DNA of 64,000 nt from Hoplostethus atlanticus (lineage: Eukaryota; Chordata; Actinopteri; Trachichthyiformes; Trachichthyidae): NCBI GenBank assembly GCA_034670405.1, contig JAXDDX010000169.1:844371-908370 (forward strand), in the 5' to 3' direction. The translations under genes were made by a program, and so were the position numbers. This document shows, one piece after another, positions 1-64,000 of the stretch. The notes under the pieces were generated by a model. It was not told the DNA's origin. It did no database searches and saw nothing but the letters and a program-made list of their open reading frames with translations. Every line of letters begins with the position of its first letter. Within the stretch, counting starts at the first letter, position 1.

Positions 1-432
1 ATGACCTATTTAGCATTGACCATTTATGGATGATTGTGGGACGACACTGGGAGGACTAGCGGGAGGACACTGGGAGGAGTACACGAGCGCACAATTCACC
101 GCAGGTGGGTATTTATAAAGAGAAGACTGCGTACAGGTGTGCGCCGCACTGAAGGACAACAATGTCTATGTCATTGATCTCCTTCAGGAACTCTGGGTTT
201 TTACTTTTTAAACCAAAAGCAGAGGACCGGAGGCCCTGTACATTCCAACATGCAATGGAAAACGATTTCATTTGGTTCATTCTTTTCCTTTAAAATGAGA
301 AAAACTCCTACTAGAAAACATTTACCAAAAAAAAAAAAAAATACAATTTATTGTTACCTTAATTAAGAACATTTCTCTTTTCTTTTTTTCCCTTTTTTCG
401 TTTGGTTTTGTTTTGTTCCTGTTCCTGTACTC
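1..432. other. Left-edge stretch without a gene
   Basis: I see no gene here. It holds an A-run near 330 and a T-rich tract at 376-415. It lies downstream of the minus-strand LINE-like ORF and may be the rest of that element's 3' part. Confidence 0.4.
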
Positions 433-1795
433 TTATCCAGTTCCCATCAAGTGAGAACAGAGTAGGCTCAGCATGTGCTGGATGTCACTCAGTTCACTGA
501 GGGGGGGTGGGCTGGCTGCTCCTCTCACGGCCTGTGCGTAGCTCTGCCTGCTGGGCTGTGGCTCAGTGGGGAGGAGGAGTGGGGGAGGCCTGATCTGGGG
601 GGATCTGAAGGTAGGCTGGGGCTGGTTGTGGTGGGTGGGCTGTGGTGGGTGTTGAGGCTGGCGGTACTGGGGTTGGTGGTGTTGTGGTTGGGGCTGGGGG
701 GTCCAGGGTGTTGATCCAGGGTGGCGTCTTGCAGGTCTGAGGGGGGTGGAGGCTGCTCTACTGTGCCTGGGTGGAGAGGCCGGGCTGCGGTTCAGGACAG
801 CTTCCTTCAGGGTCTTGGTGAAGGTGGGGACTGTGTGCTTGTATAGATGGACATGGTCATACAGGCAGTCCAAGTCGAGGGTTGGATGGTGGGCCAGGTA
901 CACATTGGGCTTTAGGGCAGGGCAGGGGGGTCCTGGTTGGCTGGTGTAGGTTCCTCTGCGGGGTGGAGGCAGTGTAGAGCATGGAGATGTAGTTGCTCCT
1001 GTAGGCTGTCCACGTCTCTCTCTCTTCTCTGCAGCTTCTCCTTTAGTGTGGTCATCTCCCTCTTACTGCTCTCTCTCTCTCTCTCTCTCTCTCTGTAGCT
1101 CTCTCACCTCCTCCGTTAGATCAGTCAGTTTCCTCTCATGGCTGTCTCTCTCCTGTTGGGCACTCTTCAGCTGTACTGCCAGGCTGTTGTTCTGTTCTCT
1201 CATCCTGGTGGCTAGGAGCTCCTCTAGAGTCTGGGTGTCTGGCTGTTGCTTGTTCACCTCTTCCCTGAGTTGCACCAACTCTATCTCCAGCTGAGTGAAC
1301 TGTTCCTTCAGCAAGCCCAGGGTGCAGAGGACCTGGGCTTGCTTTGAGCAGGGGGCGTCACTCTCATCAGGTGTGGGGCAGCTGGGGTGATAGGCGCTGC
1401 CTTTGCTTTCCTGGGTGGAGGACTTAGGGGTGATTTTGGTTGTGTGTGTCTGGGTGGAGGGGGTTTCACTGGGAGTTGTTTTTTCCCTCAGTGCTATCTC
1501 CTTTACAGTCTGAAAGTCTGTCTCAAAATGTCTGAGGTCGCCCTGCACCATGACAGTCCCGCTCTTATACAGGTTGACTGTAATCATGATGCTGTCAGGG
1601 TCCACTGCCTCCATAATTTTGATTTTCCACCCATTGCAGATTCCCTCTCGTTTGACAGACTGGTAGTGAGAACAAATTGCTGTATGCCATGCATTTGGTC
1701 ACTTTTGTAGTGGTCTGCGAATAGACTCTCTGGCCTCTCCTTCATCAGCTTCTGTTTGTGCTGTTTCCTGCTGGTTTCATTTTTTTTGGAGGATG
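433..1795 (-). pseudogene. Broken LINE ORF1-like / esterase-like ORF
   Basis: Three minus-strand reading frames belong to one decayed protein. The N-terminal piece (about 1584-1795) is rich in Lys/Arg/Gln. The middle piece (1063-1614) carries a VNLYKSGTVMVQGDL block, then a Thr/Ser-rich linker and a Leu/Glu/Gln coiled coil ending in an Arg-Glu run made by a (TC)n microsatellite at 1069-1095. The distal piece (433-903) has a DHVHLYKHTVPTFTKTL motif like the C-terminal end of SGNH/GDSL esterases in fish LINE ORF1 proteins, followed by a Pro/Gln/His-rich tail. The frames are out of register, and the esterase core expected between the middle and distal pieces is absent. I infer a dead non-LTR retrotransposon ORF1. 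The family match rests on motif memory, not a search. The P-like element at 1804 interrupts its upstream side. Confidence 0.5.
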
Positions 1796-2439
1796 GTCTC
1801 AGCCATAGACATATATACATAGACGCCGCATTGACTGCTTCTGCCCATTGCTACGATATGTAAACGCCGCCGCCATATTGGTCCGGGCAAGACTGGCCTG
1901 TAAACAAATACAAGTAAACGGGGAGCTGCGGTTTTTCTGGATGAAAAGCACTATAACGTTTTCAATGAGTCCTTTTTTATATTCAAGGGTTTATGATCTA
2001 CGTGGAGTAGAAAAAAAAGTTTTGTCTCCAGTTACTTAGTCAGGCTATAATCGCTGTTAGACCTCAAGAGAGCAGTGTCAACGTTAGACTCACATGAACT
2101 GAATTACTTACTGGTGGAAAATAATTAATTGTCATAAGGCATTGTAAAAACTCAGGTTTGTCAAGCATGGATTGAACTTCCAATCTAAATGTGTTCCAGT
2201 GCATCTGCTCGGGAAAACATAATCGCCCGCAGCAAACTCATGTTTGTATGGTAAGTCTCAGAATGTTACAAGCATCTAAACTCAACATCAACTACTACAG
2301 CGCCATTAGTGAAGAGAATCGGCGCATATCACATTCGGAAGCCGTTTTTTCCGAGTACACTGGAATGCACCATTACTTTGCGACGACTGAAGCTAAAACA
2401 ACATATCAGGAGATATATCAACTCCAGTTATTATTTTGT

Positions 2440-2554
2440 AGGATGCAGGCAGCAACATAGATCCCTGCACAGTCTCCCAACACGCGAAAATGCCAGGACA
2501 GAGTGGATTAATTTTATTTTTAATGTCAACGGCTACAGTTTTTTCTGTGTGTGA
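2440..2554 (+). pseudogene. THAP-like remnant inside the P-like element
   Basis: One plus-strand frame reads SLHSLPTRENARTEWINFIF shortly after a Cys. The pattern (HSLP, then a Trp-containing helix) resembles the start of the THAP zinc-finger fold found in P-element transposases and their host derivatives. Only about 40 residues are readable and the full C2CH set is not visible. It is a relic, not a gene. The identification is moderate at best but agrees with the 8 bp target duplication of the enclosing element. Confidence 0.35.
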
Positions 2555-3911
2555 TGATCAGTCCTCAGACTGCTTGAGCAATGGCAGGATTAGCATCTAA
2601 ATTGAAGCTTAAAGATGGAGCAATTCATAAGGTACGTGACCCATCTGCAAAAATGGAATCTGTAAGTGTCACCATGTTTTGATTTAATTTACCAAATTAG
2701 TCTGGTTAGTATATTCACCGCTGGTTAGCTAACGAGCTAGCGGGGCTAGCCACGGGCTTGTTGGGCGTGGAAGAAGAGAGAAAACTAAAGCTGGAGTCAT
2801 TAAAAGTAAAGTAAAGTAAAAGTAAAGTTATTGGTTGGAGTCAGGACTCATCTTAAAGTTATTTGTTGGGACCAGTGTCTGTTTTATAAGTCTGTCGAAC
2901 GTGTCAGGTTTGGTAAACTTTAGCCACCATTAGTACAATCGGTGTTTGGTTGTTTGGCTGCGCTGTTTGGATGCAAATAGATTGCATCCAATAATATATA
3001 TATACAATATATAATATATTATTGGATGCAATTATTATTGCAGTTAACCAATTAACCAATATAATATTGGTTAACTGGCTCAACAAAATTGTCAATTTTA
3101 GCTTGTCTGCAAGTTGTATTCAATAAGCTTATGGACATGAGCCATAAATAGACCGGCTACAGCAGAGAGTGTCGCTCACACATCCATATACACAAACACA
3201 AGGCGCGAAAGTAAAATATTACACAGAATTGTTATCATTGAGAAACTAAGTGGAACCGCATCAGCTGCCTCTTCCCATTCTGGGTCAGACTCTGGCTCAA
3301 ACATGTATGGTCTCAGTGTTGGTTCTGGAGCGGCCGCCATGGTTAGAGATGAGCGCTCTGCTCTCCGTCTCCGCCAGGCGATCGCGTGTAGGTTGTATGT
3401 AATGAGCATGTATGTAATGAGCGTACACGCCCTCAAAACAGCCTGTTCTCTACAATGGAGAAAATGAGACTGAAACACACCACAGAAGCTGGTTTTAGGA
3501 TTTTTTTTGATATAGACTTCACAAACGTCTTGTAAAGACCCCCAGGAACAGTTTAAATAGCCCAAAATTAGTACAATACCCCCCCTTTAATACTTGTGGA
3601 GACGTCCATATATAATATAATTTAATGTACATGAAATGTGCAGAAAGTTCTTTTTCTGTCCATGTCCCCATCATTTTAGCTTTTCTTGTGCTCCAGGTCA
3701 GAACACAGCTCATTCACTTTGAAATACTGGGGGGGGGGGAATCTAAATAGCGCATTTTTAAGTACTAATAATTCACCATCATTGAGAAAAATGGAACAAA
3801 ATCGGCAAATACAAATTACAATAGTGAGACACTGGCAGTCAGTCTTCTTTCTATATTTTTATAGCAGTGAAAGGATACAGATATACTCCAAGACATACAA
3901 TTACAGACAAA

Positions 3912-3990
3912 GACAATTATAAGATAAGATACGCCTTTATTGATCCCCAGAGGGCAAATAAAGAGGGAAAATTCAAATGGCCTATCGAGA
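3912..3990. repeat. LINE 3'-tail-like fragment
   Basis: The stretch reads as a degenerate GATA-type tract running into CTTTATTGATCCCC and GGGAAAATTC. This is a motif I recognise from the 3' ends of common fish non-LTR elements. It sits inside the P-like element and so arrived later or was captured. Confidence 0.35.
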
Positions 3991-4449
3991 TTTTGATCTA
4001 TATTTATATATCTATATTTCTCCAAACCGATTTTTATGACAAGCTACTCGTTTCGGCTAAGTGACTGACATATTATGAATCTGACTGTAGTTAGCTGGCT
4101 AGCTAACCTTTCTCACATTTTGAAGGTTTCCCAAAGAGAAAGAGTTGATACACAGCGATTATAGCCTAACTATCGAGATTCTACGTAACTGGAGACAAAA
4201 CTTTTTTTTTCTACTCCACGTAGATCATAAACCCTTGAATATAAAACGACTCACTGAAATCGGTTGAGAAATGTAAACCTTATAGTGCTTTTCATACAGA
4301 AAAACCGCAGCTCCCCGTTTACTTGTATTTGTTTACAGGCCAGTCTTGCCCGGACCAATATGGCGGCGACGTTTACGTATGATCCACAGGCCACTGCGGC
4401 GTCTATGTATATATGTCTATGGTCTCAGCACTATACATGGTGGTAGTGG

Positions 4450-5299
4450 GCTCTGCTGCTCTGCTCTTGCTGCTGGACAGTGGGCTGTGCAGGTGTTTGT
4501 TTGAGCGGGAGAAAAGTGGCCTCTCACTCTGCTAGTTAGCGAGTTAGCTAGCTGTTTTATCCACGTAATAGATCTCTTCAAGAAAAAAAAATATAAATCC
4601 TTTTCCCTTCCCTTTGTAATGATGTACTCACTCAATGTAGAAGGATGTAGGTTGGGAGATTGCTCCTTTCTGTGCCAGGGATTTGCTTGATGGTTTTAGT
4701 TTAGTTTTTTTCAGTTAGCTTCGCTTAGCTGGTTAGGTAAAATCTATTTTTTTGTCTTGAATAAAGTTGCTGGGAAAGGTTTTGTTCAGGATTCTTGTAG
4801 ATTGTTGTTTCTTATATCAGATGATGTGAAAATCTAAGAAAATGTAAGAGTTTATCTCATTTTAAAAACAATGGGGTCTGCTGCTCTGCTCTTGCTGCTG
4901 GACAGTGGGCTGTGCAGGTGTTTGTTTGAGCGGGAGAAAAGTGGCCTCTCACTCTGCTAGTTAGCGAGTTAGCTAGCTGTTTTATCCACGTAATAGATCT
5001 CTTCAAGAAAAAAATATATAAATCCTTTTCCCTTCCCTTTGTAATGATGTACTCACTCAATGTAGAAGGATGTAGGTTGGGAGATTGCTCCTTTCTGTGC
5101 CAGGGATTTGCTTGATGGTTTTAGTTTAGTTTTTTTCAGTTAGCTTCGCTTAGCTGGTTAGGTAAAATCTATTTTTTTGTCTTGAATAAAGTTGCTGGGA
5201 AAGGTTTTGTTCAGGATTCTTGTAGATTGTTGTTTCTTATATCAGATGATGTGAAAATCTAAGAAAATGTAAGAGTTTATCTCATTTTAAAAACAATGG
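4450..5299. repeat. 425 bp tandem duplication
   Basis: Positions 4452-4876 repeat at 4877-5301 with a constant offset of 425 bp and only a few changes; the A-run/TATA stretch near 4581 and 5006 differs by composition but not length. Each unit has a minus-strand ORF (4417-4635 and 4857-5060) with the same N-terminus, which I regard as incidental. The copies are almost identical, so the duplication is recent or kept homogeneous. Confidence 0.9.
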
Positions 5300-5317
5300 A
5301 AAAGTAATAATTCAGGA

Positions 5318-5334
5318 GCTCATGTTCTTCATGT

Positions 5335-5369
<35 letters not shown>

Positions 5370-5985
5370 GACTTGGATTTCCATTTCCTTCATTTGTCCA
5401 CTTTCAATTTTATTTGGAGCATCCCCTTTCTCCTCCTCAATCACTTCAACAGCCTTCTCTGTCTCTCTTTCTTGTGCCTGCTGTTTGCACATCTCTTCTT
5501 CCTCAGCTTCCCTTTGCAGCTTCAGTGTTTCTTTTGCCAGCAGAATCTGTTTCTCTGTGTTCAGTTTTCTCTCCTCTTAGTATGTCAGGCTGATCATGTT
5601 TGTCTCCATCAGTAAACAACGCCTCCAACCCAGCCTTGGTGACAGCCAAGTATCCGTGTGTCTGTGGTTGTCTTTCAGGCTGGATGTCACAGGTTACTTT
5701 TTCAGTGTTTTTGTGTTTCATCTCCTGTGTGGCCTCAGCAACAATTACTGGAAGACTTCTGGTCTCTGGTTGTGCATATCTGCTCATGGGTTTTCCAACA
5801 TGAGCTGTCTGACCAGAGAATATGTCATAAGAGAAGAGGTTATTTCTATTAGACCTCTGCAGATTTTTCATGCCTCCTCTGGCCAACGGATCCTTCAAGA
5901 TTTCAGATTGTTTGTTATCCTCCATCTTGTCTGGTGCCGGTCTGGGTGGCAAACTGTCCCAACGTCTGTCCTTGTCAGTCTGTAT
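5318..5985 (-). other. Unrecognised coding-looking block (possible two-exon fragment)
   Basis: A minus-strand frame runs from a plausible acceptor (TACAG) at about 5986 to about 5576. It reads DKDRRWDSLPPRPAPDK, then FSGQTAHVGKPMSRYAQPET, then QTHGYLAVTKAGLEALF. After a frame change near 5575 a second frame continues as a Lys/Glu/Gln-rich coiled coil (KQILLAKETLKLQREAEEE) down to the (TC)n microsatellite at 5338-5366. A further open piece with a GTGAGG donor lies near 6065-6130, but its phase does not join. The mixture of Pro-rich, low-complexity-free and coiled-coil sequence looks like a real, perhaps decayed, vertebrate gene. I do not recognise the family. It may also be part of a mobile element. 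Confidence 0.35.
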
Positions 5986-6590
5986 TACAAATAGTGAGAC
6001 AACTTACATTAAACCAAAGAAACAAGAAATCACTTTGTCACACAGCATTTCACTGTCTTTCCTCACCTGACTTGAGGTTGTCGCTTTGGTGTGGAAGACA
6101 ACCTGTCTTGGACAGCGGTGGTACCAGTCTTACTTCACTCACACCACGGTATCACAGTTGTTTTTCAATATATCACAGTTGGTTTTCAATATATCACAGA
6201 CACTGTATTTAAGATTGGGGGGTGCCATCAGTGTAACATCAGCCAGCATGCTGCTGGTTGCTTCAGGCATGCTGCTGGCTGCAGCAGGCCTAAACCTCTC
6301 AACTTTTCACTCACATTTCTCAGTAGTCATCACTCTCACCTCAATACACATTGTATATCAAAACATTCAACAAGAAAAAAAGTTTCAGTATAATCTAATT
6401 GGGGATAATGTAATATATAATGTACTCACCAAAAAGGACATCAAAGGTTCAATATAGTTGAATATAAATCCAATATATGATGACTGTAATCCACTGACAT
6501 TTATTATCCTAAACATAATTATTCCAGTTTCTTTAATGATTATGTACAATTTGTGTATTTACAATGATTGTGACTTGTGTGAGAAGTGTT

Positions 6591-8951
6591 TTATAGAGCA
6601 GCCAGTATGTCCTCATGTTGTTGGAGTGAAATCTTGTAGATGACCTTGCGGCCCTTCCTTCTTGAATCAATATTGCTACACAAGTACCTAACAGTCTCAC
6701 TGTATACCATTGCTACCTTTTTGGTGTTTAGTTTGTAAGTGTTGTCCAGGGAATTGTCAATGTCAAAGAAATTACCTTTGAAGATGCAACTATTAGCCAT
6801 GAAGGCATTACCATAGTCATCTTCAGTGTTGTCTTGTAGGCGTAGAGGTCCGTCGCTGGTGACCTTTAGCAGGTAGTAGTCAAACCTGGGGTCCTCAGCT
6901 GCTATCACGACCACACTATCCTTCTGTACCAACTCTGCTAAGCTAAGCTCACTGTCCTGCCCTTCATCACTACGGGTGACACGCTCCGAGGGCTGAGCTA
7001 CCTGTAGCATCTGATGAGGCTGCCACTCCTCCACATAGGCCATGTTCTGACACCCCGCATACCTGCCATACATACATGGCTCACAGTAGCAGGACCTTTT
7101 GCGAAGTAGAAGCATGCCACTGGCTGAAGACGCTATAGAGTGCAGCTTTCTGTTTTCTGGGACAGGCTGGAATGCCCTTCCCCTCCTCACAATTTTACCT
7201 GCAGCAATAAAAAGAAAGACCCGACGCCTGACCTCACTGCTGGCCCTTGCAGGCAAGGTAAAATTGTGCAAGAGGTAAAGGTACATTTCCTTTGGAGTGG
7301 TGATCTGTGCTTCTCCTCGGATCACTGCCATGGCACATTTTTGTTTGACATTAGCACCTGCCGCATCCTGCTCACCTTTGGCATGAGATGTCTCATAGTA
7401 ATTCCGGACTATGTGATAGCCAAAGTTCGAGAATGACAATGAGACATCTCCCATGCAGTGACAACTTTTGTATTGTGCACTACAGCCGTCAGTGAACTCG
7501 TGCATCACTTCTGGCTTACATCCTATTGACTGGAGGTATTGGTCAACTTTAACCCGTATTTTGTGGACAGCATAGCTGTCATGTTGACTGTCCTCGAGGA
7601 TGGTGAAGATGTGCTCTTTGATGATCACTGGCTTCTCAGGTGTGCTGTCGTCACCATCATACTCCTTAATGGCATGCCGATAGAGCACAGTGACATGAAG
7701 CGATGCCTCAGACTTGCTGAAGTAGAGTGACTGAATTTCATTTTGATGGCAACACTGGTAGTTCTCACTGTAGTCATGTAGTGCTAGGACATGACCAAAT
7801 GGCAACAGTTCTCGGGTGGCATCAAACTGTGCTTTCTGCCAGGTTGCCATAAAGTTGTGATATGCATAATCCTTGGCAATGGCACGCAGGTAGGAGAAGA
7901 GATGGCCAGGTGCTGTCTCTTTGGTAAAGAGTGTCAACTTTTTTATCTTGGTGCCATCCTCCTAGCCAATCTCCACATACTCATACCGCTGCCATTTAAC
8001 TGTGGGGGCGTCGTCCGAGAGGTCATCTTCACTCCCACCAAACTCCACTTTGTCAACACCACAGTGCTCACAAAGCCGCAGGAGACAAAGTAGATTGTGG
8101 TATTCACCATTCTTGGGGCATAAGGTAGTATCCATGAAGGTAGACACACTAGTGGGGGAAGATCAGGGTGATGCTGCCTTCTAAACTTGGCACACGATTG
8201 AAGCATCATACGAAGCTCCACGTTTTCTACACAAACATGTCACTCGATCCTGTCGCCTTGCTGATATGACAAAGAAAGGCTTACACTTTAAAAAAGTGGA
8301 CTCTGTCATATCAATATTAGGGTGATCCCTCTTGAAATCAAGGTAAATTTCTCGCTGAGTTTTCTCCAAAACATATTTTGCATGTGATTAATAATTTTTG
8401 TAGCCAATCCTTCTGCGTTTGATGTCACTTTTGTCCCCAGTTGGCCGACTTTTTGACTTCCAGTACTCATAGGCGACTTTTCTCACTTCTGATGAGTATG
8501 CATCCTTCCTGGTCTTTCTGGCAGGAGTCTGCCACACCTTAGAGTTGTCTGTCAGTTTGCGGGCTACTGTGGACCTTTTCAGCTTGAGACGGCTGCAGAC
8601 CTTGCGGGCTGACCTGTCCGTCTTTTCACCGCAGACTAACTTCACCCCTGTTGAATATGCTGACCTCTGACCCTCTGTGTATGATCCTTTGCTGCTTTTG
8701 ATTGATGCAAGTCCTTTGGTTATGTTCTCAACAATGGAAGCATTGGCCTTGTTTTTCTCCACTTCCTCAGGTGTGTACATCAAACCACATTTCACTAAAT
8801 AGTCTCTGGTGGTAGGACTCTGGGCCAGAGTGGCTATGACCGCTCCCTTCTTGAGCTTTCTAGGTGTTGTAGGGATGACCTTCTCAACTGACTGTATCAC
8901 CCTGTGTTTAGACATTCTGTGTTTGAAGGCATTACGAAGGGGAGCGGCCAT
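6591..8951 (-). pseudogene. Decayed DDE-type transposase, unclassified family
   Basis: One protein of about 780 residues reads on the minus strand from ATG 8949-8951 to the stop at 6591. It is broken by an in-frame TAA at 8388, a frame change near 8180-8170 and an in-frame TAG at about 7962. The N-terminal part is basic with a helix-turn-helix-like stretch. A Cys-containing piece (LCEHCGVDKVEFGG) follows. The C-terminal 448 codons are intact and carry HDYSENYQCCHQNEIQS, then TDGCSAQYKSCHCMGD, then SHAKGEQDAAGANVKQ, an order that suggests an acidic catalytic triad in an RNase H-like fold. A Cys cluster (SCYCEPCMYGRYAGCQN) lies near the end. I recognise the style from uncharacterised fish and cnidarian proteins but cannot name the superfamily. 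I found no flanking inverted repeats by eye. Confidence 0.6.
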
Positions 8952-8979
8952 TCTCTCTCCTGTCCAGGATTAAACTAAA

Positions 8980-9103
8980 ATGACGCAAAAACGCCTCAAG
9001 GCACTTTCTCTCATGGCAATTGAGAGCGAATTGACCAATACATTGGACTTTGATGATATCGTGGACGCACGACGCAGAGACAGGAAAAAATGCACTGCAT
9101 ATG
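8980..9103 (+). pseudogene. hAT-like C-terminal dimerisation fragment
   Basis: A short plus-strand frame from the ATG at 8980 reads KRLKALSLMAIESELTNTLD followed by FDDIVDARRRDRKKC and ends at a GTAAGA donor. The pattern (L-x-LSLM-x-IESE, then DFDDIVD) resembles the extreme C-terminus of hAT and ZMYM-type transposase-derived proteins. It starts only 29 bp from the oppositely directed transposase-like ORF. I infer a relic exon. It may be chance. Confidence 0.35.
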
Positions 9104-9550
9104 GTAAGACTATTTTATGATTCATTGCTTGCTGTCAATTGTTTTTAGGCTTTGTTTTGATAATATTAGAGGTGGCGTAAACTTATCTCTTATTTGTGGT
9201 TGAGAGCGGTATTTTGTTAACGTGCTGTTAATTGAGTGTATGGTACCTGCGCTGTAAATCGTGTGTTGTTGAAATACATGTGAATTTATTTCTAGTTATT
9301 GTGCTGTTGGCTTTGAGTGTTGCTGTGCCTGTTAATCCTGTTGAGATGCAGATGAATGTATGTCTCAGTTAATATGCTGTTGGCCTTAATTGTGTGTATG
9401 TGCGTTGTAAATCCTATTGAGGTACAGGTGAATTTAGTTATTGTGCTGTTTGCTGCGACTGCGAGTGTACCTGCCCTGCCGCGTCCATGCCCAGGGGCCC
9501 ATTGTCTCATAATCCGCCTATGACAATATGAACTAACTTAACAGTAAAGC

Positions 9551-9939
9551 ACAAGTAGAGTCCACCATGATCCTTATCGTATTTATTCATTCCTTAAATA
9601 TGTAAACGTTTTGATCCATAATGGATATTTGTCAGGTCAAACTAAAATGCATGTTCATTCATTTCGCTTATAGACCATTCATCTCATCATATCAAAATTG
9701 TGTTCTACTTTCAATTTGGTATGTCTATTTGCACAGGGTATTTTGCCTATCATAAGCTATTGTATGTTCTAGTTGAACCTCACCTGTCTTAACACATTAC
9801 ACATCAGGTGACAGTTAGGTGATGAGATGAATGGTCTATAAGTGAATTAATGAACATGGATTTTAGTTTGACCTGACGAAAATCCATTGTGGATCAAAAC
9901 GTGGTTTCTAAGGAATAAATAAATATGGACTCTACTTGT
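9551..9939. mobile_element. Palindromic MITE
   Basis: The two halves are inverted copies over about 130 bp each, with ends ACAAGTAGAGTCCA and TGGACTCTACTTGT; the inner arms match around 9590-9690 and 9820-9915. There is no ORF. A 13 bp direct repeat AACTTAACAGTAA lies near both sides (9535 and about 10009) but is not flush with the termini. Confidence 0.7.
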
Positions 9940-10030
9940 CCTTGTTCTTGAATGCTTTGCACTAAGTCCAGCACCCACTGTCTATGTGCGTATAACCAGG
10001 TACAAACAAACTTAACAGTAACACACTTAC

Positions 10031-13000
10031 TCAGTACAACTTTTTTCAAGGCAAGTGGTTCGAATGCCTGCTTGCCATTGGCCCCCTTCCAATTGATATT
10101 TCTTGTCAGAGGGTTTGTGATGAGCTTTGAAAGGATGCGCCACACAGTTTCCTTTGTAGTCATCCCTCCAGCAAGACCAAAATATGTGATCTGAAAAACA
10201 ATAATTTAATATTTTTTATTGTATATAAAAGGTTGAAATTTCTGACATCAAGACTCAAAATATGCATAACAATTAATAATTGTAATTGTATGTGCAGATT
10301 ATTTATAATTTTAAGGTGAAAGTGTATATTTCAAAACCTCTCCATATAAACTTTAGTGATAAATACAGCCCGTTAACCATACCAAGTTCTTTTTTAGCTC
10401 TGGCTGGCTGGAGATTTTGAGTTCCAAATTGTTGAACTCTTCAAATGTGGAGATGGGGAAATTAATTTCTATCATAAGGTCTTCTGGGGCAGAGCCACTC
10501 GCTTTGGATCCCTGGAGATGCTGTAGAATCACTTTGTTCTGCTGTAGAATGGTCTGGTTCTGATGTTTTATGGTCTCCATCATGATCAGTATCTCTCGAA
10601 GAATTGCTACCAAAAAAAAAAATCAAATCAAAACTAAAAACACAAACGCCTCAAATGAATTCTGATTTAAATCTGGAATTCAAATGTAATGGGTAGCCCG
10701 ACCACTAAAAAAAAAGAAAAAAAAAGGGACGAGGGGTGCATTTTCTTTTTCTGGTTGATTTAACTGAGCTCAATACACAGTTCACAGACAGTTGAGAACA
10801 GGTATAAATGAATTAATAATGGAATTTGCGGGGGGTTTTATGGCTGTAAAGGTTTTGTTTACATTGGGTTTGTACAACATTGGAGTAAAATGCACCTATG
10901 TTCTAGTTCAATACACGTTTCATATAGTTCTATGTTAAATATATTACCAAATAGCATATTTTTCACCTACAAGTCCAATTCTTCCATGTATATTACATGT
11001 ATATTGACAAAAGTTAATTGAAAGACTTCCAAGGCACTCTCTTTTCTCATAAAAAACTTTATTATATTGACTAATGCAAATGTAAAAATACATTATAAAA
11101 TATTAAAATAATGCACCACCAACGTGTTGCGGCTTGGCTGCCTTCTTCAGGGTGCAGAGCAGTGTACAAGCACAGGTGTATATAATCATTCTTGTTCTAA
11201 CCTGAATGGCTTGTCAGGTTAGAGCAAGTAGGGGTGGGCGATAATCGTGTTTATAATCGTAATAGTCATTTTAATTATGTAATCGTGGCAAATTTTCAAA
11301 ATCGTTGGGGGCGGGGGGGGGGGGTGAAATACTACATCATGTTCAGTCACCCAACTAACACCGGGTTCAGACCGGTTTTGACCGAGCTCCGCGGCCAGCT
11401 CGCGCTCTGCAGCGATAGTTTCGGCGCCTGGTCTATTATTTTCCGCGAGCGAACCTGTCAAGCCGGGCAGGAAGTCAGACACAGGAACGACATAGAGCAT
11501 CCCGTCAAACCCTGTATAAAATAAATAATCGTTCATTAATCGTAATCGAGGTAAAAGTTTGAAATAATCGTGATATTGATTTTAAGTCATATCGCCCCAC
11601 CCCTAAGAGCAAGTACATATTTAAGGCTTAAGTCTTGTGAGAGGAGAGCATGCCTTGGAAGTCTTTCAATTAACTTTTGTCTATAGGTATTGCCCTGTTT
11701 TTCAAAGAGCACCTATTGCCACCATGACCCGGACCTGGATAAGCAGTTAGAAAATGGATGGATGGACCTTTCCCCAATACAAAGTGTTCAAGCCAAAGCA
11801 GCATTCCTTCTTCATTCTGTTGTTGTTGGATGTATATAAATATTTTCTACATTAATATGGTCAAATGTTTTTAATGCTTTTAACAAAGTATTTATAGCAA
11901 TATTAAGGGGGTGCCAAACTGGTTCCAGCTTATCGCATATAAAATGTTTAACTTCAAAAGCCATGTGTCAAATTAAAATGCATATTCAGTAAAAACATTT
12001 TGAGCTTTATCTCAAAGATATAAGAACTCACGATCACTTGTGGGCTGCAGGGTAGAGATTCCAGATGCCAGAGGGCCAAGTGCCTCCAGATCTAGAGTTG
12101 AGAAGTTATTCTCAGGCCTCAAGAATTGTGGAGGTGCAACCACTGTAGGGGCAGAGGGTAGCGCCACATATCCCTTTGGCCTAGATTTGTTGGCTTTACA
12201 AGGCCTCTTTGCCACATCTTCACTCTCTTCATCCTCTCTCGCTGAAGAGGTGCTTGTTAGTCCCTCTGATATTCAAAGATACAATTTGTCACAATCCAAA
12301 ATGGGTACAATCAGCTGGCACTTAATGTAATAGATTGTCTTATTATACAGCAACACCTGACTAATGCAGAAAGTAGTATTTAATACGCCCCTCTGCCAAC
12401 ATGTAACCCTCCAACAAAACCTGTCAACACCACAGGTAATCAGGTATGTAAGTTTAATAGCAACCAAGTTCTTACTCAGAGAAGGACATTTATTGACTCA
12501 TCATATATCTAGCATTGTCTTTAATTCAAAGAAAACTGGGAAAATACTGTGAGCAAATGTCGGATTCTGGTTAGTCATACCTTTTTTCCCCCTCTTCAGG
12601 TATGCAGGGCGATCGTCATCCTCCTCCGTCACAGATAAATCGGCACTTTGTAGCACTTTTGGAATTTTCGATTTTAATTCAGCATAGGTGTCTGCAAGAC
12701 AACAGTTAAACATATTTACTACCCACAAGGTAGATTAGATCATTAAATTGTACTGTCAAAATTGGTTGAAAGAAAAATAGTTGTAAAGTAATATTTCCTA
12801 ACACATCCAGCAGGCCCCCAGGGATTCCACGATCACATAATTTTTTGTGGAAAACTGGATGACATACTGAAAACTTGATGGTCCGCAGAATAATAGAAAA
12901 AACACAGAATCCTACAGAAAACAGACCGTAATTATCTGCTATTGTGTGTCATCACTGCTAGACAGGGGGCAATTTACTTATTTACTTCTAGTTGGCATCC

Positions 13001-13633
13001 CTAGGTTTTTTTCTGCTACACAGGTTTAGTGCACATTTGCCATGGAGTGATTTGTTGGACCTGTGCAGTCCAAGTCAAAGGTTGGAAATATCTCTTCTGA
13101 CCAAAGACTAACTTTGGTGTTTGTTGTCTTTGTCACAAAATGGCATTTTTGGCAGGCAGTGTTATATGGAATTTATATCACAGTTGAGGTGCGTTATCTG
13201 CCTGAAGTGTTATCTGGTTCATGGTCAGGCGCTCACGCACCGTTGCATGCGCGTGTTGTCAAAATTATGCAATTGCAGACAAGGAGAATGAACAAATGGG
13301 CTTGTGGATGGCACAGCTCTGGACCTTGCACACAGAAACCATAAAAAAAGATGCACAGAATAGTTTTTAACAGTGTAATTTGAATCCCCATGTTTGATTA
13401 CTCAAAAATCATATAGATTTCTATACATTAAGAGACATAACCTTACCTCGTGTGCACTTAATTGAGACATCAAATTGTCCCCAAGTTGGATCAGGTGACT
13501 CCTGCCTAATGACTGCCCTGTCACATCTAGCCCTGTTCTCATAGGGGCACCAGTAACTCATGCCATCGTGCACCCAGGATGCAGGGACAATTTCAGTTTC
13601 ACTTGTGTGTATAAAATCAACAATGTGAAACAT
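10031..13633 (-). CDS. DUF4806-type gene, last exon not found
   Basis: Five coding exons keep frame: 13633-13447, 12691-12581, 12265-12032, 10606-10383 and 10190-10031, giving about 305 codons. Exon 1 opens MFHIVDFIHTSETEIVP and has Trp-rich motifs (ASWVHDGMSYWCPY) typical of the N-terminus of this family. The middle is acidic, then Lys/Arg- and Pro-rich, and probably disordered. Exon 4 is a predicted helix (LREILIMMETIKHQNQ). Exon 5 (TNPLTRNINWKGANGKQAF) matches the DUF4806 core. A non-coding first exon probably ends at the donor GTAAGT at 14180, spliced to the acceptor just before the ATG. Exon 5 ends with a good donor, but I see no terminal exon between it and 9000; MITEs fill the space, so the gene may be 3'-truncated. 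Function unknown; relatives are often transposon-derived. Confidence 0.65.
11006..11681. mobile_element. MITE with 31 bp TIRs, host of a nested element
   Basis: The ends are perfect inverted copies of about 31 bp beginning GACAAAAGTTAATTGAAAGA. The interior contains a CACCAACGTGTTGCGGC / CTTCTTCAGGGTGC segment found in several fish short elements. A second element (11229-11605) interrupts it with its own target duplication. No target duplication of the outer element is evident. Confidence 0.75.
11229..11605. mobile_element. Nested hAT-type MITE
   Basis: The terminal inverted repeats are TAGGGGTGGGCGATA and its complement, with subterminal ATAATCG motifs repeated in both arms. The 8 bp direct repeat AGAGCAAG (11221-11228 and 11606-11613) is an exact target duplication, as expected for the hAT superfamily. 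A minus-strand ORF inside (11219-11536) has no recognisable domain. Confidence 0.85.
11714..11767 (+). repeat. L2/CR1-type LINE or SINE tail
   Basis: The sequence GACCCGGACCTGGATAAGC followed by GTTAGAAAATGGATGGATGG is the familiar 3' end of fish L2-derived elements with an (ATGG)n tail. Only the tail is present. Confidence 0.6.
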
Positions 13634-14657
13634 CCTGGTTAGAAAAAAACAGGTAAAATATATTAGATGTTAAAGAATCAGTATCTTAGTATCTAGTACA
13701 GATCTGAAATGTGAGTAATGGTCAAGCTAAATCTACAAGCTTTATACATCGTTTATCAAATACATAATACAAATAATTCTTCTCCTCCATAGTGTTAGTG
13801 TACAACAGCACTCGTGACCGCTGCCCTGAAATCACATCAGAAAATGATCTTTCTAATAACTAGCTTAAATGTGTTTCTCCATCCATTCAGAGACCTCTTT
13901 GAAGCTACATGACAACGACTTAAAATACATATTCTCTGAAAAAGTGGATGCGAAAGGACTCAAACTAACTAACTAAACTAAACTAACTAGACTTAGTTAA
14001 TCTTTAAGAGTGTAAATATCAGATTAACTGACACTTGTTAGCTAGTTGCGCTAGCGCGCTAATGTTAGTTTATCTTAGCTGTAGCGGTCGCTTTTTTTGA
14101 GTGAAACAATAGTAAATGGCAATTTTGTTAGTTTGTTAGTTAAACCACACAAACCTATGTGCTTGGTGACGTTACTTACCTTGAAATACTAATGAAAACA
14201 CAAAATCTTGTAGGCTGAAAGATTGTAGCAGCAGAATCAAACACGGCTAGTGAAAAGTGAAACTCGAGCCCTCTACATATTCCCGCTAACGGTCTCGTGC
14301 CTTCTTAGAAAAAAATTAATTGGGTGTGACTATTAACATGTAAAAGTATGTGTACCTATGTTTAGTTTTAATTTGTCATCTGTAAATATTTTTCTACATG
14401 CTTTAAATGATTTTTATTGTGAAGACATACAGGACGATACGGAGCGCGCTAGGTGTCATGGGAAAAAAATGGTAATTTATTTCCTCTAATTAGAATTTTA
14501 ATAAAATTCACTGACAACACTAGAAAAATCCCGCTCTACCAGATTTTATTATGAACATATGAAAAGAAAAGTTGCCGCATGTTTAAACAAGATTTTCTTT
14601 AAAAAAAAAATAAATAATAAAATAGAAAATAAGATGAGAATCTATGAGAACCCTTAC

Positions 14658-15345
14658 TCAGGTGACGAATTGGCATGGCAACAAATTTTTCTGTAAATGG
14701 CATGAGAACATACTTAACAATGTTTTCATCAACCTTGGCACACTTGAAGTCCTTTGACAGGCCTGAGAGAAAGAAAACTCCTAACTCACTTGAATCAAAT
14801 GGATAACTGAAAAGGTTTGATACAACAGTAAACTCATTATACACAAAATATGGTGTGCCCTCAAACAAGATAACATTTTTCACCAAGCCTATGCTATCTT
14901 TCCTTTTGATGCAGTTGTCACCTTTTGAAACCTTGATACTGAATTTGGGGAGATGTATTTCCTTAAATTCACTAACTGGGCCTTTAATAAATACTGGAAG
15001 AGGACCTTCAGTGTGGGCTTTTTTCAGCTGGGGATAACATGGGTCTTTGCTGGGTATCATGTTATTGTTGAATTCGTCTTACAATTTGTGCAACGGGGAA
15101 GTGTGGCCTACGGATCAATTTCTTGAGCTGTCCAAGATAGTTTTCAAAAGGAAATCCTGAGATGGAATCCAGTTCCCCATGCAGCTTGACATCATCACTG
15201 AGATGTATTAGGCCATGTACATTGTAAACCAAATGATCTCTGCCATAAAGCTGACCAAAATGTTCAACAAAAGACACCAACAGAGATTTTGCAAAATCGC
15301 ACATTTGGACACTAGGTGAAGGAATTGTGAGAATTGACATGGCAA
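14658..15345 (-). pseudogene. Tnp2/CACTA-like transposase C-terminal remnant
   Basis: A minus-strand exon opens after a CAG acceptor at 15346 and reads SVQMCDFAKSLLVSFVEHFG, then YNVHGLIHLSDDVKLHG and FPFENYLGQLKKLIRR. This resembles the His/Asp-rich C-terminal region of Tnp2-type (EnSpm/CACTA-like) transposases of animals. A one-base frame change near 15070-15080 leads to the second frame (MIPSKDPCYPQLKKAHTEGP onward), which ends at a GTAAGG donor at 14657. The catalytic N-terminal part is missing from this window. The remnant lies 1 kb upstream of the DUF4806 gene on the same strand. The call is by motif memory; the orientation and splice signals are seen directly. Confidence 0.55.
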
Positions 15346-16238
15346 CTGAAAAAAAGCATGAAATTCTGATAAACTGGTTCACTCAAAATGTCATATAGCA
15401 CAACTGGTCCAGTATAAAGTAAGAACTGCCATTATCTTACTTTTAAGATTATCTTACTTTTAAGATAATGGCAGTGTGGCAAGGTGCCACATAACCGGGG
15501 TCCGTGACAGACAGAGACATAGGCAGGGGAGAGTTAATTGGCCAGCAGGGCCGTTTTATTGTCCGCACAATCCACACACAATACCAACAGCCCGGGTCTT
15601 GACGGCAGCGCGCCATCGGCGCCGTCTCCCTCCGCCGGCGCCCTCCTTCAGTCCCGGTGGGCCAGCCGCGGAGCCCCAAGGCTGCCCCAGCCTGCCAGGC
15701 TTCCAGGGGCATCCTGCCCCAACCCCGACTGGTCAGCCCTTGCAGGTGGCTCCCGACTGCATCCTCCGCGGACCTCCGCTGGACGCCGTGGCAGGAGACA
15801 GCCCGCTCCCGCTCCGTCTCTCCCGCTGGTGCTGGCCCCATCTCTCCACTCCCCACACAGACAGCCGACTGGATTCCCCCTCCACGCCGGCTCCTCGGTC
15901 ACATGCCAGTCTCTCACCCTGGCGCGCACACCCACTCACACATTCACCCACACGTTAAAAAGGCCCCAGCTGCAATCAGTCCCAACTGGCTGCAGCTGGT
16001 ACCGGATCCAGGAAAGAAGCAGTCCACTAACTCACCTCTCTCCTGGATCCAATTAAGCCTCCCCCCACCCTCCCTCCAGTCCGCCACAGGCAGTTCTTAC
16101 TTTATACTGATATACAGTTTATCAGAATTTCATGCTTTTTTCAGTTGCCATGTCAATTCTCACAATTCCTTCACCTAGTGTCCAAATGTGCGATTTTGCA
16201 AAATCTCTGTTGGTGTCTTTTGTTGAACATTTTGGTCA
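15252..16238. repeat. Large inverted duplication around a GC-rich insert
   Basis: The left arm (15252-15430), including the start of the transposase-like exon, recurs in reverse complement at 16089-16238. The arms match closely except for a short replaced stretch near 16106-16116. Between them lies a distinct, strongly GC-rich segment of about 610 bp (15476-16086). Next to the left arm is a short hairpin (ATTATCTTACTTTTAAGATT repeated as its complement, 15431-15472). Confidence 0.85.
15476..16086. mobile_element. GC-rich dispersed-repeat-like insert, possible solo LTR
   Basis: Base composition differs sharply from the AT-rich flanks. It starts with the palindrome TGTGGCAAGGTGCCACA and contains TTTTATTGTCCGCACA, which could be a reverse-strand polyadenylation region. 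Several overlapping open frames (15476-16178 on plus, 15449-15935 on minus) are by-products of the GC content and encode low-complexity Pro/Arg/Ser sequence. I cannot name the element. Confidence 0.4.
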
Positions 16239-16394
16239 TTTTAACCATTATTATTTTGTTGTTTTTGTAATTTTTCCTTTAGCCATGTTCTGTTGGTGAT
16301 GCTGTGACTCATTGTATCAAATATTCAATAAAGTAAATTGACTTCAAGCGGTTGTATGTGTCCATATCTTCAATTATAATTATTATATTATACA

Positions 16395-16496
16395 GCTCTG
16401 GAAAAAATGAAGAGACCACTCCAAATTATCAGCTTCTCTGGTTTTACTATTTATCGGTATGTGTTTGAGTAAAATGAACATTTTTGTTTTAAATGG
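16395..16496. repeat. Truncated fish interspersed repeat
   Basis: The sequence from CTCTGGAAAAAATGAAGAG through TATCAGCTTCTCTGGTTTTA to the AAAATGAACATTTTTG stretch is a motif I know as a very frequent fish interspersed repeat end. The rest is absent. The following 16500-16870 contains further transposon-like scraps (CGCTACATTTATCGC and GCTAAATTGGCAACACTGA) but no gene. Confidence 0.45.
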
Positions 16497-17296
16497 CCAC
16501 ATTTTTTCAGGGGGAGCACCCTCGACCCCACCATTAGAATACTGCCCCCCCCTACCTTTCAGAACATAGTTAAGCCCTTGGTTGTTGTGAATGCTGGCAT
16601 GCACATGCACAGCTCATTCTTGTTTCTGTCTGGCTGCCGCTTGGCCGACCGTGCCTACACTGTCCCGCACACACTCACGGAATGCACTGCAGCTGTCTCA
16701 GCCCAGCCCCATGGAGCCACAGCGGTGGGGGAGTGACAGATTCGAGGAACATGTTCCTGACAGTATGTCCGCACAAAAACACGCTACATTTATCGCTTTT
16801 TTTTAAGTCACTAAAAGGGTCTTAAAAGTCGCTACATCTAGCGATAAATCCGCTAAATTGGCAACACTGAACAGGACGTGAAAGTCCGCAGAACGCATCA
16901 CTCTAAACTCATAGTCTAACCATTTGGTGACATAAATTTACCTGTAAAATATAAATAATATTTACCTGAATACACGCCAGTGATACAGGCACTGGAGGTG
17001 GATCATTTGATACAATTTGGCACGCACAACCAGATGTATTTCATAGTGTTGCTAGGCAAAAAATATAGTCACCTGCCGAATATTGACCAGATCTGGTCCA
17101 AATTCAGACATCATAATCTGGGCCATATCCGGCAAGCTACAGTCGGGCCAGACTCTTTCCGTGACATTCAATCAGTATTCACCCAAGCCCTCCACTGCCG
17201 GAGTCAGGTGCGGCTCTGGCTCAGCTGACAGCAGCCGATTCTGACACTCAGCCAATTGTGCCGTCAGTGAAGTGGGCGTTGGCCCGAGTCTCATTG

Positions 17297-17380
17297 CTAT
17301 CTGGGATACTTTGCCGCCCTCTCACGAGCCTTGGCCCTCTTCTGCTCTTCATAAAACTTCTTCTTCTCAGCGGGTGTCAT
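17297..17380 (-). pseudogene. Short basic ORF, transposon ORF start-like
   Basis: This is a 27-codon minus-strand ORF preceded by a CAG acceptor. It reads MTPAEKKKFYEEQKRAKARE and stops shortly after. The Lys/Arg/Glu-rich opening resembles the N-terminus of several fish DNA-transposon proteins. Its function cannot be judged. Confidence 0.25.
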
Positions 17381-17598
17381 TTTTACCTGAAAATAGCATT
17401 CAAATCACCATTAACATTCAATATTTATGTATTTCTCACTGAAGATTGTATCTTAGATAGCAATCACATCAGTTAGACAGGTTGATTAATCCTCAAACAT
17501 AACTGTGTATGGCTGCCTTTTACTCAGATCATCGCGTTAAATTCTTGGTCACACCAAAAATCTTGTGTAATTTAAAAAAATACTGTGGTATCATAGCT

Positions 17599-18713
17599 CT
17601 GGGTACCCCCAGGATTCTCCAAGTTAAATTTAAGACCTTTTTAATACCACTTAGAATGAAATTTAATGCCAACTTCACGGCCATACGGGCAAAAGTATGA
17701 AGGATATAATGGAAAATCAGTATGGATTTTAAGCCCTAGAAAATAATTATTTACCAAGTATTGAATTTAATAAAACACATGATCACATGGTCAGCGACAA
17801 AAACGCTCGGCGCTGGCATTCATTTCCTATTTGGCAAGCGTCGCCGCCGAACCTAGCGTCGCCGCCGCCCTCGGCACAGACACTGGGAGACCCCCTGGCG
17901 CTGCGCTCAAAGTTCAACTATATTCAACTTTGACCTTCGCGACGCGCAACCAATCACTGGAATCTAATAGCTCTTAGTTTGCTATTCATTAGTGATCGGG
18001 TTAGAGATAGAGAGCAGTGGGAAAGAGAGGCGTTTGATATCATAGCCGCGAAAAAAAAAAAAAAAATTATAGAAGAGAAACTTGTTTTATGTGTGTCGGA
18101 GCATCCCGAATTATACAACATGACGCTTAAATCATACCATGATCTGACTAAAAAGTCTGTATCATGGAATGATGTCGGTTTACAGACGGGACTACCAGGT
18201 TGGTTGACAGCTTAGTACAGGACGTATATGCAGCCAGTCTATATTCACTTCTATGGCTGTGCTAGTATGATCATTGGCGATGTGGTTAGCTACGGTCACC
18301 GGCTGATGCGGGTGACGCTGATCATGTGAAGGAGTCTCGTCCCAACTTGGCGTTGATGCCGACGCTTTGCGCGGATCATGTGAAAGCCCCTTAAAATGAC
18401 ACTTGCCCATTCTGAGGCAACGATGTTAGCAGCACACTCCACGGTCAAGAGCGTCAATACACTGACGTAAACATTACCTGTACTGTCGTAATGTCCAAGA
18501 CACACCAAACAGAGTAAATTGTAACGTTACACACAAAACATTTTATACATTTGACAGTTATTTATGACGTTACGGTATTTATTTGATCCTACGAAAGGAC
18601 AAGAAAAAAAATTGAAGACCTTTGTAAACGAAATTCAATACTTTTAAGGCCTTATTTTGAGAATATTAAATTCAATGCTTTTTTAATACTTTTAAGACCC
18701 CGCGGGTACCCTG
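17599..18713. mobile_element. hAT-like non-autonomous element
   Basis: The ends are inverted: CTGGGTACC on the left, GGTACCCTG on the right, with subterminal AATTTAAGACC / TTTTAAGACC motifs. This is a pattern common in fish hAT-type MITEs. The flanks share TAGCT but not a full 8 bp duplication. The host sequence either side (17505-17585 and 18805-18905) is itself a diverged repeat. Inside is a CG-rich stretch near 17800-17900 and a MADF-like ORF. Confidence 0.6.
17989..18215 (+). pseudogene. MADF-like domain fragment
   Basis: The plus-strand frame carries EEKLVLCVSEHPELYNMTLK then SYHDLTKKSVSWNDVGLQTG, which matches the first half of the MADF (Adf-1/Myb-SANT-like) DNA-binding fold. It is preceded by a Lys run from an A-tract and ends at a stop without the last helix. 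It lies inside the hAT-like element and is probably a captured or decayed transposon ORF. Confidence 0.5.
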
Positions 18714-19636
18714 TAGCTAAAATCTCACTGTATAAATCATATAATATAAAGTGTTTTCAGTTTTGTCCAAAACATAATATTAGACAGCTAAAATCAATTT
18801 TCATTCATAGCTGTGTATGGCTGCTCAGTCGGATCAAGGCAGGAAGGTCAGCACATTCAACTTTTGGTCGCACCAAAAAATCTTGTGTAATTTTTAAAAT
18901 TACAATTGTATCACAACCAAATTTTCAGTATATAATCTATGCAAAAAGTACTTTCAGAAGTTCTTTCTAAAACTTACTATTAGACAGCTCAAATGATGTT
19001 CAAACTAAGAGCATCAAATTGACCTTGCCATGCCGACTGCCTATTCAACTTTGCATCACAGTGTTGGAGAGATCACTTGAACATGAAATATGGCATCAAT
19101 GTCAATCAAACTGCAGCCAGGAGTAGTTTAGAGTGAGTGCTTTCAGATTATTAAACTCCCTAAGGGATAATCTTATGTCTGGTTGCCAGGGTAATGGTTG
19201 ATACTGAAGGGGGTCTGGTTTTGTGGTATCTTGGAGAATCTGACACCATAATTATAAAGTCCTGGAAAATGCAGAATATACACACCAGGGTATCAAATTT
19301 GATATGGAAAGATCACTTACCTTCTTATCTATCAGGAAATCACAAAATATGTCTGGTCAGTGTGTTTGCATCCATGTCAGGGAGGTTCAAACAAAAAAGT
19401 CGCGAGCACTTTGTTACAGCGGAGAGTGAAAAAGTACCCTTTTTTTGACAAACAACACATAATATAAGAAATAAATATCATTCTTGATACAGTTTTAATA
19501 GCTCAGTCTGATAAAGCAACCTCTTGTGATAATAAATATATTTGATTCACGATTGTGGGACCAGTAGGTCCTGAGAAATGTGAGGCTGAAGTTGAGAAGT
19601 TGGATTGGCACCCCCTGATCTTAAACACAGTGAGAT

Positions 19637-19752
19637 AGTTTTCAATATATCACAGATGGTTTTCAATATATCACAGTTGGTTTTCAATATATCACAGTTG
19701 GTTTTCAATGTATCACAGTTGGTTCGCAATGTGTCGCTGTTGGTTCTCAATG
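19637..19752. repeat. 21 bp tandem repeat, five to six units
   Basis: The unit is close to TATCACAGTTGGTTTTCAATA. The units degrade toward the right (GTGTCGCTGTTGGTTCTCAA). The minus-strand ORF 19547-19750, with its repeated Asn/Cys/Asp/Leu/Lys pattern, is a by-product. Confidence 0.85.
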
Positions 19753-19785
19753 CTGAATGATATGAGATACTGTTCTAGTTTCATA

Positions 19786-21768
19786 TAGGCATGGGACGAT
19801 ATGAAAAGTTCATGTCACGATTATCCTGGCCAAAATAATTGCGATTCACGATATTATCCCGATAATCATCAAAATATGCTTAAAACTTAAAACTTAAAAT
19901 AGCACTAAAACATACTGGAATCACTTTAGTTTTTTATTGCACATATCTTAAATAACTGTACAGCAAGGACAGCAGAATGAATGCCAAAAAAACCCCAATC
20001 TTAAATAAGGTAATCAAATAAATTATAAGGTCCCCCTGCATAAATAAAGGAAGCTCATGTATGGTTCACCCCCATCTCCACTGCTGGTCCACAGGTCAGT
20101 GATGGCAGCAGACCAAGTGCCCTGTGTCAACCTTCTAGTCATGTCAGCTTTCATCTCGTTGTACATTCGTGGTATCTATGTTCTGGAGAAGAACTGTCGC
20201 GTCGGCACCTTATACAGAGGAACAGCTTTTTTCATCAGCTTTAAAAAGGATTTCACCGGCCGTAATGACGTTCACGTGAACGTAGCTAGCTAGCCAATGT
20301 TAGCGGAGTTATTGTTAATTTAAATTATGGTCCAACCTTAACACTTCCACCCAGTTCATAGACAAACATTAGATAAAAAATATCATGTAGTTACGCACAA
20401 GTTGGTGGTGTCAGGAATGGGTGTGTAAATTGGAGTTGGTCCGGGCACACTTCCCCGAGTTTCGAGGCACCTTTAAGATTCAAAATTAATTTCACATAAA
20501 CACAGGTTTATAAAAAAGTGGATGTTAGAGAAATGTGAAAATAAATACATATTTACATACAACATTTTCAATGTCCAGTTTTTGGTCTATTAAAAACACA
20601 AATATTACCATAAGAGCTTATAAAAAAATATGTAAAAGTTGTATGTTAATAATAAATGGTGCTTTACCTAAGGTGTGTGTGTGCTAGAGGGCAGTGTGTG
20701 GGTCTGGTGGGCCTGGTGGTCGATTCAGTCTATGGCCTGGAAACTCCGATCTCAAGTCTCTCTGATAACTTATGGTCAGCGTGACTAGGATGCCTTGCTT
20801 TAACCAGCTAAGCTAAGGTAGGTAATTACGGAGCTAGCTAGCGGTGGCCGATCTGATTGCATTGCTGGCTGACGTTAGCTGTAGATGCATTCGGTCTTCT
20901 TATCTTACCTTTTCGCATAGTGAATTTGTAGTTTTTGTAATATGTTTTATGCTTATAAAACATATTACAAAAACTGCGTGCTCCTAAATACATTTTACAG
21001 TTCGCACACATCTATTTTTAGTCGCAAATGCGAGTGGAACGCTTGCACTGTCAAGCCCTGATCCAATCTGAGGTAACGTTAACAGATGCAGCAAATTAGC
21101 TATTGAGCTACATAGTTAATTTGCTTAATCTTCACAAATTCACTGGTGACCAAAACCTTAACTAACGTTCACAACACACACAGTATCATAACGTAACAAA
21201 CATTTAGATAAACATCAACATTAGTCACTTGCTACGTTAGTTCGGCGAACAGAGTTGGGTGGTTGTCACGGATATGGGTGTGTAAATTGGAGGTGTTGGC
21301 TCCGGGGGCAGACACCTTCCTCCGGCAGGTTCTGCAGATGGGCACCTCATCTTTCTGTCGTTCCTTGCTGCTGAACCCATAGTATTTCCACACATCGCAT
21401 TTGACTTTTTTTTGTGGGGGATACAATGGGCAAGCCGAGCCTTCAGCCGTGGTGACGAGACGACGATCGGATTGACAAGACGAAGATGCAGCGTTACTCG
21501 CTCACCCTTGTGGCAAATTAACCTTGCGAGACAGCTGGATTCGCGAGATCAAGACAAACACGCGAGGTTCTGTGATCTCGCGCCACTAGTGGCAAATGGC
21601 AATTCAAAATGAATCAGGAAATCAATAGGACTGTACGTTACTGAGCCTTTTCAAGTCACTCGTGAGGATATTCACGATTATGCCGATAATGGAAATTCAC
21701 CACGATAGAATTATCTTGAGTGTTTTTTATTGCGATAAAAGATAAAATCGTATATCGTCCCATCCCTA
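19786..21768 (-). mobile_element. Decayed hAT element with BED finger
   Basis: The ends are TAGGCATGGGACGATAT on the left and the complement of TAGGGATGGGACGATA on the right, with ATTATC/GATAAT repeats just inside. These are typical hAT ends in fish. A BED zinc finger lies near the right end on the minus strand. Most of the transposase is gone. A near-perfect hairpin at 20927-20983 (TTTTTGTAATATGTTTTA and its complement) sits in the middle. No exact target duplication is visible. Confidence 0.6.
21232..21426 (-). pseudogene. BED-type zinc finger of a hAT transposase
   Basis: The frame reads KVKCDVWKYYGF, then VPICRTCRRKVSAPGANTSN, then LHTHIRDNHP. This has the two Cys and two His and the aromatic lead-in of a BED finger as in ZBED/hAT proteins. 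Further coding sequence is not found downstream. It is a remnant inside the hAT element. Confidence 0.7.
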
Positions 21769-22656
21769 ATCCCTCCCTTACATTAATGCATGTCTCCTTA
21801 ATGCGCACATTAATACATAGTGATTCATGTTCTACAGGTCCTGACATCAGTGACATATCAGGAGTCCACCGTGCAGGATACTATTTTGTGTTGTAATTGA
21901 CCCTTTTTGTTGTCTCTGCTTCCCCTCGACCTGCCTCTTCCACCTCTACTTCAGTTAGTGATTTCCTATATCTCCCAGAATGACTTTCAACAAGCCCTGG
22001 AGAAGGGGGTTCTCTGTGTTGTATACTGTGGCACCCTCGGGAAAAGCCAGGATTCACAGACCCAATCTGAGGCCACGTCCATTGGAAATATCACACTCGA
22101 CACAGGGTCCAAACAGAAATTATACTTTTACTCTGTTACTGCAATCAGATTACAACTCAAACTTATCTCAAAAACTCCAACTTGTGAGGTGGCTTTCCAG
22201 CAGCCTCCCTGGCTGCTCTCTGGGTCAGCTGCTCGCCCTCTGTGGACTGCAGATTCCACTCTTAAGTCCATGTCATTCCCCAGCAGGCCACAGCCAGTCG
22301 GCCAATAGACAAGATGGTAGTCCCTTCCCCACAGTTTCTCCATGGCAGATGCCCCGGTCTGCCTCAATACGTTTAGGTGGAGAGAGCATAAGCGACAGCG
22401 ATAGGGTAGTATGTTTTGCCAGTCGAGAAAAAGTGAGAGTGGAGAGAGAACAATGCAAGCTGTAGCTGCTTTGCATTCTGGTCCATCAAGGCTACTGTCG
22501 ATGTAGAAATTGGTATCTCTTTGAAATTTTACCTTTGAAATGCACTGCTCACAGAGTGGACCCTGAAATAGCCATGAGGCCCACTGACATAGTGTGTTAC
22601 AGATTAAGTTCACAATATGAAAGAACTCAAGACAAAAGGAATGTTGTTTCCGTTAT
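21769..22656. other. Gap between the hAT remnant and fgl1
   Basis: Overlapping ORFs on both strands (21907-22465 plus, 22128-22613 minus) have no domain I recognise and mutually exclude each other. The block 22170-22620 has the even base composition of an interspersed repeat. No gene is supported. Confidence 0.4.
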
Positions 22657-22662
22657 TTATTT
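22657..22662 (-). terminator. Candidate polyadenylation signal of fgl1
   Basis: AATAAA on the minus strand about 450 bases beyond the fgl1 stop. It is a plausible 3' end for that transcript, inferred from position only. Confidence 0.4.
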
Positions 22663-23110
22663 GGTACATATTTTCGAGGTGACAGAGAGCTGCTGTGATC
22701 ACTTCTTGAGTTGAGTGCATTGTCGTGTAAGGAGTACAACGATAAACCTTAAAGGAATACCTCGGCATTTTTTAATGTAATGTAAGTGTTAGTGAATAAG
22801 CGTAAGCCGTAGCATGAAAGATTCATGTTAATGCTATATGTATATGTTTATATGGGATCCATGTGTAGGACTCATGGTGCACATGGTTTACAGCTCCATA
22901 AGTACATATCAGTACTTAGAGCAGTTCTTCAAAACTGTTTTTCTGCATGAGGCACATGTTTACAATTTTTTAGGTGTGAAATAGTTTTTGCACACTTTTT
23001 CACACAAGTTTTGATTAATACCAGGATGAGCCTGGTTTTTTTTTGGCCAAGAGAGTCATACCGCAAAAATGTGACATCTGCTCATGCCTTGGCCTCATCC
23101 AAGCCCCGGC

Positions 23111-24460
23111 CTAGGAGGGAGGGCTGAGCCTTCGAACAGCATTGGGGTCGTCGAGAGGATCGATTTTGAAGTCAGTGGGCCGCAGCTTCATGACACTGGT
23201 TTTGAGGGAGTACCACCATCCTCTCCAAGTGTACCAAACTACGCCGTCATCTGTCACTGCACTGTAGTGGCCGCGGGTGTAGTATTGGCCATTGAGATGG
23301 GCTGAATGACATCTTGGGGAGAGAGACACCGAGAGAAAGATAGATATGTTTAATGAATAGGCATGCGTCTTAGCATGCATGTATATGTCTATACGTGCAT
23401 GTAGGAATTTGTGATTCTATAAGCCCTTGAAATCCCTACTTGTTGAACCACCAGCCTCCTTTGTCTTCCAGGGCACAGTTCCCACTGTAGTTATCATTGT
23501 CCTGGTCGTAGGTGCTGAACTTCATGCCTTGGTGACTGGCCCACGCTGACACCTCAGCCTTATAACTACCAGACAGAGCATCTCCAGCCGTACCTGAATA
23601 GACTCCAAAGGCAAGTCGGTAGTGGTCCTACAGAGAGAGAGAGAGAGAGAGACGGATATAACATCCAAGAAAGACAAGTCGATACTTGGGTCCTTGTGGA
23701 GAAAATGATTCCAATATAATTAATCCTATTCCAATTATTATTATGAATTATTAAATTATTCTAAAAGTTGGAGGGAACAAATGTCCACACACACACGTAC
23801 ACACACTCACATGCACACACACATACATATCAGAAATGGGCAGAGGTGGAAACCAACAAGTTGACTAGTTACTATACTTCAGAGTAACAACAGTCAATTA
23901 CTCCTACTTTTAAGTGAGTACATTTTATTTTTTTAGAGTGGTGAGTGCAATGAGGAACTAAAACTGCTACGTCTGTCCACATCTGTCCATCCCACCTTCT
24001 CATGGGCCACTCTGAAGTTCTTGTACTCGGCAGAGCGTTGGTTACGCTCAAAGTCCTCCAGGTTAATCCTTAGAGAATAATTCCCTGCAGAAAGATAAAT
24101 AATAAATGCTTTTCTGTAGAAAACAAAAATCAAATAATAAATGCAACCCATATCTTATAAACACTTTCGAATGGATACAAGTTATTAAGATGAACAGTGT
24201 TTTTAACAATGCTCTTTTGTTTTTGCCCCCTCTGCTGATTACACTGCATGCTGCCTGTATAGTATTTACTTTAGTAAAAGCAGCTAAGGATAAAGGATAT
24301 GTGACATCAGGTTTCTTTCACCTTGTGCAGTAATGTAATGGAGGTTGTCGTTTCCCAGCCAAAACTCTCCTGATTCTGACTCCATGTTTCCAAAACCATC
24401 CTTGTACTCAGCCCATGACCTAGATAGATAGATAGATAGATTATTCTCTGCTTGATATCA

Positions 24461-24505
<45 letters not shown>

Positions 24506-24665
24506 GTTAAAACTCTCAGTGCCATCTACCCGTCTCTGTATGACTGTCCAACCACCTCCTTCTGTCATATCACAGTAGACTGTGACTGGGGAAAGGCTGC
24601 GATGGGGTTTGATGCTGTAGAAACCACTGGACTTGGAGCCAGAACTGAAGATCTCGGAGCAGTCT

Positions 24666-24709
<44 letters not shown>

Positions 24710-25639
24710 ACGAGAGAAGAGAAAGAGAGAGGTTCTGAATTGGAAAGCACTGCCAAGAGGTGTGATATTGTAGAACCGTTAGATTTGGTCAGCACTGAAG
24801 ACATCCCAACAGATGTCAAAATAAAAGCAAAAAAACGTTGAACCACATGTTAGTCAATATGGGTTTTATTTCCAAGGTTGTGAGACCTCTTAGAAAATAG
24901 GTTTTTTTTTAACGCTGCAAATTCTCCAGCATGCTCAGTTTTCAGGTGTTCCTTTCCAGTGACAATGAAACACCACTGACCTCTGGACTGGGTGTCTTGG
25001 CTCTGGTCTGGTCTGGGTTTGTCATTGTTGGCAGGTTGTGGTTGGTTCAGGAGTTGCAATCTGTGTAGGAGGACCTCTTGTTTCCGAACCCGGCTCTTCA
25101 GATCCTTCTCCTGTTCCCTCAGACGAGCCACCTCCTCACGACAAGTGTCTGACGCCTACATGCACACACACACATCGACAGGGATAATGAGCAATGACAA
25201 TGAAGTATCTAAACATTAACACCCAGCAGTATGGCAGTAGCTGCAATGCCATTTGTAATGGCAATTGGTTACAAAGACTTTAAAAGTTTTCCTTTTGCAA
25301 GGCAATATAATGTATTAAATTGTGGTTCCTATTTATTGATTTATTCTTTTATTTAACCAATGCCTGATATACTAATTAAAAGGACAATTAGACATAATGT
25401 AGTTAGATGTCTGTACATTTACACTACACTTAAACAGACCATCTGAGACTTGACCCAGACTCATGACCACAGACTGTACACTTGACTCAGACCCTTAACC
25501 TTTACCCTAACATAATCCTAAACTGAATGCTTATGGTAGCACTAAACTCAAATCCTAACCCTAAACTAACTCCTTGAAGAAGTGAGGACTGGCCAAAATG
25601 TCCTCCCTTTGGAGGATTTTTACTCCTCATAAATACAGG

Positions 25640-25671
<32 letters not shown>

Positions 25672-25807
25672 TAAGTTACACTAATGCACAGAAACCGAGT
25701 TCAGATGTTAGAAGAAAGAAATGCTGAATCCATACACTTACAGGCAGGGACGGCAAGCCAGCGGCGACGACCGTCAATCCTAAGAGAAGCAACACCTGGC
25801 CTTCCAT
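23111..25807 (-). CDS. fgl1: Fibrinogen-like protein 1 (hepassocin)
   Basis: Seven exons in frame: 25807-25742, 25155-24981, 24663-24504, 24419-24322, 24084-23996, 23627-23440 and 23312-23111, giving 325 residues, near the usual FGL1 length. Exon 1 is a signal peptide ([17 protein letters not shown]). Exon 2 is a short coiled coil. The fibrinogen C-terminal domain runs from about residue 81 (DCSEIF) through [15 protein letters not shown], the calcium-site region [15 protein letters not shown] and [20 protein letters not shown] to a short extra tail. FGL1 is a liver-secreted factor, a hepatocyte mitogen and in mammals a LAG-3 ligand. The short N-terminal region and the WYTWxGWWYSLK ending favour FGL1 over angiopoietin-like or FGL2 relatives. 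Exon 3 is squeezed between two CA tracts. Confidence 0.9.
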
Positions 25808-25879
25808 CCTTTCCCTGCTTAGGTACCACAGGCATAAAAGGCTAGTAAACTCTTAGAAGTCAAAAGAGAGGGGGACTTA

Positions 25880-25887
25880 CTTATAAG
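25880..25887 (-). promoter_or_regulatory. TATA-like box upstream of fgl1
   Basis: CTTATAAG lies about 75 bases upstream of the fgl1 ATG on the coding strand, a spacing that leaves room for a short leader. A poly-C run (25913-25932) lies further upstream. Position-based inference. Confidence 0.4.
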
Positions 25888-27199
25888 ACTTTAGCTGAAT
25901 CTGTTTGAATCTGCCCCCCCCCCCCCCCCCCCGTGTCAGAGCCAAACCACACTTTGGCCAAGGAGAGAGAGAATACCCGATTCTCTACAGTCATAAAAAT
26001 AAATGATGTGTGGGGAGCTGCGTCAGAACAGACACACACACATACCAAAGCCAGTAGGATTTACTGGAAAACGTCTATTCTGTTTTGGATTAGAATAGAA
26101 TAGACTAGAGTAGAATAGAATACAACTTCATTGGGCATGTAACAGTGGTGTTGGTGCCTTGCTATGCCCAGTCCTATGGCATCCTGCAGATGCCACGGAT
26201 TAGAAATATCATATCATCATAGAACTGGAAAGGGAAGGGGAAGAGAAGGAAAGGACTAATGATAGCTAAGTTAAAATAAACATTATATTGACAGTATACA
26301 TCTAGTAGAATATACACATCCCATAAATTATTATGTGTAAGAATGTGCATAGTGTATGTGTGGTGCTTATACACTAAGAAATCAATGCAGATTATCTAAC
26401 AACAATGGCATTTTGTCTCACAACCTGGTTCACATGAGCAGCACTAAACGTTAACTGATGTTCATGTTTCCACCTGGAGTCGGTTTCAACATCAAGCTAC
26501 CAGGTGGTGGCGCCAGGTCCATACACAATTCATTCCACACCAGATCATTTTGTTATCTTGACTTTATTCCTTACATTTCTTTAATGCAATTCTCTGTGAA
26601 ATTAATTCATGTAACATTTAGGACACTTGAATTAAATAAATGATTTATCATAAAACATCTGACCATTCATATGAAATACGAGTCAGTATTCAGATTGTCA
26701 GGGAGCCGAAGCTGAAGTTAACCAAGACCACCCACTGCTTGATAGCACGACTCTCCATTGACATGGGGGGACACGTCTTATATCAACTGAACAAAGCAAT
26801 AGATTTAGTTGAAAATCACCTGGCAGCACTCTCTGTTATATAAGCAATCATAACATATACACATTTCTGTAATGTATGTTGAAAAATGTGTCATTGCATT
26901 GTCCGACATATTTCAGAATCGGAACCACGGTCAGTGGTTTCATTATATCACGTGATCTGTAATGTAATGAGGTGATAAACTTCGGCTTCCTGTAGCACAA
27001 ATTTCAGCCAAGCAATCTGATTGGTCAAAGATTCGACAGTACACCACCCTCGAGGGTATTATTGCTATTATGAAACACTGCATAACATTTAGTTGTATTG
27101 AAAGCACTTTTCCATGGCAACAGTCATCAAGGAGGATGTTGTGAACCACTGTAGGTTCCCCTTCTTCCTGGTTATTGCACTTATCTTCCACCCTACACA

Positions 27200-27232
<33 letters not shown>

Positions 27233-27536
27233 TCAGTTTCAATGCCCTGCTCAGGGGAACTACAACAAGAATGGCCATAGTAAATGCAGGGAACTGGACC
27301 ATAGCCTGCAGGCTGTAACTCAAACACATGGGAGGTGTAAGGCAAGTTGATATTGTTGCAGTTCTCTCTGGTCGCCGATAGAGGGCGATGGAGGTCATAG
27401 ATTACAGTTCGAGAGTATTTCTCAAAATGTGTTTCTGTACCTCAGTCTTACATACAGTGCAGGTCACATACAAACCATCAACCAACTTAGATGTGAATGC
27501 ATATGAATGTCAAGTCCAGACTTAAGAGCTGGGAAT
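25888..27536. other. Intergenic fgl1 to mini-calmegin
   Basis: No exon recognised. It holds a C-run, a TAGAA-type degenerate microsatellite (26085-26130) leading into a LINE-tail-like AACTTCATTGGG, and a (CA)n tract at 27204-27230. The minus ORF 26943-27398 has no domain and contains a CA-derived repeat. Confidence 0.5.
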
Positions 27537-27542
27537 TTTATT
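27537..27542 (-). terminator. Polyadenylation signal of the mini-calmegin gene
   Basis: AATAAA on the minus strand about 70 bases past the TAA at 27612, supporting exon 4 as the terminal exon. Confidence 0.55.
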
Positions 27543-27611
27543 TAACTTTTACTAATTTCGATTAATTTTACTTTACTCTTTTGCACATTACAAACATTTC
27601 ACTTTTCCAAA

Positions 27612-27909
27612 TTACATCCTGATTCTCACCTTCAGGTCCACATCAGTCTTCTTCTGACTGCCCTGAGTGTCTCTCCTCCTGGGCACAGCTCTGTCATCTC
27701 TCCCTAGAATAGAATAGAATAGAATAGAATAGAATACTAACAATATAAGTAACAATAGCAATAAAACTAGTACTACTATAACAAATAATAATAATAATAA
27801 TGTTACCATTTTCTTCAAGTGTTTCTGTCTGCCGTGAGAACTCAGGGTGGTCTGGTTGAACATCATCAGACTTCTTATAATAGTACTGTTGATCTGGAGG
27901 TCCAAACCG

Positions 27910-27953
<44 letters not shown>

Positions 27954-28637
27954 TCAGAGTTCTTATAGTTGTGCTGCTGGCCTGGATCACCAAACCACAC
28001 ACACACACAGACACACACACCTACAGTACCATGTCAGGCCACATAAGGCTGATGAAGAGGATGATGGGAAGTCCAACAGTGAAGATATAGACGCCCCAGA
28101 GCCAGGGACGCTGGTGGGTGGCCAGTAGGAGGCTCTCTATGAAGCCAAGCTAGGATAAGCATACACAGAGATATACTGTATACACACGTCTAATAATATC
28201 TCTACAAATAGGCACAGAGACATACATAGATGCAGAGTTTTCTGACCCTCCCTAAAATAACAGGTACAAGTGCTTTTTTTACTTGTTTGTGCCACTGCTG
28301 CTCCAAATGTCTGGACATTGTTATGTATATTGTCACAAAAAGGCAAAGTTGGAGGTACAGGTTTCTGTCGCACTTACTGAGAGCAACAGTAGAGTAAGCT
28401 TCACCTATAGGGGATCGCCCACATTATAAGCAGCCAATAGGAAGGAGGTTAAGGGTCAGGGCCATAGGGTGCTGATGATATTCCTGTGACCCTGAAAACA
28501 TTACTGCTGGAAAAAGCAGTAGAAGAAGAGCTGACTGAAGAGAAAACTGAACAAGTAACAGGATTTACCTGTGCTTCAGCGGACACCGGTGTCACACCAC
28601 CTAGTACCGCGCACAGCAACACACAGACAAACTCCAT
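27612..28637 (-). CDS. Mini calnexin/calmegin-like ER membrane protein, 127 aa
   Basis: Four exons join in frame: 28637-28569, 28149-28030, 27909-27807 and 27703-27612. Exon 1 is a signal peptide (MEFVCVLLCAVLGGVTPVSA). Its ATG follows a TTTCAG acceptor, so the upstream ATG at 28652 is probably intronic. Exon 2 carries THQRPWLWGVYIFTVGLPII and continues to LMWP, a single membrane span (about residues 39-60) strongly like the calnexin/calmegin membrane segment. Exon 3 gives YYYKKSDDVQPDHPEF, matching the YKKTD-x-QPD start of the calnexin cytosolic tail. Exon 4 is basic (VPRRRDTQGSQKKTD) and reads through a possible GTGAGA donor to a stop. The whole luminal lectin and P domain, normally over 400 residues, is absent, and the 420 bp first intron cannot hide it. 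Its role is unknown; ER residence is inferred. Confidence 0.65.
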
Positions 28638-30170
28638 CTCTGAAATATACACTTAATAAACATGCAAGTAAACATGCACACAGACAGACACATAGTTAAC
28701 ATATGCACACACACACACACACACACACACAACACAATCAGACACAATAATAACAGCAAAGGTTACAGGTCTAATACTGTATATCCACAGGAATAGAGAA
28801 ATGTCTTTGCATGTTGTAGCTTGGAAAGATCAGCTGCATCACATGGCAGAAAGTCAGTCATGCTAGACCTACTGTATGACTTCAATGAACAGAGAGAAAA
28901 AGAGGAGAGAGAGAGAAAGACAGGGGGAAAGAAAAAGAGAAAAAAAGTGAGAGGAAGAGAAAGTGGAGAAATAGATCAGGATAAAGAAACGAGCATGTCT
29001 ACCTTCCTGACACAGCGATATCTTCAGTCTCAGTTTCTTAACAAATCACTTCCTGAAGGCACGTTGGACTTTGGTCCCAAGTCACTAGTTGACATGGCTC
29101 CAGTGCAGGCAGTGTCCCACATTACAAAGGGGTCTGACAGGGTTATCATGAGGTTATCACAAGGAATGTGAAGCGTTAGGGTTGACACCATATTTATTAT
29201 TAACGATAAACATAATAATAATAATAATAATAGATTCAAATTATTTTCATTTAACAGTATAGCCTAGATGTCAAGTGAATTTTTTTTTAAAACAATCCAC
29301 AAAACAGAAACAAGTTCAGTGCTTTACTTCTAAAAGGTTTTCAGGGGTTTTTTTTCAGGTCAGTTTTAAAAGAGTTCACCCTGCTGAAGAAAAAAATAAT
29401 AGCAACGGTCCATGAGACCGTTTTTTTTTCAATGGTTTCATCACGATTCGTTGTAGTTTCTAAAGCATATAACCAACACAGAGGTCTCAGTCTAAACAGA
29501 CAAAAATAGGAAATGTCCACGTTATTCTCTAATATTAGAATGGCTATGTGGTGAAATTAAAATCTGTATCAACAATAAACTAAGACCTACTAGTGGCAGT
29601 AAATTTACTGAATTAAAACCTATGCAGTGTGTACTGTGTGCATGGTTTAGGGAGACCAAGTTAATAATCTGAGTGACCAAGACTTTTTCGCATAGATGGT
29701 GTATTGGTTAAGACCCCTAACTCTAACTAAGTATTGTCTCAATAAATACCAACGGAAGTAGACTGCCCATTCTTCTTTTTAAAAGTGTAATATTTGAAGA
29801 GGGTAGAAAGCAAAAAAAAGCTACATAAAACGTATGAAATATTTTTTTAAATAGACAAAATGGCAAATGGGTGATGCCAACAGCAAAAATGTAAGCCACG
29901 CGTATTTCTTTTACATCAGACTGAAAGCTCTTCACTTTTACACCTGCTTAAACAATTATACACACCGGGGAAAAAAACTCTGTTAAAGTCTCTCAATTAA
30001 AGTCAAGGAGAGGAATGTACAAGGTTTGTTTTTTTCATTTTGTGAATGAATGAAAAGTGAAAACTGCAGTATTTTTAATAAAATTATCTACAGTAGCTTG
30101 TAAAGTATTTTGCAGTTTTGGGCAATGATGACAATGCTGTGTGTCATTTCCTTAGCAAGAGTACACCCAA
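28638..30170. other. Intergenic mini-calmegin to cnga2
   Basis: Contains (CA)n at 28707-28732, a purine-rich block (28880-28985) that produces a charged plus-strand ORF of no apparent family, a short ATA run (29208-29231) and AT-rich sequence. The left part probably includes the promoter of the mini-calmegin gene and the right part the cnga2 3' UTR. No further gene seen. Confidence 0.5.
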
Positions 30171-34378
<4,208 letters not shown>

Positions 34379-34414
34379 ACTGTACACACGTGCACGTGCA
34401 CACACACACACACA

Positions 34415-34448
<34 letters not shown>

Positions 34449-34602
34449 TTCAAGCTTCAATTAATTTTCAAGCCAATCAGTACTGAGAGAGACAACCTGA
34501 GACTATATCAACTAATCTATCATACTTAACAGAGACACATACACACACACACACACACACACAGACATATCCACCATATACACACATGTACATAGTCACC
34601 AT

Positions 34603-34634
<32 letters not shown>

Positions 34635-35352
34635 AGACAGAAACACGCATCATTATCTCTCACACACACCACACACACACCACAACATCAAACATACACA
34701 CAGTATATTCACACAATCATCACACACACACACATTTGCTGTTTCGCACAAACCACCCACACACCTGCAAACCAAAACACCAAACCTATATACATAGACA
34801 CACATAGATGCACAATACAATGCAAAACATCACACACATTGACAGAAAGAGAGTAACACACATGCAAACACACACATACACATAACCCACCAACCAGCAC
34901 ACATGCATGCAGCAATGAACATGCACACAAAAAAGGAAGGTTATCCAGGACGAGGTCAGCGATCAGACATCACTACGGAAACCAGATGACATGGCAACAA
35001 GCTGTATAGTTGTCATGACAACAGATTATAAGACAGAGATACAGATGTAAATACATATTTTTGAAAGCAACCAACCTGATTTTCCTGTTGTCTCCAAGTT
35101 CAGTTTTAATTAATTTTACTTCTGTTTAGTTGTGTCCCATTTTATTGTCTTCTATCTATCTATCTATCTATCTGTCTATCTATCTGTCTATCTATCTATC
35201 TATCTGTATTTAGTTAGATCCACACCAGATTGATGGAGAGAAGGATACAGATGAGCACACACGAGGGGATGGATGGATGAATAGAGTGCAAAGACAACAG
35301 ATAAAAGGAATGATCACATGGCATTCAACACAGCACCTTTTAAATTGCAAAT

Positions 35353-35390
<38 letters not shown>

Positions 35391-35503
35391 TGTATGTGTG
35401 TGTGTGTGTGTGATTCACTTGAGCAGTTCTTCTTTTGTACCACCAAGCTCATCTGAATTCAAGAACCTTGTTTGAAGTGGCCTCTAAGCTGCAAGTGTGT
35501 GTC

Positions 35504-35548
<45 letters not shown>

Positions 35549-38067
35549 TATTGCAAAGTGTATCGTACTCAGCTGCGATTACCAAGACAGATGTGTGTTT
35601 TTCTCAGCACACACCTGCACACACACCTCAATCACCTTTTGGTTCAATTCAATCCAGGAAGTGGATTTTAATCAAAATTTCCATGCAAAGGATGTCATAT
35701 GAATGAATGCACCATCATTAGCAAATGAATTGTCGTGTCTATTTACATTTTGAATTGATTAAAATGAAAGAGACTTGACCCACACACACACACACACACA
35801 AACACACAGAGGGATCCTCACACACATATTCACACACACACACTCAACAATAAGAGACACGGGGAGACAGCATGAGCTCACTGACAATGGCAAATAATAA
35901 ATCGGAAAATCAAACAAATTATATGGAAATGCTTTTATTTATCACAATTCAACAGCTTGATTGTATACACTGACCTTTGGAAGTATTGCTAGTATTTAAA
36001 GCATTTTCTGACCCATGTAACACACGGGACACACTTTGCCACTCCAACGGGAGAATGACTGGATCAATGGATCTGCTGATAGGAAAGTCCTTTGATTTGG
36101 TAGATTATTGCAGTAAAATTGAAATGATTAGTGGACATTTGCAGCCCATGACATTGTTTTTGAAAGGATGCAAGCATTTTATTGGATTGGCAAAAACTGG
36201 ATGCAACCATTGCAAACCTTGCACCCCCCCTTTCAAAATCAGCAGTTACCCTCAAATGTTGTGAGGGTGGCAGTTTCAATAATTGAGGGTAATTGTTCAG
36301 TTTGAAAATGTCACTATTGTGAAAAAGAAACCATGAAATTGAAGCAACCGCTTTACTGGGAAGCATTTAAGGATAAAAGAAGAGGATTTTTAAGAGTGTG
36401 GAATGTTAACAGCAGCAGCATCAAACCTACAACCCGCAGCCTGGATATCATTTAAACAACGTGTGGTCGACTGCAGCATCAAGGCAACATCACATTTAAA
36501 CGTGGGTTCATACAGGAACAAGAAATCTGGTTTGGACGTCTTTACAGTGCAGAGCTGACCTTCCTGTGTCCATCTAATCAGGGAAAAAACAGATTCCCAA
36601 AAGGTTCTACCCTGTTTAGATGGCCAAACGAGGATCACATATATGGCATCAAGAGATAAAGAGATTTTTTGTTCCTGTGTGATTATTGCCTGGGAATGAT
36701 CTGCAGACACCATTTTCAAAAGGCAGAGGGGAAAGCAGCAGCTCAGCTTTTTCCTGTTTCCTGCCCAGTGAGCAGCTTTTAAGTCTTTGATATCAGAGAT
36801 TTAGAAAATAAAATACCCCTAGTTTCCCTTGTGTACTACCTAAACATTTTACCGTCTCAGCTTAAAGTCGGCATTTGTTTCTAAAACCTCTAATGAGCTC
36901 AGACGATTGGTCACACTTATTTATTGGTCTACCTCTAGTGTGAACACATAAACTGCCTATAATCTAACACAGCTTTTGGTCATAACTATAAAAAGATCAA
37001 TGGGTATAATGTACAGAATATTATGGCTTGAGTACATCAAATGTTCATATTATATATTAGGCTGGCACATTGGAAGATACAAGTCATACAGCAGAATGGA
37101 GTCGGCGTATCTTGAGGCGATGACACATGGGGAAACTTTGAGGCAATAATTGAGGTTGTGATCAGGAAAATAAAAGTCGGGAAAAAGGCAAGACAGTAGT
37201 CATGTTTCATTAGAGATAAATGGCAGCCGTATGTCCAAAAGAAACCTGAAATACTGAGAAAGCCCAGAAAAATCATATCCTTCGATATTGGGCTAAGAAG
37301 GGGTAAGTGGGACAAAATCTGTCCAAACACGGTACGCTCTCAGAAGTGGATTAAAAAACACTGTTGGTCACATTACCCACATTGCCTCTAAATGATGCCC
37401 ATGTATCACAGCCTTTACCCTCAGAACAAAACCTTTCATTCATTCATTCATTCATTGTCGTTACCCACTTATCCCTTTTCAGGGTCATGGGGGGGGGCTG
37501 GAGGCTATCCCAGCATGCATTGGGTGAAAGGACAGGTCACCAGTCCATCACAGGGCGAATACAGGTAGACAGACAGACAGACAAACACACTCTCATTCAC
37601 ACCTACGGGCAATTTAGAGTCTCCAATCATGACTTTCATGTGTTCGGAGTGTGTGCTACAAACACCACACAGAAAAGACCCGGGAATCAAACCTGTATCC
37701 TTCTGGCTGTGATATGACATCGTGCCGCCCCGAATCAATAAAACCTCGAGATCCAGAAAAGCCAGAAATCTTACACATCTGAGAGATACATTATGATGTA
37801 GCCATTATAAAAGTCCTTCTTTTACTGCAAACGGTTTCGTGCACTTTCACTTTGCTTACTGGAAAGAAACGTCCAATATGTTAACATTTCTACTTTCTAA
37901 CAGTTGCAGGGCGGATGCGTAAAGAGGCACTTCTACCTTGGCTACCACAGTATAAGCACCTAGAAGACAAGACATTATGTTCACTGAGCTGTCCTCACAT
38001 CTCATCCAATCAGACAGGCGAAGACAGGCAATGTGTGTGTGTGTGTGTGTGTGCACGCGCGCACTCT
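34379..38067. other. Intergenic cnga2 to pls3
   Basis: Dominated by simple repeats: (CA)n at 34400-34448 and 34545-34630, a long CA-rich degenerate stretch to 34930, (TCTA)n at 35150-35210, (GT)n at 35354-35412 and 35500-35540, and CA at 35780-35850. The segment 35900-37430 is AT-rich without coding signal; ORFs at 35977-36366 and 36390-36719 show no domain. An L2-type SINE sits at 37433-37735. The part next to 34379 should contain the cnga2 promoter. Confidence 0.6.
37433..37735 (-). mobile_element. L2-type SINE/LINE 3' segment
   Basis: In minus-strand sense it opens GGGCGGCACGATG, passes through a CTAAATTGCCCGTAGGTGTG block and GCCCTGTGATGGACTGGTGA, and ends with an (AATG)n tail (37438-37457 on plus). 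This is the well-known fish L2-related short element, nearly full length. Confidence 0.8.
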
Positions 38068-45383
<7,316 letters not shown>

Positions 45384-45459
45384 ACTGACACCTAGAAGAC
45401 AGTATGACAGACAGATACCACAGTTAGGTAACACATTTAGTCATGAGAAAGACTGTCGG

Positions 45460-45905
45460 GCCGGATGATTTTTAATCATCAACATATCATTGTCAAATTA
45501 ATTGTGATCCCTTGGTATAATAACCGTAAACTAATGAGACCATGGTGGAGATGATTGGCAGCCTCTAACTCACACCAGTGGTATTGTTAGTGTTTCTCAA
45601 AATGAGGACCACATTTCCCATAAATCCCGTTGCTTCCTGTCACAAAGAGGATCTTTGCTTCTTCAGTCAATGGTTTTGGATAAACATGATGGATAAACCT
45701 GATTTTCCACTCCTTCAACCATCTGCCATTGCAGAAATTCTGAAAGCTTTAGCTCCGTTTGTGCTGGAATAATAGTTTTGTGCCATAAAGCAGATTTCCC
45801 ACCAATCCGACCTGGTGACACACAATGTAAAATGCAGTGTAGAGGCCGACAGAGGCTGCCAATCTTGTGCGATGGTCTCATTTATTTACGGTAATTACAC
45901 TAAAA
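45460..45905. repeat. Dispersed repeat with inverted ends
   Basis: The left part (ACCGTAAACTAATGAGACCA, then GATTGGCAGCCTCT) and the right part (AGAGGCTGCCAATC, then TGGTCTCATTTATTTACGGT) are inverted copies of about 45 bp. Related copies or halves lie at 38952-39282, 49915-50060 and 51975-52140. Confidence 0.65.
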
Positions 45906-46189
45906 TCAAAATGAATGTGGGAATGATTTATGCTACACATAGCATACTATGACATCCACTGTGACACTGTAATTTAAACACTGTTATTATCTCCAATCAT
46001 TATTTGAAGATGTGCAGCTACCTTGGTGTCTATGAGCTCATTATCTAAGTTGTGTAACAACTAATCACCTATTTTTTCATGTATTCGTCCACTATCTGAT
46101 CCATTCTAGTTGGGGGCAAAAGTGTAAGGGACAGTTACGATACAGTAGCTTGATGTATCAGACACTGTACGAACTGCAATCACACTAAA

Positions 46190-46620
46190 GCCCCCTTTAC
46201 ATTACATTTAATCTGAGACTAGTTGCATTCAAGAGCCTTTGTAGTGCTGGGTTAAATAGTAAATTCATTCTAGAACCCTTGAGCCCTGGGTTAAATTCAT
46301 TCTAGAACCTTTATTAGCTGGGTTAAATAGTAAATTAATTCTAGAACCCTTGAAACCTAGGTTAAATTCATTCTAGAACCTTTATTAGCTGGGTTAAATA
46401 GTAAATTCATTCTAGAACCCTTGAAACCTAGGTTAAATTAATTCTAGAACCTTTGTTAGCAGGGTTAATTCATTCTAGAACCTTTGTTAGCTGGGTTAAA
46501 TGCATTCAAGGACCTTTTTAAAGATGGGTTAAATGCATTCAAGGACCTTTTTAAAGCTGGGTTAAATGCAATCCAGAGTCTTTGAACCCTGGGCTAAAAT
46601 CATTCTAAAACCTTGGCAGG
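46190..46620. repeat. Degenerate tandem array, unit about 37-40 bp
   Basis: Variants of CATTCTAGAACCTTTATTAG plus CTGGGTTAAATAGTAAATT recur roughly ten times with progressive decay to the right. Confidence 0.8.
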
Positions 46621-46997
46621 CAAGTATATAAGAGACACAGACTTAAAAAATGGTGGCCCAGGGCTCTTAGCTCAGCCTGTGAGATATGATAGCTTGGTGC
46701 GTCTACCACACCCCCCGTCACTATTAAATAGTTCAGTCAGCCCGGAGCCTTAAAGCAGCTGTGACAAAGCACAGCCCTATCGGTTTGGCCTAGAAGATAC
46801 GGCAGCTTGATGTATTACAACAAAGAGCCATTCAGCATTATTGTAATATTAGCCTAGAGGCCAACATACAGTAGATTTATGTAGACTGCCTTGTTGCATT
46901 ACTATTCTGTAATGGAGGGCAAAGAGGGCTCTTACAGAGTAAAGTGAGATAAGATACCTGCTGTATTTGCATAGCTTATAAGATATGGTAGCTGGAT

Positions 46998-47040
<43 letters not shown>

Positions 47041-49136
47041 CAGACAATAGTATGGAAGATATCAGGCTAGGCATAGAGAGACATTCAATAATAGATACAT
47101 CTATTAAGCCCTTAGCCTGGGATAGTTCTTAAAGCATGGGGCACAGCCCTGGTAGGAATATGGAATACATGGCAGCTTAACATATCAATTATAAAGCCAG
47201 TGAATGTTATGGTAAATATTAGCCTTAATAATACATATCCAGTAATATTAGATTTTAGCCTGAGTATCTCTTAGCCTGGGATGGAGCTTTCTGATACAGA
47301 GAGCAGAGCCCTGTTAGCTACTAGAAGATATGACAGACCAATATAACAGAGCCATTCAATATTAGATTAGTAAGATTAGTTACATAAATCAAGAGTTATT
47401 AGCCTGAGATAGACCGGCTCCATCCATGAAACAGGAAGAAAAGTGAAGATCTGATTTTAACTCTTTGTGTCCCAGATCTCACGGCTGTAGGAACAGAGAG
47501 AAACCGAACAGACTGATTCTTCCCCGTTTAGACAGCCATGAGAAGACCAGATCTATCCAGACCCTGTGGCATAAAAAGTTAAATGTGTGATGTTTTGTGC
47601 CAGTGGAATGCAGCCACAGTCTTCTCCCCGTGTCCTTTGGACAGAAAGGCCACTCAAATCAACGTTCATTCCATTCAAATCAAGATTCCCATTTGAATCC
47701 CTCACAAGTTGCACAATCGTGTAACAGCACAGCAAATAAAAAAAGCACTGCACTACAGCGGGAATGCAAACATAGCGGTCAGACAGACAAGACACACACA
47801 CACGTACACACAAACACACATGGACGAGAACACAGGCAAGACACCAGACAGGCAATTGCCGTATCTTTGCAAGTAAAATCATCATCAACTAAGTGACTCA
47901 TTGGGGTGAAAAAAAACCTCTCAAGAAGAAATGGTTCGTCCAGAAATCATTTGACCTCCGCCACAAGATGTCACTGCTTCAGCAAGAACACATTTTAAAG
48001 ACTGAGGTATGTCTTGGCTCTGTCAAGGGTAGACTGAAATTAACATTGAATCAACCTAGAGACAATGACTGTGAATCAACATTGAAATGGGACATCGATT
48101 CATCTTTCATCATCTTTGCTCGTTGACACCACTGAAAATTGAAATTCAATCATCCTTTTTGGTTGATCTAAACCTGAATCAGTGAGACTTTGCTGTCTGG
48201 GCTGTGTTCTCCAGATGTCAAACCACTGGTTACCCTCTAGTTACTGGTTTCTTCATGTGCTGACCTGACTGGAGGAGTGTGTCTGCAGCACACAGGATTC
48301 ATGATACATCCTGATAGACCCTGACAGACCCTCTCACACACACTTCAGCGTCCAGAATGACGATGCATTTCACTGGTACTGCACTGTCTGCCAGTCAAAC
48401 TCCAGTATTATTCATTCCTCAAATGATTCATTCAGGAAAACATCCTCCTACCGATTTGTGTCTTTAAAAAGCGTCATACATTAGTATTTCAGATGCTACT
48501 ATTTCCTATTATAGGCTGTATGTCCACAGGAAAAGGAAACGGCTAATTAAAATGGGAGAGGCTGATTGCCTTGACAGGTAGTATATCGAGATATTCTATG
48601 TCATATGTGTATTTCCACACACACTATAAATCTGATTTATAACTCTCTGTGGTTGACTACATGGGGAAATAGCATATAAAAGGGCTTCTCCCTGCTTAAA
48701 CAGCTACTGCAAAAGAAAAAAAAATACATTTCACATATACTTTACCATATGTTTATACATACACAATACATACAAAACGGCCAAAAATGTATTTGTACAT
48801 GTAGATGACATCCATTAGAAATTGATTTTGAGTGGCAAAAACATATTTTAGATATACCTGGAGATGTGTGCTGCCAGGAAACTGTATTTCGAGAAAATGT
48901 AATTTTTGAATGAATGTTTTCTCCGTGTACAAATTCATTTTTGGGCCGCTTTTAGTACATCTTTGAAACACCTCTGTAAACACATCCCGAGGACTATGTG
49001 AGATGTACTTCTGCTGTGTGGAAGAACATCAGGTATGTGCCGCAGTGATTTAAAAAAAATCCTATTTTCTGCTCGTCAGTAAATGTGCCCCAGACTTGCC
49101 ATTGCGAGTCACGAGAAAACGCCCCATCCGTCTTAC

Positions 49137-49275
49137 CTGAACTCCGCTGGTGCAAATCAGAAAATCACCCGGGGAGATAAGTCCCTGTGTCGGCCTCTCC
49201 CTGCTCCTCTGTCCCGTTTTCTTCAGATGACTGAGAGCCGCTCCGCCCCTCCGCGCCACTCCTTTCCTAAACCAA
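49137..49275 (-). promoter_or_regulatory. Probable pls3 non-coding exon 1 and GC-box promoter
   Basis: A CpG-richer island in AT-rich surroundings. In minus sense there is a GGGGCGGAGCGG GC-box (49240-49256), a leader-like stretch, and a strong donor TTCAG|GTAAGA at 49137. That fits a non-coding first exon spliced to the leader at 45391. The upstream edge and start site are guesses. No other gene is nearby to claim it. Confidence 0.5.
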
Positions 49276-49630
49276 CCCTCCTCTGTCTGCAACATCTCTC
49301 TTCATTCCTCAGTCCTCCTCCTCTCCTTTCATTATGTTTCTGACAGTATCACGTTACCCAGTTAATCTCATTCCCTCTTTGAGTCTTTATACAGAAATAC
49401 GGAAATATTTTGAGGCAGTGGAGGTTGGATTTACTGCCTTCAGGGATTGACAGCTAGCAGTTTAGTTTAGCTAGCTTGTTAGCTTGTTTCCATCCAAGCA
49501 AATGTTACATGAATTTGTGAGAAATGTCAGAAGTGTAATGTGGATTATGAGTGTTTCCATCAACTGAGTTCAAGTGAAAAACGAATGTGTTTCCACCACT
49601 TTGTAGAGTAAAACATACTTACAATAAAGT

Positions 49631-50128
49631 ATGTGAGTATCGAGCAGAAACAGTATGGTCTGTTAACCTTCCCTGACTATATCAAGTTTTCCTCTTGACA
49701 AATGGAAATCCACCGCCAGCCAAGTTGTGGAGCGTACAAGCATTAAAAAGAGGACTAAACAATGCTGTCATTGAATGGCCTGAATTCAACACTGAAATCT
49801 TTTCCACACCTGTTGTTATTGAAAGACTCAGAACAGAAGGAACAGAACATCTTAATACCCACCAAGAACTGTCCCACGGCCCATTGAAGAGCTCAACCCA
49901 TAGTTTAAAGGTGCTACGTGTTGCATTTTGAAACATCGATATACCATGGTCAAAGTAATTCTGATCCCTCGGTATAATTACCGTAAACAAATGAGACCAT
50001 GGTGGAGACGATTGGTAGCCTCTATCTAACAGCAGTGGTTTGTTAGTGCTTGGGTTTCTCAAAATCAGACCAAATCAGAGCCTGGAAGAGCTAGCAAATC
50101 AGGTTTGGACCCGAAAAGCGTGTGGTAG
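49631..50128. repeat. Direct repeat, copy 1 of a ~0.5 kb duplication
   Basis: Near-identical to 51707-52264, same orientation, 2.08 kb apart. It starts ATGTGAGTAT and ends GAAAAGCGTGTGG. This copy lacks an internal stretch of about 60 bases present in copy 2 (after TTTCTCAAAATCA). Matching minus ORFs in both copies are not convincing genes. Confidence 0.9.
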
Positions 50129-51706
50129 AAAGTCTGAAGAAAGTTTATCAATCCCGACTGTTGTGAATAAATTGTGATGCTCCAACTTTAAACTTTAAAT
50201 TGTCTTCGCAATAACACTGTGTTTTGTTGGCCTACAGTAGCGGTAAAACAGGACTTGACAAAAACAGCTCCCACTGCTATCAGTTCTATAGATATCTGAA
50301 TTAGCAACTTTTTAAACTATTTCAGTAAAAAACAAAATGTAAATGGGAGACGGGATACATTTTTTGATTCTTTGTTTACATCCAGATATAACAAACCTAG
50401 TTCTTTTGCACTTTAAGGTGCAATAAGTATCAGTTTACTGCCCTGTAGCACAAAATCACTGTAACATTACCTGCAACGCAAGCTGCAGCACAACCAAGAA
50501 CTTGACCATGGGAAGATCCTAGTCACCCTGTCTGCCCTTGACATTTTGCTTTACCCTTATGAAACAGAGCTAGAGTGATACAAACATCACAACAAAACTA
50601 TGAATGGGATACATAGAGGAATATTACAGAAATATCATTGTGATTATTCATTTGGGATACTCATTGAACCCCACCCACCTGCCACCTAAACGTGCCTAAC
50701 CATGAACAGATAAACAGATAAACCTGAAAGTCCAGCCCAGAACCAACCCAAGCCTGCAGCCCCACAGCCTTTTAAGAGCCTGAAGCTCACTCAGAGTGGA
50801 CATGAGGAGGGTGAGGTTTGGGTGATGTGTGTATTTGATGTGGACGTATCGTCTTGTTTTCTAGCCATGCGCTAACTTCAGATAGTGTAAAGATATTCAT
50901 GCGTGAGCCCATCTTCACAGAAAGAAATTGAACCTAGGATTATGCTAGGGATCACCACCAGGCAGGCTGAGGAAGACGAAGCTTTCAGATTGTAATCTGA
51001 AGTAGATTACTGAATACACGCTCTGCAAACATACTTTCTCTGTACATGTAACTTTGTGTTTCCAGCGCCGGAGCTCTGCCAGTCTCTACATGCAAGAATT
51101 CCTCCTATTCCTCCCTCCCACTCCCTCCCTCTCATTCCTCCTCTCCTCATACCTCCCCCCTTCTCCTCCTCTCTCCAGATCGCTCCTCTCTTCCCTCCCC
51201 TTTTTCACTTCCTCATACCACCACCACCCCCCAACCACACACACACACCTATTCCCTCTTCCTGTCATATCTCTCTCCCCAGGGTGATGTGCCGAATCTT
51301 CCTCCTTTATGGCAGAAAACCAGAAAGATCTTTGTGAGAAAGCTTTGAGTTTTCTGGGCTTTCATTTGCTGGAAAACATAGTGGTGTGTATTGGTTCAGT
51401 GCTGTTGTGGCTAGTTTGGGGCTTTTCTTACTGTAGTTAATAGTTAACACTGTCTCCCATTTGTTGTAGAGAATGTGTAAGGGCCCCGTGACCAAGCCAC
51501 ACCATCAGCCATCTACAGTGATATAAGGCAAACAACCACAAATGCAAACAAAAATCAATTATATTTGAATTGATGCCTTTAATTTATGTTCCCCCTTTAG
51601 AAGACCATATCCTTATATAACTTGCATCAGTTTGATACTATGCATGTATGTCGGATTAAAAACAAGAATAAAAGTAAGTGGTTGTATTTGGTATGGCCCA
51701 GGTGAG
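50129..51706. other. Spacer between the two duplicated blocks
   Basis: No gene seen. A pyrimidine-rich block (51105-51290) yields low-complexity Pro/Ser/Leu frames on both strands that I do not regard as coding. Confidence 0.5.
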
Positions 51707-52264
51707 AATGTGAGTATGGAGCAGAAACAGTATGGTCTGTTAACCTACCCTGACTATATCAAGTTTTCCTCTTGACAAACGGAAATCCACCGCCAGCCAA
51801 GTTGTGGAGCGTACAAGCATTAAAAAGAGGACTAGACAATGCTGTCATTGAATGGTGGGAATTCAACACTGAAATCTTTTCCTGTTGTTATTGAAAGACT
51901 CAGAAGGAACAGAACATCTTAATACCCACCAAGAACTGTCCCACGGCCCACTGAAGAGCTCAACCCATAGTTTAAAGGTGCTACGTGTTGCATTTTGAAA
52001 CATCGATATACCATGGTCAAAGTAATTCTGATCCCTCGGTATAATTACCGTAAACAAATGAGACCATGGAGGAGATGATTGGTAGCCTCTATCTAACAGC
52101 AGTGGTTTGTTAGTGCTTGGGTTTCTCAAAATCAAGACCACATTTCCCATAAACCCCATTGCGTCCTGTTGCAAAGAGGATGGTCAGCTGGGGACAGACC
52201 TGGAAGAGCTGGAAGAGCTGGAAGAGCTAGCAAATCAGGTTTGGACCTGAAAAGCGTACGGTAG
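51707..52264. repeat. Direct repeat, copy 2 of a ~0.5 kb duplication
   Basis: Counterpart of 49631-50128. Near its right end a 9 bp unit (CTGGAAGAG) is present three times (52199-52228) against once in copy 1. Confidence 0.9.
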
Positions 52265-52621
52265 ACTGGCGGCGTTGGTGCTCCGCGGCTGACCTGCCGG
52301 TACAGAGGAAAGGTGCGCCGGCCGGGGGAGGGATGCCGCTGAAAAGCGTCCGTCAAGACCGGGTCGTTGATGTGATGTATGCAAATAAAGTGGCCTGTTG
52401 GTCTGTTGACTCTCCACTCCTGCCTTGTCTCTGTCTGTAGCGAGCATGCTACAGTGACCGACAAGATCTGAAAGATCAGTGTTAACAATCTGGCTAGCTA
52501 GCCACATACTGTGAACTGTTAACACATCAAGAAGTTGCAAAAAGTCCTTGAAATAATATGGTATGTCCACATCCAATATCTGCTTGAGGTTGTCCATGCA
52601 TTTAAACATATAGACATGTTA

Positions 52622-53523
52622 CAGTTTTTCTCAATTGCTAAGACACATTTCTTGAAACCTTCACCCATATTTCTCAAAACTTCAAACACAAAACCAAATC
52701 TTCAAACTACATTCACAAAACCTCTGACTCTTCTGGCAAAATCAAACAATCGCCTCAAAACCATTGAATCTGTGCTCAAAATCAAACAATGCTTTCAGAT
52801 CAAACACACAGCCAGTCAATATAGAAACACTAACAGAGCATTCCTTACACACTAAGTCAGAAAATTGAGAACGCAGCGTCCAGGGCATGTAGTTACAGCA
52901 AAACATGTTTATTGTATATAAAGGCATTTTGCAATAAAAAAAAGTATAGTAATCACAACTTAGTACAGTGAATATATTGTATACTGTAAGTACTGCAAGT
53001 AATACAGTATTGAATGTCTGTAAATTCAGCAGCAAAAATACAGTAAGCCCAAAGAACAAAGAAAACTCTAAATGAAAAGCACATTACAGTACACTCAAAA
53101 TCAAAGTCAATGAGAGATTAATTCTGCCTCAGCATCACGTCTTTGTGCTGGATCCGGCCAGAGGACTTCGTCCACATCACATGCAATGTTGTCCCTTGCC
53201 AAGCAACGTACCTGTGCCACCTGTGCTCTCTGATCTGGCTTATATTCTCTCCAATTGGTTTGATCACATCATTTGAAACAAGTGTGAACAATTTTGAGTT
53301 GTTGTGTGAAAACGATGACAACTGTGTTGTAGTTGTGTTTAACTTTTGCTGCCCGTGTTTACCATTTTGCACACAAGTGCATCACAGTGCAAAATGGGTT
53401 TTAGTGAGTGAGAATGAGTTTAGAGTTTTGCCAAAGGAGTGATTGATTCAACAAATGGGTTTAGGCCACTGAGCATTTGGTTCAGAGAATGGGGTTTAGT
53501 GTTTTAGCAATTGAGAAAAACTG
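52622..53523 (-). mobile_element. Tc1/mariner-like element remnant
   Basis: Ends CAGTTTTTCTCAATTGCTAA and its complement are flanked by TA on both sides (52620 and 53524), the mariner target duplication. On the minus strand a frame near 53120-53290 encodes CLARDNIACDVDEVLWPD, which resembles the C-terminal end of a fish mariner/IS630-type transposase (AREDIRCDVDEN style). The DDE core is missing, so it is non-autonomous. Confidence 0.7.
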
Positions 53524-53729
53524 TAAAAGCATATTAACACACGCTGAGTTGAAAAGTAAGACTACAATAGAGGACTTGTGTTCCTGTGTGACCTTGGATT
53601 TAGTCTGCTGGTGCTTAACTGGGGTTGCAAGCTGACAGCTGGCTCATGTGATAACACTGATAGTCAACAAGCCACATATACTGGTGGCCAATTCACTATT
53701 GTTGGCTGTTTTTCTGCCCTGAAGTAATG

Positions 53730-53780
<51 letters not shown>

Positions 53781-54769
53781 AGAAAGAGAGAGAGAGAGAT
53801 CCCCCATATTGTCACCAATAGGGGAGATTAAAACTCTCTCAGAGAATCTCAGAGATCCAAAAGCTATATGAGATTTATTTTGATCATCAAATCAACATGA
53901 TATATCCTGAGTCTAGCCGTCTCCCCAAGCCACCAAATCAGCATCATCACTGCATGAGGACCGCTGCACAGTATATAGCTATTTGGTCTGTTGATTGCTG
54001 TAACTCTACTATGGTGAATGTTGATTCTCTTGTAACCTTCTGCTGCTTCTTTGTATAGAATCTGTCATGCCAATAAAGAATGAACTGAACTGAATTGAAT
54101 TGAAATGGGAGAGAGAGAGAGAGAGAGATGCAGGAATAGACATTGACAGAGTGAGATGGAGACAGAAAGAGAGAGACAGAGAGAGACTTTCAGAGAGAGA
54201 CAGCGGATGGATAGAGAGAGGGCACGATAGAGAGAGAAACAGCGAGAGAGAGAGAGAGAGAGAGTAAGACAGAGACTGTCCTTTGTGCAGTTTTGGCAGG
54301 ATGAGGTAAATGCTTTAAACACGTTTCTGTGACTCATAAACCACACACACACACACACACACACCTGACAGTGTTTGCAGACTCTCAGTCCCACCCAGTT
54401 TAACATTATGTGTATGTTTGTATGTTTGTGGTGTGTTTGTATCCACCCAGGTTAACCTTAGCTAACCATTAAGCTGCATTCACTGCCATCAGTCATTTCA
54501 CTCTCTTTACTATCACTGACCACACCGAGTGGCAGGATCCACTGCCAACAATTCCGCCTAAATTTAATTAAACTTGACAGAGACGTTCGCGACTCAGCTT
54601 GAATGCAGTAGCAGCTACCGTACTGCAATAAATGGCACAGTGAAAGAACTGCATAAAGATAGCGGAGATGATCGATCTTGAAGGAGAAGTGTATGCATAT
54701 TTTTCCAATTGAGAAATATCTCCAAAATGAAATCCTTTGTTGTTTCTGCTAAGGACCTAGAAAGGGTCA

Positions 54770-55160
54770 TTGTGTAGTGATTGAGTACTGGTGGACCCAG
54801 AAGCAGACACAGGCTGGAGGCAAAAGACTTTACTTGAGAGTAAGGAGATGCAGTACAGATAACTGCAATAGCAGACAAAGAACTTACTAGACTGGGAAAC
54901 CTCGCACAGACAAAAGGCATACTGGGGTAGAACAAACTAGACAAGCAAGCAGTGAGCATGTATGAGGGCAGAGCTAATATACACAGGGGAAGATGTGAGA
55001 TTGGAGTCAGCTGTGCAGACTGGAGCCCTCAGGGACACGCCCACCAACCTGCAGGGAGAGAGGGAGACAGACACGCATGACAACAGGGAGACAGCAACAA
55101 GATGAAGACGAGAACTCAGAGGAAAGTGAGGGTAAAGGGTGAGCAGCCGTGACACATTGC
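54770..55160. mobile_element. Dispersed repeat, possible solo LTR
   Basis: Begins near TGATTGAGTACTGGTGGACC and has the compositional look (GACCCAGAAGCAGACACAGG, ACTTTACTTGAG) of a repeat I associate with fish LTR elements. No partner LTR or ORF is present. The call is tentative. Confidence 0.35.
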
Positions 55161-56190
55161 ACATCAGCCCGATTTGACCTTCCCTGCCCTGGCTTCCTGT
55201 AACAGTTAGAGAAGATTTTGAGGTTGTATTGATCACCTACATGTACCCAACAGCATACACTCAGGTCGACAAAAATGGCTTGTCTCTCAGTTTCCAAGTC
55301 CAGACTGAGGTGAAAGGGGAGACCAGACTGTTGCCCCTAAACTTTGGAACGACTTAAATATAAAGTTGGTCAAGTCTGTATCATCTTTTAAGTCCCTTTT
55401 TATAATTCAATAATTCAAAACATTATTTGCACGCACTGTACACTTACATGTTTATTTACCGATGGCAGAGCATTCATTCTGTTATTTCTTAAATGTCACA
55501 ATATGCTCCCTACAGCTCAAGTTCACACTTCAACTGTATGACAACAAGAGAGGTTGAAGAAATCCCAACAGGACTGTGGATTTGATGCATCTTGTTCACT
55601 AAGTCATCTCAAAACATTTCACTAATGGTCCATCCTTTCCTTTCCTCCCACCACTACCACTTATCCCTCCCCCTTCCTCTCTTCATCTAACAGGAAGTGA
55701 CTTAGAGGAGAAGACACACACCCCCCTACCTCGAACCTCACTGCATTAAGTTAATTTTAGTCTGAAACCATTAGGAACCATTAGGAACAAATGTTAAAAA
55801 GCAGTGTGCAGGAGAGCATCAGAGGACGTTCCATCACATCCTGTGTTTGTGAACAGGTTTGACCTCTGACCTCCAATGCAACACAGTCCATTCATACAGT
55901 ATTTCAGTAAGGAGTGGGAGATAAGAATGCCCACTGCTGCTGATTGGCCAGTCCGCTGTGCTGTTTTTGCACACAATGTGCTTGCCTTCCTCCTGATGAA
56001 TGCAACGGCCATTGTTTTGGGTAACTTTACACTTGTCACCTCCCGTTCCTGCCTATTCAGTTCTATTCCGGAGCTACACCCACTTCCCAAGTCACGCGTC
56101 TTGTAGGATACTTGCAAATTCATCCCACAAACAATAACAATGAGAATGAATAGCTGAAGAGAACCAGCTGTGCTATATTTCCTCCAATGG

Positions 56191-56239
56191 CTGTGTGTGT
56201 GTGTGTGTGTCTGTGTGTGTGTGTGTGTGTGTGTGTATG

Positions 56240-56310
<71 letters not shown>
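56191..56310. repeat. Compound (GT)n-(GA)n microsatellite
   Basis: A GT tract to 56236, then about 35 GA units. The ORFs over it on both strands are repeat artefacts. Confidence 0.95.
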
Positions 56311-56312
<2 letters not shown>

Positions 56313-57020
56313 TGTGACAGTGTTCAAGAGAGGTTAGAGAGTGTGTGTGTGTGTGTGTGTGTGTGTCGCCTTAGGCAGGTCAAAGGGCAACAAGGCAAAA
56401 ATACTAGTGGCAGTCTAAGCGCTAGTGTGTGTGTGTGTGTATATGTGGCTTCAGGCAGGTCCTCTGAAGAACAATACACTAGCCACAGACCACACCCATC
56501 TTAAAATGCCCCCCCCCCCTCTCCTTTAGCCCACTTGTCCTTATTTGGTCGTGCTGCCAGCTCAGCCGCTGATTGGTTGGGGAAACAAGCAATCTGTTTC
56601 TCTGCGGTACTGATAATACACACCTGTATAGGCTTGCACACACACAGACAGACACACACCTGTACAGGCATGCTACACACCAATGTTTCCTCTATTCATT
56701 TGGAAATGGTGTGTTCGCTGCTAGAGGAAAAAAAACCAAACATAAACTAATGTTAAATTACATTAATGCAATTGAATGTAATTCAGTATAATAGTTTCAT
56801 TTAATTAATTAAAAACACTAATATAATTTGGTCCTTAATTCTGCCGTAACACCAACAAGCTGGTTCAACAACCAAAGTCAGTGAGTGATTCAGAATTTAA
56901 GCTACAATTAGCCACAAAAAAAACAAATAATACACACAGACACACACACACCTCAGACAGCTGTCCAGACATGCAATCCATTAAATGTTTTGAGCCTGCA
57001 AAGACAATACATGCCTGTAT

Positions 57021-57073
<53 letters not shown>

Positions 57074-58733
57074 ACTATTAACCAGTTCCATCAGAACCAG
57101 TTGGAAGTGTGAGGACAGACTGGGACAAGCCGCTCCGAACGAGCAGTGCATCTCGAATATGATTCACAAGCAGCATTTTGAGGAAGTTACTTATCTCCAT
57201 TTTGAGGAAGTTGCTCATTTATCACCAACAGTAGTTTTATGAGTTTTTTACCTCTTATAGCGCAATATTTCATGTTTATGGATTTTGCAGTAGTTGACAA
57301 TCCCCACCCTCCCTGAAGGCAACATTGTTTTATAAATGTTGTTATTCAATATGTGTAATATGCACTAATATGCACCAGTCTTCAGACAAGATCAGGCACA
57401 TGCAGGGTTCCCATGATGGTCCTGATTACATTGTCACTCCTTCCTGGTTTCTTAATGTTTTTCTAAAGGGGTGAAACGTCTGGTTTCTACTTCAGCTGGT
57501 CTGGAAACCAACATCCAATGCCATGAAAGCATGAAGTTGGAAAATACATTATGCTTTATTCCTGTAAACTGACCCATTTGGAGGATTCCCTGATATTCCC
57601 TGACTTCCCTAGAAGTATTACACAATATATTCCAGGCAGTCAAGGACCAGTAGGATCCGTGTAAACCAGAATGGTAATAAATTCAGATTTTATTACCAAC
57701 TTCCCAATCGAGATCCCGTTTTAAATATCATATATTCACACATAAAATAGACACCAGACACACACTTTCAGCCCAGCTGTTCAGTCATGTCACAGACACC
57801 ATAAATACCAGGAGAAAGCTTTACATTTTATTTACTTTGGACACATTTTATTACACAGATACAGAAACAAGTAAATTCTTCTCTATGGATGTGATCTTTC
57901 ACTGCAGGACAAACCTGGAGGAAACATGAAATCTGGGTGATGAAGGGTTAAAAAAAAAGAAGCAGATTCTTCTTTTGCTGGTATGCAAGGTGAGTTCATC
58001 AGCTTGGAGGTTTGGTACAATGGTTCCCAAACGTCATGTCAAGAAGCCCCAGATAGAGGAGTATTAGGTTCCAGGTGCAAAGCTGATCATTGTTTGAGGG
58101 AGGGCATGAAGTATTTAGAGTCTCATGGTGGTTCATCAGGATCCAGTATGGTCTCTCTGTCAGTCCGTGGGCTCTCCTGCAGACTCCAGTTCAGCCAATA
58201 TTGCCCTGGATGGGACAGAGAAACAAGATCTGGAGGGGTGATCACAAAAACAAACATTCAAAGCAGAATGTCAACCCTAAAGGTGGGCGAGCAAGCTTCC
58301 AGAGCCAAGCGTCCACAGGAATGAGAAAAACACACCACCAAACAACAAAATAGACCCAGGGTGTTGAAGTGTTTCAGGGGGGATTGACACAAATCCAGCT
58401 ATCCAAATTACAGTATAATTAAAGGTCGACATTTTTACCTCAAATGTGATATTTCAACCAGCACTGGTCCAAATCTAAAGAAACCTGGAGTGATGAAGCA
58501 TTTTGCCACAGTGTTCTGGTGTTTACAAAAAATATCTTTTTGGCCTGATGGGGATGCTGTAATTAAAGATCAAATCTCAGACTTTGAGAGGCCATAACTG
58601 CTACACCACCGGTCTGATTTTGATGAAACTTGGAGGAAAGACCTCAGTAAACCACACAATAAACTGGAATTCCTCAGTCTTCGCTGCATATTTGTATGCC
58701 ATCAATGCTGACGGTGCCGTTATTCCGCTTTCC

Positions 58734-59637
58734 TCACCTCTGCTCTTCACTCAGGTGAAACTCGGTCAGTGTTCGCTGCACCAGTCTCGGTGTTGCTGGC
58801 AGGCAGAAGGCTGCAGACAACTGAACCAGCTCCACTGCTCTCTGGGGGGCGCCATCGCTCCCACACACAGACAGGAAGTCATCCAACAGCTCCTCACTAG
58901 AGAAGAAGACAGCAGGGAACAGGAAGTCACTAACAGCTGTGTGAACTTGAGGATTTTATAATGTTTTGGTTTTTTTTTCAAATGAATGAACTGATGAGAA
59001 TACTGGATGAATGAATGGAGAAATGCTTTGATTAGCAAAATAAACTGTTGATTTGTGAATATTGCTACAGTTTGAAAGTAGTCTTTGTCCTTGTTAATAC
59101 CCTCAGCTTCACCTACATACACAATACAAAGCTTAAGGACGTGAGAAAATCTCAACACAAGCATCAATCACTGAGTCATGAATTAGTCCTGGGGTCACTT
59201 GAGAGGGTTTCCATGTGGTAAAAGTGTGACGACGGGTCAAAAAAAGAGCTTTCAATGATGTGTAGTTTAGATGGGGACTTACGAAGGAACCCTGTTCATG
59301 GATTTGAAGCGCTGCAGCATCTCCCTGGAGAGAGAAGGAGGAGACAGAGAGGGGGAGAGGGTCAGATGGTTTTCGCTTTAATAGCATTTGGCAGAGGAGA
59401 GCCACAACAGTCAAAGCTGGATCTGAAGCCCTGGCTCGATCGTAAATGGACGAAAAGACAGGCAGACGCATAGAACTGTCTTCCTCACCAGGCCTGCTGA
59501 GTCCTGTTGGCTCGAAGCAGCAGGGAGGTGATGTGGGACAGGGAGGAGGCGCTCCACTCCAGGCTGGTCCTCCCCCCTCTGTCGCCGTCAAACAAACTCC
59601 TCACATCAAGAGCACACACTGCAAAAGACTCCTGAAC
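58734..59637 (-). CDS. C-terminal exons of an unrecognised PPR-like helical protein
   Basis: Three exons join in frame: 59637-59489, 59324-59283 and 58896-58734 (stop), giving 117 codons. The protein reads SFAVCALDVRSLFDGDRGG, then SASSLSHITSLLLRANRTQQ, then AWEMLQRFKSMNRVP, then EELLDDFLSVCGSDGAPQRA, then VELVQLSAAFCLPATPRL. The helix-turn-helix rhythm (A-x-EML-x-RF-x-x-M-x-x-VP, then a CGSDG turn and a second pair) looks like pentatricopeptide-type repeats, but I cannot name the gene. Splice sites are good (CTCCAG acceptors, GTGAGG and GTAAGT donors). Exons before 59637 should exist, but only 850 bp separates it from the acsl stop and I find none there. It is either a gene whose 5' part lies beyond acsl, or a truncated remnant. 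Confidence 0.5.
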
Positions 59638-59660
59638 CTGGAGACACACACAGACAGACA

Positions 59661-59695
<35 letters not shown>

Positions 59696-60416
59696 ACATT
59701 CAGAAATACAGACATGCAAAGAGATGTGCTGACATGTTCTGAGATATCGGCCATGTTCTGAAAATCCTTCTAGTGTGTGTGTGTGTGTTCGTGTGTGTGT
59801 GTGTGTGCGTGCATGTGCGTGCGCGTGCGCGTGTGCGTATGGCTTATGACCCTGTAGTCCTGAGATGTCTGCCCCTACAGAGCAGTACTGTGGCATTTCC
59901 CTTTAAAAAGCCCTTTAGGCAGATATCACAAATCATCAGACTGGAACCAACAATACATTATGATTGATTCTGTACTGTACATAGCATAGATAAGAATATT
60001 TTACAATTGGACAGATTCATTTCTACACATCTGTTCTATTCTCTAGAGCCTATATCATTTGATAATGTTGAATCAACCTGATTAGACCAATACCCACCTC
60101 ACTTCCTGTTCCTTCTAGTGTTGATTACCATGACTGTAGGAGCTATTTGTTTATTTTGAATATTTGATTTGTTTAAATCTATGTTTATTTTTTGTGTTAA
60201 CACTGGGGGTAGTAGGTATTTAGTAGGACAGGTGTGTGGGGCGGGCATGCAGCCAGGAAGGCCAAATGGTTTTTTACCAGAGCGAGAGAGAGACCGAGAT
60301 TTGTTTGTTTGCTCTTGGAACCTGGAAATAAATCAAATCGCATACTTAAGACTTGGACTGGACAGTAGATCTCTTTTCAACTGCTTGACTGGCACATCAG
60401 TGGTTATTTTTTTAAC
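59638..60416. other. Spacer between the PPR-like exons and acsl
   Basis: Holds a (CA)n tract (59661-59693), a degenerate GT/GC tract (59774-59835) and a repeat-like segment (60190-60370) with GGAAATAAATCAAATC that resembles an LTR end. No upstream exon of the PPR-like gene is visible. Confidence 0.45.
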
Positions 60417-60422
60417 TTTATT
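60417..60422 (-). terminator. Polyadenylation signal of acsl1-like
   Basis: AATAAA on the minus strand 63 bases past the stop at 60485. Confidence 0.5.
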
Positions 60423-60484
60423 GGACAACATAAACAAAGGGGAATCAATGGTTGTTGCTCTTATTTTGCTTTTCCCCTCCCCTC

Positions 60485-62526
60485 CTAAATTTTGATCCCA
60501 GCATACATTTCATCTATCTGGGGTCTGAAATGTTGCCGTAGCTCAGCTCTCTTGGACTTCAGAGTCGGGGTGAGCAGGCCGTTCTGGACCGAGAAAAGCT
60601 TGGTGTGGATACTGATAGCCTTCACCTGGAGGATGGAGACACACACACACACACACACAGGCAACGGCAGACAGGTTGCGTTAGAGAGGGTAATAAAGTC
60701 TTGGTATCGGCAGTAAAACAGGTAGGTACCTCAGATGACACTACGAAGTCTAAAGGGCCAGTAGACTTCAGGAGTCTGATGTCAGACTGCCACCGGAAAT
60801 AAATTCCCCATTCAAACCCGCAATAGACATTTCTTTCCACACTCATTACAGCTAATAGAAGTCATTTTGTCTTACCATCAATTTACAGATTTTAGGTTGA
60901 ATCACAATGCTATGCAAGTTATCTTTTTTGATAAAAATTCAAACTCTGTTTTTCAATAATATATTTATCTACTGAACTAAAAAGTTTGCTGCACGTTAGG
61001 GCGTCATCACATAGGATGCTTCTATCTCCAGCGCAGCACAGTCTAGCTATGTTTTAAACGTAGCTAAATTTGCCAGCAGCCATGGCTTCAGTTATTACTT
61101 TAAGTGACCTAATGTGTTTTTTTATGGATGATATGAGGAACATTCAGAATATTGAGATATTGTTCAGCTGCGGTAGAAAACAGCAGCTTGCTTGATTCAG
61201 CTTTTGCAACTGAGTGAGTTATTTGATTGCACCATAGGCTCTCGTCCCCATTACTGGTTTATAGGGAGCTGTAAAGGGATACTACACTTAAATCCCCTTT
61301 TGAAGCTGAATAATGTATCTGGACATGCTGTAGTTAGTAAATAGTGCTACACGACTAAAGCTTGATTCGTTGACAGATTGACTGACTGCTCTACCTGCTC
61401 AAAGGACTTGAGGCCTCTTTCCTTGCCCAGCCGCACCATGTCCGCCAAGATGGCCGCCTTCACTTCCTATACAGACAGGAAACAAGAAGATACTTCAGAA
61501 TGATGACCTCACCAGGTCTGCATCACTTACATAATCTCGATTTTTGTATCGCAATTAGTGGATTAATCAGCAGCATCCTTCTAATGTTGGGAATGAGCAA
61601 CAAAAGAAAAGCCACAGAAAAGTAATCCTCAAGAAATACAGTGTGTCAGTCCTAGGTTTATCATGCAGTGTTGGTCACAACCTAATTACACAGAAAGAAA
61701 AAATGTGTTGTATTTTCATTTACTGTGAAGTCCCCCTTAAATATATTCATATAGGTACTTTTATTAGTTACTTATTTGTATTACTAACACATGTTCATTA
61801 CAATGAGTCTTTCCTTGCATATTTTGTTACAATACAATTAAGCGGATTGAATGAATGTTAACTGAGTGATACTCTGATCAGTACTTTTATCGACTGATAA
61901 AGTACTCGGTACTCATATCAGTTCTGAAAAATTGGTATTGGTGCACCTATAATATGAAGAGGCACTGGTCAAGAACAATAGAACAATATGGAACTTAAGT
62001 CTTATACGTTCCTACAGTATGTAGTATGCTGTGTGTGCAGGATAATAAAGTTATTACCGCTCTGCCACATAGCTCCAGGTAGCTGCCCTCCAGTCCCAGG
62101 GTCCTCTTAGTCCAGCCAGACAGGAAGTCAGGGTCAGGAACAACCACTGCTACCAGACACGCCTCGTGATAAGGAGAATACATGTATGATAAATACAATA
62201 TAGTGTTTTACATTGTGGGGACTATCAATGGCACAGTGTAGTAAGGAATGTGTTACTTTGTTGCTGAAGTTGCTAAATGTTTACTGCATCCCATATCCGC
62301 TGGGACTGGATGGAGCATGAGGACTGACATTCGCCGAACACACACACACACACACACTTTCCTCCACATACCTGCAGGCTGTCGCCATGTACAAAGACCT
62401 GCGCCAGTGCATCACTCCGTGTGTAAATATTCTCTATCTTCTCTGGGGCAATGTACTCCCCCTGTGCCAGCTTAAAGATGTGCTTCTTCCTGTCCACGAT
62501 CTTCAGTGTGCCGTTCTGCGCACACG

Positions 62527-62564
<38 letters not shown>

Positions 62565-63660
62565 ATTAAAAACCTTCAGGTATTTGTAGGCATTAAAGGT
62601 ATTAATTAGAGCTGAGCTGTTAAAATGAAAGGTGAGGTTGGATTTTTTAAATTTGAAATGAAAATGTGTGATGTAGGATTCAAAATGTGTTTCTTTCTGG
62701 ACTCACCGGAAGCCATTTCCCAATGTCGCCGGTGTGAAGCCATCCATCTGTATCAATAGCCGCCTCGGTCTTTTCTGGGTCCTTCAGATAACCCTGGAAC
62801 ACGTTAGGACCCTTCACACACACCTGAACACACACACACAAACACACATTATTATGAATGACCTATAATTATAGTGTCAAGATGTCAGAATGAGTGTCAG
62901 CTGGCAAGGTTTGTGATGGTGTGCGATAGTGTGTCTCTCTCACCTCTCCCTCTCCGTTAGCAGCCAGGTAGTTCATCTCAGCCACGTCCACCAGTTTAAC
63001 AGAGTTGCAGGGCACAGGAACTCCAACATGACCTGGTAAAGTGAGTTTAAGTTTAGCTGGGTTAGGCTAACTTGTAATATATAATATTACAAGTTAATAT
63101 TAGTTACCTCGGGGTAAGATTTAGATATTTACATTTGTTTCGGCAGGGTCAATTTCAGCTACACAAGTCAGTGTAAGTAAACAAGTAACTGATGACTAGA
63201 TTAGTGTGTATATGTGTGTGCTTTACCTGCGGTCCAGTCCCCGGGCATGGTCAAGGTGCATGCAGCAGTACACTCTGTCTGTCCATAGCCTTCAAAGACC
63301 TACGACAGAGAAAAAAGCTATGATAATTATTGTTATTATCATTACTAGTACTTTTACAAACTAACAGGGGACAGAAAGGGGTGGGGCTATGTCATGTTAT
63401 AATGTCATCCATTATGATCATTTGGTTAGAGATCATTTTGAAGACACCACTGCTTTATTGGACAGTGTGTAGTTACAGGAAAGACTGAGGGCAGGGTAAG
63501 CTTCTTGCATTACTTGAACCCCATCTGTACAGTACAGGAGAGACTGTGTGTGTTTGTGTGTTACCTGACAACCTAAGGCAGCTCTCAGGAAGGCGAGGAC
63601 AGTAGGCGAGATGGGAGCAGCTCCTGTTATCATAAGACGCACATTGCCTCCATAACAGTC
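60485..63660 (-). CDS. acsl1: Long-chain acyl-CoA synthetase, ACSL1-like (C-terminal part)
   Basis: The last eight exons are in frame: 63660-63565, 63299-63227, 63032-62944, 62823-62707, 62515-62372, 62162-62058, 61466-61395 and 60625-60485, giving 278 codons. The 5' exons lie beyond the window. Motifs of the ANL adenylate-forming fold appear in order: [52 protein letters not shown], the hinge [20 protein letters not shown], and the A10-type lysine region [12 protein letters not shown]. The enzyme activates C12-C20 fatty acids to acyl-CoA with ATP at ER, mitochondrial outer and related membranes. The tail ([18 protein letters not shown]) and VFVHGDSLQ fit the ACSL1/5/6 branch, nearest ACSL1, and exclude ACSL3/4. 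Paralog a or b cannot be decided. Confidence 0.88.
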
Positions 63661-64000
63661 CTGCAGAGGGCAGTACACGTACACCGTTACTAGTGGGCAA
63701 ATGTGGCATTTCCCTGCCTATTAAATGTTGAGTGTCCACTTAAAGGGACATTTCAATGGCAAGACATCATGCATCTTAGCCTTTGAATCACTTCTAATAA
63801 TGACTGTTTGCTTCGGCATGGTGAGTAGTGTATTTAGCTCATCGATGCTCCAATACACAACCCTACAATACTTTATCCAGTGTTTCCCATACAGAGACTT
63901 TGGTTGCAGCAACGTGGTAAATTGTATACATTCAGAATGAGACTGAAACTTAACTGAAATCTATCCTAAAACTTGACTCACAACCCCCCCTAGGGTACTG
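63661..64000 (-). other. Intron of the acsl1-like gene to the window edge
   Basis: Upstream (coding sense) of the exon at 63660-63565. I see no further exon before the edge. ORFs at 63721-63940 on both strands show no ACSL similarity. Confidence 0.5.

Follow-up and report, generated by a model that had tools for sequence, protein, structure and literature searches.

A stretch of 64,000 nucleotides of the Hoplostethus atlanticus genome (hereafter the window) carries, on its minus strand at 28639-27612, a series of short exons for a signal peptide, a membrane helix of calnexin type and a short tail. The exons are homologous to those of calnexin (canx) and calmegin (clgn) and have introns at the same places and in the same phases, and the luminal exons are absent. 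The locus is thus a real and unusual member of the calnexin family, with a putative function. We favor, with a probability of about one half, the reading that it is a third, old member of the calnexin/calmegin family which lacks the luminal domain and is a working mini-protein.

Structure of the gene

The signal-peptide exon (28569..28639, minus strand, as are all exons below) encodes MEFVCVLLCAVLGGVTPVSAEAQ. Its ATG is at 28637, the acceptor ttcag sits 2 bases 5' of it, the exon start is probably 28639, and the exon ends in phase 0 at the donor CAG/GTAAAT. Intron 1 (28150..28568) takes the position that luminal exons have in canx and clgn. The membrane exon (28030..28149) follows, with 40 residues, LGFIESLLLATHQRPWLWGVYIFTVGLPIILFISLMWPDM, that include RPWLWGVYIFTVGLP, and phase 0 at both ends. 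Tail exon 1 (27807..27909) encodes RFGPPDQQYYYKKSDDVQPDHPEFSRQTETLEEN, including YYYKKSDDVQPD, and runs from phase 0 to phase 1; tail exon 2 (27630..27703) encodes (G)GRDDRAVPRRRDTQGSQKKTDVDLK and begins in phase 1, and its phase-0 end is the donor AAG/GTGAGA. In the original prediction, tail exon 2 was extended through this donor to give a fourth exon at 27703-27612, the last codons of which (VRIRM and a stop, 27612..27629) closed a frame of 127 codons. That frame does close, the spliced exons amounting to 127 codons plus the stop, and the AATAAA announced about 70 bases 3' of this stop is found at 27542-27537.

The splice sites had been described as good, which is true of only part of them. 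Donors were scored with a position-weight table, the reference set being the 4294 minus-strand GTs of the window. The best donor of the gene, AAG/GTGAGA, is matched by only 13 of these 4294 and lies inside exon 4 of the first model. The donors of the membrane exon (ATG/GTACTG) and of tail exon 1 are weak, with 1391 and 431 of the 4294 GTs, respectively, scoring at or above them. The membrane exon of clgn has a donor of similar type (AAG/GTACTT; 370 of 4294 at or above). At tail exons 2 and 1, the acceptors consist of a five-base TTCTA repeat (27705-27736) and a TG repeat (27912-27951), respectively, and changes of repeat length at these microsatellites could alter the splicing of the tail exons. 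Intron 1 also contains a dispersed repeat (approximately 28365-28529), which accounts for 37 of 43 matches between this region and other parts of the genome, at 70 to 88% identity (counts are lower bounds).

The C terminus VRIRM of the first model is doubtful. Because a very good phase-0 donor precedes these five residues, at a place that matches canx and clgn, they are probably intron read-through, unless this strong donor is unused. The true last exon should then fall between 27.6 and 25.9 kb. We searched this interval for acceptors, filtering on pyrimidine content, C or T before the AG and no AG just upstream; 15 acceptors passed, none of which opens an exon resembling the ends of the paralogues. 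The candidate with the best tract (26224) would give FYDDMIFLIRGICRMP, unlike those ends, and was rejected; the filter removed an acceptor at 27193 with a TG tract, use of which would add GGR followed by a stop. The tail exons are short and of mixed composition, and the last exon may be absent from the model; neither a long acidic tail nor a basic C-terminal end was found in the gene as modelled.

Relationship to calnexin and calmegin

The similarity to the membrane span and tail start of calnexin and calmegin, noted in the original prediction, was borne out by database searches. When the whole protein was compared by phmmer with 177,635 distinct PDB sequences (E<=10), calnexin (8rjc) was the single match, at E 2.8e-9, residues 21-103 of the short protein aligning with calnexin residues 465-544. 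The membrane exon alone matched only calnexin (E 5.2e-5), and tail exon 1 alone had no significant match in the PDB (only IFIT5, E 1.3). Compared with tail exon 1 of canx, the latter exon had a score that 1 of 1865 control segments and 3 of 5000 shuffles equalled or exceeded, and compared with that of clgn, 5 of 1865 and 12 of 5000 did so; the control segments were runs of 34 stop-free codons following an AG on both strands of the window, the exon's own place being excluded. The sequence of tail exon 2 has no recognisable similarity to tail exon 2 of the paralogues. No Pfam or NCBIfam family was found for the short protein.

Searching the genome (632.8 Mb in 1161 contigs) with the short protein yielded nine matches, four of them the exons of the window itself. 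Among the other five, only those on contigs C51 (2.1e-7) and C53 (5.3e-4) are convincing, and those on C61, C2 and C39 look like chance. The two convincing matches belong to full-length genes, calnexin on C53 and calmegin on C51; we presume these names from hallmarks of the two proteins and from the adjoining MamL-1 loci, taken to be maml1 and maml3. The canx gene (approximately C53:1032.8-1043.9 kb) has the tail EYKKTDEPQPD and the end SPRNRRVRKD, and the clgn gene (approximately C51:2343.1-2349.4 kb) has the tail YVYKKVELPRAD and the end RKRRVRKD.

Intron places and phases match across the three genes (0, 0, 0, 1 and probably 0). The start codon lies 0 to 3 bases after an acceptor in each of them, and the signal-peptide exon has a phase-0 end: in clgn the acceptor directly precedes the ATG and the phase-0 donor is CAG/GT, and in canx the acceptor is 3 bases before the ATG, again with phase 0. 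The membrane exon starts at the same residue (LGF in the short gene, PGV in clgn, PGL in canx) and is flanked by phase-0 introns on either side. A phase-1 intron follows tail exon 1 in all three genes, and a phase-0 intron follows tail exon 2 of canx (GAG/GTGAGG) and clgn (GAG/GTTGGT).

The label 'calmegin' given to the gene in the original prediction does not hold clearly, the gene being about equally distant from canx and clgn. It is identical to clgn at 23 of 51 codons and to canx at 23 of 52, compared with 28 of 51 between canx and clgn, and so is farther from either than they are from each other. Its marks are mixed as well. The RPWLW-VY--TV-LP helix is common to all three; GLP and WP in the membrane exon, with a donor of GTACT type, link it to clgn, and the YKK-D-QPD tail start to canx. 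Both paralogues differ from it in having luminal exons and an acidic tail, and also cysteines beside the helix (two in canx, FCC; one in clgn, FCW), where the short gene has SLMWPDM and no cysteine; nor were their C-terminal ends found in it. Since its identity to the two is similar, the short gene looks like an old third paralogue rather than a recent copy of either. Calreticulins (C132, C58 and C34) belong to the same superfamily as calnexin (PF00262); they keep the luminal domain and have no membrane helix, the reverse of the short gene.

By eye, the signal peptide has a hydrophobic core and a VSA/E cleavage site, but its n-region (ME) is without a basic residue, and its resemblance to the signal peptides of canx and clgn falls short of significance (the score is reached by 154 and 224 of 2000 shuffles, respectively). 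This would be expected if the exons belonged to different transcripts, for instance if the signal-peptide exon were open by accident and calnexin ancestry were confined to the membrane and tail exons. However, the exon lies close by, on the expected side, with the layout found in the paralogues (acceptor 0 to 3 bases before the ATG, phase-0 donor), and we consider this explanation improbable.

Similar patterns were also sought outside this genome. In GTDB genomes there were 37 pattern matches, of which one was retained, in a Prevotella MAG; it is a chance THQRPWLW in what we take to be a lipoprotein signal peptidase, and was discarded. Among viral contigs four patterns were matched, with no relative of the short protein among them.

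Absence of the luminal domain

The central claim of the original prediction, a signal-peptide exon followed directly by a calnexin-type membrane exon, withstood the analysis: between the two there is neither an assembly gap nor a luminal exon, and no luminal remnant is found in the window. We compared 15 luminal and N-terminal exon queries with the window, taking the reversed window and the clgn locus as controls. At E<=1, the window gave 28 matches, the best at 0.031 and of low complexity, and the reversed window gave 24, the best at 0.003; all 15 queries matched the clgn locus at <1e-3. As the reversed window gives comparable matches, there are no luminal remnants above chance. Searching 25801-31000 alone produced short, weak matches, such as KKTDVDLK in tail exon 2 against a luminal stretch of clgn (6 of 8 identical, E 0.48), a resemblance that we take for chance.

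The short gene might instead be part of a full-length one, its luminal exons lying elsewhere on the chromosome or having been dropped by the assembly. It is true that the window and its contig (C169) end together, 35 kb upstream of the short gene. However, cnga2 sits between the short gene and the contig end, and the window contains no N, which argues against a gap, an explanation that the original prediction had left to be checked. Likewise, the possibility that luminal calmegin exons lie elsewhere was not borne out: PF00262 has at least 24 matches in the genome, six on C51, six on C53 and four each on C132, C58 and C34 (the calreticulin-type loci), with none in the short protein, none on C169 and no orphan set of luminal exons in the genome (counts are lower bounds). 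We therefore regard a full-length gene as very improbable. Removal of the luminal block keeps the reading frame, because phase-0 introns bound it at both ends.

Constraint or decay

The most serious alternative is that the locus is a decaying relic, namely a third calnexin paralogue from which the middle exons were deleted and on which selection has gone, the frame having stayed open either fortuitously or because the deletion is a recent event. Several features speak for it: a divergence that exceeds that between canx and clgn, the loss of the acidic tail and of the cysteines beside the helix, weak donors together with microsatellite acceptors, a dispersed repeat and a dead exon copy in introns 1 and 2, respectively, and the failure to find a convincing last exon. 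On the other hand, every coding exon is open with its phases kept, and the half-decayed luminal exons expected from gradual decay are missing.

The dead exon copy offers a crude clock. It is a decayed partial copy of tail exon 1 (27953..27996, minus strand), identical to it at 34 of 44 bases, with a score (38) reached by none of 2000 shuffles and by none of 1047 other stretches, each 120 bases long, on the minus strand of the window. No AG acceptor precedes it and TG tracts flank it on both sides; it was probably made by exchange at microsatellites. We simulated neutral evolution, letting the gene and the copy drift freely and equally since the duplication, and asked how often the frame stays intact up to the strong donor. 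The chance was 0.004 when indels were a tenth of substitutions and 0.13 without indels, and it fell to 0.0008 and 0.026, respectively, when 12 splice bases were also counted. With only a quarter of the change placed on the branch of the gene, it was 0.065 with indels and 0.34 without. Under neutral drift from the exon duplication onward, the frame would thus be unlikely to survive intact, particularly when indels are allowed, and an open frame despite a dead exon copy favors past constraint, the clock consisting of 44 bases beside microsatellites.

Over 51 to 52 codons, pN/pS is 0.47 (0.34-0.67) between the short gene and clgn, 0.59 (0.40-0.85) between the short gene and canx, and 0.45 between canx and clgn; these values are no proof of constraint on the short form, because they average over the time before the domain was lost. 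Weighing all this, we hold decay to be quite possible, at somewhat below an even chance. As a relic, the locus would still record a third calnexin paralogue in this fish.

Possible mode of action

If the gene is a working mini-protein, the exons for the lectin and P domains would have been lost together, as a block bounded by phase-0 introns, leaving the signal-peptide exon to splice directly to the membrane exon. The gene is presumably transcribed and its signal peptide cleaved after VSA; the product would span the ER membrane once in type I orientation, with roughly 18 residues on the luminal side, one helix of calnexin type and some 60 residues of tail. Having no luminal domain, such a protein would bind neither glycans nor ERp57, and the helix would do the work.

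One report describes recognition of clients by calnexin's own membrane segment independently of its lectin function, misfolded membrane segments included (PMC11513070). Most likely, then, the short protein's helix would bind to membrane proteins, nascent or misfolded, through their membrane segments. Another option is that the short protein occupies calnexin's membrane partners, and so tunes calnexin or calmegin. Calnexin binds TRAP through its transmembrane domain, palmitoylation being crucial, according to a study in which calnexin was assigned only provisionally in the map (PMC11186639). As the short protein has no cysteine beside the helix for palmitoylation, binding of client helices appears likelier than docking at the translocon. 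We can only guess at the outcome of such lectin-free binding: it might assist the folding of membrane segments, or it might dampen calnexin. An intramembrane chaperone or calnexin regulator that is lectin-free and has been kept by selection since the luminal loss, perhaps across many fish, is put forward tentatively, and we would sooner doubt it than rely on it.

A small ER membrane protein that serves membrane-protein production has a known parallel, in function only, in Frey1/C11orf94 (1700029I15Rik). Unlike the short protein, Frey1 is of type II, and its gene is on human chromosome 11, with Pex16 upstream in the mouse (PMC9974436). It is not known to be related in sequence to the short protein, and we rejected it as a mammalian counterpart. 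In the open-access literature, among the matches listed and as far as titles and the starts of abstracts go, no such luminal-less calnexin gene is described; one paper mentions duplicate salmon calnexins, not a short form (PMC5824609). If real, the gene would amount to a natural experiment on what the calnexin helix does independently of the lectin domain, only the helix and the start of the tail being retained, and a clean case of a chaperone gene becoming a microprotein through the loss of one in-phase exon block.

Genomic neighborhood and origin

The neighbors of the short gene in the window, all on the minus strand, are an fgl1-like gene (fibrinogen C domain), cnga2 and probably plastin-3. 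The second of these scored 254.9 bits against 242.5 for alpha-3, and plastin-3 came only narrowly ahead of LCP1 (100 against 97.6 bits). The window further holds a piece of an acyl-CoA synthetase, with no Pfam match and only distant adenylating enzymes in the PDB (best 3.1e-7). Its type appears to be ACSL1/5/6, and a gene adjoining the window resembles SNX25. From cnga2, the plastin and the synthetase we had first taken the neighborhood for a block resembling the human X, on which the short gene would be a third ohnologue from the early vertebrate duplications. We rejected such a block, as ACSL1/5/6-type genes and SNX25 are not X genes; by synteny, the short gene may stem from the vertebrate duplications or have arisen by another route.

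The genes canx and clgn are a known ohnologue pair, and the placement of three marker families fits this: one MamL-1 locus is 8 kb from canx and another 26 kb from clgn (presumably maml1 and maml3), and GRAM and PA matches lie approximately 0.9 Mb from canx on the same contig. None of these markers (MamL-1, 5 genome matches; PA, 9; GRAM, 20) was found on C169, of which 908 kb are assembled. Beside the three stronger MamL-1 loci there is a fragment at C131:782873-783022 that, by eye, is maml1-like and not mamld1, and a fifth, weak match is on C551. There may also be mobile elements in the neighborhood: a 456-codon open stretch at 6594-7961 (minus strand), with no Pfam match, looks by eye like a mobile-element protein, and the sequence adjoining the window (C169:814371-844370) contains reverse-transcriptase-like pieces together with sorting-nexin-like exons, which we take to be SNX25-like.
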